NCBI RefSeq assembly: GCF_000231405.2
Contig: NZ_CP007032.1
Coordinates: 1,302,001 to 1,366,000, forward strand
Reading direction: 5' to 3'
From: Desulfitobacterium metallireducens DSM 15288
Lineage (GTDB): Bacteria > Bacillota > Desulfitobacteriia > Desulfitobacteriales > Desulfitobacteriaceae
DNA: 64,000 nucleotides
The translations under genes and the position numbers were made by a program. Of this stretch, positions 1 to 64,000 are shown piece by piece; the stretch's first letter is position 1, and the number at the start of each line of letters is the position of its first letter. The notes under the pieces are model-generated. The model had not been told where the DNA came from. It saw nothing but the letters and a program-made list of their open reading frames with translations, and made no database searches.

Positions 1-31
1 TTGATGCTAAATGTTATTGGAGGAAGATGTC

Positions 32-289
32 ATGATTATTGGAGTATTTTTGTTTTACTTCCTACTCTTTATATTTGTTTTTTCTTCTCCAGAAAAATGG
101 AAGCAAAAAGATAAGCGCCTTAATCGTCTTTTTGTTTTTCCCGCACTTGTTGCATTACTTATGACTTTACTTACAGTAGTAAAAGTCTTTTTCATTTATA
201 AGATTTTTATCCTTCTTTTTGCAGGATTTACACTTCTGTTAGGTTACTGGCAATGGGGGAATCAGTTTAAAAACTGGTGGAATCATTAG
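32..289 (+). CDS. small hydrophobic membrane protein of unknown function
   Basis: 85-residue protein with three hydrophobic stretches: an N-terminal segment (IIGVFLFYFLLFIFVF), a middle one (FPALVALLMTLLTVVKVFF) and a third (IFILLFAGFTLLLGYW), with a short basic loop (KWKQKDKRLNR) after the first. It is probably a two- or three-span integral membrane protein. An upstream in-frame ATG at 11 exists, but GGAGGAAG at 19-26 fits the ATG at 32. The end overlaps the convergent spoVB end by 4 bp. I do not recognise a family, and no function is proposed. Confidence 0.7.
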   Translation: MIIGVFLFYFLLFIFVFSSPEKWKQKDKRLNRLFVFPALVALLMTLLTVVKVFFIYKIFILLFAGFTLLLGYWQWGNQFKNWWNH

Positions 290-1818
290 GAAGAAATATA
301 TTTACCTATCCAGGGTAATCTCCGCAGATCCGCAAGTGTTATTCCGCCATTCAAAAGCAGGATGGTTAAATAACAGCCTAAGCCTAAGAAAATTTGAATT
401 AAAATAATCCAAGGTTGGGTAAAAATACTTAACAACCGAAAGAGGAACATCATGGCAATTCCTGCGCTGAGGGGTTGGAGGAGAAAACGGGGCATGTCTA
501 TCATCATTCCTGTATATCGAATGAGAGCGCCAAGATTTAGAAGAGCCATGATGATGTATCCGACGACATAGGCCGCAGCTGTGCCATTCAGTCCCCACGT
601 GGCTTGCGCAGTTAAGTAATATAGAATCGGAATGCGAAGCAGAGCAGAGATAATGGAATGAAATACGGGGAGATAAAATTTACCAAGTCCCTGAAGAATG
701 CCTGTGGTGGTCTGTTGGAGATAAGAAAAGATTCCTCCTAAGGCAAGAATCCTAAGGATGGGAGCGACACTTGCACTCTTGAAGAATGCGGTTAAAGGGA
801 TCGCAAAATAAAAGAGAATGAGCAAACAGGGAATACCGATAAGGATCGTTAAACGGATGGCCTCAGAACTCCGTGCTTTAACGACTTGGTATTGATTGCG
901 AGCGGAGGCTTCAGAAATCGCAGGGACCAATGAAGTCGCTAAGGCGAAAGTAAACACGCTAGGAAAGGAGAATAAGGTAAAGGCTGCTCCTCCGAGTTGT
1001 CCAAATAATGTTGTGGCTTCACGAGCTGTGTATCCTGCGATCTGTAAGCGCTGGGGGATAAGCATCGCATCGAGCGAGGATAATCCTGTGGAGATGAGGC
1101 GTCCTGCGGTAACTGGAGAAGATAAAGTAAAAAGCTCTTTGAGAATATGAACCGAATGGGTCGGGGGTTCAGATTTCGAGAGTTTTATTTTTTTTACCCG
1201 ATATAGAATAGAAATAATGATTAGCCCCATCAATTCCCCGGCCAGCATACCAAGGGCTAAGCCAGCGGCAGCCCATTCTGCACCACGGGGAGATAGAAAT
1301 AAGGCTGACGAAAAACCGACACCGACGCGAACGATTTGTTCACAGATCTGGCTTAGTGCTGTTGGCATCATGTTTTGGACTCCTTGGAAATAGCCGCGAA
1401 ACGCTGAAGAAATTGAAACGATAAAAATTGCAGGGGTACAGACAAGAAAGACTCTCAAAACGCGAGGGTCAGGGAAGAGTCGGTGAGCAAGATAGGGAGA
1501 AAGATAATAAAGGGACAATGCCACGATTCCGCCCGATATCGTTAAAAAGGTAAGAGCTAACCGAAAAATGTGTTGGGCCCGGGCTACTCGGTTCAGAGAG
1601 AGAGCCTCTGAAATCATTTTTGAAACGGCAATGGGAATTCCGGCAGTGGTGAGAACAAGCGCCATCATGTAAACAGGAAAGACCATATTGAATAATCCAT
1701 AGGCCTCTCCACCGATATGGGTCATGATGAGATATTGGTAAACAAAACCTAAAATACGGTTAAGGAGATTGGCGGCAAACAAAATTGCTGCACCATAGAC
1801 GAAAGTGCGTTTGACCAT
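286..1818 (-). CDS. spoVB: stage V sporulation protein B-like lipid flippase (MOP/MurJ superfamily)
   Basis: 510-residue polytopic membrane protein with about 14 hydrophobic segments. It opens with the family-typical pattern VYGAAILFAANLLNRILGF and a later AGIPIAVSKMISEA. SpoVB proteins belong to the polysaccharide-transporter branch of the MOP exporters and are thought to flip lipid-linked peptidoglycan precursors during spore cortex synthesis. The length matches B. subtilis SpoVB (about 518 residues). The ATG at 1818 follows GGAGG with normal spacing. The gene stands alone and is convergent with the small membrane-protein gene. The family is certain; assignment to SpoVB rather than a paralogous flippase (YtgP/MurJ type) is likely but not proven. 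Confidence 0.85.
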   Translation of the reverse strand: MVKRTFVYGAAILFAANLLNRILGFVYQYLIMTHIGGEAYGLFNMVFPVYMMALVLTTAGIPIAVSKMISEALSLNRVARAQHIFRLALTFLTISGGIVALSLYYLSPYLAHRLFPDPRVLRVFLVCTPAIFIVSISSAFRGYFQGVQNMMPTALSQICEQIVRVGVGFSSALFLSPRGAEWAAAGLALGMLAGELMGLIIISILYRVKKIKLSKSEPPTHSVHILKELFTLSSPVTAGRLISTGLSSLDAMLIPQRLQIAGYTAREATTLFGQLGGAAFTLFSFPSVFTFALATSLVPAISEASARNQYQVVKARSSEAIRLTILIGIPCLLILFYFAIPLTAFFKSASVAPILRILALGGIFSYLQQTTTGILQGLGKFYLPVFHSIISALLRIPILYYLTAQATWGLNGTAAAYVVGYIIMALLNLGALIRYTGMMIDMPRFLLQPLSAGIAMMFLFRLLSIFTQPWIILIQIFLGLGCYLTILLLNGGITLADLRRLPWIGKYISS

Positions 1819-2022
1819 TTATTCCCTCCATTTTTTGGGCCTGACTATGTATAAATTTATGCCTGGAAAGGAAAATCCATGACAAGAGAAAATTCTTGCA
1901 AAGGAAAGAGCGCAAACAGGATTTTAAGATAAAGATGGAGAAATACTCTTTACAATTATCCATAGATAACGGATATTTTGGTAAAGATTAGGGCATTCTA
2001 TTTTAGAATTGGAGGCGTCTAT

Positions 2023-3231
2023 ATGTGGCAACTCATCCGGAATGCCCAGATTTATACACCAGAACCTAGTGAGGCGCATGATCTTCTTATCGTGGGTGAA
2101 CAGGTAGCCGCGATCGGAAATAATTTGAGTCTTCCTCCTTATGTGGAGGGGCAAGTTTTCGACCTGCAGGGTCAATGGATTGTACCCGGTTTCATCGATG
2201 CGCATGTCCATATCTGTGGAGGAGGAGGAGAGGCTGGTCCAAATTCGAGGACACCAGAGATTCAACTTTCACAATTAACTCAAGCCGGTATTACAACGGT
2301 TGTGGGTTGTTTAGGTACAGATGCAATTTCCCGCTCAATGGAGGAACTCTTAGTTAAAGCACGAGCTCTAGAAGAAGAAGGATTAACCACATTTGTGTAC
2401 AGTGGGGCTTATCAAGCGGACTGTACTTTGCTTGCTAATTTGCGCATGGATTTAGTGCTAATTGATAAAGTAATTGGTGCTGGCGAGATCGCGATCTCTG
2501 ATCACCGTTCTGCTCAACCTCAACTCGCTGATCTTGAACGTCTAGCAGCAGAAACCCGTGTCGGGGGAATGCTTGGTGGTAAGGCAGGCGTTGTCCATCT
2601 TCATCTTGGCGAAGGTAAAAGAGGGATTGAACCCATTCGACAAATTGTTGAAGAAACAGAAATTCCGATTATCCAATTTATGCCGACTCATATGAACAGG
2701 ACTTATTCCTTATTGGAACAAGGGTTAGAACTCCTAAAAGCGGGTGGGAATATAGATTTAACTGCAGGTTGCGATGATTTTCCGGAGGAACTTCAGGTTC
2801 CTCATGTCTTATATCTCTTGTCTGAGCGTAAACTATTAAATGATCGTGTGACCGTAACTTCTGATGGAAATGGAAGCATGCCTCAATATAATGACCACGG
2901 AGAGCTAGTCGGGATGGGAATTGGTTCAGTTCGTGTCTTGTGGAGAGATATTCGTGAAGCAGTGCAACGTTATAATCTTTCATTGGAAGTTGCCTTACGA
3001 GCCATAACTTCGAATCCAGCTCTTGTCTTGAAACTTCCCCGAAAAGGTTTGATTCGTCCAGGCTTTGATGCAGATTTAGTCGTTTTAGACCCTAATCTCG
3101 AGATACAGCACGTTTGGGCGAGAGGAAAACTTATGGTTCAAAATAATAACCCTATCGTCTTTGGTCGTTATGAAAAAGCATTAAGCGAAAACTATCAAAA
3201 TCTTAAAATCACTGAGTCTATCCAGGGTTAA
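2023..3231 (+). CDS. iadA: isoaspartyl dipeptidase (beta-aspartyl-peptidase)
   Basis: 402-residue amidohydrolase-fold enzyme that hydrolyses isoaspartyl dipeptides arising from damaged proteins. Visible family marks are IDAHVHICGGGGEAGP (metal-binding HxH with the Gly-rich loop typical of IadA), AISDHRS near residue 165, GKAGVVHLHLG near 190, and the late TSDGNGSMP. Where I recall E. coli IadA carrying its carbamylated lysine, this protein reads VIGAGEIAISDH, so a Glu may bridge the metals. The start at 2023 follows GGAGG at 2011-2015; the longer reading from 1978 has no ribosome site. It is a single-gene unit. Confidence 0.92.
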   Translation: MWQLIRNAQIYTPEPSEAHDLLIVGEQVAAIGNNLSLPPYVEGQVFDLQGQWIVPGFIDAHVHICGGGGEAGPNSRTPEIQLSQLTQAGITTVVGCLGTDAISRSMEELLVKARALEEEGLTTFVYSGAYQADCTLLANLRMDLVLIDKVIGAGEIAISDHRSAQPQLADLERLAAETRVGGMLGGKAGVVHLHLGEGKRGIEPIRQIVEETEIPIIQFMPTHMNRTYSLLEQGLELLKAGGNIDLTAGCDDFPEELQVPHVLYLLSERKLLNDRVTVTSDGNGSMPQYNDHGELVGMGIGSVRVLWRDIREAVQRYNLSLEVALRAITSNPALVLKLPRKGLIRPGFDADLVVLDPNLEIQHVWARGKLMVQNNNPIVFGRYEKALSENYQNLKITESIQG

Positions 3232-3320
3232 ACTCATTTATCTTCAGACGGAATAAACTCCTAAGATCAGGAAGAAAAAGGGAAACCTTTTCTGAATAAA
3301 ATGTCAAGGAGATGATTGTC

Positions 3321-5348
3321 TTGAAGGATTATGAAACGCTTAATTTGCGGAATGTGTGTCTGGTTGGCCATGGTGGTTCAGGAAAAACGTCTTTAACTGA
3401 AGCTTTTTTGTTTAACTCAGGCTCTATATCCCGAATGGGAAAAGTTATGGAAGGCAATACGACTTCGGATTTTTTGCCTGAAGAAATTAAACATAAGGTT
3501 TCAATCAGTACAAGTCACGTTCCGGTGGAATGGCAAAAAATTAAGATTAACGTTCTGGATACCCCAGGGTACTCCGATTTTTTTGGTGAAGTTAAATCTG
3601 CTCTTCGGGTTGTCGAGAGCGGGGTGCTTGTTCTTTGCGGTGTTTCAGGGATTGAAGTGCAAACAGAAATCCTGATGGACTTAATGGAAGAACAAAAGCT
3701 ACCCCGTCTTCTTTTTATCAATAAACTTGAGCGTGAAAATGCGAATTACTCGAAAGTAATTGAACAATTAAGAGAAAAATTTCCTCAGACACATTTTGCA
3801 TCTTTGCAAATTCCAATTGGGCAGGAAGGTGAAATTCAAGGGGTCATCGATATCGTTGAACAGAAAGCGTATTACTATGAAAATAATGCGAGCGGAAAGT
3901 ATACAGTAAAGGACGTTCCTGTCGAATATCAAGATGAAATGGAGCAGTTAAGGGAAGGATTAGCTGAAGCCGTTGCAGAGGCAGATGATGATATCCTTAC
4001 AAAATATTTAGACGGTCAGTCTTTAAATGATGAAGAACTGCAGAGGGCGCTAAAGGGTGCCTTTGCGCAAAACCTGGTCGTCCCAATTTTAGCGGGATCA
4101 GCTGTTAAGAATATTGGAATATTCAACCTTCTTAACTTCTTTGCTAAGATTGCTCCTGCACCCCAAGTGCAAGATGAAAGGTGTGCTTTGGTTTTTAAGA
4201 CGCTTGCTGATCCCTATGTTGGAAAGATGAACTTTTTACGTGTTTATGGAGGCAATTTTAAGACCGATCAGTTGATCTATAACGCCACACGAAATACTGA
4301 AGAAAAATTAGGGAATCCCTTTTTGCTTAAAGGAAAAAATCAGGAACCCGTTTCGCTCATCGCAGCGGGAGATATTGCTGTTGTTGCTAAACTTCAAGAC
4401 TTAGGAACAGGAGATACACTCTGTTCGAGGGAAAATCCAGTACAACTGCGCGGGATAGACTTCCCAGAGCCTCGTCTTGCCGTCACGATCGAACCGAAAA
4501 GTAAAGGGGATGAGGATAAAGTAGGGAGTGCCCTAACTCGTTTAGCTGAAGAAGATCCAACGATGCGTACGGAAAAAAACATTGAAACAAAGGAACTTTT
4601 GTTATTTGGTATAGGAGAGATGCACCTTGAAATTCTCCTGGAGAAATTGCAACGTAAATTTGGCGTAACCGTCAAGACTCGCGTGCCTAAAGTAGCTTAT
4701 CGGGAAACCATTCGGAAGCCAATCAAAGTGGAGGGTAAACATAAAAAACAAAGTGGTGGCCATGGTCAATACGGACATGTGTGGTTAACCCTTGAACCGT
4801 TAACTGACGGTGAGTTTGTCTTTGCAGAAGAAGTATTTGGTGGCTCTGTACCAAAACAATATTTTCCAGCCGTAGAAAAAGGAATCCGAGAAGCGATGAC
4901 CGAGGGGAGCTTGGCAGGATTTCCTGTTACAGGTTTAAAGGCGATTCTTAATGATGGCTCCTACCATAGCGTCGACTCTTCAGAAATGGCTTTTAAACTG
5001 GCAGCCACCATAGCCTTCAAAAAGGGGACGGAATTAGCACACCCTGTGCTATTGGAACCCATTGCAGAGGTCGAAGTAAGCGTCCCTGAAGTGTTTATGG
5101 GGGACGTTATTGGCGATTTAAATAGTAAAAGGGGAAGGGTACTTGGAATGGAAGCTGATGGCAAGTACCAAAGGATTCGTGCCCATGTTCCTCAATCAGA
5201 AATGATGCGATATGCGATTGACCTCAAATCCTTAACCCAGGGAAGAGGAAGTTTCACTATTGAATTTCTTAAATATGAAGAAGTTCCCCCGAAAATCAGT
5301 GAATCAATTATTAGTCAGCTTAAGACAGCTTCAGGACAAATGAGATAG
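3321..5348 (+). CDS. elongation factor G-like GTPase (EF-G paralogue)
   Basis: 675-residue translational GTPase with the EF-G domain order: G domain (P-loop GHGGSGKTS, DTPGYSDF, NKLE in place of the usual NKxD), beta-barrel domain II, domain III, domain IV (GGHGQYGHVWL) and a C-terminal domain V (EPIAEVEVSVPE). It belongs to the second EF-G group common in Clostridia and Bacillota, distinct from the fusA of the str operon: no ribosomal-protein genes lie nearby and the G4 motif is changed. Its role is uncertain (ribosome recycling, stress translocation or GTP-dependent quality control). AAGGAGA at 3306-3312 fits the TTG at 3321 better than the overlapping ATG at 3312. A strong terminator follows. 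Confidence 0.88.
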   Translation: MKDYETLNLRNVCLVGHGGSGKTSLTEAFLFNSGSISRMGKVMEGNTTSDFLPEEIKHKVSISTSHVPVEWQKIKINVLDTPGYSDFFGEVKSALRVVESGVLVLCGVSGIEVQTEILMDLMEEQKLPRLLFINKLERENANYSKVIEQLREKFPQTHFASLQIPIGQEGEIQGVIDIVEQKAYYYENNASGKYTVKDVPVEYQDEMEQLREGLAEAVAEADDDILTKYLDGQSLNDEELQRALKGAFAQNLVVPILAGSAVKNIGIFNLLNFFAKIAPAPQVQDERCALVFKTLADPYVGKMNFLRVYGGNFKTDQLIYNATRNTEEKLGNPFLLKGKNQEPVSLIAAGDIAVVAKLQDLGTGDTLCSRENPVQLRGIDFPEPRLAVTIEPKSKGDEDKVGSALTRLAEEDPTMRTEKNIETKELLLFGIGEMHLEILLEKLQRKFGVTVKTRVPKVAYRETIRKPIKVEGKHKKQSGGHGQYGHVWLTLEPLTDGEFVFAEEVFGGSVPKQYFPAVEKGIREAMTEGSLAGFPVTGLKAILNDGSYHSVDSSEMAFKLAATIAFKKGTELAHPVLLEPIAEVEVSVPEVFMGDVIGDLNSKRGRVLGMEADGKYQRIRAHVPQSEMMRYAIDLKSLTQGRGSFTIEFLKYEEVPPKISESIISQLKTASGQMR

Positions 5349-5368
5349 AACAGAAAGATTTATAAAAA

Positions 5369-5408
5369 AGAAGCTCTTGTCATCATAATGAGGCAAGAGC
5401 TTCTTTTT
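5369..5408 (+). terminator. intrinsic terminator after the EF-G-like gene
   Basis: Inverted repeat AAGAAGCTCTTG / CAAGAGCTTCTT with a short loop, followed by a T-rich end, 20 bp after the stop codon. Confidence 0.85.
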
Positions 5409-5564
5409 AAATTCCTTGCTAAAGCATAAATATTAAAATTAATCCCATAATACAGAAAATTTTAATTTTAAGAAAGGACAATAATCTGTATGTGGCGAAT
5501 ATTCGAATAATTAGATATAGTCATTAATGAATTTTTCATAGATAGAGAATTTGGAGGGGTTAAG

Positions 5565-6890
5565 GTGTCTCAAAAAGTCCGTGTAGGAATTATCGGTGCA
5601 GGAAAAGGAGGAACCTCAGTTTATAAAATGTTGCGAGCGATTGAGAATGTTGAAATTGTAATAGTTTGCGATATTCGGGTCAATGCACCTGGAATTGTGC
5701 TCGCTTGTCAGGACGGAATTAAGGCCAGTAAAACCATTGAAGAGTTTTGTCAACAAGATATGGATGTTATTATCGAAGCAACAGGCTTACCTGAGGTACA
5801 ACAAAAGATAGAGCATTTGAAAGCAACTCATACCTCTGTTATGGAAGCTGAAGGAGCCAATTTGATGATGCATCTAATTGAGGAGAAGGTGAAGTTTTCT
5901 GAAATAAAACATTTTCAGGAAAGTCGACTCAATGAAATCACCACAAGCACGTTCACGTTTGATGATATCATCGGATGTCATCCTGATTTTGAACGTTCTG
6001 TAACTTTGGCAAGAAAAGCCGCTAAAAGCAATTCTACGGTATTGATTCTTGGAGAAAGTGGGACGGGAAAAGAACTTTTCGCTCATGCCATCCACAGTGC
6101 CAGTCAAAGAAGTGAGAAATCTTTCATCAAGGTTAATTGTGCAGCAAACCCAGTAACCTTACTGGAAAGTGAACTCTTCGGACATGAAAAAGGAGCATTT
6201 AATGAAGCTCTCAAGATAAAAATAGGTAAAATGGAGTTGGCTAACGAAGGAACGATCTTCCTTGACGAAATTGGGGATATGAATCTCTATTTACAATCTA
6301 AGTTATTAAGAGTCCTTCAAGATATGGAGTTCGAACGCCTTGGAGGAATGCAGACCATTAAAGTTGATGTGCGTGTGATTGCTGCGACTAATCGTAATTT
6401 ACGAGAAATGGTTAGACAAGGTGAGTTCCGCGAAGATCTATTCTATCGTTTGAATGTGGTGGAATTGCGCTTGCCCCCCCTACGTAAACATAAAGAAGAT
6501 GTTCTTGCCTATGCCCAATCCTATATTATGAAATTTAATCATAAGTTTGGCAAACGAGTTGTGGGTATGAATACGCAGGCTGAGCAAATCCTATTGAACT
6601 ATCCTTGGCCAGGGAATGTACGAGAACTCCAGAATGTGATTGAACGAGCCATGGTTATTGTTGATGGAGATATTATTACACCGAAACAACTATCGAATTT
6701 AGTAGAAAACGGTATGGGAGATAGCTCAGAGAAAAATATAGGGGAACTCATGCCTTTAGATGTACTGGAAAAGAAGATGATTCGTTTAGCTTTGCAACGT
6801 TATGGTGAGTCTGTTGAAGGGAAAAAGAAAGCGGCCCAAAGCTTAAATATTTCCTTAGCGACATTATATAACAAACTGAAGACTCTTTAA
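5565..6890 (+). CDS. sigma-54-type AAA+ regulator with N-terminal Rossmann-like domain and degenerate GAFTGA
   Basis: 441 residues. Residues 1-120 start with VGIIGAGKGGTS, a GxGxxG dinucleotide-binding pattern like DapB or homoserine dehydrogenase, suggesting a redox-cofactor or metabolite sensor. Residues 135-365 form the sigma-54 interaction AAA+ domain: Walker A GESGTGKE (163-170), Walker B GTIFLDEIGDM, then NPWPGNVREL-like YPWPGNVRELQN. A C-terminal Fis-type HTH (KKAAQSLNISLATLYNKL) ends the protein. The loop that should read GAFTGA reads GAFNEA (210-215), so contact with sigma-54 is doubtful; TyrR-like proteins also lack this loop and work with sigma-70. GTG start with GGAGGGG 7 bp upstream. 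Monocistronic. Confidence 0.85.
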   Translation: MSQKVRVGIIGAGKGGTSVYKMLRAIENVEIVIVCDIRVNAPGIVLACQDGIKASKTIEEFCQQDMDVIIEATGLPEVQQKIEHLKATHTSVMEAEGANLMMHLIEEKVKFSEIKHFQESRLNEITTSTFTFDDIIGCHPDFERSVTLARKAAKSNSTVLILGESGTGKELFAHAIHSASQRSEKSFIKVNCAANPVTLLESELFGHEKGAFNEALKIKIGKMELANEGTIFLDEIGDMNLYLQSKLLRVLQDMEFERLGGMQTIKVDVRVIAATNRNLREMVRQGEFREDLFYRLNVVELRLPPLRKHKEDVLAYAQSYIMKFNHKFGKRVVGMNTQAEQILLNYPWPGNVRELQNVIERAMVIVDGDIITPKQLSNLVENGMGDSSEKNIGELMPLDVLEKKMIRLALQRYGESVEGKKKAAQSLNISLATLYNKLKTL

Positions 6891-6968
6891 TCGTCTTAAA
6901 GATGTAATTGCTTAGTTTCAATAGAGTAATAAGCATATGCCCTCCGAATTTTCCGTTAAGAAATATTA

Positions 6969-6975
6969 TTCGACA
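6969..6975 (-). promoter_or_regulatory. possible Spo0A box upstream of the Spo0E-like gene
   Basis: TTTTGTCGAATAA on the minus strand matches the Spo0A box core TGTCGAA with A/T-rich flanks. It lies 78 bp before the Spo0E-like start. The 7-mer alone is expected several times by chance in 64 kb, so context carries most of the weight. Confidence 0.35.
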
Positions 6976-7052
6976 AAACTTCCTATGGAAACGACTTACT
7001 TCTTTGCAGTACAATAGAATTCGTTAGTCATAGGAAAGGATGTCGAGTTACG

Positions 7053-7244
7053 GTGAATTCTCAAATTGCAGACTTATGCCGCTTAATTGAGGAAGTGCGT
7101 GAGGAACTAATTCAATTAGGTGCGAACAAACCCTTTACAGATCCAGAAGTTGTAAAGATTAGCCAAGAGTTAGATCAATTGCTGAATGAATATGAATTTC
7201 TGAGGCATGACGATAGATACGAATTTGAGCGTAAATGGGCTTGA
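7053..7244 (+). CDS. Spo0E-like aspartyl-phosphate phosphatase
   Basis: 63-residue, almost wholly helical protein with the signature SQELD at residues 32-36 (VVKISQELDQLLNEY). That motif defines the Spo0E family of phosphatases, which remove phosphate from Spo0A and so delay sporulation. The length is typical of the small clostridial members. GTG start with AGGAAAGGA at 7032-7040. The stop is 12 bp before the first of two pho-box-like arrays, and a candidate Spo0A box lies upstream. The family is certain from the motif; the actual target response regulator is inferred. Confidence 0.85.
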   Translation: MNSQIADLCRLIEEVREELIQLGANKPFTDPEVVKISQELDQLLNEYEFLRHDDRYEFERKWA

Positions 7245-7256
7245 AACAGACACATC

Positions 7257-7322
7257 TTTCACAAATATTTCACACCGTCTTAAGGTAACATTCAGGTATC
7301 TACGGAAAAATTGGGCTACAAT
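7257..7322 (+). promoter_or_regulatory. pho-box-like repeat array 1 with -10 element
   Basis: Hexamers at exact 11-bp steps: TTTCAC (7257), TTTCAC (7268), CTTAAG (7279), ATTCAG (7290) and a poor fifth TACGGA (7301). A -10 box TACAAT (7317-7322) starts 10 bp after the fifth. Hexamer plus 5-bp spacer, repeated four or more times, with no -35 and a -10 about 10 bp on, is the layout of PhoP/PhoB-activated promoters. The exact regulator is inferred. Confidence 0.55.
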
Positions 7323-7328
7323 AATCTT

Positions 7329-7390
7329 GCTTTTAAATATTCAAATCTTCCTTCTCATACCCCACCGAAAAGGTGGGGCTATTTTTTATA
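7329..7390 (+). ncRNA. putative small RNA 1 (pho-box-like promoter to terminator)
   Basis: About 60 nt between the predicted start 7 bp after the -10 and the end of the T run. There is no plausible coding frame. It holds ATTCAAAT at 7339-7346 followed by the pyrimidine tract CTTCCTTCTC (7347-7356), then a GC-rich terminator hairpin. The same two-part core occurs in the second unit at 7700. The pyrimidine tract could pair with Shine-Dalgarno sequences. The existence of the RNA is inferred from promoter and terminator only. Confidence 0.45.
7360..7390 (+). terminator. intrinsic terminator of small RNA 1
   Basis: CCCCACC / GGTGGGG stem with a GAAAA loop (7360-7378) followed by CTATTTTTTAT. Confidence 0.85.
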
Positions 7391-7424
7391 TCGTAGATTT
7401 CTTGTTTCCTTACCGCTGTTATCA

Positions 7425-7495
7425 CATTACAAAATATTGTCGACTCTATCATGTAATATAAAGATAAAGAGATAAGAAATGAAAATTTTGTAATG
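7425..7495. repeat. 11-bp inverted repeat with 49-bp loop
   Basis: CATTACAAAAT at 7425-7435 and its exact reverse complement ATTTTGTAATG at 7485-7495. It lies just before the ribosome site of a 32-codon frame. It could be a leader-RNA stem or a pair of operator half-sites. Confidence 0.5.
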
Positions 7496-7519
7496 AATAA
7501 TAAAGGAGCGTGAATCTTA

Positions 7520-7618
7520 ATGATAAGGAAATGGCGTATTTGGCTTAGTAAACGTGCTGCTGCTGAGCGCAAACAGCAGAACTGGGAGCTATATTTTAAG
7601 AATCAAATAAAGATATAA
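7520..7618 (+). CDS. possible 32-residue basic small protein
   Basis: Reading frame MIRKWRIWLSKRAAAERKQQ and on to KNQIKI, rich in Arg/Lys and Trp, preceded by AAAGGAG at 7503-7509 (spacing about 10, slightly long). It ends 5 bp before the second pho-box-like array. Amphipathic and basic, it could be a membrane-associated or RNA-associated peptide. There is no recognised family; coding is supported only by the ribosome site and plausible composition. Confidence 0.4.
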   Translation: MIRKWRIWLSKRAAAERKQQNWELYFKNQIKI

Positions 7619-7622
7619 GAAG

Positions 7623-7677
7623 TTTCAGCATATTTTCAGGTAACAATCAGGCCTATTTCAGATGAGGGATGTATATT
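7623..7677 (+). promoter_or_regulatory. pho-box-like repeat array 2 with -10 element
   Basis: Four hexamers at exact 11-bp steps: TTTCAG (7623), TTTCAG (7634), AATCAG (7645), TTTCAG (7656). The -10 box TATATT (7672-7677) starts 10 bp after the last. AGGTAACA(T/A)TCAGG is shared with array 1 at the same distance (20 bp) from the -10, so the two promoters look like copies. Confidence 0.6.
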
Positions 7678-7683
7678 AAGGTA

Positions 7684-7759
7684 ATGAAAATTCTTTTTCA
7701 TTCAAATTCCCTTTCTATTTTATAAAACCCGAGGATTAAATTACTCGGGTCCTTTTTAT
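7684..7759 (+). ncRNA. putative small RNA 2 (pho-box-like promoter to terminator)
   Basis: About 75 nt. A perfect 8-bp hairpin, AATGAAAA / TTTTCATT, opens it near 7683-7702. Then come ATTCAAAT (7700-7707) and TCCCTTTCTA (7708-7717), then the terminator hairpin. TCCCTTTCTA shares eight positions with the 16S rRNA 3' tail CTCCTTTCTA, so it could bind ribosome sites of target mRNAs. No coding frame is apparent. Existence is inferred. Confidence 0.45.
7727..7759 (+). terminator. intrinsic terminator of small RNA 2
   Basis: ACCCGAG / CTCGGGT stem (7727-7750) with a 10-nt A/T loop, then CCTTTTTATC. Confidence 0.8.
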
Positions 7760-7804
7760 CAAACTATACCATTAACTAATAATTAACAAATGTCCTCATA
7801 ATAA

Positions 7805-7838
7805 AAACAAAAAACACTGCAAATACTTGCAGTGTTTG
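7805..7838 (-). terminator. intrinsic terminator of tRNA-Trp
   Basis: Read on the minus strand: AAACACTGCAA / TTGCAGTGTTT hairpin followed by a T-rich run, immediately downstream of the tRNA 3' end. Confidence 0.8.
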
Positions 7839-7846
7839 TCTTTTCA

Positions 7847-7920
7847 TGGCAGGGGATGCAGGAGTTGAACCCACACTAACGGTTTTGGAGACCGCTGTTC
7901 TACCATTAAACTAATCCCCT
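7847..7920 (-). tRNA. tRNA-Trp (anticodon CCA)
   Basis: 74-nt cloverleaf on the minus strand. Acceptor arms AGGGGAT / ATCCCCT with discriminator G and an encoded CCA end. D-arm has AGTTTAATGGTAGA; anticodon loop is CTCCAAA with CCA as anticodon; T-loop is TTCAACT. CCA reads UGG, hence tryptophan. It is a lone tRNA with its own consensus promoter and terminator. Confidence 0.95.
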
Positions 7921-7950
7921 AAAATTCTAAATAAAATAGCGACAATTGCA

Positions 7951-7979
7951 ATTATACTAGAGCAATATTATTATGTCAA
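7951..7979 (-). promoter_or_regulatory. consensus sigma-A promoter of tRNA-Trp
   Basis: Minus strand TTGACA, 17-bp spacer, TATAAT: both hexamers are perfect. The predicted start is some 20-25 bp before the mature tRNA 5' end. Confidence 0.9.
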
Positions 7980-8091
7980 TAATATTTATAGGTATTTATA
8001 TTTTTTCGTTTTGAAAGGATTTTATAATGAAAGGAAGAATAGCCTTATATTATATTAAAATAGAAAACAGATGTCGGAGAGGGGAAGCTAT

Positions 8092-8931
8092 ATGTTTATT
8101 GACTTGCATGTTCATACTGAGGAGTCTGATGGGGCACTTTCTGTAGAAGAAGTGCTGAAATTGGCCTCGGAACGTGGGATAGAAGCTCTCTCATTGACAG
8201 ATCATGAAACGACACATGGAGTAGAACTAGCTCAGCATTACATAGATAAATTCAAATTGAAGGTTGTTCCTGGGGTAGAGCTGGTCACGGCTTTTAAAGA
8301 TATCGAAGTCCATTTGCTTGGATATTTTGGGGAGACCTGTCTCAATAATTTGCAACTTCAGGATCGTTTGAAAGAATTACGATTGCAAAGGACGGCGCTT
8401 GCTTATGATATGGTTAAGCAACTACAACGGGAAGGGTTATCTTTAAAGTGGAGTGAGGTGGAGAAAGTCGCCAATCCGGAAGGTACAGTGAGCAAAGGTC
8501 ACATTATGCACGCCATTCATAATCATTTTGAAAAATCAGAAGAAATACCCTGGCGTGTGATATCTGCCCTTTTTCAACCTGGTGGTGCTGTATATTTACC
8601 TTTTTTAGAGCATTCCTTTGCGGAAGCAGTTGACTTAATTTATGCTTGTGGCGGAATGCCTGTACTTGCCCATCCAGGGCTACTTAATAATTTGAGAATC
8701 GTAAATGAACTTCTGTCCCAACGTCCGATCGGCTTAGAAGTTTATTATGGATACTGGGAAAAAAGAGAAACTTTGATCAGAGAATTTGAAGCCTTAGGAG
8801 GAGAAAAGGCTATTCTCATTACGGGAGGCAGTGATTTTCACGGCCCTTTTAGTCAAGTGACTTTAGGTCAAATCGATGTTCCTTATGAATGTCTTGAAAT
8901 TCTTGAAAAAGGGATAAAATCAGCCTTCTAG
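8092..8931 (+). CDS. PHP-domain phosphoesterase (RNase AM / YciV family)
   Basis: 279-residue PHP-fold metal hydrolase. The N-terminal IDLHVHTEESDGALS carries the first HxH metal ligands, LTDHETTHG the second set, VPGVELVT the Glu, and VLAHPG plus the late GGSDFHG the remaining ligands. This YciV/TrpH group includes the E. coli enzyme that hydrolyses 3',5'-nucleotide bisphosphates and trims RNA 5' ends, so an oligonucleotide or pAp phosphatase role is likely. Start at 8092 (ribosome site GGAGAGGGG just before); the ATG at 8071 would swallow that site. Followed after 38 bp by the BON gene, probably co-transcribed. Confidence 0.85.
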   Translation: MFIDLHVHTEESDGALSVEEVLKLASERGIEALSLTDHETTHGVELAQHYIDKFKLKVVPGVELVTAFKDIEVHLLGYFGETCLNNLQLQDRLKELRLQRTALAYDMVKQLQREGLSLKWSEVEKVANPEGTVSKGHIMHAIHNHFEKSEEIPWRVISALFQPGGAVYLPFLEHSFAEAVDLIYACGGMPVLAHPGLLNNLRIVNELLSQRPIGLEVYYGYWEKRETLIREFEALGGEKAILITGGSDFHGPFSQVTLGQIDVPYECLEILEKGIKSAF

Positions 8932-8969
8932 ACAAAAACTAAAGTCAGTTTTTGACTGGAGGGACGAAT

Positions 8970-9857
8970 ATGCAAAAAATGAGATCTGAAAAGGAAGTTT
9001 TCCAAGACATAAAACAATTAATCCAAACTCACTTTGGAGAAAGTGGCCAAGGTCTTCATGTTGATGTAAAGGGGGATAAAGTTACCCTTTGGGGAACGGT
9101 AGATGCCTTGTCTGAGAAAGATTTCATAGGGCAGCGGATTGGTCGGGTTGACGGAGTTAGAGAGATTGATAACTCCTTAACCGTGGCTAACGATGGCAAT
9201 GTTAGTGATAAAGATATTGAGAAACAAGTTTCCGAGAGATTTACCCAGTCCAATTATGAGGACATTACTCACCTTGGCTGTCGGGTGAGTCAGGGAATAG
9301 TCACCTTATTGGGTCATGTCGAAACGCAAAGTACCGAGCGGTTGGCCAAAAGAATTGCTTCTCAGGTCAGGGGAGTTAAGGAGATTCGGAGTGAGATTCA
9401 ATTTCTTGAGAAGGCGGTCGATGATGCAACGTTGGTTAATCGAGTTGAGAATGCCTTTGTTGCCTCACCTTGGGTCGATGCACATGAAATTAAAACGACA
9501 GCTCGTAATGGATTGATTACTATTACAGGAATGGTCGATACTCAAGAAGCTATTGAATGGGCAGTCGAAACGGCTTACCAAGTTCCAGGAGTAAAAGCGG
9601 TTATGAGCGAACTCTTTGCTCGTCATCGTTCTCAGGGTGAAGATTTACAGATGACGGAGCAATTGGTAAGGAAACTAGGTCAACATGGACTAACGAGTCA
9701 GCAAGTTCGAGCCTTTGTTCAAGATGGAATCGCTTTTTTTAGTGGCGAGGTATATTCTGATGAAGACCGCCGATGGGCGGAATCAATGGTCCATCATGTT
9801 TCCGGAATTCATGGAATGAATAGTTCCATTAAAGTAGCATCACATAGTATTAAGTAA
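8970..9857 (+). CDS. four-BON-domain protein
   Basis: 295 residues made of four consecutive BON repeats at roughly 8-70, 75-140, 145-215 and 225-292. Each shows the pattern (V)xGxVTLxGxVxxxxxxxxAxxxxxxVxGVxxV. BON domains bind phospholipids or act as periplasmic adaptors in diderms; here there is no signal peptide or membrane segment, so the protein looks cytoplasmic. Start chosen at 8970 (GGAGGGA at 8958-8964) over the upstream in-frame ATG at 8952. Its function in monoderm Firmicutes is not established. Likely in one transcript with the PHP gene, closed by a strong terminator. Confidence 0.85.
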   Translation: MQKMRSEKEVFQDIKQLIQTHFGESGQGLHVDVKGDKVTLWGTVDALSEKDFIGQRIGRVDGVREIDNSLTVANDGNVSDKDIEKQVSERFTQSNYEDITHLGCRVSQGIVTLLGHVETQSTERLAKRIASQVRGVKEIRSEIQFLEKAVDDATLVNRVENAFVASPWVDAHEIKTTARNGLITITGMVDTQEAIEWAVETAYQVPGVKAVMSELFARHRSQGEDLQMTEQLVRKLGQHGLTSQQVRAFVQDGIAFFSGEVYSDEDRRWAESMVHHVSGIHGMNSSIKVASHSIK

Positions 9858-9870
9858 GTAAATTCTTGAT

Positions 9871-9909
9871 TAACAAAGCCCAACCTTATTTCAAGGTTGG
9901 GCTTTGTTA
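9871..9909 (+). terminator. intrinsic terminator after the BON-domain gene
   Basis: Perfect 17-bp inverted repeat TAACAAAGCCCAACCTT / AAGGTTGGGCTTTGTTA around ATTTC, with a T-rich 3' side. Confidence 0.85.
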
Positions 9910-10011
9910 AAGTATATGTAAAATTTTCTGTGGCAAAAAATTAACAAACAATATAGAAGCGATGTGTTATAATAAATTCGTTCGGTTTATTCTTCATGGA
10001 GGTGATGAGGT

Positions 10012-10974
10012 ACGGATCCAATAACTCACGGCTTGATCGGGGCAGCTTTGAGCACCTTTTCCGGGCATCCGATACAGATTACTGATCCAGTATTTTTAGG
10101 GTGTACCTTAGGCGCAATGTTACCTGATTTAGATATAGTCACTTATTTTAAGGGAAGACTCAATTATTTAATGAAACATCGTGGAGCAAGCCATTCTCTC
10201 TTGGCTTTAAGCGGAATGGCTCTAGGACTGGGAAGCCTTATTTATGCAATGTATCCTACGACTTCTTGGGGTACCATTGTTTTTTGGACTTTGATTGGGA
10301 CATTGTCTCATGGTTTAAGTGATCTATTAAACTCCTATGGAGCAGAGTTATTCTGGCCTTTCTTTCGCAAGAAACTAACCGTTGACATGATCATTGTCAC
10401 CGATCCCGTTGTTCTCGGATTTTTCATATTATCTCTTGTGATCTCTATACTCCACCCCACAATGGCGATGCATTCGTCCTTAACGGCATTCCTTCTAAGT
10501 ATAGGGTATCTTTTCTATCGAGAATCGTATCGTATAAAAACACGAGATAAGCTGATGCAGCGATATAAAATTACGGATAAAACGCGGATCAAGGTTTTGC
10601 CGGCCATGTATAAACCTTTTAATTGGTCCTTTTTACTCTTTGAAGAAACAGAAGTTCGATTTGGTATAGTGCTTGGAGAAAAAGCTCGGATTTTGAAGAA
10701 CTTACCCCGTTGCGATCACAGTGATCCTTCGATTGCTAATGCAATGGAGGGTGGATTAGCAGAGATTTTTACTCAATTTACCCCATATTATCATGTCCTT
10801 CTTAAAGAAGAAGATGATCAGCTTAAAGTCGAATTTCTCGACCTTCGCTATTGGGATAGAGAAGATTTTCTTTATACAGGAGAGGTTTTAATGCTTCCTG
10901 ATGGTCAAATTGCTGAAGAAACCTTTTATTCCTTTAAAAGCAGAAATTCAGCCGGAATTGTCCTTGAATATTAA
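10012..10974 (+). CDS. membrane-bound metal-dependent hydrolase-like protein (DUF457/YdjM type), apparent ACG start
   Basis: 320-residue protein with several membrane spans in its first 170 residues and a soluble C-terminal half. Conserved polar motifs PITHG (residues 3-7), MLPDLD, HRGASHS and LSHGLSDLLNSYG are those of the DUF457 family, often called membrane-bound metal-dependent hydrolases; the true reaction is unknown. The frame is open to a TGA at 10006. Only a TTG at 10033 is a standard start, but that removes the family N-terminus (x)DPITHGLIGA. A strong ribosome site, GGAGGTGA at 9998-10005, lies 6 bp before ACG at 10012, exactly where homologues have ATG. Confidence 0.8.
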   Translation, partial: TDPITHGLIGAALSTFSGHPIQITDPVFLGCTLGAMLPDLDIVTYFKGRLNYLMKHRGASHSLLALSGMALGLGSLIYAMYPTTSWGTIVFWTLIGTLSHGLSDLLNSYGAELFWPFFRKKLTVDMIIVTDPVVLGFFILSLVISILHPTMAMHSSLTAFLLSIGYLFYRESYRIKTRDKLMQRYKITDKTRIKVLPAMYKPFNWSFLLFEETEVRFGIVLGEKARILKNLPRCDHSDPSIANAMEGGLAEIFTQFTPYYHVLLKEEDDQLKVEFLDLRYWDREDFLYTGEVLMLPDGQIAEETFYSFKSRNSAGIVLEY

Positions 10975-10996
10975 TTGAAAATTCTAAGATGATGCC

Positions 10997-11026
10997 AGAA
11001 CCTCTGTAATCAGAGGTTCTATTTCT
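10997..11026 (+). terminator. intrinsic terminator after the DUF457-type gene
   Basis: AGAACCTCTG / CAGAGGTTCT stem with a TAAT loop, followed by a weak T-rich tail (ATTTCT). Confidence 0.6.
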
Positions 11027-11099
11027 GTCATCGATGGCTGAGTCTATTGACTTCAAATTCGACATCAACCATAATTAAATCTAGTGTGGAGGTGGGATT

Positions 11100-13574
11100 G
11101 TGCCAAAAAAACAGAAGAGCTTTCGGGTAATGTGGCAGGTTGTTGCAGTCCTGACTGGAATTTTGGGATTTTTCGGGATACTCGGGGAACTTGAGATGAC
11201 GGGGATTGGTCGCGCTATTTATGCCGGATTAAAAGCAGTCTTTGGGGGCATTACGTGGGGAGTCCCTTTAATCTTTTTGCTAGTGACGATTGTCATTGAA
11301 GTAAAGCTAGAGAAGGCTACCCAATTGCGGATCGGAAAGAGTATTTCCCGCTTTTTACTCAAAAATGAAAATACGAATAGTAAGAAAAGAAAGCCTGCGC
11401 AAGCGCGAAAAAGCAAAAAGTCAATCTCTTTACAAGAAGAAAAGAAGGGAATCCCTCTTCCTCAAGGAAAATTAGTAAGCCTTCAAGGTTTTAATGATTA
11501 CTTTGCATCAGATGAAGGCCCAGAAATCGAAAGTGCGGCGACAAAAGAGCCTTTGACTGAACTAGGCCGAGATTTTACGACTTATTTTCAGGAGGGTCAG
11601 GAGTTCTCATTCCAGCCGTTAGGAACCCAATTTACGACGGTTCAGCCACTCAAAGGGTTTCCTAGCTATTTTGAACATGTCCAATCAGAATATGAAAAAG
11701 AATCGAAAATATCGAGTGTAATACCGGAAAAACGAGATTGGCTAAGTGTTTTAAAGGAAGATTCCGAAAAGAGGGTTCCGGGTCAAATCGCGCAGCTAGC
11801 TCAGTATCAGCCTCAAATAGAGTCTTTGAAGGTTGAAGTACCAATTCAGAAAGAAACGGTCCAGGTGAAAGAACTTTCAACAGCTAATTATTCTGAAGAT
11901 GTGCCCACAGTCTCATACATAGAGGCTAAAACCATGGAAACTCAAGATCCAGATTGCCAACTTTTTAACATTAAAGAGAACTTAGTAGAAAGCACACCTG
12001 ATTTAGATATAAGTTTACCTAGTATAGAGGTGAATGAAGAATTTATAGAAATTGATGATAATGAAGTTGATGCCTCTAAAATAGAGTCAGGGGAAGAGAT
12101 AATTACGGAAGTTCCTGATGAGGTCGAAGTTGTTGAAAAGTCTCAAATTGAAAGACAGAAATCTTGGTCTTTACCAAAGTTTGAGATCCTTGATCCTCTT
12201 CTTAATATCCCCGTGGTCTATGATACTGAGACACAAAAAAAACTTGAACAAGTTCTTGCCGATTTCGGAGTTCAGGCCAAAGTTATTCGTGTAACCCGTG
12301 GCCCGGTTATTACGCGTTTTGAATTAGCCCCTGCACCGGGTGTTAAGATTAGCCGAATTGTCCATCTAGCTGATGATATTGCTCTGGGATTAGCTGCTCG
12401 AGATGTCCGAATTGAGGCCCCTATTCCAGGAAAAGCTGCGATCGGGATTGAGGTACCCAATAAACAACCTCGTCCCGTGCCTTTCAAAGAGGTACTTGAA
12501 ACCTCAACGTTCAAGGAAAATCCTTCTAAACTTAAGACTGCACTCGGAAAGGATATTTCGAATCAGCCGGTCATTGCTGACTTAGCTAAAATGCCCCATG
12601 TTCTTATTGCAGGGGCTACGGGATCAGGAAAAAGTGTTTGCATTACAACAATCATTAACTCCATCTTATTCAATGCTCAACCCAATGAAGTAAAATTCTT
12701 AATGGTTGATCCCAAAATGGTCGAGCTCAGTATTTATAATGGAATTCCCCATTTACTCGCGCCAGTGGTAACAGATCCGAAAAAAGCTGCCGCCGCACTT
12801 AAATGGATTGTTAAAGAAATGGAAACACGGTATGAACTTTTCGCTGCAGCTGGAGTAAGGGACATCGGACGTTATAATCGTCAGAAAGCGGGTCTAGATA
12901 AAGTTGCTTCTGCGCTCCCTTGGATAGTCGTAATTATCGATGAGCTAGCTGATTTAATGATAGTCGCGGCAAATGATGTTGAAGAAGCTATCTGCCGTTT
13001 AGCTCAAATGGCCAGAGCAGCAGGGATCCATTTGGTCATCGCGACCCAACGCCCTTCCGTTGATGTTATTACTGGAGTAATTAAAGCGAATATCCCGAGT
13101 CGCATTTCCTTTGCGGTCAGTTCACAGATTGATTCAAGGACAATTCTTGATGCAACCGGTGCAGAAAAACTATTGGGTCGTGGCGATATGCTTTATTCAC
13201 CTCAAGGGCAAAATAAACCGATTCGTGTTCAGGGCTGTTTTGTTTCTGATGATGAGGTGCAGAGAACTATTGATTATTGGAAGTCTCAAGGTAAACCGGA
13301 ATACCTTGCTCCCGAAGGATTTTTTAATGAGACGGAAACGAAAATGGAAAATGCTGGACCGGATGATGAGTTGTTTATTGACGCTGGCCGAATGATTATG
13401 AACACAGGCATGGCATCTGTTTCCTTTCTTCAACGTAAATTTAAGCTGGGATATGCAAGAGCTGCTCGTTTAATTGATCTCTTAGAAGATAACGGAGTTG
13501 TTGGAGGGTATGAGGGAAGTAAGCCCCGACAGATTTTAATGACAAAAGAAGAGTTTGAGGAACGATTTGGTTGA
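11100..13574 (+). CDS. FtsK/SpoIIIE-family DNA translocase
   Basis: 824 residues. Residues 1-75 carry two membrane spans, fewer than the four usual for SpoIIIE, so the anchor looks shortened. Residues 80-360 are a charged, low-conservation linker rich in Glu. The motor follows: alpha/beta RecA-type domains with Walker A GATGSGKS (about 505-512) and Walker [12 protein letters not shown]. The C-terminal gamma winged helix ([24 protein letters not shown]) reads KOPS/SRS-type sequences. It pumps chromosomal DNA through the division or sporulation septum. GTG start with GGAGGTGGG at 11088-11096. Whether this is the sporulation or the vegetative paralogue cannot be told from the sequence. Confidence 0.92.
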
Positions 13575-13664
13575 TCGAGTAAGCGGTTGTATAAGAACTC
13601 AATGTGTTACACATACTAAGAGAAATAAATCCCTTGAATTGGGTAAACAGGGAGGAAATTTCTG

Positions 13665-14018
13665 ATGGATAAGCTTAAGTGTAACGCGGTCAACTGTCTA
13701 TACAATTACAATACCCTTTGCAGTGCAGGAGAAATCAAAGTCCAAGGTGAACGTGCATTGGGTAGTGGTTCTACGTTTTGTGGAACCTTCAATTCACGGA
13801 GCTTAGGGAATTATGTATCTTCAATTGGGAATATGAATTATGGTGGCGCCGCAAAACAAATGTTTAGCAATACGACAATGGAACCTCAGGTCGTTTGTGA
13901 TGCAGTGAACTGTACTTATAATAACGATCAAATCTGTAATGCCGATGCCATACAAATTCAAAATGAAGTCTCAACAACTGCGGAACAAACAGAGTGTCAA
14001 ACCTTCTATCCGCGCTGA
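13665..14018 (+). CDS. DUF1540 cysteine-motif protein, two repeats
   Basis: 117 residues with two copies of the DUF1540 motif: CNAVNCLYNYNTLCSA near the N-terminus, closing with FCGTF, and CDAVNCTYNNDQICNA, closing with CQTFYP. Each repeat has four cysteines (CxxxxC, C, C), suggesting zinc or disulfide cross-links. A Gly/Ser/Asn-rich linker joins them. DUF1540 proteins are frequent in spore formers and their role is unknown; a spore or stress function is a guess. ATG start with GGAGGAA at 13651-13657. Confidence 0.85.
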   Translation: MDKLKCNAVNCLYNYNTLCSAGEIKVQGERALGSGSTFCGTFNSRSLGNYVSSIGNMNYGGAAKQMFSNTTMEPQVVCDAVNCTYNNDQICNADAIQIQNEVSTTAEQTECQTFYPR

Positions 14019-14059
14019 TCTCTGCTCCTATTAGATTTTCAATCCGTGAATTCTTAAAA

Positions 14060-14110
14060 TAGAGCACACTATGAGTCGTTAACATCGATTCTTGGTGTGT
14101 TCTATTTTTA
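14060..14110 (+). terminator. hairpin terminator after the DUF1540 gene
   Basis: TAGAGCACAC pairs with GTGTGTTCTA across a 30-nt loop, followed by TTTTTA. The loop is large, so efficiency is uncertain. Confidence 0.55.
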
Positions 14111-14251
14111 TGCTTTAGAGGATTAAATGAGCAGATGTCGAAAATTTTATAAGTTAGATATACATTTGCATGAATGCCATATTCTCGCAGATTATACATA
14201 CTAATGATTAGAAAGAAGAAAATTTTCTTTTAATAGAGGAGGGATGAACAA

Positions 14252-15475
14252 CTGTCTTCACATATTAAGGCCTTTTGGCTGATTTCATTCCTGTTTACAG
14301 CAATTTTTAGTTTTTTATACCTGTGGTTCACGCTTTTTCCTGGCGAAATAGATCCTTTAGCCCTTCAAATTTTTGGTTTTGAACAAGTTCAGAGGGGAAA
14401 ATCCTATAGTCTCATTCCTCGCCTTTGCTATATTTTAAGCTTTTTACTCCAAATTTCTTGTTTGGGGTGGTTGATTTTTTCAGGAAGAATTCGCGGACTT
14501 GTCCGTGATGCCATGAAAATTTCTGGAGGGCGAGAGTGGGTTAGTATTCTGTTGATTATTATTAGAACGTGGTTTTTGCTCAAACTCCTAAGTTTTCCCT
14601 TTAGTATATATAGTCAATATTTCTGGCAACATCAGTGGGGCTTTTCTAATCAGAGCTTAGGGGCCTGGATCTTGGATGATTTTAAAACTTCACTCTTAGA
14701 TGTCGGATTAACAGTCCTTGGGGGAATGATTCTTTTTGGATTGTTTAGGCATTGGCCCCGAGCATGGTGGGCTGTGGGAGGATCTTTTTTTGCAGCTTGG
14801 TTGGTTTTTCAATCTCTGCTTTGGCCAATTTTAGTTGCACCGCTCTTCAATCATTTTAGCAAAGTAGAAAATCTCCAAATTGTGAATATGGTCAACGAAC
14901 TTGCTGAAAGGGCGGGGTTAAATATAAATCAGCTTTTGGTCATGGACGCAAGTCAAAGGACAACCAAAGCGAATGCTTATTTTACTGGGGTGGGTAGTAC
15001 TCAAAGAATTGTCCTTTATGACACTTTGCTAAAAGATTATGATCTAGGCGAAATCAAAGCGGTTATTGCCCATGAAATGGCTCATTGGAAATATGGACAT
15101 ATCCTAAAAGGATTACTCTTAGGCATCTTAGGGAGTTTCTTACTTTGGCGGCTTGCCTTTTGGGTCTTAAATTCAATGTTTCCTTCGAGAAAGTATTCGC
15201 CTGAGGTCTGGACGATTTTATTGTTCTTCCTTTTAATCATGAGCTTTCTAAGTAATCCACTTCAGAATTATGTTTCTCGGCAAATGGAAACTGAAGCGGA
15301 TATCTTGGCGGTTCAACTGACGAAAGATGTTTCCTCAACCGTTCGTTTACAAAGCAATCTTGCTACGCGTAATCTTTCGGATGTATCTCCGCCACCGTTT
15401 ATCACGTGGTTTAGTTACACTCATCCTTCGGCAGTAACGCGAATAGAGACGATTCAGGAGCTTTCACAGAAATAA
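14252..15475 (+). CDS. M48 family (Ste24/CAAX-type) membrane zinc metalloprotease, apparent CTG start
   Basis: 407 residues with about six membrane spans. HEMAH (in VIAHEMAHWKYGH) gives two zinc histidines and the catalytic Glu; EADILAVQL supplies the third ligand. Ste24-type enzymes cleave membrane proteins or CAAX-type peptides. The first standard start is TTG at 14462, but that would delete the N-terminal span and the conserved FEQVQRGKSY segment. The frame is open upstream only to CTG at 14252, 8 bp after GGAGGG (14238-14243). An ATG at 14244 in another frame stops after 12 codons. I therefore read CTG as the start, or a single-base indel at that point. Confidence 0.82.
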   Translation: MSSHIKAFWLISFLFTAIFSFLYLWFTLFPGEIDPLALQIFGFEQVQRGKSYSLIPRLCYILSFLLQISCLGWLIFSGRIRGLVRDAMKISGGREWVSILLIIIRTWFLLKLLSFPFSIYSQYFWQHQWGFSNQSLGAWILDDFKTSLLDVGLTVLGGMILFGLFRHWPRAWWAVGGSFFAAWLVFQSLLWPILVAPLFNHFSKVENLQIVNMVNELAERAGLNINQLLVMDASQRTTKANAYFTGVGSTQRIVLYDTLLKDYDLGEIKAVIAHEMAHWKYGHILKGLLLGILGSFLLWRLAFWVLNSMFPSRKYSPEVWTILLFFLLIMSFLSNPLQNYVSRQMETEADILAVQLTKDVSSTVRLQSNLATRNLSDVSPPPFITWFSYTHPSAVTRIETIQELSQK

Positions 15476-15587
15476 GATTTTTATATTCTTTTATTGTTGA
15501 TCCCTTTGGAGTATGATTAGTCTAATTCACATTTTACGGGTTATTTAAGCCTCGAATTATTACTAGAGAGTGAGAGGAAGAGAGAAA

Positions 15588-16220
15588 ATGGCAAAGTTCT
15601 TAGTGGTGGATTTTGAATTTTCTGTACCAAGGGCATATGGTAAGCCAAGAGCCTGGTTTCCAGAAATAATTGAGGTTGGAGCGGTGCTGTCGGATTCTCT
15701 AGGCAATCCGACAGACCAAACCTATAGCGCTTTTGTCAAACCTAGAATTTGGACACGCTTGGCTGAGGAAAGCTATGCGATAACAGGAATACGTCAAGCA
15801 GATATAGATGGGGGCGTTGACATTGAGGCCTCTTTAAATATCCTGCAAAAAATGTCCCCTGACAAGGATACGTGGTTAGTCGCCTGGGGAGATGCTGATC
15901 GAAAAGTCCTCGGTAACGTCTGTGAAAAATATAGTTTGGACTATCCTTTTGCTTGGGACAACTATTTAGATCTGGCCGAGGAATATAAAATTTTTTGTAA
16001 GTTAGATAGAAAAGCATCCTTAAAACGGGCGATTGAGGAAAATGAAATTCCGCAAATCGGGATTCTTCATTCAGCTTTAGATGATGCAATCAATGCTGCC
16101 CAGGTTATGGCATGGATGATGAAGAACGGCTGGGTGATGGGAAGTCTAGAGGCTACTAAAGATGCGGAGACCAAGGCTGCGGTTACGCATACGAGAAGTA
16201 AGGAAAACCGTTTGGTTTGA
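15588..16220 (+). CDS. DEDDh 3'-5' exonuclease, KapD-like
   Basis: 210-residue exonuclease-fold protein. The DEDDh catalytic set is visible: VDFEF (residues 7-11), EVGAV, a middle Asp in WGDADRKVL, and HSALDDAINAA near 165-175. KapD of B. subtilis (205 residues) inhibits the KinA route into sporulation and has the same architecture; the family otherwise includes RNA/DNA 3' trimming enzymes. The ATG at 15588 follows GAGGAAG; the ATG at 15570 lacks a site. Followed by the Toprim gene after 62 bp, perhaps as one transcript. Nuclease activity is likely; the KapD role is inferred. Confidence 0.8.
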   Translation: MAKFLVVDFEFSVPRAYGKPRAWFPEIIEVGAVLSDSLGNPTDQTYSAFVKPRIWTRLAEESYAITGIRQADIDGGVDIEASLNILQKMSPDKDTWLVAWGDADRKVLGNVCEKYSLDYPFAWDNYLDLAEEYKIFCKLDRKASLKRAIEENEIPQIGILHSALDDAINAAQVMAWMMKNGWVMGSLEATKDAETKAAVTHTRSKENRLV

Positions 16221-16282
16221 ATAAATTAAAGGGTGTTGACAAAGTCTAATGCTAGAAAGACATGCAACTAGGAGAGTGAGCT

Positions 16283-16612
16283 ATGGGCAAAGTCATTATT
16301 GTTGAAGGTAAAACAGACCGTGAGCAACTCTTGAAAGTATTAGACGAACCGGTAGAATTCCTCTGTAGTAATGGTACATTGAGTTATGAGAAACTGGAAG
16401 AATGGGCTGAGTGGTTAGAAAGCTCAGAAATTTATATTTTTGTGGATGCAGATGATCCTGGGAATAAGTTGCGAAAACGAATTAACCAAGAGCTGCCTGA
16501 GGTTCACCATCTTTATACGCATAAAGTGTATCGCGAAATTGCCACAACTCCTATTGATGTATTGACCGAGATTTTAGAACATGCTCATTTTGACGTAAAG
16601 GTTATAGAATAA
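16283..16612 (+). CDS. stand-alone Toprim-domain protein
   Basis: 109 residues that are little more than a Toprim fold: VIIVEGKTDREQL with the catalytic Glu at residues 4-12 and FVDADDPGNKLR with the DxD pair at about 55-57. Such minimal Toprim proteins resemble the catalytic core of RNase M5 and of small primase/topoisomerase-like nucleases. The substrate is unknown; RNA processing is plausible given the neighbouring exonuclease. ATG with AGGAGAGTG upstream. A terminator follows. Confidence 0.8.
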   Translation: MGKVIIVEGKTDREQLLKVLDEPVEFLCSNGTLSYEKLEEWAEWLESSEIYIFVDADDPGNKLRKRINQELPEVHHLYTHKVYREIATTPIDVLTEILEHAHFDVKVIE

Positions 16613-16652
16613 TAATTAGCTTTTTTAGAAAATAAGTATAGAGACAGCCCAG

Positions 16653-16681
16653 AGGACTCGGTATAAGCCGAGTTCTTTTTC
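16653..16681 (+). terminator. intrinsic terminator after the Toprim gene
   Basis: ACTCGG / CCGAGT stem (with an extra G-T pair) around TATAAG, followed by TCTTTTTC. Confidence 0.75.
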
Positions 16682-16775
16682 GATTCCAAAAAGAGAGAAG
16701 TGCTATTCGTACTTTAAAGGAGATTATCGAAAAAAATAGAAATTATAACGAAGATTAAATGAAGGGATGAATGCT

Positions 16776-18146
16776 TTGGAAAATGATTCGGTTTGTGGAA
16801 AGACAAAAATGGATTGGGTCAAGGAATTTCCCTTACTTAATTCAATGATATTAGGTGATGAAGTCTTTTGGGTTAATCCCCATTATACCGATAAGAAAGT
16901 CAATCAGGTTCCTTTAGGTCAAAAAGAAATTGATGATGCTGAAGCACGTTTACTGCGATTTGCTCCGTACTTGGCTAAGGCCTTTCCTGTTACAAAAGCA
17001 CAAAAAGGGTTGATTGAATCACCTTTGGTTTTCATATTACAAATGCAGAAGTTTCTTGAAGATTGGTTTATGGTTAATATTCCGGGGAAACTTTTAGTTA
17101 AAGAAGATAATCTTTTGCCGATAGCGGGTTCAATTAAGGCAAGAGGGGGAATATATGAAGTCCTAAAGCATTCGGAAGATTTAGCACTTGAAAATCAACT
17201 TCTGGCGATGCAAGATGATTATTCGGTGTTAAGTTCATCTTATTTCAAGGAGTTTTTTGCCCACTATTCTATCGCTGTTGGATCAACCGGAAATCTGGGC
17301 CTTAGCATTGGGATAATGAGTTCTAAATTGGGCTATCAGGTATGCGTTCATATGTCTGCCGATGCAAAACAATGGAAAAAAGACATGCTCAGAAGTCAAG
17401 GGGTGCAAGTTCTCGAATATGATTCGGATTATAGCCGGGCTGTTGAAGAAGGACGGAAAATCGCTCAAGGCGACCCTAACTGCTATTTCATCGATGATGA
17501 GAATTCAGAGGATCTCTTTTTAGGGTATGCAGTCGCTGCCAGCGGTCTGAAAGAGCAACTTGAGGATATGAATGTAAGTGTAGACAAAGATCATCCCCTC
17601 TTTGTCTATCTACCCTGTGGCGTAGGAGGAGGACCGGGGGGCATTGCTTTCGGCCTAAAACTTATTTTCGGTGAATATGTCCATTGCTTTTTTGCTGAAC
17701 CAACCCATTCACCCTGTATGCTTCTGGGCCTATTAACGGGTCTTCATAATCAAGCTGCAGTCCAAGATTTTGGGATTGATAATCAAACTGAGGCCGATGG
17801 GTTAGCTGTGGGGCGTCCTTCAGGTTTCGTCAGTAGAATTATGAAAAACAGGTTAAGCGGTAGCTATACTGTGCAAGATGATGTGCTATATATTTTATTA
17901 AGTGCTCTGAATGAGAGTGAACACGTCCAGCTTGAACCTTCGGCGCTTGCAGGAATGGTCGGGCCGGTCAGACTGATGCAAACAAAGCTTGGACAAGATT
18001 ATCTTTCGACACATAACTTAATGGGGAAAATGAAGAATGCTACCCATATCGTATGGGCGACAGGTGGAAGTTTGGTGCCTCGTGAGATTATGGCTGAATA
18101 TATCGAAAAGGGTAATCGATTAACGCAGCAGAATAAAAATCATTAA
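16776..18146 (+). CDS. dsdA: D-serine ammonia-lyase (D-serine dehydratase)
   Basis: 456-residue fold-type II PLP enzyme converting D-serine to pyruvate and ammonia. PLP lysine is in [11 protein letters not shown] (about residue 120); the Gly-rich phosphate loop is in [11 protein letters not shown], and CGVGGGPGG follows. Length agrees with DsdA (about 440 residues). The ATG at 16767 touches the ribosome site GAAGGGA directly, so TTG at 16776 (8-bp spacing) is preferred; the difference is three residues. No D-serine transporter or regulator is next to it, so a detoxification or nitrogen role is inferred. Confidence 0.9.
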
Positions 18147-18184
18147 CTAGTATATGGTGGAGAGGGACGGGTTAGAAGGAGAAC

Positions 18185-20500
18185 ATGAGAGTATCAGTAC
18201 GCGAACTGGTCGAATTCGTACTTCGATCAGGGGATTTACAATCGACAGCGAATGGTCCGTCCCGAACACTAGAAGGAATTAAAGCGCATCAGTTTATTCA
18301 GAAGGCTTATGGCCAAGAATACCAACCCGAAGTCAGCTTAAGTTATGTTTATGAACAGGATGATAGGAAACTTGAAATTCATGGTCGTGCCGATGGAATC
18401 ATTCAAAAAGAATCAGGTATTTGCATTGACGAGATCAAGTCTACGACTCGAAACTTTGAGCAATGGGAGGAATCCTTCAGCGATATCCACTGGGCACAGG
18501 TGAAATGCTATGCCTATATCTATGCTTTTCAGGTTGGGTTAAAGTCGATTGAGGTTCAACTGACTTATTATCAGCTCAATTCTGGTGAGAGCCAAATTTT
18601 TACTCGTTCATATTCGATCGAGGATCTCGAGGACTTTTTTATAAAAGTAGTTGATAGTTATCTTCAATGGGCGAAGAAAATAGAATCCTGGACCGAAGCT
18701 CGGGATTTGAGTATACGCAGTTTAGAGTTCCCGTATCCTTCCTACCGTTCAGGACAACGCAAACTCGTCATTGCAGTTTATAAAACGATTGAGCAGGGGA
18801 AAAAATTGTTTGCTCAAGCACCAACTGGAATTGGGAAAACGATAGCGACTTTATTCCCTGCGCTAAAATCCCTAGCCGAAGGGTTAACGAGCGAGCTTTT
18901 TTATTTGACAGCTAAAACGATGACCCGAACAGTAGCAGAAAAAGCCCTCAGTGATCTGCAAGAACAAGGATTGAGGATTAAAAGGCTCACATTAACTGCA
19001 AAAGATAAGATCTGTTTTTTACCGGATAGCACGTGTGATCCGGAGGAATGTCCTTATGCTCGGGGCTATTATGATCGGGTGCGGTTGGCTGTGGAAGAGA
19101 TTTTTAATGAGGATTCCTGGAATCGGGCAATGATCGAAAATTATAGTCGCAATCATTCAGTGTGCCCTTTTGAGTTCTCTTTGGATTTGACTAATTGGGC
19201 TGATGTCGTCATATGTGATTATAATTATGTTTTTGATCCTCGTGTCTACTTGCGCAGGCTTTTTCTCGAAGGAGGAGATTATCTCTTCTTGGTTGATGAA
19301 GCCCATAACCTTGTAGAGCGCGCACGTGAAATGTTTTCTGCTGAAATTGTGAAGGAGCCCTTCTTAAAGTTAAAAAGGGAAGTTCAAACTGAATTTCCTT
19401 TGTTGGGTAAGAAATTGCAGAAAGTGAATGCTCAATTGGGAAAGCTAAAGAAGGAACGGGCCGAGGATTTTCAAAAGGATCCCCCCACTGGGCTTTATTC
19501 GAGTTTGCAACAATTTATTAAAGTGGCAGAAAGTTTTTTGCGGGAAGAGAAGTCTGTACCTTGGAAAGATGAATTTTTAGACCTTTATTTTAAAACCTTA
19601 GGATTCTTAAGAACGGCTGAATATTACGATGAGCGTTATAACACACTCTATAAACAAGGACAGGAAGGCTTCTCGGTCAAACTATATTGTCTTGATCCCT
19701 CGCTTCTTCTGGCTGAATCCTTCAAAAGAGGACGTGCCGCTATCCTTTTTTCGGCAACTTTAAGTCCAATTGAGTATTTTATGAAAATATTAGGGGGAGA
19801 AGAGTCTTCTTATAAACTGAAACTGGGTTCGCCCTTTCCTCAGCAAAACCTCTGTTTAATGATTCATGAGGGGATATCCACCCGCTATAGTCAACGGGAT
19901 ATGAGTTATGACCAACTTGCAGAAGCTATAGCCATAGTTGTGAAGTCAAAGATAGGTAACTATTTAATATTTTTTCCGTCATATGTCTATCTGCAGCATG
20001 TCTATGAGCGGTTTGAGTTGAATAATCCGGAAATTCATACCATAGTTCAAACGTCTGGAATGACTGAAGAAGAGAGGGAAGTCTTTCTCGATCAATTTCA
20101 AGAAGATCCAGAACGGACATTCGTGGGTTTTTCTCTCTTAGGTGGAATTTTTGGAGAAGGTATCGATCTTACGGGAAGCCGGCTTTCCGGAGCGGTAATT
20201 GTGGGTGTAGGTTTGCCTCAAATTTGCTTGGAACGAGATTTGATTCGTGACTATTTTCAAACGAGGTTGAAGCGTGGCTTTGAATATGCCTATATGTATC
20301 CCGGTCTAAACAAGGTTCTGCAGGCGGTTGGACGCGTGATACGCACTGAGCAAGACAGGGGAGTAGTCCTGCTTGTGGATGATCGCTTTGCACGATCAAG
20401 TTATCAGAAATTATTTCCACCTGAGTGGCAACCCTTGCGGTATATCTCTAATCTTCAAACTATCGAAGAGCAGAGTCGTGTCTTTTGGAACGAGAGTTGA
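18185..20500 (+). CDS. PD-(D/E)XK nuclease-Rad3/XPD-family helicase fusion with Fe-S cluster
   Basis: 771 residues. Residues 1-165 look like a RecB/Cas4-type nuclease: GRAD (D70), DEIKST (E83, K85) and QVKCYAY (Q105xxxY109). The rest is a DinG/XPD-type superfamily 2 helicase: Walker A PTGIGKT near 212, four cysteines C277, C284, C289 and C327 placed like the XPD Fe-S domain, VDEAHN near 372, FSATLSP, and the C-terminal GRVIRTEQDRG. Expected to unwind 5'-3' and possibly cut branched or damaged DNA. The nuclease is fused in-frame, unlike classical DinG, whose N-terminal exonuclease is of the DEDD type. ATG with AAGGAGA. Confidence 0.9.
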   Translation: MRVSVRELVEFVLRSGDLQSTANGPSRTLEGIKAHQFIQKAYGQEYQPEVSLSYVYEQDDRKLEIHGRADGIIQKESGICIDEIKSTTRNFEQWEESFSDIHWAQVKCYAYIYAFQVGLKSIEVQLTYYQLNSGESQIFTRSYSIEDLEDFFIKVVDSYLQWAKKIESWTEARDLSIRSLEFPYPSYRSGQRKLVIAVYKTIEQGKKLFAQAPTGIGKTIATLFPALKSLAEGLTSELFYLTAKTMTRTVAEKALSDLQEQGLRIKRLTLTAKDKICFLPDSTCDPEECPYARGYYDRVRLAVEEIFNEDSWNRAMIENYSRNHSVCPFEFSLDLTNWADVVICDYNYVFDPRVYLRRLFLEGGDYLFLVDEAHNLVERAREMFSAEIVKEPFLKLKREVQTEFPLLGKKLQKVNAQLGKLKKERAEDFQKDPPTGLYSSLQQFIKVAESFLREEKSVPWKDEFLDLYFKTLGFLRTAEYYDERYNTLYKQGQEGFSVKLYCLDPSLLLAESFKRGRAAILFSATLSPIEYFMKILGGEESSYKLKLGSPFPQQNLCLMIHEGISTRYSQRDMSYDQLAEAIAIVVKSKIGNYLIFFPSYVYLQHVYERFELNNPEIHTIVQTSGMTEEEREVFLDQFQEDPERTFVGFSLLGGIFGEGIDLTGSRLSGAVIVGVGLPQICLERDLIRDYFQTRLKRGFEYAYMYPGLNKVLQAVGRVIRTEQDRGVVLLVDDRFARSSYQKLFPPEWQPLRYISNLQTIEEQSRVFWNES

Positions 20501-20536
20501 CAAAAAATATATGAATTGATGTTTGGAGGAGAAAAA

Positions 20537-21688
20537 GTGCTTCTTTCAGGTTTTTCACGATTATCGGTGCCGTGTGAACGGTTTCGAGTGACCTATCAAC
20601 TTCAGGGTACAGAGGATGAGGTTTATGATAGGGCTAAGGATATTTGCTTGGAGCAGACTGTAGAATTCCCGGAGGAATTTATTCCTGAAGGGTTAATTAA
20701 GGAACATATTGTGGGTCAGATCGAATCCTTTGAATCCTATGAGGATAATCGCTTTCTTGTGGTGATTAGCTATGCGATCGACTCAGCAGCAAATGAACTT
20801 ACTCAACTGTTCAATGTTATTTTCGGAAATATAAGCATTAAGCCGGGTATACGGGTTGAGCATATCGAACTTCCCGATGCTTTATTGAAGAATTTTAAAG
20901 GACCTCGTTTTGGCAGAGAAGGGTTAAGGGAATTGCTCGGTGTTAAAAAACGTCCCTTAATTTTTACAGCGCTAAAACCGATGGGGCTTACCTCACAGGA
21001 ACTGGCCGAACTAGCCTATCAATTTGCTTTGGGCGGGATCGACATTATTAAAGATGATCACGGGCTGTCCAACCAATCTTTTTCGCCCTATGAAGAACGG
21101 GTAAGTTTATGTTCGGAAGCGGTGAAAAAGGCAAATCAGGAAACGGGATACCATTCAATCTATGTTACAAATATTACTGGTCCCGTTCAAGAGGTTAAGA
21201 AAAGGGCAATCACGGCAAAAGAGAGGGGTGCTGGCGGAGTTTTGATTTCACCAGGCTTAATTGGGTTTGATATGATGCGAGAAATCGCCGAAGATGATCA
21301 AATTGCTTTACCTGTAATCAGTCATCCCGCATTCCTGGGCAGCTATGTAATGGGTACGAGTGGCCTTTCCCACCATACCTTATTTGGACAAATGGTTCGT
21401 TTAGCGGGTGCTGATGGAACGATCTATCCGAATTTCGGTGGACGATTTTCTTTTTCACGTTCAGAGTGTGAGAATATTGTTCAGGGCACGGAGATTCCGA
21501 TGGGTAACCTAAAACCGATTTTTCCCTGTCCAGCTGGAGGAATGAGCTTAGCGAGTGTCCCAGAATCCCTTAAAGTGTATGGAAATGAAGTAGCGTTCCT
21601 GATTGGTGGCGGACTTTTTAAACAAGGTCCTGATTTAATTGCGAACAGTCGTTATTTTCGTGAGCTTGCCGAGAGACTTAGCGAATAA
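20537..21688 (+). CDS. RuBisCO-like protein (form IV)
   Basis: 383 residues with the RuBisCO large-subunit fold pattern: N-terminal ferredoxin-like domain, then the TIM barrel with TALKPMG (K147, equivalent to K175), GGIDIIKDDHGL (K172, D173, D174, H175), ISHPAFLGSY, FGGRFSFS and LIGGGL. In true RuBisCO the metal-site segment is KDDE (carbamylated K201, D203, E204); here the Glu position is His and loop 6 lacks the catalytic Lys, so carboxylation is excluded. Form IV proteins catalyse enolisation or isomerisation in methionine salvage and related sugar-acid routes. GTG at 20537 sits 6 bp after GGAGGAG. Convergent with a cupin and cysK. Confidence 0.88.
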   Translation: MLLSGFSRLSVPCERFRVTYQLQGTEDEVYDRAKDICLEQTVEFPEEFIPEGLIKEHIVGQIESFESYEDNRFLVVISYAIDSAANELTQLFNVIFGNISIKPGIRVEHIELPDALLKNFKGPRFGREGLRELLGVKKRPLIFTALKPMGLTSQELAELAYQFALGGIDIIKDDHGLSNQSFSPYEERVSLCSEAVKKANQETGYHSIYVTNITGPVQEVKKRAITAKERGAGGVLISPGLIGFDMMREIAEDDQIALPVISHPAFLGSYVMGTSGLSHHTLFGQMVRLAGADGTIYPNFGGRFSFSRSECENIVQGTEIPMGNLKPIFPCPAGGMSLASVPESLKVYGNEVAFLIGGGLFKQGPDLIANSRYFRELAERLSE

Positions 21689-21718
21689 TGGTTGTAAAGG
21701 AATAAGAGTACTAAAAAT

Positions 21719-21770
21719 GACATCCGATTCGGAGGTGGTTAAAGCTCCGGATTGGATGCCGTTTATTATT
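21719..21770 (+). terminator. hairpin between the RuBisCO-like gene and the convergent cupin
   Basis: CATCCGATTCGGAG / CTCCGGATTGGATG (14-bp near-perfect stem) followed by a T-rich stretch. Confidence 0.65.
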
Positions 21771-21795
21771 TTCTTTATAAGGTGTTATTACTCGT

Positions 21796-22233
21796 TTAGT
21801 ACCTTATGAAGTCTGCTACTTCGGGATTCTGGCGCAATAGGTTGATATCTTCCTTAGTGGGGCGAAGGGGACGATCACGATCGACATTAACAAGGCAAAG
21901 AAAACCAAAGGTTGAGCCTTTGGTCGCTCGAAATTGATGCCATGTCTGGGCAGGAATGGTCACAACATCTTTTTCCCGTACAGGATAGATTTTGTCTCCT
22001 AAGAGCACTTCACCCTCCCCTCTAAAAATAATCACCAGATGAGCATGCTGATGATGCTCTAAAGTAGAGTGTCCATTAGGAGCGATCTCAAAATAGCGCA
22101 GCTGGCAAGGAACATCTTCTAATCCTTCACATAAAACGCGTCGGGTAATGCTTTTAAAATGAGTTTCCTCTTCCTTATAGTTAAGGATAGGAGTGTTTTC
22201 CCACTCGTAATTTTCAAAACGTTTAATTGACAT
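21796..22233 (-). CDS. single-domain cupin protein
   Basis: 145-residue cupin. Motif 1 is visible as HSTLEHHQHAHLVIIFRGEGEVLLG (His residues and Glu as metal ligands), motif 2 as VTIPAQTWHQF. Two cysteines (LCEGLEDVPC) precede the barrel. Start ATG at 22233 with AAGGAG; the ATG at 22257 overlaps the cysK stop and has no site. It follows cysK by 23 bp, so the two are co-transcribed. A cupin near a RuBisCO-like protein recalls the methylsulfurylase of the R. rubrum methylthioadenosine-isoprenoid shunt; that role is inference only. Confidence 0.8.
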   Translation of the reverse strand: MSIKRFENYEWENTPILNYKEEETHFKSITRRVLCEGLEDVPCQLRYFEIAPNGHSTLEHHQHAHLVIIFRGEGEVLLGDKIYPVREKDVVTIPAQTWHQFRATKGSTFGFLCLVNVDRDRPLRPTKEDINLLRQNPEVADFIRY

Positions 22234-22256
22234 ACTTTTGCTCCTTACTTCATGCA

Positions 22257-23189
22257 TTATTCAGCAAAAAGTGCAGTGGAAAGATATCTTTCACCATTAT
22301 CGGGTAAAAGGACAACAATGGTTTTCCCTTCATTTTCTGGACGATTGGCTAACTCTGCAGCTGCCCATAGCGCAGCTCCAGAGGAAATCCCGACGAGTAA
22401 GCCTTCCATTTTGGGGAGCTCTCTACCGATTGCAAAGGCATCTTCATTTTTCACTTTAATAACTTCTTCATAAATGGAGGCATTGAGGGTATCTGGAACA
22501 AAGCCAGCACCTATCCCTTGAATTTTATGGGAGCCGGATTTGCCTTCTGACAGTACGGGTGAGTCAAAGGGTTCAACGGCAACGATCTTGATATTGGGGT
22601 TTTTGGCTTTTAAAAATTCGCCGACGCCGGTAATCGTTCCACCAGTACCAATACCAGCTACGAAAATATCGACTTTTCCGTCTGTGTCGTCCCAAATCTC
22701 TGGGCCTGTTGTTGCTTTATGGGTAGCAGGATTGGCAGGGTTTTCAAACTGCCCGGGGATATAGGAGTTGGGGGTTTCTTTGGCAAGTTCTTCGGCCTTA
22801 GCGATAGAACCTTTCATGCCCTTCGAAGCTTCAGTAAGCACAAGCTCAGCCCCATAGGCTTTTAAAAGATTACGACGTTCGATACTCATGGATTCAGGCA
22901 TGGTGAGAATGATACGATAGCCTCTTGCTGAGGCGACCGAAGCAAGACCAATACCGGTGTTGCCACTAGTCGGTTCAATGATGACAGAATTCGAATTTAA
23001 TAACCCTTTTGCTTCGGCATCATCAATCATTGCCTTCGCAATTCGATCTTTTACGCTGCCGGCTGGATTGAAATACTCAAGTTTAGCTAAGATAGTTGCT
23101 TTTAATTGATGCTTTTTCTCGAAGTTTGATAACTCTAGTAGCGGAGTTTTACCAATGAGATCAGTTAGACTTTTATAAATTTTTGACAT
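22257..23189 (-). CDS. cysK: cysteine synthase (O-acetylserine sulfhydrylase)
   Basis: 310-residue PLP enzyme making cysteine from O-acetylserine and sulfide. PLP lysine is in NPAGSVKDR (about residue 46), the substrate loop is [12 protein letters not shown], the phosphate cup is [10 protein letters not shown], and the C-terminal [11 protein letters not shown] is intact. Length matches CysK (308-310). First gene of a cysK-cupin transcript, divergent from a CymR-like repressor. In B. subtilis CysK also binds CymR to sense O-acetylserine, and this head-to-head pairing fits that circuit. Start ATG after GGAGGATC. Confidence 0.95.
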
Positions 23190-23264
23190 AGTGATCCTCC
23201 ATTCAATATATAAGTTTGTAATTTTGATTTCCTACAATTCTTATATGTTTAATATGATGATTAA

Positions 23265-23293
23265 ATCGTAACGCGAATTAATTTTTTTGTCAA
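23265..23293 (-). promoter_or_regulatory. cysK promoter
   Basis: Minus strand TTGACA (23293-23288), 17-bp A/T-rich spacer, TACGAT (23270-23265). Its hexamers and spacing are identical to the divergent cymR-like promoter. Confidence 0.75.
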
Positions 23294-23328
23294 TAGCAAT
23301 ATGCCCCAACTCTTTATTTTCAACACGT

Positions 23329-23357
23329 TTGACAAAGAGAGGTATTAATATTACGAT
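23329..23357 (+). promoter_or_regulatory. promoter of the CymR-like regulator
   Basis: TTGACA (23329-23334), 17-bp spacer, TACGAT (23352-23357). Start codon about 43 bp downstream of the -10. Confidence 0.75.
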
Positions 23358-23400
23358 ATATTATACCGATAAGAATGCTAGAGTTTGGAGTGGTATATCT

Positions 23401-23850
23401 TTGAAGATATCGACAAAAGGTAGATATGGGTTGAGAGCTTTGCTTGATTTAGCAGTTAACTCCGATGGAGAACATGTTGCTTTGTCGAATATTGCAGAGC
23501 GCCAAGGCATTTCTGAGAACTACCTTGAACAGGTTTTCTCTTCGCTTCGAAAAGCAGGAATAATTAAGAGCGTTAAAGGAGCTCAAGGAGGATATATCCT
23601 CGCTGAAAAGCCTAATAATATTAGAGTCGGTAGAATCCTTCGAGTTTTAGAAGGCGATTTATCGGTTGTTCAAGATGACGATGATCATCCTCATGATTAT
23701 TATGAGAGTATCCAATACTGCCTACAATTACAGGTCTGGGATAAGATGTCTGAGAGTATCAATAATTTCGTGGATTCGATAACGCTTGAGGATCTTGTTC
23801 AAGATTATAAAGTGTTGAATAATGAGATCGGTGATATGTACTATATCTAA
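23401..23850 (+). CDS. cymR: Rrf2-family regulator, CymR-like
   Basis: 149 residues. The N-terminal winged helix (MKISTKGRYGLRALLDLA, then ISENYLEQVFSSLRKAGIIKSVKGAQGGY) is characteristic of Rrf2 proteins. Only one Cys is present, so the three-Cys Fe-S site of IscR is absent, which favours CymR, the cysteine-metabolism repressor of Firmicutes that acts with CysK. A His/Asp-rich stretch (DDDDHPHD) sits where the Fe-S loop would be. TTG start at 23401 after GGAG (10-bp spacing); upstream ATG-like extensions are unsupported. Divergent from cysK. The symbol is by context and family. Confidence 0.78.
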   Translation: MKISTKGRYGLRALLDLAVNSDGEHVALSNIAERQGISENYLEQVFSSLRKAGIIKSVKGAQGGYILAEKPNNIRVGRILRVLEGDLSVVQDDDDHPHDYYESIQYCLQLQVWDKMSESINNFVDSITLEDLVQDYKVLNNEIGDMYYI

Positions 23851-23874
23851 TAAGATTCGATATTTGAGGCTAAG

Positions 23875-23913
23875 AGTGGCTCGTACCTAAAAGAGGTACG
23901 AGCTACTTTTATT
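23875..23913 (+). terminator. intrinsic terminator after the cymR-like gene
   Basis: AGTGGCTCGTACCT / AGGTACGAGCTACT (one mismatch) around AAAAG, followed by TTTATT. It may also serve the convergent small gene. Confidence 0.8.
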
Positions 23914-23935
23914 AGTGTGCTAATGGCATTTATTA

Positions 23936-24193
23936 CTAAAAGATAATATTATCAAACTTATTTGCGAGAAGCTCAATCTCATCTAACACAAGGTTGAAGT
24001 TATGGTTTTGGTTTCGCATCAACCGGTTCCTCCATTTTGTAAAGTAAGTTTTCAAATGATATTTCTCGATCAGGCCAGGGGCGTTTTGGATGAGGTATTG
24101 TTCAAGCTCGTTAACTTCCCACAAAGCATTGTCTATATCATCTTTGCAGATGAGATCGTAAATGATACGAAGTCCGTTAGAAATGGTCTCCAA
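23936..24193 (-). CDS. small helical protein of unknown function
   Basis: 85 residues, predicted mainly helical and mildly acidic (METISNGLRIIYDLICKDD... ...VLDEIELLANKFDNIIF), with one Cys and a Trp-Arg-rich middle (FTKWRNRLMRNQNHN). No family recognised. TTG at 24193 follows GGAGGAA with good spacing; the GTG at 24208 precedes the ribosome site. Could be a two-helix adaptor like Spo0B- or Rap-type small proteins, but nothing in the sequence proves it. Confidence 0.6.
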   Translation of the reverse strand: METISNGLRIIYDLICKDDIDNALWEVNELEQYLIQNAPGLIEKYHLKTYFTKWRNRLMRNQNHNFNLVLDEIELLANKFDNIIF

Positions 24194-24298
24194 TGACGAT
24201 TCCTCCACACTTGATTTTTATAATCTAATATATAGCTTTATTTAAAATTTAGCTAGTCCTATTTGAATTTAAATCAAAGAGAAGCCAAATGAGGTTGC

Positions 24299-24418
24299 AC
24301 AAATGCTTCCACTGTTGATTTAGGCACAATTGCTCTTAAAGTAGCTTTGTCGAAAGCGAAAATTACTTCAGGACAAATTGAAGATATTGTAGTTGGGCAG
24401 AGCAACCAGGATGGCTGA
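24299..24418 (+). pseudogene. relic of a thiolase (acetyl-CoA acetyltransferase) N-terminal region
   Basis: An uninterrupted 39-codon stretch without start signals translates to ...TVDLGTIALKVALSKAKITS then GQIEDIVVGQSNQDG-stop. This matches the thiolase N-terminal pattern (VDLGxxAxxxALxxAxIxPxxIdxVxxGxxxQ) that follows the first strand. No ATG/ribosome site precedes it and no catalytic Cys region follows, so it is a decayed fragment. It fills much of the roughly 300-bp gap between the small helical gene and the amidase terminator; I see nothing else there. Confidence 0.55.
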
Positions 24419-24439
24419 AAGATAAATACAATTTGTTAA

Positions 24440-24477
24440 AATAACAAAAAACGGACATCGTTTAAGTGATGTCCGTA
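24440..24477 (-). terminator. intrinsic terminator of the amidase gene
   Basis: Minus strand ACGGACATC / GATGTCCGT with an 8-nt loop, then TTTTTTGTTATTTT. Confidence 0.88.
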
Positions 24478-24498
24478 AACTAGTAGTATTTGTAGTAT

Positions 24499-26529
24499 TT
24501 AGGATTCAGGGATAGGGTTTTTATAGTAATTAAAGATTCCATGGAAGATCGCAGCTGCCACATTTTTTTGGAAGGTAGGGTTTTGTAAGCGAGCCTCTTC
24601 GTAGGGGTTGGAGATAAAGGCTGTTTCAAGTAAAATTGCAGGCATGTTAGTATTGCCTAAGACATAAAGTGGAGCTTGCTTAACTTCACGGTTCTGGGTT
24701 TCAATTATGTCGATGAAGGCGTTTTGAACACTGTTTGCAAGATGCAGGCTCTCATTACTTTTGGGATTGCGAGAATCGTAAAAAGTAGATGTGCCATGCA
24801 CCTCAGGTTTGCCGAAGGAATCATTGTGGATACTTACAAATAAATCGACATTGTTGTTATTCGCGAGATCGACACGGGCTTGTAGATCATTGAGCTCTGA
24901 GTAATCATTGACAATAGAAACGTCCTTATCACGAGTTAGAAGGACCTTTGCACCGGCTTTTTCTAAAACATCCTTTAAGGCAAGGGCTATTGCCAAATTA
25001 TTATCTTTTTCATACGTTTGGTTTGGCCCAATCGCCCCGGAATCTGGCCCACCATGACCGGGATCGACGAGAATTTTTTTACCGTTTAAGGTGTTGGTAG
25101 AGAATCCTTTAAAAGGATCAATGAGAACTTCTTTCGAGGGATCATATGTTACAACAGGGATTTGAGGGGGGGGAGTGACAGTACCGCCCCGAGAAGGAAG
25201 TTCAGGTTTCTTGATTCCTGTGGGTAGTGGGGGGAAGTCTTTAAGATTGGAAGGATATTCAGAAGATGCGTTTCCTTCGATAATATTCCGAGTTTGCGCA
25301 CTAATAACACCTGGGCCGCCCAGAATGAGTACAGTGCCGTTAATAGCTAAATCAACATCTGCAGGGTTTGCTGAAGCAATTTTTACATAAGTAGCAGAAA
25401 CCCAACCTGTGGTCGATTGATAGGTTGTTTTATACCACTCATTTTCTTGGGCGATAAGGTCAATCGTTTCACCTTGAGGGATGGTGAGCAGAATTGAACC
25501 GGTTGGCGAGGGATTATCTCTGAGCCTTAAGCCTCCATTCGCAGTAATCTGCCCAATTTTCAGAGAGGTATCGGCTGAGGAAACATTCTCTTGAGTAGGG
25601 GGTTCAACCTGCATATGTTCCCGCATTAGCGCGTAAACCGAAGGAGGAATATCATCTTTTTCCGAAAGGAGCAAAGGCGCTTTGTATTTTGAGGCTAAGA
25701 CTGTGCCTGCGACGGCATCAGGAAAGGTCAGACCTGAAGCTAAAAATAAGTTATTTGAAGTATATGAGCTCTGCATCGCAGAAACAATTTTAGCATTGGT
25801 TTCATAACGATCTTGACCGCCCAGACGCGTTTCGAGTGCAAAGTTGTTTTGGGCTAAATCCTCGGAGGAAATAACCCCTTCGCCCCCGATGACGACTAAG
25901 TGATGGGGTTGAGTCTCCTGGTAATAGTCGATGACAGAGTGAGGAAGGGTGCTAGAGGTTAAAACAATCGGGATTTGTTTAATGCCAGCGTAGCTTGCAG
26001 CAGATAGAGCATCAGGGAAGTCATCTCCATTAGCGAGAATTAAAGAATCGCTATTTAAACGTTTTGCTAGGAGAATCGAGGTTTCGTAACGATCCGCTCC
26101 ACCAATTCTTTCAATTTGATCCGATGTCAAACCAAGTTTAGTCAAGTCCTTCTCAATCGAGTTCTTTAAAACCCCGGTTCCTCCAAGCAAAATCACCTTT
26201 TGAGGGTCTAAACGCTGGATTTCTTCGACGACTCGGGGATCAATCGTGTCTCCATGGGTGAGCAGAATAGGAGCATTTATGCTTACAGCAAAAGGAGTAG
26301 AGGCAATCGAATCAGCGTAATCGGAGTATTCACACAAAATAACCGTTTCCGCGCTTTGCCAGCCTTTATTTGAAATGTCAATAGCCGTTTCGACTCTGTC
26401 CTCTCCAGCTAATCGCTCGATTGGGTAAGCTAAAGGGCTTGCTTGTACAAATAAGGGCGTACTTAGAACCACTGCGAGTGAAGTGATTATTGAAATAACA
26501 ATCTTTTTCAGAAGACCCAATCCTTTCAT
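24499..26529 (-). CDS. N-acetylmuramoyl-L-alanine amidase with CWB2 repeats and nested SH3b domain
   Basis: 676-residue secreted wall hydrolase. Signal peptide residues 1-30 (ends FVQA-SP). Three CWB2 repeats, each opening RxxGxDRxET: about 39-118, 141-220 and 235-304 continuing at 396-418. CWB2 anchors proteins non-covalently to wall polymer. An SH3b domain (about 326-386, GGLRLRDNPSPTGSIL...GWVSATYVKI) interrupts the third repeat. After a Pro-rich linker comes Amidase_3 (485-670): DPGHGG (H492), E507, SIHND and LLETAFISN. It cleaves the bond between muramic acid and L-Ala. No ribosome site precedes the ATG; an AAAGGA lies inside the first codons. Monocistronic. Confidence 0.92.
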   Translation of the reverse strand: MKGLGLLKKIVISIITSLAVVLSTPLFVQASPLAYPIERLAGEDRVETAIDISNKGWQSAETVILCEYSDYADSIASTPFAVSINAPILLTHGDTIDPRVVEEIQRLDPQKVILLGGTGVLKNSIEKDLTKLGLTSDQIERIGGADRYETSILLAKRLNSDSLILANGDDFPDALSAASYAGIKQIPIVLTSSTLPHSVIDYYQETQPHHLVVIGGEGVISSEDLAQNNFALETRLGGQDRYETNAKIVSAMQSSYTSNNLFLASGLTFPDAVAGTVLASKYKAPLLLSEKDDIPPSVYALMREHMQVEPPTQENVSSADTSLKIGQITANGGLRLRDNPSPTGSILLTIPQGETIDLIAQENEWYKTTYQSTTGWVSATYVKIASANPADVDLAINGTVLILGGPGVISAQTRNIIEGNASSEYPSNLKDFPPLPTGIKKPELPSRGGTVTPPPQIPVVTYDPSKEVLIDPFKGFSTNTLNGKKILVDPGHGGPDSGAIGPNQTYEKDNNLAIALALKDVLEKAGAKVLLTRDKDVSIVNDYSELNDLQARVDLANNNNVDLFVSIHNDSFGKPEVHGTSTFYDSRNPKSNESLHLANSVQNAFIDIIETQNREVKQAPLYVLGNTNMPAILLETAFISNPYEEARLQNPTFQKNVAAAIFHGIFNYYKNPIPES

Positions 26530-26746
26530 ATATGTATTTCTATGTCGATTATACCAAAAGATTTAAGTTTTGGGACAGACAAAACTCAAAAAATGGCAAA
26601 ATTAACAAAGTTCCTAGCTTTGCGGGGGCCGTTAAAAGTAAACTCTCCTTTATAGTTATTGTGAATAACGGATATTCCAGGGTTATGCAGGAGAATTTAG
26701 AACAAACTAAGAATAACTATAGTTTAATGTGGAGGAGGAATAATTG

Positions 26747-26992
26747 ATGTCATTGTTATATAGAATCCTAGGATTTGCTGCCTTCCTTGTTATTCTTGCT
26801 TCAACCGCAACTTTTGCCTTTGGCCTCCTCGTTGTTGGTGTTGTAGTGCTCAGCGGAGTGGGGTTATACCGTTATTACCGTTTGAAAAAGAATTTTAAAA
26901 ATGGCAAAATAAGATCAAAATCAAAGGGGTATTCCTCAGGTGAAATCATTGATATGCCAGTGGAGGAAAGAAATGAAAGAAAACGGGTATAA
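26747..26992 (+). CDS. small single-gene membrane protein
   Basis: 81 residues: a long N-terminal hydrophobic region (about 4-43, one or two spans, ending GVGLYRYYRLKKNF) followed by a basic, then acidic cytoplasmic tail (IIDMPVEERNERKRV). Excellent ribosome site GGAGGAGGAA at 26731-26740 before ATG 26747. No family recognised. The 217-bp region upstream, back to the amidase start, shows no gene. Confidence 0.7.
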   Translation: MSLLYRILGFAAFLVILASTATFAFGLLVVGVVVLSGVGLYRYYRLKKNFKNGKIRSKSKGYSSGEIIDMPVEERNERKRV

Positions 26993-27131
26993 AGAAGAAT
27001 CTCCCCTTTATAAAAGGTTTATATGTCGAAGTCAAGGGCAATAGCGTAATCATTCATGGCAGGGACTTTAGAGAGAGGACTTGGGTCTTTAGTCAAGGGA
27101 TTACGAACTGAAAAGGAAGAAGGTTTTCTAG

Positions 27132-28049
27132 ATGAATATTGTTGTTGTCGGGGCAGGAGCTGTCGGGGGATACTTTGGTGCGAAAATGGCTAGAGTGGGG
27201 ATCCCTGTAACTTTCTTAGTCCGAGAGAAACGATATCAACAAATCAAGGAGCGAGGACTTCACGTTAACAGTGTTCATGGGGATTTTACTATTGAACCTC
27301 TTTGTGTCCGCTCTCCAAAAGAAGTTGAAAATCCTGGTTTAGTCATACTTGCGGTGAAGAACTACCATCTTGAGGGGACGCTTGGTAATCTTGCTACCTT
27401 TGTTGAGCGGGGGGCTAAAATATTGCCACTGCTGAATGGTGTTCAACATATGGATCAACTGATTTCCGTCTTCGGGCGTGAGTCAATTTTAGGAGGGCTT
27501 TGTTATATTGAGTCCACCCTCAATGCATCAGGAGATATTCTGCAAAAGAGCGTCATTCAAGATATTATCTTTGGTTCTTTAACTGAACAGGATTCCATGT
27601 TTCTGCATGAGATTGAAACGTTATTTATGAAAAGCGGAGTAAACGTGAAGCTTAGTTATGAGATACTCACTGAGATGTGGTCTAAATATATTTTCTTAGT
27701 AATGCTAAGTGGGATGACCTCAGCGACCCGCAACCCGATCGGCGTTTCGCAGAATGATCCAGTTACATTCGCTTTTTTGAAAGACCTCGTTGAAGAGCTC
27801 ATAACTGTGGCCAGAATGATGAAGATTGAGCTCCCTGATGATTTTTCTAAACAAATGATTACCCGAATTATAAATACAGCCCCTGCAATGACCTCGTCAA
27901 TGCATCGCGACTTAGAAAAGGGCCTTCCACTTGAATTAGATAGTCTGCATGGAGCAATTCTTGAAATGGCTATACAACAGAAAATTGAAACTCCCTGTAT
28001 CCGAGCTATCTATGCCTTGCTTCATCCGTTTCTCCAAGGAAAAAACTAA
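27132..28049 (+). CDS. 2-dehydropantoate 2-reductase (ketopantoate reductase)
   Basis: 305 residues. N-terminal Rossmann fold VVGAGAVGGYFGAKMA binds NADPH; VILAVKNYH and LLNGVQH are characteristic of the family, as is KYIFLV (catalytic Lys near residue 177) and the C-terminal ATRNPIG. The enzyme reduces ketopantoate to pantoate for CoA synthesis. Paralogues of unknown substrate are common, and no panB/panC is nearby, so panE itself is not assured. ATG after AAGGAAGAAGG. Confidence 0.85.
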   Translation: MNIVVVGAGAVGGYFGAKMARVGIPVTFLVREKRYQQIKERGLHVNSVHGDFTIEPLCVRSPKEVENPGLVILAVKNYHLEGTLGNLATFVERGAKILPLLNGVQHMDQLISVFGRESILGGLCYIESTLNASGDILQKSVIQDIIFGSLTEQDSMFLHEIETLFMKSGVNVKLSYEILTEMWSKYIFLVMLSGMTSATRNPIGVSQNDPVTFAFLKDLVEELITVARMMKIELPDDFSKQMITRIINTAPAMTSSMHRDLEKGLPLELDSLHGAILEMAIQQKIETPCIRAIYALLHPFLQGKN

Positions 28050-28109
28050 TCTGTAATTATGGAATTAGCTATTTGTTTTAAATAAGTGTTTCTTAGAAAA
28101 GGAGTTACA

Positions 28110-29798
28110 ATGATGAAATTTAAAGAGTATGATTACTCACGACCTAATATTTCCGAAGTACAAACCGCATTTGGCACTTTGCTGGAACAGTTCCAACACG
28201 CCTCTAGTGTTCAACAGCAAAATCAAATCATGGTCGAAATAAACCAACTTCGTGAGAAGTTTGACTCGATGTTTGAACTTGTTCAAATCCGTCATTCTGT
28301 GGATACTACGGATTCGTTTTATGAAAAAGAACAAGAATATTTCGATGAAATCACCCCTCTTTATGAAGAATTGATATCGGAGTTCTATCGTGCTTTGGTA
28401 AATTCTCACTTTCGGGAGGATTTAGAAGAGAAATGGGGAAAACAGCTTTTCCGGATTGCAGAGTTAACCCTTAAGACGTTTAAACCGGAAATAATTGAGG
28501 ATTTACAGCTCGAAAATAAACTCGAGAGTGAGTACATGAAACTTATTGCCTCGGCTAGAATCCCGTTCGAAGGAGAAGAACGAAATCTTTCGGGCCTGGG
28601 AATGTTCCTTCAGTCTACAGATCGAGAAATGCGGAAGAAAGCTAATAAGGCTAAATATTCTTTCTTTACCCAAAATGAGGAGAAGCTCGATGCAATTTTT
28701 GATCAACTTGTAAAAGTAAGGACTGGGATTGCTCAAAAACTTGGCTACGCTAGTTATGTGGAACTTGGATATGCGCGTATGCTTCGTTCTGATTATAATC
28801 CTGAGATGGTTGCCCAATTTCGCAAGCAGGTTGAGGAAGAAATCGTTCCTGTCGCAACTAAATTTCGTGAGCGCCAAAAATCTCGCTTAGGCCTAGATCG
28901 ACTGATGTATTATGATGAAAAACTTACTTTTCCAGATGGCAATGCCATTCCTCAGGGAGACCCTGAGTGGATTATTGCGAACGGGCGGCGGATGTATAGT
29001 GAGCTTTCTTCAGAAACCGATGAGTTTTTTAACTACATGCTCGAACATGAATTGCTCGATCTGGTCACCCATAAAGGAAAGGCAGGGGGAGGGTATTGTA
29101 CCTACATCAGCCAGTACCAATCTCCGTTTATCTTTTCTAACTTTAATGGAACTTCGGGTGATGTTGATGTTTTAACCCACGAAGCGGGTCATGCTTTTCA
29201 AGTGTATTCTAGCCGAAATTTTGCAGTGCCTGAATATCATTGGCCTACTTATGAGTCCTGCGAGATCCATTCGATGAGTATGGAGTTTTTTGCATGGCCT
29301 TGGATGGAGCTCTTTTTCAAGGATAAAGCAGATAAGTATCGATTCACCCATTTGAGCGAGGCACTTCTCTTTATTCCCTATGGAGTAACGGTTGATGAAT
29401 TCCAGCATTTTGTTTACTCTCATCCCGAGGCGACTTCAGAAGAACGAAAAAAGGCTTGGCGCGAAATCGAGAAGAAATATCTTCCGCATAGAATTTACGG
29501 AGATAACGAATATTTGGAGCAAGGCGGATTTTGGCATCAACAGGGACATATTTTCAGTTCTCCTTTTTATTATATTGATTATACTTTGGCTCAAATCTGT
29601 GCTTTCCAATTTTGGAAAAAGGCACGAGAAAATCGCACTCAAGCATGGGCTGACTATTTTAAGATCTGTCAAGTCGGAGGGAGTTTATCCTTCCTCGAGC
29701 TAGTGGAACAGGCAAATCTTATTTCCCCTTTTAAAGAGGGCTGTATTCATTCGGTCATTGGAATCATTGGAGAATGGTTAGAGAAGGCTCAAGAATAG
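28110..29798 (+). CDS. M3-family oligoendopeptidase (PepF-like)
   Basis: 562-residue cytosolic zinc metallopeptidase. Catalytic HEAGHAF at residues 357-363 and the downstream ExxS region (YESCEIHSMSMEF) provide ligands. The N-terminal half is the helical channel domain of M3 peptidases, which restricts substrates to short peptides. Length fits the bacterial PepF-type subgroup. ATG at 28110 follows AAAAGGAG; the 28086 ATG has no site. Only 9 bp separate its stop from the next gene, so it may be co-transcribed with the FliK-like gene. Confidence 0.92.
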   Translation: MMKFKEYDYSRPNISEVQTAFGTLLEQFQHASSVQQQNQIMVEINQLREKFDSMFELVQIRHSVDTTDSFYEKEQEYFDEITPLYEELISEFYRALVNSHFREDLEEKWGKQLFRIAELTLKTFKPEIIEDLQLENKLESEYMKLIASARIPFEGEERNLSGLGMFLQSTDREMRKKANKAKYSFFTQNEEKLDAIFDQLVKVRTGIAQKLGYASYVELGYARMLRSDYNPEMVAQFRKQVEEEIVPVATKFRERQKSRLGLDRLMYYDEKLTFPDGNAIPQGDPEWIIANGRRMYSELSSETDEFFNYMLEHELLDLVTHKGKAGGGYCTYISQYQSPFIFSNFNGTSGDVDVLTHEAGHAFQVYSSRNFAVPEYHWPTYESCEIHSMSMEFFAWPWMELFFKDKADKYRFTHLSEALLFIPYGVTVDEFQHFVYSHPEATSEERKKAWREIEKKYLPHRIYGDNEYLEQGGFWHQQGHIFSSPFYYIDYTLAQICAFQFWKKARENRTQAWADYFKICQVGGSLSFLELVEQANLISPFKEGCIHSVIGIIGEWLEKAQE

Positions 29799-29807
29799 AG
29801 GTTGAGT

Positions 29808-31037
29808 ATGAATATTCAAAGTCTCAACATAGCCAATAATTTACTGAACTTTAATAACAATGAGCTACGCGAAGGTCAGCGCTTTTTTATCGAGGTCCTT
29901 CGTGTAGACCCGTCTGGACAAGGGGTAATCAATATTAAGGGGAATCTTCTCAACGCACTTTTAGAAACCACGGCCCAGCCGGGCGATAAATTTTGGGCTG
30001 TAGTCAAGACGGTTGGGACTCAGGAACTCGTACTCGCAAGAGAAATCAAAACATCTGGTTCAAGTGGTGATATCTTACTTTCGACAGCCCAAGGTTCATT
30101 AAAGGGAAGTCAAGTACTTGCGGGGTTTGCCGGTCTTAGCCCAGAATTAGCAAAAGCTCTGAATACAGCGAAAAATATCCAATGGAATACGCTCCTCAAT
30201 GGAAATATCGGAATGAGTCAGGAACAACTGACTCAACAAGCAGGGGAAGTCGGACTGACACCGCAAGCCGCTCAAACTCCTCAAATAGCACTACAACACC
30301 CTTTGGAAGCACACCTTGTTAAGCCTGCATCAAGTTTAGTTGAACCGTCCTTTTCGAACGTAACGGAAAAGCTTTTGTCTATTTTCCCGCAATGGGCTGA
30401 GTTAAACGGAGATAATGGACTAGAGCATATTCGGGACTTTTTAAACAAGTTGGGAGTAGGTTATGAACGCAAACTTGCTGAACTTCTTTTGGCTAAAAAC
30501 AAACCGCCTGAGGAGGAAATAGCTAAGCTCAAGGATATGATTAAAGCTCAACTTCTTCTAGAATCTAAAGATCAAGACGATTCTTCAACAAACTCAAAAA
30601 TACAGGGCCTCCTAGAGAAAATAACGGGGCAACAATTGTTCTTAGGCGATATAAGTAATTCATATGCGTGGTTAATCCTTCCTTTGAAGGAGGAACAAGG
30701 TTTTCAAGAGGCTAAAATCGCTCTGCAGGGTGATCGACAGAAGAAGGGATTGGATCAAACTCACTGCCGAATTGGAGTTTATTTGGAGACTTTGGCCTTA
30801 GGTAAAATCGGTGTCGATGCATACCTTGCTGAAAATACGTTGAACATGAGAATACTGAGTACAAATCCTCAAGAAATTTCTGAATTTATTCAGGAGGTTA
30901 AAGAGGAAACGATTGCGCGCTTTGCTCACTTAGGGTTAAGATTAACGGGTATTGATGTAACCTCTTGGGAATCCAACTCTGAATTCAAAAGCTTTGTTTC
31001 GGGAGAACCTCGACAGGGGGTTGATATTTATGCCTGA
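29808..31037 (+). CDS. FliK-like hypothetical protein (YlqG-type)
   Basis: 409 residues, soluble, with a Gln/Ala/Thr-rich middle and a C-terminal domain (about 290-400: LILPL...IALQGD...IGVYLETLALGKIGVDAYL) similar to the flagellar hook-length control C-terminal fold. The N-terminal 80 residues look like a small beta domain (EVLRVDPSGQGVINIKG). In B. subtilis, YlqG and YlqH form an adjacent pair, outside the main flagellar operon, of FliK-like and FlhB-like proteins; the layout here is the same. Start ATG 29808 after GAGG. Role unproven. Confidence 0.65.
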   Translation: MNIQSLNIANNLLNFNNNELREGQRFFIEVLRVDPSGQGVINIKGNLLNALLETTAQPGDKFWAVVKTVGTQELVLAREIKTSGSSGDILLSTAQGSLKGSQVLAGFAGLSPELAKALNTAKNIQWNTLLNGNIGMSQEQLTQQAGEVGLTPQAAQTPQIALQHPLEAHLVKPASSLVEPSFSNVTEKLLSIFPQWAELNGDNGLEHIRDFLNKLGVGYERKLAELLLAKNKPPEEEIAKLKDMIKAQLLLESKDQDDSSTNSKIQGLLEKITGQQLFLGDISNSYAWLILPLKEEQGFQEAKIALQGDRQKKGLDQTHCRIGVYLETLALGKIGVDAYLAENTLNMRILSTNPQEISEFIQEVKEETIARFAHLGLRLTGIDVTSWESNSEFKSFVSGEPRQGVDIYA

Positions 31038-31314
31038 CGCTACGCCACCTAAGAAGGCTGTCGCACTAAGTTATGAAGGTTCTGGAGCACCAAAAGTAAT
31101 TGCTCGGGGAACAGGAGAATTAGCTAAAAAAATCATTGAAGTTGCTCAAACAGAGGGCATCCCTATTCAAAAGAATGAAGCTTTGGTAGAGGCATTAGTT
31201 CACATTGACCTGAACCGCGAAATCCCGCCCCAACTCTATGTGGCTGTCGCCGAGATTTTAGCTCTAGTATATAAATTAGACAGTCATTCGCAACAAAAAT
31301 TGAAGAAAACATAA
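31030..31314 (+). CDS. FlhB C-terminal-domain homologue (YlqH-like)
   Basis: 94 residues matching only the cytoplasmic C-terminal domain of FlhB/YscU (AVALSYEGSGAPKVIARGTGELAKKI...LYVAVAEILALVYKL). The autocleavage NPTH motif of full FlhB is not present; the equivalent segment reads ALSYEG, so it begins just after the cleavage point. Such solo domains can substitute for the cleaved FlhB fragment in some bacteria. Overlaps the preceding gene by 8 bp, with the ribosome site AGGGGG inside it, implying translational coupling. Confidence 0.82.
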   Translation: MPDATPPKKAVALSYEGSGAPKVIARGTGELAKKIIEVAQTEGIPIQKNEALVEALVHIDLNREIPPQLYVAVAEILALVYKLDSHSQQKLKKT

Positions 31315-31334
31315 GCTTTTGGAGGTGAATTAGC

Positions 31335-31643
31335 GTGAAGAAACAAGCTGTTGTGATTAGTGTCAAAGACAATGTGGCAACTGTAGTAGATGAATTCAAA
31401 GCGGGTACCCCAATTCACTTTTTTTTAGGAGATCAAGAACAATCTGTACAACTTCTTCAGGATATTCCGCTTGGACATAAGATTGCTATTCGTGAGATTT
31501 CTAAAGGGGAAGAAATTATTAAATATGGCGAAACCATTGGTGGGGCAACGGTAAATATTAAAGTGGGTGAGCATGTTCATGTTCACAATATAGAGAGTTT
31601 GCGCGGCCGTGGAGATAAAGAAGATCAAGAGCGACAGAAGTGA
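31335..31643 (+). CDS. UxaA-type dehydratase small subunit (SAF domain)
   Basis: 102 residues forming a SAF domain: the KVGEHVHVHNIESLRG ending is the classic UxaA/SuyA/GarD N-terminal module, which helps close the active site on sugar-acid substrates. Separate from the large subunit, which starts 11 bp after its stop. Ribosome site GGAGGTGA before the GTG. Substrate is not evident; altronate, galactarate, sulfolactate and related 2-hydroxy acids are used by relatives. Confidence 0.8.
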   Translation: MKKQAVVISVKDNVATVVDEFKAGTPIHFFLGDQEQSVQLLQDIPLGHKIAIREISKGEEIIKYGETIGGATVNIKVGEHVHVHNIESLRGRGDKEDQERQK

Positions 31644-31654
31644 GGGCTTTTCAT

Positions 31655-32812
31655 ATGAATATTTTAGGTTACCGTCGTCCAGATGGACGAGTCGGGATTC
31701 GTAATCATATCGTCATAATTCCAACGTCAGTCTGTGCTAGTACGGTTGCTGCCAATATTGCAGCCCAAATTCCGGGTGCAGTCGCTATTGCTAATCAACA
31801 TGGATGTTGCCAAATCGGAGCAGATCACGAACAAACAATGCGCACATTAATCGGTCTAGGAAAAAACCCAAACGTAGCAGCTGTGCTCGTGATCGGACTT
31901 GGCTGTGAAGGTATGCCGATCCGCGAGATCGCTGCTGAGATTGCCTCCACAGCGAAACCTGTAGAGATGATTATCATCCAGGAGGTTGGAGGAACCCTCA
32001 AAGCGACGGCTGAAGGTCTCCGTAAAGCGGGAGAGCTCGCGCGCAAAGTCGCGCATCTTCAGCCAGAAAAGATGGATATGAGTGAACTTGTGCTAGCCAT
32101 CGAATGTGGTGGCTCTGATTACACTTCCGGTCTAGCTTCGAATCCAGCTTGTGGGGTTGCATCTGATTTATTGGTTGCCGCTGGTGGAACATCAATGCTT
32201 TCAGAAACGACCGAATTTATTGGCGCGGAACACATTCTGGCACGTCGTTGCAAAACGTTAGAAATCGGAGAAAAATTAATCCATTATGTTCAGGCTTGCG
32301 AAGAGAGTGCGAAACCTATGAAAGTTGATCTACGGGGTAGTCAGCCCACCCCTGGAAATATTGAAGGTGGAATTAGTTCTATTGAAGAAAAATCATTAGG
32401 GTGTATACACAAAGCAGGACATGCGCCTATCCAAGATGTTTTAGCCTATGGTGAGGCTCCTTCTGGCAAAGGTCTTTATGTCATGGATTCTCCGGGACAG
32501 GATGTCGAGTCGATCACAGGAATGGTTGCAGGTGGCGCAACTGTTGTGATCTTTACTACCGGACGCGGAACTCCAACGGGTTGTCCTATTGCACCTGTCG
32601 TTAAAATAACCGGGAATTTCCACACGTACAAAATGATGGAAGATAACATGGATATTGATGCTTCCACAATTATCTCAGGTGAAGAAACGATCGATCAAGT
32701 CGGCCAACGGATTTTGGAATTTGTGGTTGAAGTTGCTAACGGTCAGATGCCAAAGGCGGAAAGTTTAGGCCATAGGGAATTTGGAATCTATAAAATTGCT
32801 CCAACGTACTAA
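31655..32812 (+). CDS. UxaA-family dehydratase large subunit
   Basis: 385 residues of the UxaA/SuyB/GarD family, which removes water (or sulfite in sulfolactate lyase) from 2-hydroxy acids using an Fe site. Family marks: GYRRPDGRVGIRNH, HGCCQIGADHEQT, GLGCEG, ECGGSDYTSGLASNPA, DSPGQDVESITGMVAGGA, FTTGRGTPTGCPIAPVVKITGN. Split small/large subunits, as here, are seen in SuyAB and in some altronate dehydratases; no transporter or kinase is adjacent to choose between them. ATG 31655 after GTGAGGG. Terminator downstream. Confidence 0.85.
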   Translation: MNILGYRRPDGRVGIRNHIVIIPTSVCASTVAANIAAQIPGAVAIANQHGCCQIGADHEQTMRTLIGLGKNPNVAAVLVIGLGCEGMPIREIAAEIASTAKPVEMIIIQEVGGTLKATAEGLRKAGELARKVAHLQPEKMDMSELVLAIECGGSDYTSGLASNPACGVASDLLVAAGGTSMLSETTEFIGAEHILARRCKTLEIGEKLIHYVQACEESAKPMKVDLRGSQPTPGNIEGGISSIEEKSLGCIHKAGHAPIQDVLAYGEAPSGKGLYVMDSPGQDVESITGMVAGGATVVIFTTGRGTPTGCPIAPVVKITGNFHTYKMMEDNMDIDASTIISGEETIDQVGQRILEFVVEVANGQMPKAESLGHREFGIYKIAPTY

Positions 32813-32855
32813 GGGAACGGGTATAACAGTATATTTATAAATTACGATGTCTTAA

Positions 32856-32900
32856 AAAAGAACAATCCTTCTCAATTGAAGGACTTTGTTCTTTTTTTCT
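32856..32900 (+). terminator. intrinsic terminator after the UxaA-type genes
   Basis: AAAGAACAA-CCTTC / GAAGG-TTGTTCTTT stem (small internal bulge) around TCAATT, ending in a long T run. Confidence 0.85.
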
Positions 32901-33031
32901 TTTCTAATTAATCGTTAATTTTATGTTAGGCCTCTTTTTAGTGACACAGTTCGACACCTTGGACAATGTATAATGTGTAAGGAAAATAATCTTATATAGA
33001 AGAAACGTTTTTACAAACTGGAGGACATATT

Positions 33032-35725
33032 ATGCGACTTCGCTCTAAGCTTTTTATCGGTTTCGGATTTGTGCTTATCCTAATGGCCTTAAGTGTTTCG
33101 CTTTCAATATTCATGTTGAGGGACCAAAATAAAAGCATTAACGAACTTGTCTTAGTTCGTTATGATAAAGTGAGCTTAACAGAAGAAGTTGAAACTGAAC
33201 GGACGAATACGGCTAAGCGTATTCGAGATTTGCTCTTAGATCCCTCAATAGTAACGCCCGAAGAAATTAAGCTCATAGAGGATTCCCGTCTCAGATCGAA
33301 CCAAACCATCCAAGAATTACTGAATACAGTAGATGATAATCAAAGGAAGGAATTGCTTACAGAACTGCAGCGAGTCAATCTTATCTATGGAGAAGATATT
33401 AAAGATGTCCTTAACCTCCTTGTAGCGGGTAAAAGAGAGGAAGCAACACACTTATTCCTTACTCCGGAACAGAATCAAGTCAGATCAGATATTCAGGAGA
33501 AAAGCATTGCATTTCAAAATCTTGAACATACAGAAATGCATGATCTACTCTCACAATCTACCCAGACCTATAAAATGACAATTGTTTTGATGCTCCTCTT
33601 TCTAGTTTTGGCTCTAGTATTAGGTATGGTAGTTAGTCGATGGGCTATGCAAGGGGTTAGCCTTAGTATCCGTAGCCTATCGGAAGGGATTACTCGTGTA
33701 CGTGATCAAAATGGGCACATTCTTCGAATTGAAGATATCCCCCAAAATGAACTTGAACCGATCGGATTGGCCTATAACAGACTAGTGGATTCTATTGAAC
33801 AACATACTCAACAAGAAGAGATCTATAAACAAACGTTACAAGACACAGCCTTGCTCGAAACCAAAGTAAGCGAAATTATAATTTTATTTCAAGGAATAAG
33901 CGATTTAACGACAATGGCGAACCTTTTTTTGAACAAGATAAGTCCTATTATCAATGCGCAATTGGGCATTCTGTATCTTAGAAAAGGGGAACGTGATAAT
34001 GGATATGGAATAGGCGCAGGACACTTTTTTAGTCCGCTAGCGTCTTATGCCTGTGATCTAGACCTTTTGAAAGAACAAACTATTCAATTCGACGGAGGGC
34101 TTGTCCGACAATGTGCTCAGGATCGTCAAAAAGTATTGCTTTCCAATATTCCTGAAGATTATATTAAAATTCACTCTGGGTTAGGAGAAGCCCTGCCTCG
34201 AAATATTCTTCTTCTGCCGATTGAATTTGAGGGAGAAGTACTAGCAGTTCTGGAGTTTGCGTCTTTCCATATCTTTTCTATATTTGAGCAAAAGCTACTC
34301 GAACGTATCACAGGAATCCTTGGAATTGCTCTTCATAGTGTCGCTCAACAGATGCAAGTGAAGAGGCTTCTCGAACAATCCCAAACGTTAACCGAAGAAT
34401 TGCAGGTTCAGTCTGAAGAACTGCAATTACAGCATGAAGAGCTTAGAAGTACCAATGAGCAACTGGAAAAACAGAATAGAGAGTCGGAGGTTAAAACTCG
34501 GGAAATTGAGAAAGTATCGCAATTCAAGTCTGAATTCTTGGCAAATATGTCACATGAATTAAGGACGCCCCTTAATAGTATGTTAATCCTTGCTCAGACT
34601 TTGGCTGATAATAAATATGGAAATTTAACGATAAAGCAAGTGGAATATGCATCTACCATTCATTCTGCAGGAAAGGATTTACTCGACTTAATTAATGATA
34701 TTTTGGATTTATCTAAAGTGGAATCTGGAAAAATGAATATTGTATTCAGTGAAGTGAGTTTGAATGAATTGCAGAAGGAGATGGAGTGTCAGTTTTCTCC
34801 TGTAGCACATCAAAAAGGGCTATCCTTTGAAATTAAAATCTCACCTGACCTTCCTCAAATATTTACTACGGATAAGCAACACGTTCTGCAGATTCTTAAA
34901 AATCTTCTATCCAATGCCTTTAAGTTTACGGATAAGGGTCATATTGAACTCAAATTTTATCAACCCTCTGAAAAAAGGATATTACGGGAGGAATTAAGAG
35001 GAACCTCGGTACTTGCGCTTTCTGTTACCGATACAGGAATGGGTATCCCGAAAGAGATGCAGGAGCCAATATTTGAAGTCTTTCGTCAAGTCGATGGAAC
35101 CATGAGCCGAAAGTATGGGGGTACCGGCTTGGGATTATCCATTAGCCGTGAGTTAGCTCATTTATTAGGCGGGACGATTAAGCTACAAAGTGAAGTCGGA
35201 AAAGGAAGCATTTTTACCCTTTACATCCCTATTGCAGTGTCAACGCAACTTCAAAAGGAGATTCCTGTTTTAGATCAGGTTGCCACTTCTACCGAACCAC
35301 TTCTAGAAGATTCCGAAACAATGGTTCCGAATTCGGTCTCACTCGAGGGGAAAACAATTTTGATTGTGGATGATGATATGCGCAATATTTTTGCCTTGAC
35401 CTCTCTCCTGGAATCCAACAATATGAATGCCCTTTTTGCTGAAAATGGTCGAGACGCACTTGAAGTGCTTTCCAATCATGCAGAGATTGACTTGATACTC
35501 ATGGATATCATGATGCCTGAAATGGATGGGTATGAGACAATGCGGGTCATCCGTCAGAATGAAGAATACATAACTTTGCCCATCATCGCTCTCACGGCAA
35601 AAGTTATGAAAAATGACCGGGAGAAGTGCCTGGAAGCAGGAGCCTCAGATTATATTCAAAAACCGGTTAATGCAGAACAACTCATTTCTCTGATGCGAGT
35701 ATGGCTCTATGAGAGGGGGGCTTAA
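33032..35725 (+). CDS. hybrid sensor histidine kinase (4HB-HAMP-GAF-HisKA-HATPase-REC)
   Basis: 897 residues. Membrane span 1 at about 8-28, an extracellular helical bundle like the 4HB domain of chemoreceptors (about 30-180), span 2 at 183-203, HAMP to about 260, GAF-like domain 285-440, a Gln/Glu-rich coiled coil 445-500, HisKA with NMSHELRTP (H508), HATPase with NLLSNAFKFT, DTGMGIP and GGTGLGLSI, and a C-terminal receiver with phospho-acceptor D825 (LMDIMMPEMDG). Heads a three-gene signalling cluster with cheR and a second kinase; the cheR start lies inside its last codons. The signal is unknown. ATG after GGAGGAC. Confidence 0.92.
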   Translation: MRLRSKLFIGFGFVLILMALSVSLSIFMLRDQNKSINELVLVRYDKVSLTEEVETERTNTAKRIRDLLLDPSIVTPEEIKLIEDSRLRSNQTIQELLNTVDDNQRKELLTELQRVNLIYGEDIKDVLNLLVAGKREEATHLFLTPEQNQVRSDIQEKSIAFQNLEHTEMHDLLSQSTQTYKMTIVLMLLFLVLALVLGMVVSRWAMQGVSLSIRSLSEGITRVRDQNGHILRIEDIPQNELEPIGLAYNRLVDSIEQHTQQEEIYKQTLQDTALLETKVSEIIILFQGISDLTTMANLFLNKISPIINAQLGILYLRKGERDNGYGIGAGHFFSPLASYACDLDLLKEQTIQFDGGLVRQCAQDRQKVLLSNIPEDYIKIHSGLGEALPRNILLLPIEFEGEVLAVLEFASFHIFSIFEQKLLERITGILGIALHSVAQQMQVKRLLEQSQTLTEELQVQSEELQLQHEELRSTNEQLEKQNRESEVKTREIEKVSQFKSEFLANMSHELRTPLNSMLILAQTLADNKYGNLTIKQVEYASTIHSAGKDLLDLINDILDLSKVESGKMNIVFSEVSLNELQKEMECQFSPVAHQKGLSFEIKISPDLPQIFTTDKQHVLQILKNLLSNAFKFTDKGHIELKFYQPSEKRILREELRGTSVLALSVTDTGMGIPKEMQEPIFEVFRQVDGTMSRKYGGTGLGLSISRELAHLLGGTIKLQSEVGKGSIFTLYIPIAVSTQLQKEIPVLDQVATSTEPLLEDSETMVPNSVSLEGKTILIVDDDMRNIFALTSLLESNNMNALFAENGRDALEVLSNHAEIDLILMDIMMPEMDGYETMRVIRQNEEYITLPIIALTAKVMKNDREKCLEAGASDYIQKPVNAEQLISLMRVWLYERGA

Positions 35726-36560
35726 GATTAGTAAACCTTCAAATAATGAGCTTGAAACCCTCGAAATTGAACTTCTATTAGAAGGAATTTATCGTTATTA
35801 CGGTTACGATTTTCGGAACTATACTGCTCCTTACCTCCAACGTCGAGTGAAACACCGGTTACAGGTTGAGAACTTACCGAGTATATCAAGATTGCAAGAA
35901 CTAGTGCTACATGATCCTCGTATGATGAGAAAACTATTTGGAGATTTTACAATTAATGTTACAGAAATGTTCCGCGATCCCGATTTTTTCCTTTCTTTAA
36001 GAATTAACGTAATCCCTACCCTAAAGAAGTTAACGCGTATCCGAATCTGGCAGGCTGGATGTTCTACAGGTGAGGAATCTTATTCATTAGCGATTCTTCT
36101 GCGTGAAGAAGGGCTCGCAAGTAAAGTTAAGATTTATGCTACAGATATAAATGAGGCGACGCTTGAAGAAGCCAAAAAAGGATCTTTTCCCATTGCCTCT
36201 ATGCAAAAATGCACTCGAAACTATATTGAGGCCGGGGGAAAGAACGCTTTTTCTAAATATTACATGGTAGATGGTGAACATGTAATTTTTGATCCCACAC
36301 TTGCAGAGTCGATCATCTTTGCCCAACATGATTTAGTAAATGACCAATCATTTAATGAATTTGACTTGATTCTTTGCCGGAATGTAATGATTTATTTTAA
36401 TAAACAACTTCAGAAACAGGTTCATAGACTGCTGCTTGAAAGCCTGAAGACCTCAGGGTTTCTAGGACTTGGAAATAAAGAAGCGCTTATCTTATCAGCC
36501 CAGATTCCATGTTACGAGCCCGTAGATTTAAAAGCTAAAATCTTTCGGAAGATAATATAG
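35709..36560 (+). CDS. CheR-type protein-glutamate methyltransferase
   Basis: 283 residues. N-terminal helical CheR domain (IYRYYGYDFRNYTAPYLQRRVKHRL), the NVTEMFRDPDFF segment, then the SAM-binding fold with WQAGCSTGEESYSLAI, YATDIN and LILCRNVMIYF. CheR methylates Glu residues on chemoreceptors. No receptor with methylation helices or CheB esterase is in the window, so the target may be the neighbouring kinase. The ATG at 35709 overlaps the kinase gene by 17 bp and lacks a ribosome site, while GAGGGGGG (35713-35720) would suit the ATT at 35727. N-terminus uncertain by six residues. Confidence 0.88.
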   Translation: MRGGLKISKPSNNELETLEIELLLEGIYRYYGYDFRNYTAPYLQRRVKHRLQVENLPSISRLQELVLHDPRMMRKLFGDFTINVTEMFRDPDFFLSLRINVIPTLKKLTRIRIWQAGCSTGEESYSLAILLREEGLASKVKIYATDINEATLEEAKKGSFPIASMQKCTRNYIEAGGKNAFSKYYMVDGEHVIFDPTLAESIIFAQHDLVNDQSFNEFDLILCRNVMIYFNKQLQKQVHRLLLESLKTSGFLGLGNKEALILSAQIPCYEPVDLKAKIFRKII

Positions 36561-36582
36561 AAAAGAGGCAGATTGTCGTACT

Positions 36583-38514
36583 GTGAGTATACGCAAAGCA
36601 GAAAAAAGCCAAGTCAATATTTTACTAGTCGATGATCATCCGGAAAATCTAATGGCTTTAGAGGCTGTCCTGTCATCCGCTGAATATCAGGTGATCAAAG
36701 CAACCTCTGGTGAGGAAGCCTTAAAATGGGTTTTAAAAGAAGAGTTCGCAGTTATTCTGCTAGATGTTCAAATGCCAAATTTAGATGGTTTTGAGACAGC
36801 TCGTTTAATTAAACGGAGAAAAAAGTCGAAGGATATCCCCATTATTTTTATTACTGCACTCAGTCAAGCCTCAGAACATGTTCAGAAAGGATATTCTTCG
36901 GGCGGAATTGACTATATTTTCAAGCCTTTTGAACCGGCTGTCTTGATTAAGAAAGTTGAGGGTTTTATAAAGATTTATCAGACCCAAGCCCGAATTAAAA
37001 CTCAAAGTCATCTCTTACAGCAGCATGCCACTGAACTTGAAGATCTTAACCAAGAACTTAAATCTACCACCGCCGCTTTAAGAAAGGCAGAAGCATTAGC
37101 CCGAGCTATTTATGATGTATCAGTTGATACTATTTTAGCCATTGATTCGCAAAGACGTATTGTCAATGCGAATTCAGCAACCAAAGCAATATTTGGTTAT
37201 CAGTCTAGTGAAATTATCGGTAAAGAGGCTTCTCAACTTATTCCTGAACTAGAGCAGTCCCTTGCAGCAGATAATACTAAGCTACTGTGTACGATAGGGT
37301 TACCTAAAAAGGGAAAGCCCATCCCTATTGAAATTTCGTTAGGAAAGGCCATTTTAGATGATCAATACCTAATCGTTTGCTCTATTCGAGATATCACAGA
37401 ACGTCAGGAAATCGAGAAAGCGCGCAATGAACAATATGAACTATTAGAAAAACTTGTTCAGGAACGAACCTTGGAACTATGTGCATCTAACGAAAAACTT
37501 CAACTTTCTGAGCAACTTTTTCACAAAACGTTTGAGTTCAGCCCTAACTTAATGGTAATTCAATCCATGAAGGATGGCCGTTTGGTTGATGTTAATGAAA
37601 GTTGGGAGAATATCACGGGATATCGGCTTGAAGAGGTTGAAAATCTCAATCCAGAAATGTTTAAATTTATAGAAGGTAATGCTATTATGTTATTTCCTCA
37701 GGAAGAATTACTTCGTAATGTTCGTATAACTTATGAGACAAAGTCGGGCATGATACGGGATGGTCTCTTATCAACTGAGGTTCTAAAATTAAAAGGGGAG
37801 AGATGCTTGCTTTGGGTGGTCACTGATATTACAGAGCGTTTACACCTTGAGAAGGAAATGGCTCGTTTAGATCGTCTTGATTTGATTGGTGAAATGGCTG
37901 CTGGGATTGCCCATGAAATTAGAAATCCGATGACCACAGTCCGTGGTTTTTTACAAATGATGAAGGCACGTCCACAGCATAACGAAAATCAAGAATACTT
38001 TGAATTGATGATGAGTGAACTCGATCGAGCGAACTCTATCATTACGGAATTTCTTACGCTTTCGAAAAACCAGGCTGTAGAATTAAAGATGGATGATATT
38101 AATGTTCTTCTTAAAACCCTTTTTCCTTTAATTCAAGCGGATGCCTTCAATCATATGAATGACGTTCGGATGGAGCTTGAGGAGATCCCGAATCTAATGC
38201 TTGATCAACGAGAAATTCGCCAGATGATTCTTAACTTAGCCCGGAATGGGATTGATGCGATGCGACCTGGAGGAATTCTCAGTTTGCGGACCTTTTGTGT
38301 GGATAATGAAGTTGTCTTGGAGGTACAGGATCAGGGATCTGGTATAGAGTCTGACGTTCTTGAGAAATTGGGCAATCCTTTCTTTACGACAAAAGAGAAT
38401 GGAACAGGATTAGGTCTTGCCGTTTGCTTCAGGATTGCCGAAAAACATAAAGCTCGGATTTCAATTAAGACCTCTTCTCAGGGAACTACTTTTGATGTGC
38501 ATTTCCCTACCTAA
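36583..38514 (+). CDS. response regulator-PAS-PAS-histidine kinase
   Basis: 643 residues. N-terminal receiver (ILLVDDHPENL, D61 in LLDVQMPNLDGF, FKPF), a coiled coil at about 140-170, PAS domain 1 (about 172-290), PAS domain 2 (about 305-425), HisKA with GIAHEIRNPMTTVRGFLQ (H444) and HATPase (NLARNGIDAM, DQGSGI, GTGLGLAV). The HisKA sequence is of the sporulation-kinase type (KinA/KinE-like), so Spo0A input is possible. The receiver probably takes phosphate from the upstream hybrid kinase. GTG start; the ribosome site AAGAGG is 14 bp away, so the start is less certain. Soluble. Strong terminator follows. Confidence 0.88.
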   Translation: MSIRKAEKSQVNILLVDDHPENLMALEAVLSSAEYQVIKATSGEEALKWVLKEEFAVILLDVQMPNLDGFETARLIKRRKKSKDIPIIFITALSQASEHVQKGYSSGGIDYIFKPFEPAVLIKKVEGFIKIYQTQARIKTQSHLLQQHATELEDLNQELKSTTAALRKAEALARAIYDVSVDTILAIDSQRRIVNANSATKAIFGYQSSEIIGKEASQLIPELEQSLAADNTKLLCTIGLPKKGKPIPIEISLGKAILDDQYLIVCSIRDITERQEIEKARNEQYELLEKLVQERTLELCASNEKLQLSEQLFHKTFEFSPNLMVIQSMKDGRLVDVNESWENITGYRLEEVENLNPEMFKFIEGNAIMLFPQEELLRNVRITYETKSGMIRDGLLSTEVLKLKGERCLLWVVTDITERLHLEKEMARLDRLDLIGEMAAGIAHEIRNPMTTVRGFLQMMKARPQHNENQEYFELMMSELDRANSIITEFLTLSKNQAVELKMDDINVLLKTLFPLIQADAFNHMNDVRMELEEIPNLMLDQREIRQMILNLARNGIDAMRPGGILSLRTFCVDNEVVLEVQDQGSGIESDVLEKLGNPFFTTKENGTGLGLAVCFRIAEKHKARISIKTSSQGTTFDVHFPT

Positions 38515-38542
38515 AAAAGCTCAGCTGAGGCTGAGCTTTTTT
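38513..38542 (+). terminator. intrinsic terminator of the signalling cluster
   Basis: AAAAAAGCTCAGC / GCTGAGCTTTTTT with a TGAG loop, directly at the stop codon. Confidence 0.9.
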
Positions 38543-38617
38543 AATGATCAGAAATAAAATTTAGGGGTTAACAATGTTATAATCTAGCTATGTTTAATGG
38601 TTATGAGGTGTTAAATT

Positions 38618-39787
38618 ATGAGCGATGTTTTTAACTCACGTCAGATAATTCATGTCGATATGGATGCTTTCTATGCCTCAGTGGAGCAACGAGATGATCC
38701 TTCTCTTCAGGGACGTCCAGTTGTTGTCGGGGGTAAGCCAGATAGACGTGGTGTTGTTTCAGCAGCTTCCTATGAAGCGCGCCAGGCAGGAATTCATTCA
38801 GCAATGCCCTTAACAGAAGCTTATCGTCGTTGCCCTAAGGCAGTTTTTTTACCGGTTAATGGAAAAAAATATTGGCAGGTATCACAGGAAATACGCGACG
38901 TTTTTCTGACGTATACTCCTTTGGTGGAACCTATATCCATTGATGAGGCTTTTTTAGATGTTACTGATTCAATACGATTGTTTGGTTCGGCATCAGAAAT
39001 CGCTCGAGAGATTAAAGAACGTATTAAGAACGAAATCAATCTCATTGCTTCTATTGGTGTTGCAAGTAATAAATTTTTAGCAAAAATTTCTTCAGACTTG
39101 GAGAAACCCAATGGATTTGTTGTGGTGAATCCTGATAGAGTGCAAGAGTTTCTTGACCCTTTGTCCGTTGAGCGGATCTGGGGAGTGGGAGATAAAATGG
39201 CGGAGCGTCTTCATGGTTTAAATATTCACACCATATGTGAGTTAAGGCAGATTGAACAAGATTATCTCACTCATATCTTTGGTACTTGGGGTAATCAGAT
39301 CTATGCTTTGGCACGAGGTATTGATGATCGACCTGTAGTAAGTGAGAAAGAAGCAAAATCAATCGGGCGAGAAACAACTTTCGATGATGACCTTGCCGAC
39401 CGTGAAGTATTAGGAACTATTTTACTCGAGCTTGCTTGTGATATCGCTCAAAGCCTTCGCAAAGAGCAAATGAAAGGGAAAACGGTTACCCTTAAAGTTC
39501 GCTATTCTGATTTTCGTACAATTTCTCGCTCCCACACATTAAACAAAGCGACTAATCTGGAAGACATTATCTATCAAGAAGCATGTCAACTTCTCCAGGA
39601 AGTATCATTAAAACAAGCTATTCGCTTAATTGGGATAACTCTTCATCATCTAATACGTCAGGATGAAGTACAGCTCGCTCTTTTTGATGAACCTGAAAAA
39701 AAACGTGAAAGGTTAGTCAAAGTGATTGATTCTATAAAAGAAAAATATGGAGATAGCAGTATTACACGAGCGCGATTGCTGCACTGA
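38618..39787 (+). CDS. dinB: DNA polymerase IV (Y-family)
   Basis: 389-residue translesion polymerase. Palm motifs HVDMDAFYASVEQRD and SIDEAFLDVT carry the catalytic acids; SYEAR and the thumb HhH (VERIWGVGDKMAERL) are typical. The little-finger domain is followed by QLALFD (about residue 367), a beta-clamp binding peptide. No LexA-type box is visible before it. ATG with GAGGTG. Monocistronic. Confidence 0.95.
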   Translation: MSDVFNSRQIIHVDMDAFYASVEQRDDPSLQGRPVVVGGKPDRRGVVSAASYEARQAGIHSAMPLTEAYRRCPKAVFLPVNGKKYWQVSQEIRDVFLTYTPLVEPISIDEAFLDVTDSIRLFGSASEIAREIKERIKNEINLIASIGVASNKFLAKISSDLEKPNGFVVVNPDRVQEFLDPLSVERIWGVGDKMAERLHGLNIHTICELRQIEQDYLTHIFGTWGNQIYALARGIDDRPVVSEKEAKSIGRETTFDDDLADREVLGTILLELACDIAQSLRKEQMKGKTVTLKVRYSDFRTISRSHTLNKATNLEDIIYQEACQLLQEVSLKQAIRLIGITLHHLIRQDEVQLALFDEPEKKRERLVKVIDSIKEKYGDSSITRARLLH

Positions 39788-39914
39788 GAAGAGAAAACTA
39801 AATGGTCTTTTTCCAGACAACTCCACAAGGATTTTTAGGCTTTCTGTCGAAATAGTTTTTAATCATTATCGACGGACATGGAGTGAATAATCTTAGGAAG
39901 TGGAGTTATTAAGG

Positions 39915-41081
39915 ATGAAGAAAATACTCACATCGATACTTTGCCTCAGCTTAATGGGAACAACTTTACAAGTCTATCCCGTTCAAGCGAGTAATTTGCA
40001 AGACCAGCTGCAACAATATGAGTCTCAGTATAATCAGTTAAATACACAATTAGCAGGACAGAAGCAAGAGACATCTAGTGCATCCGCTCAGGCGTCAGCC
40101 CTTCAACAATCGATCCAAACTTTAAATGAAAGTATCTCTGCTTATCAAAAGGAATTAAATATAGAACAAAAAAATTTAAAAGCCCTTGAGAATAAACAAA
40201 AAGAACTTGAAACCGAACGTGAAAATCATGTCGAAGCTTTAGGACAATACATACGAACAAGCTATGAAGAAGGAGCATCAAGTTATCTCCAAGTTCTTTT
40301 TCAGGCGAGTAGTTTAACTGATTTTTTAACTCGTCTGGAAGATGTATCGACGATCATTAATACTTATAGTAAACTGCAACTGGATCTAACACAGATCAAT
40401 CAAGATTTATCGACACAAGAAGCTCAAATTAAAGAAAAAAGCGGTTCACTTCAAGATCTGCTTCAAGCGAAAACCCAGAGTCAGCAGACTGTTCAAGTGG
40501 CTCTCGATAAGCAAAAAACACTTGTTGCTCAATTGAGCGCACAGGAAAAATCAACCTATCGGGCAAGATTGAATGCTAAATCGAATGTGGATCGAGTTCA
40601 GCAGTTAATCGCTCAGCAAGAGTTAGAGGCACGTTTAGCCGCCCAAAGCCCAATCTCAGATGGAGGGACCAGCTCTACTGGAAGCTCGAGTGGATCTGAG
40701 CCAGTTGCTGTATCTGGGGGGGCTCAGTCCATTCTTAGTTACGCTTCACAGTTTTTGGGTACGCCTTATGTTTGGGGCGGAACAAGTCCAAGTGGCTTTG
40801 ATTGTTCCGGTTTTACGCAATATGTTTTCCACCATGCGGGTATTAACTTGTCTCGGACTTCTCAGTCTCAATATAACCAGGGAACCGCAGTTTCTCGTTC
40901 AAACTTGCAACCAGGAGATCTCGTTTTCTTTACAACGTATGGTTCAGGTGCCACTCATGTGGGAATCTATGCCGGAAATAATACGATGATTGATTCTTCG
41001 AACGGTGGAGTAACCTACGAGAATATGAATAATTCTTATTGGTCACCTCGCTATCTTGGAGCTCGTCGCATAATAAGTTAG
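39915..41081 (+). CDS. secreted NlpC/P60 endopeptidase with coiled-coil domain
   Basis: 388 residues. Signal peptide ends VQA-SN (about residue 26). Residues 30-245 form a long coiled coil rich in Gln/Glu, like PcsB and the CwlO-type enzymes whose coiled coils contact FtsEX. A Gly/Ser linker leads to the NlpC/P60 domain (270-388): catalytic Cys297 in DCSGFTQ, HVGIYAG with the His, and a third polar residue in the strand after. It cleaves the D-Glu to diamino acid bond in wall peptides. ATG at 39915 after GTGGAG; the GTG at 39900 is unlikely. Confidence 0.92.
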   Translation: MKKILTSILCLSLMGTTLQVYPVQASNLQDQLQQYESQYNQLNTQLAGQKQETSSASAQASALQQSIQTLNESISAYQKELNIEQKNLKALENKQKELETERENHVEALGQYIRTSYEEGASSYLQVLFQASSLTDFLTRLEDVSTIINTYSKLQLDLTQINQDLSTQEAQIKEKSGSLQDLLQAKTQSQQTVQVALDKQKTLVAQLSAQEKSTYRARLNAKSNVDRVQQLIAQQELEARLAAQSPISDGGTSSTGSSSGSEPVAVSGGAQSILSYASQFLGTPYVWGGTSPSGFDCSGFTQYVFHHAGINLSRTSQSQYNQGTAVSRSNLQPGDLVFFTTYGSGATHVGIYAGNNTMIDSSNGGVTYENMNNSYWSPRYLGARRIIS

Positions 41082-41204
41082 AGATTGTCCGACACAACTT
41101 ACCATATAATGGAAGTAATAGACACCTTTTTCCAAGGATTTTTGAATCCGAATGAGGAACTCTTCATTACTTGAATTCAAAAACCTTGAAAGGGGTGTAT
41201 GAGG

Positions 41205-42119
41205 ATGTTTCGAAAGAATGCGAGTGAAATCCTCGGGATGAATCGTCGTATTGGGTTATTGCGGGAAAGGTATAAGAAGATAAGCACTCCACATGAAGCA
41301 CGCTTTCTCCTTCATCAGACTATTGAGTTCTTAATTTCCGTTGACAAGATTGTGCTTCAAAATTTCATTCTTGACTTAAGGCAGAATGCGACAGATTTAA
41401 AATTTAAACATTATCGTGCACGTTGCCAATATATCCTGATTCCACCTGAAGATGCTTTGACATTTTGGATTAATCACGTCTTGGGACATTGCCCAGAGGG
41501 ATCACGCTTTGCATATTTTGAAGGGGAAATTCTTGAATTGCTAAAGATATTGGAAACGGTCCGGATTAAGGAAGATCAACCTTTTCTTTCCCTTCATAAA
41601 GAAATTTCTGTAGCCTTTAAGATTTTCAAAGACAATTACCCAGGATTTTTAGCAGGTCTTACAAGAGAACCCCTTCTAATTCCTGTTATGGATTTTAGCC
41701 TTCAAGGTGAAGCAGTAGTGGGTTGTCCACAACATCATTGCTTTGCGCTTTTTGCATCTTCAACTGATATGGAGCATTCACTAGTCACTATTCTCCAGTC
41801 CTTAGTTCATATCTTCCATTATTATTTGACTGAGGATTTTGAAGTACTCCCTCCAGGTTTTGATAATTTGCAAGGTGAGCTTTCAGAGGAATCTATAGCT
41901 TTACAAGCTCTGAATGCAGAGTCCTTTACCGAAACAATTACGGCTTCCCTCCTCTATGATACAGAATATATGTCACTTGTCGCATATATGGAATTTAGTC
42001 ATCAACAACATGAAGCGATCAAACAATATTTAATGTGGTTGCAAAACATGTTTTTTAATGGACTTGGAGAAAATGTAAAAAAGTTGATAGAGGAGCATCA
42101 TCAGAAACTTCACGCATGA
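41205..42119 (+). CDS. protein of unknown function, alpha-helical
   Basis: 304 residues, soluble, no signal peptide. Mixed helical composition with His-rich stretches (CPQHHCFALF, EFSHQQHEAIKQY, EEHHQKLHA) that might bind metal, but no known motif set is complete. The N-terminus is basic (FRKNASEILGMNRRIGLLRERYKK). I recognise no family. ATG 41205 is 8 bp after AGGGGT; the ATG at 41199 is nearly on top of it. It stands alone, with a terminator after it. Confidence 0.7.
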   Translation: MFRKNASEILGMNRRIGLLRERYKKISTPHEARFLLHQTIEFLISVDKIVLQNFILDLRQNATDLKFKHYRARCQYILIPPEDALTFWINHVLGHCPEGSRFAYFEGEILELLKILETVRIKEDQPFLSLHKEISVAFKIFKDNYPGFLAGLTREPLLIPVMDFSLQGEAVVGCPQHHCFALFASSTDMEHSLVTILQSLVHIFHYYLTEDFEVLPPGFDNLQGELSEESIALQALNAESFTETITASLLYDTEYMSLVAYMEFSHQQHEAIKQYLMWLQNMFFNGLGENVKKLIEEHHQKLHA

Positions 42120-42127
42120 TCCTTATC

Positions 42128-42161
42128 ACGGCCTGATTAGTATAATCAGACCGTTTTTTAT
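42128..42161 (+). terminator. intrinsic terminator after the unknown gene
   Basis: ACGG-CTGATTA / TAATCAG-CCGT with one internal mismatch and a GTA loop, then TTTTTTATC. Confidence 0.85.
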
Positions 42162-42200
42162 CTAGTTCTTGGTAATTTTCTAAGGGGCTTCAGTTAAGAA

Positions 42201-42240
42201 AAACAGAAACTCCTGCTAATTCAGCAGGAGTTTCTGTTTT
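42201..42240. terminator. second, bidirectional hairpin terminator
   Basis: Perfect 17-bp inverted repeat AAACAGAAACTCCTGCT / AGCAGGAGTTTCTGTTT with an AATTC loop, T run on one side and A run on the other. It insulates glgP from upstream transcription. The rest of 42243-42417 holds only a direct repeat ACGTTAAT (42362 and 42379) near the glgP ribosome site. Confidence 0.8.
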
Positions 42241-42417
42241 TCTACGGCTAATAGTGTTTTTTTTCCGTACCCATGAGGAGAACAAAACGATATAATCAAA
42301 TATGAATTACCAATAAAACCCATTTAGCATAATCTGCCCTCTCATTAATAAACATGTTAGTACGTTAATTTTTTAGTAACGTTAATGATCTTCGCAAAAT
42401 TAAGAGGGGGAGTCTGC

Positions 42418-44841
42418 TTGTTTTTCGATAAAGAGAGTTTTAAGCAAGCCTACTTAGAGAAATTCGCTGAAGCGGAAGGAAAAACACTCGATGAAGGGAC
42501 TTCCTGGGATAAGTATCATGCGCTCGTCCTTCTGCTTAAGGAAAAGGTGAGTTTATGCCGTGCTTTGACCAATGAGGCCTATTCCCGCGAAAAAGAAAAA
42601 CAAGTGTATTACTTTTCAATGGAGTTTTTGATTGGAAAGCTTCTGCCATTCTATTTAGTCAACATGGAAATTTTAAATTTAGTCAGAGAAGGGTTAGCAG
42701 ATCTTAACATCAATCTCGATGAGCTGTTAGCACAAGAAAGTGATGCTGGCTTAGGAAATGGTGGGTTAGGGCGGTTAGCAGCATGTTTTCTCGATTCCAT
42801 GTCTTTCAAGGGAATTAAGGGCCATGGGAACGGTATCCATTATAAATATGGATTATTCGAGCAAAAGATAATCAATGGTTTTCAAGCTGAAATCGCAGAT
42901 AACTGGCTTAAAAATGGATATCCTTGGGAAATGCGTAAACCGGATAAATCGGTTGTTGTTCGCTTCAAGGGGGAGGTGCGAATGGAATCGCTTAAAGGGA
43001 AATTAACCTTCGTCCAAGAGAATTATGAACCCATCTTGGCTGTTCCTTATGATATACCGGTTTTTAGTTATCGAAATCCATTTTACATCAATAACTTACG
43101 TCTCTGGAGTGCAGAGCCGATGGCTGCAGGTTTAGATTTGGATTTATTTAATAGGGGCGAATTTAAACAAGCCCAGAGCTATAAATCGGAAGTTGAAGCT
43201 ATTTCTTCGATTCTATATCCTGAGGATAGTCACATTGCAGGGCGAGAGCTGCGTTTAAAGCAGGAGTACTTCTTCGTAGCAGCAGGCCTAGGGTCAATTT
43301 TACAGAGTTATAAAAAGGGAAATACGTTACTTTTAGATTTTGCGCAGTGGGTAGCTATTCATATCAATGATACCCATGCAGCACTCTGCATTCCTGAGTT
43401 AATGCGACTGCTAATAGATGAAGAAGGCTTGGGCTGGGATGAAGCTTGGAAGATAACGGTAGAGTCGACAAGCTATACGAATCATACTATTATGCCTGAA
43501 GCTCTTGAAAAATGGTCAGTTGAAATGATTCAATCCCTTCTCCCTCGAATTTATATGATTATCGAAGAAATCGATCGCCGTTTCCGTGAAGAACATATTC
43601 TTAACTTTCCAGAAGATCCAGAACTCCCTGCTTTTGCAGGAGTGATTCGTCATGGGCAGGTTCATATGGCTCATCTGGCGATTATCGGAAGTCATTCCAT
43701 TAACGGAGTCGCGAAACTTCATTCCCGTTTACTCACAGAACAGGTCTTTCCTCAATTTAATAGGATTTACTCGAAACGCTTTAATAACAAAACGAATGGG
43801 GTAAGTCACCGACGTTTTCTTTATGCCGCAAATCCTGGATTATCCCATCTCATAACAGAGGCGATTGGCCCCCATTGGAAAAGGGATGCAGAAGAACTCC
43901 AAAAACTTGAAGTTTTTCTTAATGATCAGAGCTTTCTTGAACAATTGGCAAAAGTCAAATTGAATAATAAACTTCGCCTTATCAAGCATGTTAAGGAAAA
44001 ACAGGGGATAGTTCTTGACCCTTCTTCTTTGTTCGATGTCCAAGTGAAGCGAATTCATGCCTATAAGAGACAACTTTTAAATGTCTTTAAAATTATGAAT
44101 CTCTATAACCAGTTAAAAGCGAATCCCAATTATTTTATAGAACCCCAAACTTTTATTTTTGGGGGAAAAGCTGCACCTGGTTACCATTATGCAAAGACCT
44201 TGATCAAACTGATTAACACCCTTGCTCAGAAAATCAATACAGACAAAGACGTGAATGAAATAATTAAGCTTGTCTTTCTTGAGAATTTTAATGTTTCTTT
44301 AGCAGAATTGATCTATCCGGCTGCCGATATCAGTGAACAAATTTCGACAGCGGGCAGAGAAGCCTCGGGGACGGGAAATATGAAATTCATGATGAATGGA
44401 GCACTGACATTAGGGACCTTGGATGGCGCCAATATAGAGATCCGCGAAGCGGTCGGAGAGGAAAATATTTTTATTTTCGGGCTCAAGGCTGAAGAAGTTC
44501 TTCATTATGCTTATCAAGGCAGTTATAAAGCGTGGGATGAGTATCTGCAGAATCCTGATTTAAAACGGATTCTAGATCAACTGGTTTGTGGTTACTTTCA
44601 AGAGGTTGGTGGAGAATTTATTACGATTCATGATTCACTTCTCCACTATAATGATGAGTTTTTTGTACTTAAGGATTTTTGCTCCTATTACGAAACCTAT
44701 CAGAAAATACTTAACCTCTACATTCAGAAAAAAGAGTGGTCGCGATCTACCCTTGTTAATATCGCACGATCAGGGTGCTTTTCCAGTGACAGGACGGTAA
44801 GCGAATATGCTGAGAAAATATGGAACATCCGGTGTCGCTAA
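42418..44841 (+). CDS. glgP: glycogen (starch) phosphorylase
   Basis: 807-residue GT35 enzyme releasing glucose 1-phosphate from storage glucan with PLP as phosphate donor cofactor. Marks: GLGNGGLGRLAACFLDSM near residue 110, HINDTHAAL, TNHTIMPEALEKW, QVKRIHAYKRQLLN and the PLP-lysine region EASGTGNMKFMMNGALTLGTLDGANIEI. TTG at 42418 follows AGAGGGGG with 7-bp spacing; the ATG at 42385 lies before it. First of a glgP-glgC-glgD-pgi series, with glgC starting 53 bp on. Confidence 0.95.
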   Translation: MFFDKESFKQAYLEKFAEAEGKTLDEGTSWDKYHALVLLLKEKVSLCRALTNEAYSREKEKQVYYFSMEFLIGKLLPFYLVNMEILNLVREGLADLNINLDELLAQESDAGLGNGGLGRLAACFLDSMSFKGIKGHGNGIHYKYGLFEQKIINGFQAEIADNWLKNGYPWEMRKPDKSVVVRFKGEVRMESLKGKLTFVQENYEPILAVPYDIPVFSYRNPFYINNLRLWSAEPMAAGLDLDLFNRGEFKQAQSYKSEVEAISSILYPEDSHIAGRELRLKQEYFFVAAGLGSILQSYKKGNTLLLDFAQWVAIHINDTHAALCIPELMRLLIDEEGLGWDEAWKITVESTSYTNHTIMPEALEKWSVEMIQSLLPRIYMIIEEIDRRFREEHILNFPEDPELPAFAGVIRHGQVHMAHLAIIGSHSINGVAKLHSRLLTEQVFPQFNRIYSKRFNNKTNGVSHRRFLYAANPGLSHLITEAIGPHWKRDAEELQKLEVFLNDQSFLEQLAKVKLNNKLRLIKHVKEKQGIVLDPSSLFDVQVKRIHAYKRQLLNVFKIMNLYNQLKANPNYFIEPQTFIFGGKAAPGYHYAKTLIKLINTLAQKINTDKDVNEIIKLVFLENFNVSLAELIYPAADISEQISTAGREASGTGNMKFMMNGALTLGTLDGANIEIREAVGEENIFIFGLKAEEVLHYAYQGSYKAWDEYLQNPDLKRILDQLVCGYFQEVGGEFITIHDSLLHYNDEFFVLKDFCSYYETYQKILNLYIQKKEWSRSTLVNIARSGCFSSDRTVSEYAEKIWNIRCR

Positions 44842-44894
44842 AAGAATGATTTATGGACAAGCGAATATATAGGATAGTAGAGGGAAGTGTGATT

Positions 44895-46079
44895 ATGCTA
44901 AAAAAAGAGTGTGTCGCTATGTTATTAGCTGGGGGGCAGGGGAGCCGGTTAGGCTGCCTAACCCGGAATATCGCTAAACCTGCCGTTTCTTTTGGGGGAA
45001 AATATCGAATTATTGATTTTAGCCTGAGTAATTGTTCGCATTCGAACATCGACACGGTAGGGGTAGTGACCCAATATAAGCCTTTTATTCTCAATTCCTA
45101 TATTGGTACAGGTTCAGCCTGGGATCTTGATCGAGCTTTTGGCGGAGTCAATATTCTTCCACCCTATATGGGTGAAACTGAGGGTAGTTGGTATAAGGGA
45201 ACTGCTAATGCGATTTATCAAAATATCGATTTTATCAATCACTATGACCCTGAGTATGTGCTCATAATTTCAGGTGATCACATTTATAAAATGAACTATG
45301 TTACACTTTTAGAATTTCATAAGGAAAAGGAGGCAGAGGTGACCATCTCGACACTAGAAGTTCCATGGAAAGAAGCCACACGTTTTGGAATTATGAGTGT
45401 GGACGAAGATTATAAAATCACAAAGTTCCAGGAAAAACCATATCAGCCGGAAAGTAATCTGGCCTCAATGGGAGTTTATCTTTTTAACTGGTCAGTCTTG
45501 AAAGAAGCACTCATTGAAGATGAAATGGATGAGGATTCTGAACATGACTTTGGAAAGAATGTTATTCCTATGTTACTTAATCAAGGAAGAAAACTCTACG
45601 CCTATTCTTTTCAAGGGTATTGGAAGGATGTGGGAACGATAGAAAGCTATTACCAGGCGAGCATGGAGTCGTTACGTTCTCAAGAGTCAGTTAACCTTTT
45701 TGACCCTGAATTTAGAATTTTATCCAATGATACGGTTCAAACTCCGCATTATGTGGGGGTAGATGCGAAGATCGAAAACAGTCTGATTTGTAATGGTTGC
45801 ATTGTATTGGGAAAGGTCAGCAATTCAATCTTGGCGCCAGGGGTTTATGTCGGTGAAGCATCTGAAGTTAAGGATAGTATTGTTCTTCCTCACGCTAAAA
45901 TCGACGCAAATACGTATATAGAAAAAGCCATTATCGGCGAAAAGACTGAAATTCAGAGCCACTGCTTGATTCGGCCTGTGGGTAAATATAGCTCAGCCCA
46001 TTCAGGCATAACTGTTGTACAGGATCATGATATTGTCCCCCAAGGTACAGTCCTCGAGGCAGGAGGGCTATGCCGTTAA
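44895..46079 (+). CDS. glgC: glucose-1-phosphate adenylyltransferase, catalytic subunit
   Basis: 394 residues. N-terminal nucleotidyltransferase domain with [14 protein letters not shown] and [35 protein letters not shown], and FQEKP; C-terminal left-handed beta helix with hexapeptide-like repeats. It makes ADP-glucose from ATP and glucose 1-phosphate, the committed step in glycogen synthesis. Start ATG 44895 after AGAGGGA. Paired with GlgD as in Bacillus, where GlgC and GlgD form a heterotetramer. Confidence 0.94.
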
Positions 46080-46117
46080 GATTTCATCATTACGTGTGCA
46101 GAAAGGGAAGAGAGAAG

Positions 46118-47239
46118 ATGAGGAGTGTTATTGGCATCATTTTTGGAAATACCCGTTCCGATTTACTTCAAGGCTTGACTCAGGAGCGGCCGATTGCAGC
46201 TGTTCCTTTTGGCGGAAAATTTCGGCTCCTCGATTTCGCTTTATCTAGTCTCGTCAATTCAGGAATTCGAACGGTAGGGTTAATTACTCCCCAACATTAC
46301 CGGTCTGTACTTGATCATACAGGTGCCGGTAAAGATTGGTACCTGGACCGTAAATCTGGCGGACTATTCGTATTACCTGGAGCTAATCATGGCTTAATCA
46401 GTGAGCAATCCCAATTTTTGATTAAGGATATCGCCCTTAACATTGAATTTTTGGAAAAGGATGTTTCTGAAAATGTTGTAATCACGAACTGTAACCAAGT
46501 TTATAATATCAATTATCGAGATGCTATTAACTTTCACGAGAAAAAGCAAGCCGATATTACAATGCTTTATAAAAAGTCAGACCAATCTAGTGATCTTGAG
46601 GGAAGAATGGTCTTAGCTTTGGATGAGGGGCAAACCGTCCAAGCTTTGGTGGAGAAAGAAGGAAAAGAGGATCCCGCGAGTATTCAGCCCTATTTCATAG
46701 ATATGTTTATCATTCGTCGTAAACTATTATTAGAGTTAATCAGAGGCTATAAGCCCATTGATACGATCGATCTCCAAGAAGCTATTAGGGATAACATAAA
46801 CTTACTCAAAGTTTATGCATTTCGAACCAACGCCTATATTGGTAGGATCCGCTCCATTGCGGATTATTTTAATCGAAATATGGATCTCTTGAATCCAGAG
46901 ATCAGCGAAGAGCTCCTACAGAGCAAGAATCGCCTTTATACTAAAGTTCGTGATAAACCTCCAACCTTCTACAGTTCAAGTGCTAATGTTCGAGATTCTC
47001 TACTGACATGTGAATGTTTACTCGATGGAGAAGTTGAGCATTCAATCTTATCCCGAGGAGTGGTGGTTAAACCCGGTGCTAAAGTTAAAAATAGTATTCT
47101 TATGCAGAAATGTGTTATCGCTGAGAATGCAGTTCTTGAAAATGTAATTCTTGATAAATTCGTGGAAGTCAAAGAGGGGAATGTCCTAAAGGGAAGTCGA
47201 AATAATCCCTTGGTTATTTCTAAAAAGTCGATGATTTAG
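46118..47239 (+). CDS. glgD: glycogen biosynthesis regulatory subunit GlgD
   Basis: 373 residues, homologous to GlgC but without its catalytic loop: the start reads IIFGNTRSDLLQGLTQERPIAAVPFGGKFRLLDF, where the GGxGxRL nucleotide loop is replaced. The later parts keep the beta-helix domain. GlgD partners raise GlgC activity in Firmicutes. ATG 46118 follows AGGGAAGAGAGA; the longer frame from 46070 overlaps glgC and is not needed. Same transcript as glgC. Confidence 0.92.
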   Translation: MRSVIGIIFGNTRSDLLQGLTQERPIAAVPFGGKFRLLDFALSSLVNSGIRTVGLITPQHYRSVLDHTGAGKDWYLDRKSGGLFVLPGANHGLISEQSQFLIKDIALNIEFLEKDVSENVVITNCNQVYNINYRDAINFHEKKQADITMLYKKSDQSSDLEGRMVLALDEGQTVQALVEKEGKEDPASIQPYFIDMFIIRRKLLLELIRGYKPIDTIDLQEAIRDNINLLKVYAFRTNAYIGRIRSIADYFNRNMDLLNPEISEELLQSKNRLYTKVRDKPPTFYSSSANVRDSLLTCECLLDGEVEHSILSRGVVVKPGAKVKNSILMQKCVIAENAVLENVILDKFVEVKEGNVLKGSRNNPLVISKKSMI

Positions 47240-47377
47240 GCATCAGTCCTTGGGAAGGATTAACTTTGAAGAGGATTTCTCAGAATCACACAGAACAATT
47301 ATATACAGGTTTATGTAGAATATTGGCTCAATCATCACGCATCTATAGAAAGAGACAGATAAGGAAGGGTGGACAAA

Positions 47378-48964
47378 TTGACCGAATCATTTTGGCAAAA
47401 ATTCAAGAACAGTTTTTACGCATATTCTGATTTGAATCTAATGCTTGATATTAGCCATATGACGATCTCAGAAAATTTCTTTAGTCAAATGGCTCCTCAA
47501 ATGGAGAAGATATACGCTCAAATTGATTTATTGGAAAAAGGCGCAATTGCGAATCCGGATGAAAACCGAAGGGTAGGACATTACTGGTTAAGAAATCCCG
47601 AATTAGCTCCAGACATGGAGATAGCGCAAGCCATTCAAGAAAATATAGAAAATATAAAGGTATTTACGCAACAAATTCATAGCGGAAAAATTCGTCCTGA
47701 AAACGGGGGCATCTTTAAAAATATTCTGCTTATTGGAGTCGGAGGTTCTTGTTTAGGGCCTCAGTTTGTCTCAGAAGCACTTGGAACTAATAAAGATCAA
47801 ATGGTGTTATACTTTATTGATAATACTGACCCTGATGGGATGGATCAGATTTTTACACGGTTAGAACCTGAGCTCGATTCTACCCTCTGTATTGTAATAT
47901 CTAAAAGTGGCGGAACGCTCGAAACGAGAAATGGAATGCTCGAAGCCAAAAACCGCTATCACATAAAATCTTTAGATTTTTCGAAACATGCAGTAAGTAT
48001 TACGCAAGTAGGAAGTAAGCTATATCAAACGTCTCAATCCGAAAGATGGCTTCGGTCATTTCCCATGTGGGATTGGGTGGGGGGTAGAACTTCTGTCCTC
48101 TCAGCAGTAGGGCTCGTCGGGCTCGCATTGCAGGGGATTGATATTGATTCTTTGCTGGCTGGTGCTCGGCTCTGTGATGAAAAAACGCGAGGTGTTATAA
48201 CTTCACAAAATCCAGCGTCTCTTCTCGCCTTAATGTGGTATAAGGCCACCGAAGGCAAGGGGGGCAAGCAAATGGTGATGCTTCCATATAAGGATCGACT
48301 TGTACTTTTCTCGAAATACTTACAGCAACTTATCATGGAGTCTTTAGGAAAAGAGAAAGACCTCGAAGGACGCATTGTACATCAAGGTCTAGCCGTTTTC
48401 GGAAATAAAGGTTCGACAGACCAGCATTCTTATGTTCAGCAACTCCTCGAGGGTTCAGATAATTTTTTCGTCACGTTTATCGAAGTGTTGAGGGATCGAG
48501 TTCAACTCTCCCCAATCCTCGCTGATAATAGCACAAGCGGAGATTATCTTCAGGCTTCTCTACTCGGAACACGCGCAGCCTTGACGATGAAAGGTCGTGA
48601 ATCGATCACGATCACGATTTCTGACGTTACGCCGTTCTCAATTGGAATGCTCATCAGCCTTTTTGAACGGGCTGTCAGTATCTATGCTCTCTTAGTGAAT
48701 GTCAACGCCTATCATCAGCCTGCTGTGGAAATGGGAAAAACATGTACGGGAGAAGCTATTACGCTTAAGAATTGTGTCCTCGCTTTCTTGCGTGCGCACC
48801 GCAATCAGAAATTTACGGTGGAGGAATTGGTTGAACAATTAGACTGTCCGAATACTGAAGAACTTATTTTTAAGCTATTAGTTCATTTACGATCGAATCC
48901 CGATCATTCGGTTAAGCTTAAGAAGCATGAGAATATCTTTGATGATCAGTATTATGTAGAATAA
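47378..48964 (+). CDS. pgi: glucose-6-phosphate isomerase
   Basis: 528 residues with two SIS-type subdomains: LLIGVGGSCLGPQFVSEAL, ISKSGGTLETRNGM (phosphate binding), GGRTSVLSAVGLVGL, and a late STDQHSYVQQLLEG with the catalytic acid region. Interconverts glucose 6-phosphate and fructose 6-phosphate, linking the glycogen genes to glycolysis. It carries about 70 extra C-terminal residues (from about 460) with a winged-helix-like look (LDCPNTEELIFKLLVHLRSNPD). TTG at 47378 after AAGGAAGGG, preferred over the GTG at 47369 that overlaps the site. Confidence 0.9.
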   Translation: MTESFWQKFKNSFYAYSDLNLMLDISHMTISENFFSQMAPQMEKIYAQIDLLEKGAIANPDENRRVGHYWLRNPELAPDMEIAQAIQENIENIKVFTQQIHSGKIRPENGGIFKNILLIGVGGSCLGPQFVSEALGTNKDQMVLYFIDNTDPDGMDQIFTRLEPELDSTLCIVISKSGGTLETRNGMLEAKNRYHIKSLDFSKHAVSITQVGSKLYQTSQSERWLRSFPMWDWVGGRTSVLSAVGLVGLALQGIDIDSLLAGARLCDEKTRGVITSQNPASLLALMWYKATEGKGGKQMVMLPYKDRLVLFSKYLQQLIMESLGKEKDLEGRIVHQGLAVFGNKGSTDQHSYVQQLLEGSDNFFVTFIEVLRDRVQLSPILADNSTSGDYLQASLLGTRAALTMKGRESITITISDVTPFSIGMLISLFERAVSIYALLVNVNAYHQPAVEMGKTCTGEAITLKNCVLAFLRAHRNQKFTVEELVEQLDCPNTEELIFKLLVHLRSNPDHSVKLKKHENIFDDQYYVE

Positions 48965-49019
48965 ATATATTCAAGCAGGTGTCCAGCACTAAGAGTGTGA
49001 TTATGTAGCTTTCAGGTCT

Positions 49020-50003
49020 TTAATCTCGTTGAAGAATCGCATATCGAGCGGCTCCATAGAGAGCCGTTTTTTCGTCTAGAATGACATAGACGGGGATACT
49101 TTCGAGTAACTCGCAAAATCTACCTTTATCATAAAACGCGTTGAGAAACCTTCCCTCATGTAACTGCGGGAGCAGCTTAGGTACAATTCCGCCTCCAAGA
49201 TAAATTCCACCGAACGCTAAACTTCTGAGGGCTAAATTGCCTGCTTCTGCTCCTAGAATTTCAAGGAAAAGGTTAAGAGCATGTTCACATACTGGACAGC
49301 TTTTAGCAATTGCTTTTTGAGTAATTACTTCTGGAGAGAGTAGGGAAGAAGTTTGATCATCTTTGCCCGCTTCATTCAGGAAGAAACGATAAAGGCGTGT
49401 AAGTCCCGGCCCGGACAGGATTCTTTCATTGCTTACATGTCCGAATTCGAGATGAAGAAAACGCCATAAGCGCACCTCTAACTCACTTCGGGGAGCGAAA
49501 TCACCATGTGCCCCTTCGGTGGGCATTACGTATTGTTCTTCTATGATAAGGGATTCCCCTAAGCCTGTTCCTGGAGCAAGGATTGCTCGATTAAAAGAGG
49601 GTAAATGTGTGTAGGAACAAGCTGATTTTTTTGTGGTAAGACAGTCAAGTTGCGATGGCTTCAGTGACAGAAGCCCATAACCAAGTGCAACGAGATCATT
49701 ACAAAAACTCAGACGTGTTTCAATATTTATGGATTTTTGAACGCGCTCTAAATCTATCGTTTTGCCAAGATTGGTTAACTGACAGTGATTGTCTTGGATA
49801 GGCCCAGCAAAACTCAAACAGCCTGACTCTATCTCCTCTGGGCTTACGCCTGCATTCTTTAAAAAATCATATATTACAGGTACTAAATCTTGCCAGCCTG
49901 TGCTGGCTTGTTTTTTTTGTCTTACCAGACAAAGCTCGGATCCGCTTTGTTCAAATATACCAAGCCGTGTATTCGTACCTCCAATATCGCCAGCTAAAAT
50001 CAT
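49020..50003 (-). CDS. glk: glucokinase (Glk family)
   Basis: 327 residues with ASKHA-fold marks: LAGDIGGTNTRLGIF (phosphate 1), SFAGPI, NDLVALGYGL with the catalytic Asp, LAPGTGLGES (phosphate 2) and YLGGGIVPKLL (adenosine). Phosphorylates glucose with ATP. It belongs to the proteobacterial-type Glk family rather than the ROK type more usual in Firmicutes. ATG 50003 chosen: the AAGGAG is 12 bp away, but the longer frame (50042) lacks a site. Convergent with pgi, completing a glucose/glycogen block. Confidence 0.88.
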   Translation of the reverse strand: MILAGDIGGTNTRLGIFEQSGSELCLVRQKKQASTGWQDLVPVIYDFLKNAGVSPEEIESGCLSFAGPIQDNHCQLTNLGKTIDLERVQKSINIETRLSFCNDLVALGYGLLSLKPSQLDCLTTKKSACSYTHLPSFNRAILAPGTGLGESLIIEEQYVMPTEGAHGDFAPRSELEVRLWRFLHLEFGHVSNERILSGPGLTRLYRFFLNEAGKDDQTSSLLSPEVITQKAIAKSCPVCEHALNLFLEILGAEAGNLALRSLAFGGIYLGGGIVPKLLPQLHEGRFLNAFYDKGRFCELLESIPVYVILDEKTALYGAARYAILQRD

Positions 50004-50112
50004 GGGATTTCTCAACTCCTTGTCTTCTTTGTTTAATACCATAAACTTACTGCTTAATTTGTCATTTTTGCGTTATAATAGATGGTATTCTTACATTCAA
50101 AGGAGATGCTCC

Positions 50113-50622
50113 ATGTTTATCGTTATTGCATATCTCGCCGCAAATGTTTTATCCAATATATCTGTAGCGTATTTTGGACCCATTTCAACCCCGATCAATG
50201 CCTTTCTGTTGATCGCTTTTGATCTTGTTTCGCGTGATGCTTTACATGAGCGATGGCATCATAAAAATCTTAAGCTCAAAATGATACTCCTCATTGGGAC
50301 AGGTGCAATCTTATCCTATTTAGTGAATAGGGGAGCGGGACAAATTGCTATTGCGTCGTTTGTCGCCTTTCTACTTACAGGATTAGCGGATACCTTAGTT
50401 TATCATTTTCTAAGGGATGAACCCAAGCTAATTAAAGTAAATGGATCTAATCTTGTATCTGCAGCAGTCGATTCAATAGCCTTTCCAACGCTTGCTTTTG
50501 GCAGTTTTATCCCTTGGGTTATTTTGGGGCAATTTTTAGCAAAAGCTTTGGGAGGATATATTTGGTCTTTAGTTCTTTTTCATGGGAATAATAATGGGAA
50601 GAAGGGGGAAGCAACAGCATGA
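50113..50622 (+). CDS. VUT-family membrane protein, probable queuosine precursor transporter
   Basis: 169 residues with five or six membrane spans (VIAYLAANVLSNISVAYFG, PINAFLLIAFDLVSRD, and so on) and the Q-precursor transporter family feature FDLVSRDALHERW. The stop codon overlaps the start of queC (ATGA at 50619-50622), so translation is coupled; that pairing supports import of preQ0/preQ1. ATG 50113 after AAGGAGATG. The longer frame to 49789 is the antisense of glk. Confidence 0.85.
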   Translation: MFIVIAYLAANVLSNISVAYFGPISTPINAFLLIAFDLVSRDALHERWHHKNLKLKMILLIGTGAILSYLVNRGAGQIAIASFVAFLLTGLADTLVYHFLRDEPKLIKVNGSNLVSAAVDSIAFPTLAFGSFIPWVILGQFLAKALGGYIWSLVLFHGNNNGKKGEATA

Positions 50623-51290
50623 AAAAAGCCGTTATTTTACTTTCTGGAGGATTAGATAGCACTACATGTATGAGTGTAGCTCATCAAGAAGGTTATGAGC
50701 TTTATCCAATCTCTTTTAACTACGGACAAAGACACCAAAGAGAACTTGAGAGTGCCAAAGCAGTGGCATCTTTTTATCGGGTTAAGGAGCACCGTATTTT
50801 TGAGATCGATTATGTAGGAGGAAGCGCTCTGACGGATCCTTCGATATCCGTACCTGCATATCAAGAAGCAGAGGGAATCCCAGTAACTTATGTTCCAGCT
50901 CGCAATATTCTTTTCTTAAGTTATGCTCTAGGATATGCCGAGGTTCTTGGTGCTGAAGCCATATTCATTGGGGTGAGTTCAATTGATTACAGCGGTTATC
51001 CAGATTGCCGTCCTGAGTTTATCGAAGCTTTCCAACAAGTTGTTAAGGTAGGAACGAAAGCAGGTGTTGATGGAAAAGCGATGACTATTAGAACACCTCT
51101 TATTCAACTTTCAAAAGCGGCTACAATCCAGTTGGCAATGGCGAATGGCGCGCCTCTGCACCTGACGACAAGTTGCTATCAGGGAGGGGAAAAGGCGTGT
51201 GGGATCTGCGATAGCTGTACTTTACGTCTTAAAGGGTTTAAAGAAGCTGGATTAGTTGATCCTATTCCGTATGAGACTTTTTCCGTTTGA
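50619..51290 (+). CDS. queC: 7-cyano-7-deazaguanine synthase
   Basis: 223-residue PP-loop ATPase making preQ0 from carboxydeazaguanine, ATP and ammonia. PP-loop SGGLDSTTC at residues 8-16; YGQRHQRELE; FIGVSSIDYSGYPDCRPEFIEAF; zinc cysteines in the C-terminal CYQGGEKACGICDSC (C186, C194, C197, C200). Second gene of a transporter-queC unit; queD/E/F are not present here. Confidence 0.95.
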   Translation: MKKAVILLSGGLDSTTCMSVAHQEGYELYPISFNYGQRHQRELESAKAVASFYRVKEHRIFEIDYVGGSALTDPSISVPAYQEAEGIPVTYVPARNILFLSYALGYAEVLGAEAIFIGVSSIDYSGYPDCRPEFIEAFQQVVKVGTKAGVDGKAMTIRTPLIQLSKAATIQLAMANGAPLHLTTSCYQGGEKACGICDSCTLRLKGFKEAGLVDPIPYETFSV

Positions 51291-51325
51291 GACACTCCTG
51301 TAGCTTTTTGTAATGGGCGAGAAAC

Positions 51326-51368
51326 AGTAAACTCCGCTCTCATTTCCGGTAATGAGGCGGAGTTTACT
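51326..51368. terminator. bidirectional hairpin between queC and the alcohol dehydrogenase
   Basis: Perfect 12-bp AGTAAACTCCGC / GCGGAGTTTACT with a nested CTCATT / AATGAG inner stem. The flanking T runs are poor, so it may act as a Rho-independent pause or mRNA end stabiliser. Confidence 0.55.
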
Positions 51369-51392
51369 ATCGCGTAATCAGTTGAAAAAATA

Positions 51393-52559
51393 TTATAGTG
51401 CTGATTTATAAATATTATAGACATCTTCAGTAGTGAGCGGTCGGAATTCACCGATCGTTCCTTTTTTTGTTGCAGCTTTGGCCATAACTTTTAAATTTTC
51501 TTCGCCAATATTTACATCGCGAAGCGTTGATGGTAGACCTAAAGAAACGAAGAATTCTCTCGTTTTCGTGATGGCTTGTTGAGCGATGATATAGGGATCT
51601 TCATTAGGTTTTAAACCCCAAACATTGATTCCGTAATCTTTAAATTGTTCAACTGTAGCATCATTTAAAACATATTCCATCCAGTATGGGGTCAAAATCG
51701 CAAGGCCTTCACCATGGGTAATATCATAATAGGCACTTAATTCGTGCTCCATAGGATGGCAACTCCAATTTCTTTCCTTCCCATAACTTAAGAGCCCATT
51801 GATAGCTAGGCTGGAAGACCACATTAAGTTAGCTCTTGCTTCATAATTTTCAGGATCTTCTAAGGCAATTGGAGCATATTGGATACAGGTCTTTAAAATT
51901 CCCTCTGCCAACCGACTTTGCAGATAGGCCCCCTTAACCACCGTAAAATAATTTTCGATAGTATGGCTCATAATATCCGCTGTTCCAGCAGCAGTCTGTT
52001 TTTTAGGGACGCTATAGGTATAGGTTGGGTCAAGAATTGAAAATTTAGGGACCAGGACAGCGTTGCCTAGACCTATTTTCTGATGAGCTTCCAGGTTGCT
52101 AATCACTGAGAAATTATCCATTTCTGAACCAGTGGCAGAGAGTGTTAGAATGGAGCCAAGAGGTAGTGTTTTTTCACATTTTGCTTTGCCAATCATTAAA
52201 TTCCAGGGGTCTGACTCATAATAGAAGCCTGCTGCGATAAGTTTAGCGCAATCAATTGAGCTTCCGCCCCCTACGGCGAGAACAAAGTCGAGGTTATTAT
52301 CTCGACAAATTTTAATACCTTGTCGAACGCTCTCAATTCGGGGATTGGGATCAATCCCGCCTAATTCAAAGAGCGAAAGATCATTAGTTTTTAATATTTC
52401 AAGCACTTTGTCATAGAGTCCTATGCGTTTAATGCTTCCGCCGCCATAAACGAGAAGAACGCGTGAACCTCCAAAAATTCGAATTTGTTCGGACAAGACG
52501 TTTATCTGATCTTTACCAAAAAAGATTTGAGTTGGAGTAGAATAATTAAAATTTCGCAT
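51393..52559 (-). CDS. iron-containing alcohol dehydrogenase (butanol dehydrogenase-like)
   Basis: 388-residue type III alcohol dehydrogenase. NAD(P) site GGGSIKRIGLYDKV and AVGGGSSIDCAKLIA; LTLSATGSEMDNFSV; metal ligands in GTADIMSHTIENYF, then HPMEHELSAYYDITHGEGLAIL. Resembles YugJ/BdhA NADH-dependent butanol dehydrogenases that reduce aldehydes in fermentation. ATG 52559 after GGAG. Single gene on the minus strand. Confidence 0.92.
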   Translation of the reverse strand: MRNFNYSTPTQIFFGKDQINVLSEQIRIFGGSRVLLVYGGGSIKRIGLYDKVLEILKTNDLSLFELGGIDPNPRIESVRQGIKICRDNNLDFVLAVGGGSSIDCAKLIAAGFYYESDPWNLMIGKAKCEKTLPLGSILTLSATGSEMDNFSVISNLEAHQKIGLGNAVLVPKFSILDPTYTYSVPKKQTAAGTADIMSHTIENYFTVVKGAYLQSRLAEGILKTCIQYAPIALEDPENYEARANLMWSSSLAINGLLSYGKERNWSCHPMEHELSAYYDITHGEGLAILTPYWMEYVLNDATVEQFKDYGINVWGLKPNEDPYIIAQQAITKTREFFVSLGLPSTLRDVNIGEENLKVMAKAATKKGTIGEFRPLTTEDVYNIYKSAL

Positions 52560-52734
52560 GTCTTACGCTCCTTTCTGTTATCTTTTATTGTAGACTGAGG
52601 GGTTTGCTTTCGCAAGATTTATCAGTTCTGAATGAATCATTGATGTTCAAAAAGGATGATAATATACAGCGTTCATTAAAGGAAATACGATGTGATTTAG
52701 AGAATTGGAAGATTAGAAAGAGGTGTCTTAATTT

Positions 52735-53178
52735 ATGCAGCATTTAATGGCCAGTGATTGTCGTCTTTATTCTTATCCTCCAGAAAAAATATATGAGGTA
52801 CTCTCTGATATCCCAGGATATGCTAAATGGTGGCCATGGGGAGTTAGAGTTAAGAAAATTGAGCAAAGTTTAGATAGAATCGGAGATAAAATTGAAGTCT
52901 GGGCTTCTGGTGGCTGGTTCAGATGTTCAGTAAACGACCTGCGGCCCAATGAACGGGTTGAAATTGTATATTATGCTGGTGTTGTTCTAGGGGAAACGTA
53001 TTGGACAATTACGCCCCAAGAGGATGGAAGCACAAGGGTTTGCTATACGATCGATGTAGAGCTAAATGGTTTGCTCCCGAAACTTATGGGGGTTGTTATT
53101 GATTTTTCAGCGATTCATTCTTTCCAATTTAAGAGAGTACTCGCGTGTTTAGATAATTATCTTCGGAGAACGAATTAA
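52735..53178 (+). CDS. SRPBCC-fold (COQ10/START-like) protein
   Basis: 147 residues of the polyketide cyclase/COQ10-like group: SYPPEKIYEVLSDIPGYAKWWPW at the front, then alternating beta strands and a final long helix (FSAIHSFQFKRVLACLDNYLRR). Such domains bind hydrophobic ligands; no catalytic residues can be named. ATG at 52735 after AAAGAGGTG. Followed after 30 bp by the aldo/keto reductase gene, so probably co-transcribed. Confidence 0.75.
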   Translation: MQHLMASDCRLYSYPPEKIYEVLSDIPGYAKWWPWGVRVKKIEQSLDRIGDKIEVWASGGWFRCSVNDLRPNERVEIVYYAGVVLGETYWTITPQEDGSTRVCYTIDVELNGLLPKLMGVVIDFSAIHSFQFKRVLACLDNYLRRTN

Positions 53179-53208
53179 GTATGCAATAGAATCGGGAGAG
53201 TTAAAGAC

Positions 53209-54171
53209 ATGAAAAAGAACCATTTTTGCGCAGGACTACCGCAAGTCAGTGAATTGTGTTTTGCTGTAGCGCCAATGGGATCTCTGATGTCAAAAGTTTC
53301 AGAGGAAGAAGGGGCCCAGCTTATTTTAGCAGGGCTAGAACAAGGGATAAACTTTCTTGACACGACAGACCAGATTTATCGGCCCTATTCTCGAATAAAA
53401 CGTGCACTAGACCAATTTTCAGGAGATGTTGTTTTAGCTGTTCACTCCACATCTCCTAATCAAAAAGAAATGTTAAAAGCAATTGAGGAAGCACGAATGG
53501 CTCTAGATCGAGATTATATTGATCTTATGATTCTACATATCAATAAGAGTACTGCAAGCTTATTGAAGGATAAAGCGGGAGTTTTTGAAGGTCTCCTTGA
53601 TGCTAAGTCCAAGGGTTGGATTCGGGCAATTGGATTGTCGACTCATTCTGTTAAGCTTCTGCAACAAGCTGTCGAGGTCGAATTTATCGATGTACTCAAC
53701 CCAGTTATCAATCTCCTCGGTCTAGGCATATTTGAAGGTCAACTTTTAGATATGTTGCAGGTAATTCAGAATGGGCATGCATCAGGTAAAGGGGTCTATG
53801 CGATGAAGCCTTTAGGCGGAGGACGTTTAGCCACTAATCCTCGTGAAAGTTTCAATTTTGTGAGAAGAATATCTGAGATTAGCTCCTTAGCGACTGGCAT
53901 GTTAACCTTGGAGGAGTTGCAGCTGAACCTGGAGATTTTTAATGATATTCCTACTTTTAAAAATGAAGCTCCAATCAAATTGACTTTTCCGAGAAACAGA
54001 ACTTTAAAGCGATTTTCGAAATTTTGTAAGGGGTGTGGTATTTGCATCAACAACTGCCCAGCAAATGCTATAACCCTTAATGAAGGAAAGGCGCACGTTG
54101 ATGAAGAAAAATGTATTTTCTGCGGTTATTGTGCTTCTGTTTGTCCACAATTTGCTTTGCGTCTGGACTGA
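53209..54171 (+). CDS. aldo/keto reductase fused to a 2x[4Fe-4S] ferredoxin domain
   Basis: 320 residues. Residues 1-230 are an aldo/keto reductase TIM barrel (FLDTTDQIYRPYSRIKRAL, IDLMILHINK, IRAIGLSTHS). Residues 265-320 are a ferredoxin with two CxxCxxCxxxCP clusters (CKGCGICINNCP, CIFCGYCASVCP). The position usually held by the catalytic Lys (LATK) reads LAVHS, so hydride chemistry may be altered. Electrons likely flow via ferredoxin rather than only NAD(P)H. ATG after GGGAGAG. Confidence 0.88.
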   Translation: MKKNHFCAGLPQVSELCFAVAPMGSLMSKVSEEEGAQLILAGLEQGINFLDTTDQIYRPYSRIKRALDQFSGDVVLAVHSTSPNQKEMLKAIEEARMALDRDYIDLMILHINKSTASLLKDKAGVFEGLLDAKSKGWIRAIGLSTHSVKLLQQAVEVEFIDVLNPVINLLGLGIFEGQLLDMLQVIQNGHASGKGVYAMKPLGGGRLATNPRESFNFVRRISEISSLATGMLTLEELQLNLEIFNDIPTFKNEAPIKLTFPRNRTLKRFSKFCKGCGICINNCPANAITLNEGKAHVDEEKCIFCGYCASVCPQFALRLD

Positions 54172-54198
54172 ATTGTAAAGTAAGAGCTTAGGAAATAA

Positions 54199-54246
54199 CA
54201 AAAGATGAGACCCTTACCTGATTACCCAGGAGGATCTCATCTTTTA
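54199..54246. terminator. bidirectional terminator between the aldo/keto reductase and carD
   Basis: AAAAGATGAGA / TCTCATCTTTT with inner CC/GG pairs, flanked by A and T runs on either side. Serves both convergent genes; it overlaps the carD stop. Confidence 0.75.
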
Positions 54247-54753
54247 TGCGTTAATAGCTTCTTGAGTACTAATGACTTTATTTAATAAATTTACGGCTTG
54301 CTCTTGGGTGATTCCTTTAACTTGAACGACTTCACTTGCTAAAATTTGCCGAGCCGTATTCAGCATATTTGCATCATCCATACCCAACTTATTTTTGTTA
54401 CGTTTGCTTTTTCGTGTTAAATCTCGGATGATTTCAGTGATCTTAAAGATATCACCGCTCTTGATTCTCTCTTTATTGATTTCATTGCAGGAGCGTTTAT
54501 TATCATAGATAACTGGATCTGTATTTCCAGTATTGAAATCCCGAAGGGCACCGTCAATTGTTTCGGGTTCAACAACCTCGCGAATATTAAGATTCGAGGT
54601 TTTTTGAGTAGGAACCATAACTTTCATGTTAATATGAGGTATATTTAAGATATAGTAGAGCTGGCTTTGGCCAAGGACTTCTTTCTCTTCAATCGCCTCA
54701 ATAATTCCGGCTCCATACATGGGATAAAGAATCTTGTCGCCAACGTGAAACAT
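54244..54753 (-). CDS. CarD/CdnL-family transcriptional regulator
   Basis: 169 residues. N-terminal RNA-polymerase-interacting Tudor-like domain (MFHVGDKILYPMYGAGIIEAIEEKEVLG, about 1-65) and a helical C-terminal domain (about 75-169) that stabilises the open promoter complex in relatives. ATG 54753 directly after AGGAGGTGGGTCA; the longer 54792 frame includes the ribosome site and is rejected. Two promoters precede it. Basic stretch TRKSKRNKNK fits DNA contact. Confidence 0.88.
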   Translation of the reverse strand: MFHVGDKILYPMYGAGIIEAIEEKEVLGQSQLYYILNIPHINMKVMVPTQKTSNLNIREVVEPETIDGALRDFNTGNTDPVIYDNKRSCNEINKERIKSGDIFKITEIIRDLTRKSKRNKNKLGMDDANMLNTARQILASEVVQVKGITQEQAVNLLNKVISTQEAINA

Positions 54754-54782
54754 TGACCCACCTCCTAAGCAACTATACTTAT

Positions 54783-54811
54783 AGTATACCACATATTTTG
54801 CGTTTTTACAA
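54783..54811 (-). promoter_or_regulatory. carD proximal promoter
   Basis: Minus strand TTGTAA (54811-54806), 17-bp spacer, TATACT (54788-54783). Confidence 0.5.
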
Positions 54812-54818
54812 AACTTAT

Positions 54819-54847
54819 ATATTACTACGATGAATGTCGTGTGTCAA
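54819..54847 (-). promoter_or_regulatory. carD distal promoter
   Basis: Minus strand TTGACA (54847-54842), 17-bp spacer, TAATAT (54824-54819). Tandem with the proximal promoter, 36 bp apart. Confidence 0.65.
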
Positions 54848-54949
54848 TAAAAATAATTCGTTGAAAATACAACTATAAAAAGAAATTTAAAGAAGGCTAG
54901 ACAAGCAATTATCAGAAATTATAATGCAAAAAACTGCGTTGTTACATAC

Positions 54950-55276
54950 TTAATTAATTCGTATGTTCTTACGGAAATTAGACTGTTCAGTCTTCATGTC
55001 AGCGAGTTGAGCAAAATGAAAATCCGTAGCTTCTTCCATTCCCATAGTTTCAACAAGACGATTACGTCTCTCAAGTATTTCGTAGAGGCGATGACACTTA
55101 AAAACACTGCGCTTCATCATCTTTTTAACTTTCCTCAAGTCCGCACAACAGTCGCATTTTTCAGGACAATCCTCAACATCGCTTAAGGTACCCGCAATTA
55201 TGTGGGGTCGATATTGTCCTTTCTCTGTTTGAAAGCCTCGTACTTTTATTTTAATATAATGATAATTAACACTCAT
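54950..55276 (-). CDS. unknown protein with a cysteine cluster
   Basis: 108 residues. A central CPEKCDCC (C37, C41, C43, C44) and a later KCHRLY suggest metal or Fe-S binding or redox cycling; the C-terminal half is helical and basic (KKMMKRS...LERRNRLVET). No family recognised. ATG at 55276 with AGGAGGAC. Divergent from the Spx/ArsC-like gene, so a shared redox stimulus is imaginable but unproven. Confidence 0.65.
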   Translation of the reverse strand: MSVNYHYIKIKVRGFQTEKGQYRPHIIAGTLSDVEDCPEKCDCCADLRKVKKMMKRSVFKCHRLYEILERRNRLVETMGMEEATDFHFAQLADMKTEQSNFRKNIRIN

Positions 55277-55371
55277 AATTGTCCTCCTTTAATAAGAATT
55301 AGTGTTTCCAGCCTTTATCTTTATGATGCGGATCACTTTTGTAATATGGTGCGGAAAGGAGCCTCAGAGAC

Positions 55372-55710
55372 TTGAATATCCAAATTTTCGGTACGAAGAA
55401 ATGTTTTGATACCAAAAAAGCCGAACGCTACTTCAAAGAAAGAAAGATTAAATATCAATTCATTGATCTCAATGAAAAAGCATTAAGCAAGGGTGAATTA
55501 GACAGCATAAAACGGTCCATTTCCTTAAACGATTTATTTAATAAAGCGGGGAAGGTATACAAAGCGCTAAATCTTGAGTTTATTCGTTCAAGTAGCACAC
55601 GTGAAGAACTTTTACTCAATAACCCCGGGCTATATACAACACCGATTGTTCGTAATGGACAGAAAGCGACAATTGGTTACCACCCAGAGATTTGGAAAGA
55701 ATGGGAGTGA
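55372..55710 (+). CDS. Spx/ArsC-family thioredoxin-fold protein
   Basis: 112 residues of the arsenate reductase-like family: FGTKKCFDTKKAERYFKERKIKYQFIDL (single active Cys at residue 11 followed by FDT, not the CxxC of redox Spx), SISLNDLFNKAGKVYKAL and TTPIVRNGQKATIGYHPE. Members act as thiol reductases or transcription co-regulators; with one Cys it needs an external thiol. TTG start after AAAGGAG. Confidence 0.8.
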   Translation: MNIQIFGTKKCFDTKKAERYFKERKIKYQFIDLNEKALSKGELDSIKRSISLNDLFNKAGKVYKALNLEFIRSSSTREELLLNNPGLYTTPIVRNGQKATIGYHPEIWKEWE

Positions 55711-55781
55711 TTCCAGACGTAATTTATGATATAATGGGTTATTGTTGTAAAATAAAGTGATTAAAGGAACGATTTAAAAGA

Positions 55782-57395
55782 ATGATTAGTACAAGTGGAT
55801 TAACGTTAAGGTTTGGAAAGCGTGCCTTGTTTGAAGATGTCAATGTTAAATTTACGCCAGGCAACTGTTATGGCTTAATCGGTGCCAATGGAGCAGGAAA
55901 ATCAACCTTCTTAAAAATTCTTTCAGGGGAAATTGAGCCCTCCAAAGGAGAAATTGTCATAACCCCCGGAGAACGGGTTGCAGTCCTTAAACAAGACCAT
56001 TTTGAATTCGAACAGTATAAAGTGTTAGACACTGTCATTATGGGGCATACACGACTCTATCAGATCAGGGAAGAAAAGGATGCCCTCTATGCTAAACCGG
56101 ATTTTTCTGATGCAGATGGTGTTCGAGCTGCAGAACTCGAAGGGGAATTCGCAGATCTGAACGGTTGGCAAGCAGAAGCTGAGGCAGCTGAACTCTTGAT
56201 GGGACTGGGAATCACTAAAGATCTTCACGAGAAATTGATGGAAGAACTCGACGCAAGTTTAAAAGTTCGTGTTCTTTTGGCTCAGGCTCTTTTTGGCAAT
56301 CCTAATATTTTGTTACTCGATGAGCCCACCAACCACTTGGATCTTCAATCGATCAATTGGTTGGAAAATTTTCTCTTGGATTTTGAAAGCACTGTTATCG
56401 TGGTTTCTCATGATCGTCACTTTTTAAATAAAGTGTGTACACATATCGCCGATATTGACTTTGGAAAGGTCCAAATGTACGTGGGGAACTATGATTTTTG
56501 GTATGAATCCAGTCAATTGGCATTAAAACTGATGAAGGATGCCAATAAGAAAAAAGAAGATAAAATTGCGGATTTGCAAAAATTTATTCAAAGGTTTAGT
56601 TCGAATGCCTCTAAGGCTAAGCAAGCAACTTCTCGTAAGAAACTCTTGGAAAAATTGACTATAGAGGATATAAAGCCGTCTTCCCGTAAGTATCCTTATA
56701 TTGCATTTACACCTGACCGTGAAGCAGGTAATCAACTTTTGGCGGTCGAGCATTTAACGGCAACTGTTTCGGGAGAAAAGGTTTTCGAAAATCTTTCCTT
56801 TATTGTTAATAAAGGGGATAAAATTGCCTTCGTGGGGCCGAATAGCATTGCCAAAACAACTTTGTTCCAAATTCTTATGGGGGAAATTGAACCTGATGAG
56901 GGATCGTTTAGCTGGGGTGTAACGACTTCGCAGGCCTATCTGCCGAATGACAACTCGGAGTATTTCGAGACTGATCTTAATCTTGTTGATTGGCTGAGAC
57001 AATTCTCTAAGGATCAAGATGAATCCTTCGTTCGCGGCTTTCTTGGGCGGATGCTCTTTTCGGGAGATGAAACCCAGAAACCAGCAAATGTCCTCTCAGG
57101 TGGGGAAAAAGTGCGGTGTATGCTTTCTCGCATGATGCTCAGCGGTGCGAATGTTCTCCTTCTCGATGAGCCGACTAATCACTTGGACTTAGAATCTATC
57201 ACAGCACTTAATGATGGACTAACTCATTTTAGTGGTACGATGCTCTTTGTTTCTCAAGACCATCAGTTCGTTGAAACCATTGCTAATCGGATTATGGAAA
57301 TCACACCTAATGGTCTCGTGGATCGTCAGATGTCGTATGATGATTATTTGGAAAATGAAACTGTACAAGAGTTATTGAAAACAATGTATGAATAA
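55782..57395 (+). CDS. ABC-F family ATPase (YbiT/YkpA type) with one degenerate ATP site
   Basis: 537 residues, two ABC domains without membrane spans. NBD1: Walker A GANGAGKST (37-45), signature degenerate (LDASLKVRV near 156), Walker B LLLDEPTNHLDL. The long linker (about 230-310) is the P-site tRNA interaction motif of ABC-F proteins. NBD2: Walker A GPNSIAKTT (352-360, the invariant Gly is Ala357), signature LSGGEKVRC intact, Walker B LLLDEPTNHLDL. So one composite ATP site is intact and the other damaged in both halves. ABC-F proteins rescue or tune ribosomes at the E site. ATG with AAAGGA, spacing long. Confidence 0.9.
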   Translation: MISTSGLTLRFGKRALFEDVNVKFTPGNCYGLIGANGAGKSTFLKILSGEIEPSKGEIVITPGERVAVLKQDHFEFEQYKVLDTVIMGHTRLYQIREEKDALYAKPDFSDADGVRAAELEGEFADLNGWQAEAEAAELLMGLGITKDLHEKLMEELDASLKVRVLLAQALFGNPNILLLDEPTNHLDLQSINWLENFLLDFESTVIVVSHDRHFLNKVCTHIADIDFGKVQMYVGNYDFWYESSQLALKLMKDANKKKEDKIADLQKFIQRFSSNASKAKQATSRKKLLEKLTIEDIKPSSRKYPYIAFTPDREAGNQLLAVEHLTATVSGEKVFENLSFIVNKGDKIAFVGPNSIAKTTLFQILMGEIEPDEGSFSWGVTTSQAYLPNDNSEYFETDLNLVDWLRQFSKDQDESFVRGFLGRMLFSGDETQKPANVLSGGEKVRCMLSRMMLSGANVLLLDEPTNHLDLESITALNDGLTHFSGTMLFVSQDHQFVETIANRIMEITPNGLVDRQMSYDDYLENETVQELLKTMYE

Positions 57396-57407
57396 ATCAC
57401 GAAAGTG

Positions 57408-57436
57408 GGTCACAGAAATGTGGCCTGTTTTTTTGT
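57408..57436 (+). terminator. intrinsic terminator of the ABC-F gene
   Basis: GGTCACA / TGTGGCC (one G-T pair) with a GAAA loop, then TGTTTTTTT. Confidence 0.8.
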
Positions 57437-57617
57437 TTTTCCTTAAAAGTGATACAATAATGGTTACAAGATTATAGAATTGTAAACGCTCCGAAATTTC
57501 CTAATAATCTTTTGCGAGATTAGCGCGGCATCCAAGTAACCCTTTTAACAGACTTTGAGAATCTTTGATTATTTTATTTAAATAGAAAGATAACAAGAGA
57601 ACGGGAAAGGGAGAACT

Positions 57618-58817
57618 ATGAAGATTTCGTGCAGTTCAAAACATGAAATTTGGAATATACCAGAGTCCGGGGAAGCTCTACTCGCGGGATATTGGAGCCC
57701 TGAAAAAGGGCTGGTTTTACAAAAGAGCTGGGTTAGATGGCAGGAAGGCAAAATTACATTACTTGAAGCCGCTGATATTTCATATCCCTTTTTTTGTACC
57801 TCTGATAATGTTTTTACTTGGGATTCCTATTATCTAATGCCAGGTTGGTTAGATGCTCATGTTCACCTTGCTTTGGATAGTCTCGACTTTTATCAATGTT
57901 TAGACAACTGGAGCCGGCCTGAGCTGATTGGGATGAATATTCAGAACTACTTACGACATTATCTTGAACAAGGGATCGTCGCCATACGAGATGGGGGGGA
58001 TCTTCCTGGATTTGCTTGGCAGGCTAAACAAAAGGTGGATTCGGGTGAATGGATTGGGCCTAAAATTTTATCCGTTCGCGAAGCTGTGCAGCGTAAAGGG
58101 AAGTACGGGCGTTTTCTAGGGCGCGGCTTTAATAAGATACAAGAATGGCGAGACCTACAAGAGGTTTTTTTTGCTCAAGGTTTGGATCAGCTAAAAATAG
58201 TGGTTACAGGCCTTATAAAATTCGATACTTACGGGGTAGTCGGGCCCATACAGTGGAGAGTTGAAGAACTCAAGGAACTCGTAAAGAGTGCCCATGATCG
58301 GGGAATTCCGGTAATGGCTCATGCAAGTGGGAATGAGGGTATCTCTGTAGCTATTGAAGCGGGTGTTGATTCAATCGAGCATGGTTATTATCTCACAACA
58401 GAGCAACTCAAGCGTATGCATGCAAAGGGAATTGCTTGGGTACCTACTGTTGCCCCTATTGGAAATATCCTGAAATACGATTCGGATCGTTATTCTAAGC
58501 AGGAGAAATCGGTCTTAACCCGAATACTGCAGGGTCACTTGGCTAAGATTCAAGAAGCCTATCAATTTAAGGTTTCACTCGGGGTGGGGACCGATGCAGG
58601 AGCTTTTCTCGTTCCTCATGGTGATGCTTTTTTTGACGAACTTGATTGGTTTAAAGAGGCGGGACTGCCCAAGGACGAAATTATTAGACGGGCTAGCCAG
58701 GGAAATGCTTATATCTTTGGTTGGCCCGACTTCGGGACCCTCAAAGTCGGAAGCGCGATGAATCGACTCCAACTGACAAGTGATCCGTATGATGTCACAG
58801 ATCGTATTCATATTTGA
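57618..58817 (+). CDS. amidohydrolase-superfamily protein
   Basis: 399 residues. Metal-binding HxH in MPGWLDAHVHLALD (near 80), carbamylated-Lys candidate in LKIVVTGL (near 195), HASGNEG and IEHGYYL histidines, and GTDAGAFLVPHGD (Asp). Similar to imidazolonepropionase/prolidase-like subgroups that cut cyclic or peptide amides; the substrate is unknown. ATG after GGGAAAGGGAG. It stands alone between terminators. Confidence 0.82.
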   Translation: MKISCSSKHEIWNIPESGEALLAGYWSPEKGLVLQKSWVRWQEGKITLLEAADISYPFFCTSDNVFTWDSYYLMPGWLDAHVHLALDSLDFYQCLDNWSRPELIGMNIQNYLRHYLEQGIVAIRDGGDLPGFAWQAKQKVDSGEWIGPKILSVREAVQRKGKYGRFLGRGFNKIQEWRDLQEVFFAQGLDQLKIVVTGLIKFDTYGVVGPIQWRVEELKELVKSAHDRGIPVMAHASGNEGISVAIEAGVDSIEHGYYLTTEQLKRMHAKGIAWVPTVAPIGNILKYDSDRYSKQEKSVLTRILQGHLAKIQEAYQFKVSLGVGTDAGAFLVPHGDAFFDELDWFKEAGLPKDEIIRRASQGNAYIFGWPDFGTLKVGSAMNRLQLTSDPYDVTDRIHI

Positions 58818-58838
58818 AATAAATCGATGACACGAACG

Positions 58839-58882
58839 AATAGAGGCTATTGGATTATGTGAACCAATAGCCTCTATTTATT
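58839..58882 (+). terminator. intrinsic terminator of the amidohydrolase gene
   Basis: Perfect 15-bp AATAGAGGCTATTGG / CCAATAGCCTCTATT, followed by TATT. May act on both strands. Confidence 0.8.
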
Positions 58883-58933
58883 GCTTATTCGCTTTTCTTA
58901 ATGCAAGCCTTATTTCGGAGCAAGGGTCCCAAT

Positions 58934-60268
58934 TTAGATATCCATCTTAAAATCATGTTGTAATGGCGTTGTATAATCAACTCGCAGTTCTCGTAAAACA
59001 TTTTCCCCGTCTCGTTGTTCAACAACGTAGTAGCAAATACCAACTTCTAAATTGGGAAGTTGTTTCTTGAACTTGCTTAAATATGCAATAGGAAATTCTA
59101 AATAATTGTAGTTGTTATCTTTCCTATAGTTTTTTAAACCTGATTTTCGGAGGAAGGCTAATACTGGGGCTATATCCTGTCCAAAAACCTTTGCTGATTT
59201 AAGAAAATAGTCTTTTTCGGACATGATGCAATACGTGTAGGTGTTTCGAAACGGATTATTTTGGTTATAGATCTGCCCACTATATTTGTTCTCCAAGGAG
59301 CAATAATGCACTCCAAGTTTCAATTGCTTTTCCTGCGCAAATTTTAATAAGTGCAAACAATTTTCCTCGCTACCAGCAATGGGTAAGCCTCCAGCATACC
59401 AATAATTATAGAGAACCCGGTACTGGGTCGGTTTAATTTGGTAACCCCGTTTGGCGAATTCCTGGGTATTATTCAATGGAAAACAAAGTTCCAAAAGGTT
59501 AATACCGTTAAAGCCAATGGAGTCTAAAGTCATTAGTAAGTCTTTCATTTGTTCTAAATCGTTTGGCATTACAGGCATCTCTACCATAACGTGGGGGATG
59601 TACGCCTTGCTTAGTCTTATTTTTTCCAGGATAACATTTTGTTCTTCTATAGAGTCATCCGTCTTGATGCTGAATCGAATTTCATCGAGACCTACATTTT
59701 TTAATACTTGTAAATATTCTTCATCAAGAAAGGCTCCGCAGGTATAAAGACGGGTATAGGCTTTAGGATAGAGTGTTTTTGCGTGACGAAAGAAGGCTTC
59801 GGTTTCTTTTTTATATAAAAGAGGTTCGCCACCGGTTAGCGCGATGTCTTTATAGACAATCCCTTTTTCATGTAGCTTATTTAATTCTTCAATGAGGTTA
59901 TTTTGATGATGCAAAAAATATTCGTAATTTTGCTGGTTTGGATTAAAACAAAAGTAGCAATTTCGTGGGCAATTTAGGGAAATGAAAAAGGTGATGGTCC
60001 CAACTCCTTTACGGCAAGCGATACAAGAAGGAGATACCCATCCTTGAGTAAGACTTTTATAATCATTGGAGATTTTCAGGCCATGTTCGGTCATTTCTAT
60101 CACTTTATCATCATAGACGTTTAAGAAAGAATGATCAGAAATGGGTAAACCGAAGGCAGCGATCTGATGATGGAAATCTTGATGAATATTATTATATATT
60201 TGTGCGTAATTCCTATATGTTGGATTTTGAATTTGATCGATATTATCTGAAGTGATTGCTCTAAGCAT
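58934..60268 (-). CDS. radical SAM protein of unknown substrate
   Basis: 444 residues. SAM-cluster motif CPRNCYFC (C100, C104, C107), then GGEPLL (SAM binding) and strands of a partial TIM barrel. An additional CIAC pair (C82, C85) lies 15 residues before the cluster and could hold a second metal site. C-terminal region has no clear SPASM cysteine set. ATG 60268 directly after GGAGGATTAT; the 60280 ATG lies before it. I do not recognise the product; peptide or cofactor modification is plausible. Confidence 0.85.
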   Translation of the reverse strand: MLRAITSDNIDQIQNPTYRNYAQIYNNIHQDFHHQIAAFGLPISDHSFLNVYDDKVIEMTEHGLKISNDYKSLTQGWVSPSCIACRKGVGTITFFISLNCPRNCYFCFNPNQQNYEYFLHHQNNLIEELNKLHEKGIVYKDIALTGGEPLLYKKETEAFFRHAKTLYPKAYTRLYTCGAFLDEEYLQVLKNVGLDEIRFSIKTDDSIEEQNVILEKIRLSKAYIPHVMVEMPVMPNDLEQMKDLLMTLDSIGFNGINLLELCFPLNNTQEFAKRGYQIKPTQYRVLYNYWYAGGLPIAGSEENCLHLLKFAQEKQLKLGVHYCSLENKYSGQIYNQNNPFRNTYTYCIMSEKDYFLKSAKVFGQDIAPVLAFLRKSGLKNYRKDNNYNYLEFPIAYLSKFKKQLPNLEVGICYYVVEQRDGENVLRELRVDYTTPLQHDFKMDI

Positions 60269-60456
60269 ATAATCCTCCATTATTTCGCTGGATTTTAATC
60301 TCTTTTTTACCGTATTGATGTTCTTGCTTTAATTAGAAGCGTAAACAAGCTTTGCATAACCTATCGCGGGAAGTCGCATCGTGCATACTAAAAAAAATTA
60401 TAAGCATATAATGTTGAAAAATGCAACATAAACAGGTAATTTGATTTTTATATGTC

Positions 60457-61662
60457 TTAAGATTTTTTTTTCATTGATCCCCAAGCAATTAAAGCAAAAA
60501 TCACCATACTCATTCCGCCCCAACATACCCCTTGCCATCCCCAGGCGCTCCAAAGATAGACCCCAAGAGCTGAACCTAGTGCTCCACCGCCAAAATAGGT
60601 AACCATATATACTGTATTCAATCGATTTTTAGCATTAGGGAGGAGTGAATAGACTTGGGTCTGATTAGCAATCTGAGCACTCTGAACACCTAAATCCAAA
60701 AGAATAATCCCTAGAATTAAGCCCCACAGGTGTTGTCCAAAAAAGCCTAATATCATAAAGGAAAAAAGAGTGATTCCAGCCGCACCTCCGGCAACAAATC
60801 GAGGGGTGTTTTTGTCTGCAAGTCGACCTGCGAAAGGAGCTATTGAAGCTCCAACGACTCCAACTAGTCCGAATAGGCCGGCAATCTCGCTTCCATAAGA
60901 GTAGGGTGGGTGTTTAAGGAAAAAGACTAATGTCGTCCAGAATAGGCTAAACGCTCCGAAAAGCATTCCTCCCATAAAGGACGTTTTTCGGAGTATGGGT
61001 TGTATTAAAATGAGTTGCCCGAGTGAACGCATTACCTGTGGATAGGTAATTTGAGAATTTTCCGGGTCGCATTTGGGAAGATAAGTCCTGAGAAGGAGTA
61101 ATAAAATAATCATGAAGCCAGCAGCAATTAGGTACATTGCTCTCCATCCCCAGAAGTGCCCGATGATGCCACTGACGAAACGTGCAAGTAAAATTCCCAA
61201 GAAAAGTCCGCTCATGATGAGTCCGACGACTCGGCCCTGTTCCTTAGGTTTTGCTAATTGTGCTGCCAAGGGAACGATGAGTTGAGGTACAACTGTTGTT
61301 AACCCAACAGCGAAACTTGCAAGCTCCAATATTGTAATATTAGGGGCAAAGGCCATTGCGAGTAAGGCGAGAATTACTGCTCCAAGTAAACTTGTGATTA
61401 ATTTTCTGCGTTCCCGCAAATCTCCGAGTGGAATAAAGAAAAACATGCCTAAGGCATATCCTATTTGAGTGAGCATTGAGATATTTCCAATACGGCTTGG
61501 TGAAACCTGAAAGGCTTGGGCCATATCGACGAGTAAGGGTTGATTATAGTAAAGATTGGCTACCGAGGCTCCTGCACCAATGGCCATAACCCTGATTAAG
61601 ACCGTCGTAAGCTCGAAAGAAGAAGAATTTTCTAAGGAATCCTGTTTAAGTGGCTGATTCAT
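60457..61662 (-). CDS. major facilitator superfamily transporter
   Basis: 401 residues, 12 membrane spans. The loop between spans 2 and 3 reads GDLRERRKL (motif A); the first span carries GAGASVANLYYNQPLL, as in YgaY/YtbD-like drug or sugar efflux carriers. Start ATG 61662 after AGGAG. Likely an efflux pump; substrate unknown. Divergent from the nfeD-floA operon. Confidence 0.88.
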   Translation of the reverse strand: MNQPLKQDSLENSSSFELTTVLIRVMAIGAGASVANLYYNQPLLVDMAQAFQVSPSRIGNISMLTQIGYALGMFFFIPLGDLRERRKLITSLLGAVILALLAMAFAPNITILELASFAVGLTTVVPQLIVPLAAQLAKPKEQGRVVGLIMSGLFLGILLARFVSGIIGHFWGWRAMYLIAAGFMIILLLLLRTYLPKCDPENSQITYPQVMRSLGQLILIQPILRKTSFMGGMLFGAFSLFWTTLVFFLKHPPYSYGSEIAGLFGLVGVVGASIAPFAGRLADKNTPRFVAGGAAGITLFSFMILGFFGQHLWGLILGIILLDLGVQSAQIANQTQVYSLLPNAKNRLNTVYMVTYFGGGALGSALGVYLWSAWGWQGVCWGGMSMVIFALIAWGSMKKKS

Positions 61663-61914
61663 TATATAACTCCTATTTGTATTAGTAATCTTATTTTAGC
61701 TTTACGACTAAGAAGTTACAACTTCAATCTGATCCAGTTGAAAACATTCGCTTTGAAACAATAAAGGTTTTATTAAATTCTTCAGTAAGATATTTACAGA
61801 TAGTTATAATACACATATGATAGATACAGATAGGTTGCGAAAATAGTCTCAAATCTAACCTTAGAATTTAATAAGTTCATACTTAAAAATTTTGAAGTGA
61901 GAGGAGTGAAAGAG

Positions 61915-62388
61915 ATGGAGCCAGGATTTGTATCAACCCTGTTTATATTAGGAATTATCCTACTATTTTTGGAAATCTTTATTCCTGGCGGAATTCTGGG
62001 CGGTCTAGGTATTGTGTTATTTTCAATCGGGATCTTTCTCATTGTAGATTCCGCTCTACAGGCAATCCTATATATCGGGGGAATGTTGCTCGCTCTAGGA
62101 ATCTTAATCCTTTTAAGTTTTCGTTTTCCGCGAACACGTAAATTTTGGAAGAAATTTTCTTTGGGCACCCGTCAAATGAAAGAAGCAGGTTATGTCGCGC
62201 CAGAACCCAGTTATGAGCATTTTCTTGGAAAGAGAGGAGTAGCGCTCAGTCAACTCCGTCCAGCCGGAGTTGCAGAGGTCGAGGGAGAACGTCTCGATGT
62301 TGTAACTGAAGGAGGGTTTATCTCACAAGGCACAAAAATTAAAGTAATTGAAGTTGAAGGAACCCGCATCATAGTACGAGAGGAATAA
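61915..62388 (+). CDS. NfeD-like membrane protein
   Basis: 157 residues. Two or three N-terminal membrane spans (about 5-65: [23 protein letters not shown], motif typical of NfeD) and a C-terminal OB-fold (about 100-157: [40 protein letters not shown]). NfeD partners work with flotillins in membrane microdomains. Truncated form without the ClpP-like protease domain. ATG 61915 after GAGAGGA. First of an nfeD-floA-third gene operon. Confidence 0.9.
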
Positions 62389-62413
62389 TATAAAGAGAGA
62401 AAGTGGAGGTGAA

Positions 62414-62427
62414 GCCCTTTACTGGGC
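62414..62427 (+). promoter_or_regulatory. small hairpin between the floA ribosome site and its start
   Basis: GCCC / GGGC stem with a TTTACT loop at 62414-62427, between GGAGGTGA (62405-62412) and ATG 62435. Folding cuts the 24-nt gap between GGAGGT and ATG to about 10 nt, so the stem may bring the two together. Confidence 0.5.
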
Positions 62428-62434
62428 GCAATAT

Positions 62435-63430
62435 ATGGCAGCTACGCTTATGTCATTCATTCTATTAGCAATAGTTCTACTAATTGTCGGTATGTTGTTT
62501 ACATTTATTCCAGTCGGACTCTGGATATCAGCTTTAGCGGCTGGAGTTAACGTAGGGATTTTTACTTTGGTTGGGATGAGACTACGGAGAGTCATTCCTT
62601 CAAAAATTGTCAACCCGCTTATCAAAGCTCATAAGGCAGGCATCAATATTACAACTGAAAAGTTAGAAGCACACTATTTAGCGGGCGGAAATGTGGATAA
62701 AGTAGTTAATGCTTTGATCGCAGCGGAGCGTGCAGCTATACCCTTGCAATTTGAGAGAGCCGCCGCCATTGACCTTGCCGGTCGTGATGTCTTGCAAGCA
62801 GTCCAAATGTCCGTCAATCCAAAAGTTATTGAAACTCCGATTGTCTCCGCAGTGGCCCAAAATGGTATCGAACTGAAAGTAAAAGCTCGAGTTACTGTGC
62901 GCGCCAATATTGATCGTCTCGTCGGTGGAGCAGGAGAAGAGACGATTATCGCCCGGGTAGGAGAGGGTATTGTTACAAGCATCGGTTCGTCATATTCGCA
63001 TAAAGCTGTCCTGGAAAATCCAGATATGGTTTCTCGTACCGTTTTAGAAAAGGGACTCGACTCAGGAACCGCCTTTGAAATTCTCTCTATTGATATTGCC
63101 GATGTCGATGTTGGTAAAAACATTGGTGCCCAACTTCAGACGGATCAGGCTGAAGCTGATAAACGTATTGCTCAAGCCAAAGCAGAAGAGCGTCGTGCCA
63201 TGGCCGTTGCACGAGAACAAGAAATGAAAGCCTCCGTTCAAGAAATGAGAGCAAAAGTCGTCGAGGCAGAAGCCGAGGTTCCGCTTGCGTTGGCAACCGC
63301 CTTAAGAGAGGGTAAACTGGGGGTTATGGACTATTACAATATGCAAAATATAATGGCGGATACCTCGATGAGAGATACGATAGCCCGTACGGGTAAGGCT
63401 GAGTCCGGTGATCCCAGCCCGAAAAAATAA
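62435..63430 (+). CDS. floA: flotillin-like protein FloA
   Basis: 331 residues. N-terminal hairpin membrane segment (about 5-50), SPFH-like domain ([40 protein letters not shown]), then a coiled coil rich in Ala/Glu ([30 protein letters not shown]). FloA scaffolds lipid-raft-like membrane domains in B. subtilis (YqfA). Length matches. The ribosome site is unusually far from ATG with an intervening hairpin. Confidence 0.95.
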
Positions 63431-63445
63431 TAGGGGGGGACACCC

Positions 63446-63997
63446 ATGGAAAATATATTTTCCTGGATACCCATCATCATTGCTATCCTTGTAGCACTAT
63501 CTTCGGCCAGTGAGAAAATCAAAGGAAAACCAGGCTCAAAATCGCTTACCCCATCTCTTCCTTGGGTTAAGGGCCTTGAACCTCGCGAATTTGAACTTCC
63601 CAAATGGCTCACTCAGGCAATACCTGGAATAGAAACCCTTTTGACTACAAATGAAAGAATCGAAGAGTATCCTTATGAAAAGACAGTTATTAATGACAGG
63701 ACGATGGGTCTTGAAGGGACCATTGGAATTGAAGGAACTGCTGGAGATGAGGGAACATTAGGAATCGAGGGAGCAATTGGAGTCGAGGGAAACTCGGGTG
63801 TTGAGGGGACATCTGGAACAGAAGGTGCTTCCGGACAAGAGGATACGGCTGAAGCCAAACCCCTTAGCACTCTTAAAAGATCCTTACAAGCTGGAGGTAA
63901 ATCAATAACTAACATCCCGAATAATGAAGACTTAATTAATGCAGTGGTATGGGCAGAAATTCTCAACAAGCCAAAAGCATTAAGGGCAAGGAGGTAA
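63446..63997 (+). CDS. membrane-anchored protein with collagen-like Gly-X-Y repeats
   Basis: 183 residues. Residues 1-20 are a membrane anchor (FSWIPIIIAILVALSSA). Residues 88-132 form fifteen Gly-X-Y triplets in a hexapeptide rhythm G-x-E-G-T/A-x (GLEGTI GIEGTA GDEGTL GIEGAI GVEGNS and so on), flanked by Lys/Pro-rich and C-terminal charged parts (AVVWAEILNKPKAL). Acidic Glu at fixed points would favour trimer pairing with basic partners. Third gene of the nfeD-floA unit, in the place of yqfB. Starts 16 bp after floA; ATG with AGGGGGGG. Function unknown. Confidence 0.8.
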   Translation: MENIFSWIPIIIAILVALSSASEKIKGKPGSKSLTPSLPWVKGLEPREFELPKWLTQAIPGIETLLTTNERIEEYPYEKTVINDRTMGLEGTIGIEGTAGDEGTLGIEGAIGVEGNSGVEGTSGTEGASGQEDTAEAKPLSTLKRSLQAGGKSITNIPNNEDLINAVVWAEILNKPKALRARR

Positions 63998-64000
63998 GTA

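Follow-up and report, generated by a model that had tools for sequence, protein, structure and literature searches.

In activators of the PhoB type, stacked subunits stand in for the -35 element of the promoter. Response regulators with tandem binding sites of this sort can also drive small RNAs, as do those of the csRNAs of the CiaRH regulon, which have been described in streptococci. Promoters of the csRNA genes contain the repeat NTTAAG-N5-TTTAAG with ten bases to the -10 box, the RNAs carry a terminator and an unpaired anti-Shine-Dalgarno/anti-AUG stretch, and the regulon includes an htrA gene (PMC3091779, PMC8317062). CiaR has been proposed to replace the -35 element much as the PhoB-type activators do (PMC3091779).

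The window, the whole 64,000-nucleotide stretch of the Desulfitobacterium metallireducens DSM 15288 genome analyzed here, contains two short units on the + strand for which the CiaR-dependent csRNAs appear to be the closest analogue. Shared with them are direct repeats for a response regulator, separated by N5 spacers and ending 10 bp before the -10 box, several short RNA genes per genome, a regulon (here a candidate one) with an htrA gene, and, less clearly, an unpaired tract complementary to Shine-Dalgarno/AUG sequences beside the terminator. The two systems differ in the hexamer, which is TTTCAG here and not TTTAAG, and in the number of repeats, which is four or five rather than two. The units did not match the csRNA family in Rfam, and the name csRNA is not warranted for them.

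Two further systems share some of these properties. Pho boxes are also tandem 11-bp repeats that take the place of a -35 element at the same distance from the -10 box, but the Pho repeat of this genome is TTAACA, whereas the window arrays are of the TTTCAG type. As in CssRS-HtrA, this genome has two-component genes and a gene for an HtrA-type protease in divergent orientation, both with arrays. Unlike in CssRS-HtrA, adjacency to htrA is not kept in relatives, and for that reason we dropped an htrA gene next to the regulator as a conserved feature. In a Paenibacillus, the regulator beside htrA (L361) is only 46% identical to the one considered here, while the 75% identical orthologue there (L358) has no htrA next to it. 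The latter, in Paenibacillus sinopodophylli, has itself no strong TTTCAG array.

In the reading that we consider likely, each of the two units encodes a short RNA acting in trans, its expression depends on a conserved regulator of the PhoB/OmpR family distinct from the Pho regulator, and the pyrimidine tracts lower translation at start sites. Subunits of the phosphorylated regulator would stack on the tandem array of four or five TTTCAG-type hexamers and bring RNA polymerase to the -10 box about 10 bp downstream, substituting for a -35 element. Transcripts would stop at the intrinsic terminators, and their exposed C/U-rich tracts would pair with Shine-Dalgarno/start regions of mRNAs, lowering translation. 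If this is true, anaerobic clostridia-like bacteria have two-component regulators that independently rely on the csRNA-type trick, a tandem-repeat promoter 10 bp from the -10 box driving several redundant RNAs that block ribosome sites.

Layout of the two units

A Spo0E-like gene (7053-7244, Pfam PF09388) and a tRNA-Trp gene (7850-7920, other strand) flank the two units. The earlier note on this DNA had described two units with the same order of array, -10 box, non-coding stretch and terminator, with hexamers at exact 11-bp steps, and the sequence bears this out. Neither unit has a -35 box, the -10 boxes stand in helical register with the arrays, and each unit has a 58-78-nt stretch without a conventional gene. 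The features are as follows.

7257-7306, + strand: unit 1 activator array, TTTCAC at 7257, TTTCAC at 7268, CTTAAG at 7279, ATTCAG at 7290 and a degenerate fifth repeat, TACGGA, at 7301
7306-7311, + strand: unit 1 alternative weak -10 box AAAAAT, spaced canonically from the fourth repeat
7317-7322, + strand: unit 1 -10 box TACAAT, 10 bp past the degenerate fifth repeat
7329-7388, + strand: predicted small RNA of unit 1, about 60 nt long and without a conventional reading frame; covariance model R1 match at 7328-7389
7339-7358, + strand: unit 1 single-stranded pyrimidine tract ATTCAAATCTTCCTTCTCAT, unpaired in the fold and aligned to the family tract
7360-7388, + strand: unit 1 intrinsic terminator (also placed at 7360-7378), from sequence and fold
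7520-7618, + strand: 32-aa reading frame MIRKWRIWLSKRAAAERKQQNWELYFKNQIKI with ribosome site AAAGGAG, between the units
7623-7661, + strand: unit 2 activator array, TTTCAG at 7623, TTTCAG at 7634, AATCAG at 7645 and TTTCAG at 7656
7672-7677, + strand: unit 2 -10 box TATATT, 10 bp past the last hexamer, spaced as in the promoters of the response-regulator gene
7684-7759, + strand: predicted small RNA of unit 2, about 76 nt long, with 5' hairpin, pyrimidine tract and terminator
7684-7701, + strand: unit 2 5' hairpin AUGAAAA/UUUUCAU, from the fold
7700-7716, + strand: unit 2 pyrimidine tract ATTCAAATTCCCTTTCT, from sequence, fold and pairing test
7727-7758, + strand: unit 2 intrinsic terminator (also placed at 7727-7750), stem ACCCGAG/CTCGGGT, from the fold

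A -10 box ten bp after the last hexamer, as first described for both units, is found exactly in unit 2. The last good hexamer of unit 1 is 21 bp away from its -10 box, and the 10-bp spacing is present there only with the degenerate fifth repeat counted. The segment AGGTAACA(T/A)TCAGG does lie 20 bp before both -10 boxes, but it is part of the arrays and not a likeness between the RNAs. Indeed, the two transcript bodies are not significantly similar, as 37.6% of simulated pairs score equally high. This leaves the description of the RNAs as look-alikes unsupported, along with the proposed duplication after the Spo0E-like gene, and we rejected a block duplication because the bodies of units 1 and 2 are no more alike than simulated pairs. 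Placement after the Spo0E-like gene did not prove conserved in the 29 relatives searched, which have no array beside the PHP gene/tRNA-Trp. The genome's second Spo0E-like gene (L007, G000:C1:873789-873942), 71% identical at the DNA level, is without an array or small RNA unit.

The predicted RNAs fold with z = -3.2 for unit 1 and -2.7 for unit 2. The unit 2 RNA has both stem-loops, with its CAU inside the 5' stem, and the unit 1 RNA is without the 5' stem. In both folds, the pyrimidine tract is exposed beside the terminator. The 32-aa frame between the units has no Pfam match. Upstream of it lies a 14-bp inverted repeat, CATTACAAAATATT / AAAATTTTGTAATG, at 7425-7438 and 7482-7495 (93% complementary).

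The probable TTTCAG response regulator and the arrays

The gene for a PhoB/OmpR-family response regulator lies outside the window, at G000:C1:560659-561336, and a histidine kinase gene comes next. A three-hexamer pattern search of the genome found the same arrays before this regulator gene and before the divergent htrA-like protease gene. Arrays also precede genes for a DUF4405 membrane protein, a Zn-dependent phospholipase-C-like protein and small membrane proteins, and a -10-like box is found 10 bp past the last hexamer at nearly all of these arrays. Because the arrays precede the regulator gene, the htrA-like gene and several membrane/envelope genes, the system probably responds to stress of the envelope or of secretion and not to phosphate.

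A matching array with the same -10 spacing was found upstream of regulator orthologues (81-86% identity) in 11 of the 12 examined, the exception being L116, where none was detectable. All 19 genomes with an orthologue of at least 63% identity have arrays, against 3 of the 18 genomes without one (p = 9e-8; 37 genomes). Without counting the arrays of the regulator operon itself, the figures are 12/19 vs 3/18 (p = 0.007). A four-hexamer pattern gave about 55 matches in the 37 genomes, where the reversed control gave 6, and about 75 matches in 16 further genomes, where the control gave 0. If our reading holds, the arrays supply both a candidate regulon and a predicted binding motif for this highly conserved response regulator; the literature searched gave no description of it. 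Its recognition helix, IVEVYIRSLRDKL, is identical to that of CiaR, VVEVYVSKVRKKL, at 7 of 13 positions, and the regulator here probably differs from CiaR.

The earlier note named PhoP/PhoB as the activator of both units. We compared two matrices, one from promoters of the response-regulator gene (this genome and relatives) and one from pst promoters; neither was trained on the window, and both come from small sets. With the response-regulator matrix, the unit 2 array ranks first (30.6 bits) and the unit 1 array second (17.6 bits) among all positions of the window, the third-best position scores 8.9 bits, and the maxima of six simulated 64-kb windows fall between 6.5 and 13.8. The matrix scores and the array geometry are more than chance. 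With the pst matrix, unit 2 scores -15.4 (rank 2706) and unit 1 scores 8.1 (rank 4), within background. The PhoP scan proposed earlier, run with this pst-trained 11-bp matrix, does not single out the two units. Because the TTTCAG-regulator matrix ranks both arrays top and the pst matrix does not, both units are most likely controlled by the conserved PhoB/OmpR-type response regulator and not by Pho.

The pst operon of this genome has three arrays, all of the classical Pho type with TTAACA at 11 bp. Repeats of this type are absent from unit 2, for which Pho control is not supported. For unit 1 it has partial support, through the two distal repeats only: these read TTTCACA, which would do as Pho half-sites, and a relaxed Pho pattern with 9 matches in the genome includes unit 1 among them. 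With the response-regulator matrix, too, TTTCAC has a positive score. Counting against our proposal are the degenerate state of the unit 1 array at 17.6 bits, its two Pho-like half-sites and its imperfect proximal repeat.

Pairing with translation starts

The RNAs tested pair much better with 40 start regions of the window than with coding interiors, but for most of these RNAs composition accounts for it. With the consensus Shine-Dalgarno sequence, units 1 and 2 pair no better than shuffles. A near-complement search with unit 2 returned only unit 2 itself and matches in coding regions, with no convincing start-site target. Against the 40 start regions, unit 1 pairs as composition predicts, with 26 of 100 shuffles equally good. 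Unit 2 beats all 100 dinucleotide shuffles (z = -4.0), and 4 of 100 are equally good when its unpaired part is taken alone. The masking of ribosome sites suggested for both RNAs is plausible. Repression at translation starts is our best guess for what the RNAs would do.

A probable C/U-rich RNA family behind two array types

A search of relatives for units of array, core and terminator, as the earlier note had proposed, found them in other genera. There the array is followed by a short C/U-rich tract and a terminator instead of a gene, at L174 (g5), at L184, L191, L192, L243 and L247 (g7), and at L198 (another family). We built covariance model R1 from five g7 sequences, with no promoter information and with unit 1 held out of training. 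R1 matches unit 1 over 7328-7389 at 27.8 bits, with an E value of 7.7e-4 in the window, and this is also its best match in the whole genome (E 0.038). The genome-wide score is modest alone, and the position right after an independently defined promoter makes chance an unlikely explanation. Unit 2 is not significant by sequence: its match to models R1/R2 is weak and in register, at 9.9 bits (E 0.0064 in 201 bp, 2.1 in the window). Unit 1 most likely belongs to an undescribed multi-copy RNA family, which unit 2 appears to resemble in architecture. At the gathering score, Rfam matched only the tRNA at 7850-7920 in the window and nothing in the relatives' loci tested. A literature search that covered few subscription journals returned no paper describing RNAs of this kind from this bacterial group.

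R1 finds more than 30 further copies in genus g7, with up to nine matches per genome, weak ones included. The conserved part among the relatives' copies is the tract with the terminator. Unit 1 has the tract and the GC-rich terminator in common with the g7 family; it differs in its shorter tract and other stem, and most of the g7 copies are behind Pho-type arrays. Of the 37 g7 members, 22 follow a Pho-type array and 6 a TTTCAG array; the other 9 follow neither. The -10 box nearly always follows the Pho-type arrays at the same spacing, and 0.27% of shuffled upstream sequences reach so high a Pho-type score. Judged by box type, relatives thus may have the Pho-driven small RNA of the earlier note. 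At L239 (G032:C33:101100-101900), one family RNA is preceded by two arrays in tandem, one of the TTTCAG type and one of the Pho type. In genome G019 the search found no close regulator orthologue and no TTTCAG array, yet family members are kept, one of them behind a Pho-type array. Because G019 keeps members without a TTTCAG array, the RNA family exists independently of the TTTCAG wiring. If one RNA family does stand behind two array types, it is a natural experiment on rewiring small RNAs between regulators.

In several g7 members (L318, L292, L321, L333, L239, L200 and L186), a hydrophobic small frame of 25-30 aa (e.g. MNLIITLLLVGMIPSLLRMLLSADLDTES) is conserved between the array and the pyrimidine tract. 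Such members are possibly dual-function RNAs.

Activation of both units of the window by PhoP/PhoB under phosphate limitation, with the RNAs masking ribosome sites, would agree with the 22 of 37 g7 copies behind such arrays and with the distal TTTCACA repeats of unit 1. We find it improbable, as this genome's own pst promoters use TTAACA, the pst matrix singles out neither unit, and the Pho-like repeats of unit 1 lie more than 30 bp above its -10 box. A division of labor has somewhat more in its favor and still seems unlikely to us: unit 1 would answer to the Pho regulator through its distal repeats and to the TTTCAG regulator through its proximal ones, and unit 2 to the TTTCAG regulator only. 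The mixed repeat types of unit 1 and the tandem arrays at L239 speak for it. On the other side, two Pho half-sites located two helical turns above their usual position may be drift within one motif, and TTTCAC is acceptable to the TTTCAG-regulator matrix as well.

The units might instead be short leader or peptide genes. Unit 2 could be read as a leaderless 13-codon frame, with an ATG (7684) at the predicted start of its RNA, or the arrays could drive the neighboring genes by read-through. The hydrophobic frames at L239, L292, L318, L321, L333 and L200 fit a coding role. Unit 1 has no such frame, however, each unit has a strong terminator within 80 nt, and it is the tract and terminator that relatives conserve, which makes this very improbable. 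We continue to favor trans-acting RNAs under the TTTCAG regulator. For the family as a whole, the balance is even on a modular wiring, in which an undescribed C/U-rich RNA family of about 60-100 nt, multi-copy and spread within this bacterial order, would be tied to two PhoB/OmpR-type regulators by interchangeable 11-bp arrays (TTTCAG and Pho-type TTMACA) and would answer phosphate or envelope signals by copy, parallel to the streptococcal csRNAs and not descended from them.

Model scores alone are no proof of family membership, as R1 also hits a conserved C/U-rich element that lies upstream of holA and is unrelated to the family. This strongly conserved element, GAACATCTCTTTTCTCCTCCTCTTTCTTT with a hairpin and a T-tract, has no Rfam match. 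It occurs across many genera just upstream of an apparent holA gene (DNA polymerase III delta), often after a comEC-like gene, the gene names being read from translations. It is found in this genome (L388, G000:C1:2604300-2605400) and at L303, L305-L308, L310, L313, L315 and L316, and may encode a short leader peptide (NISFLLLF...) or act as an attenuator RNA.
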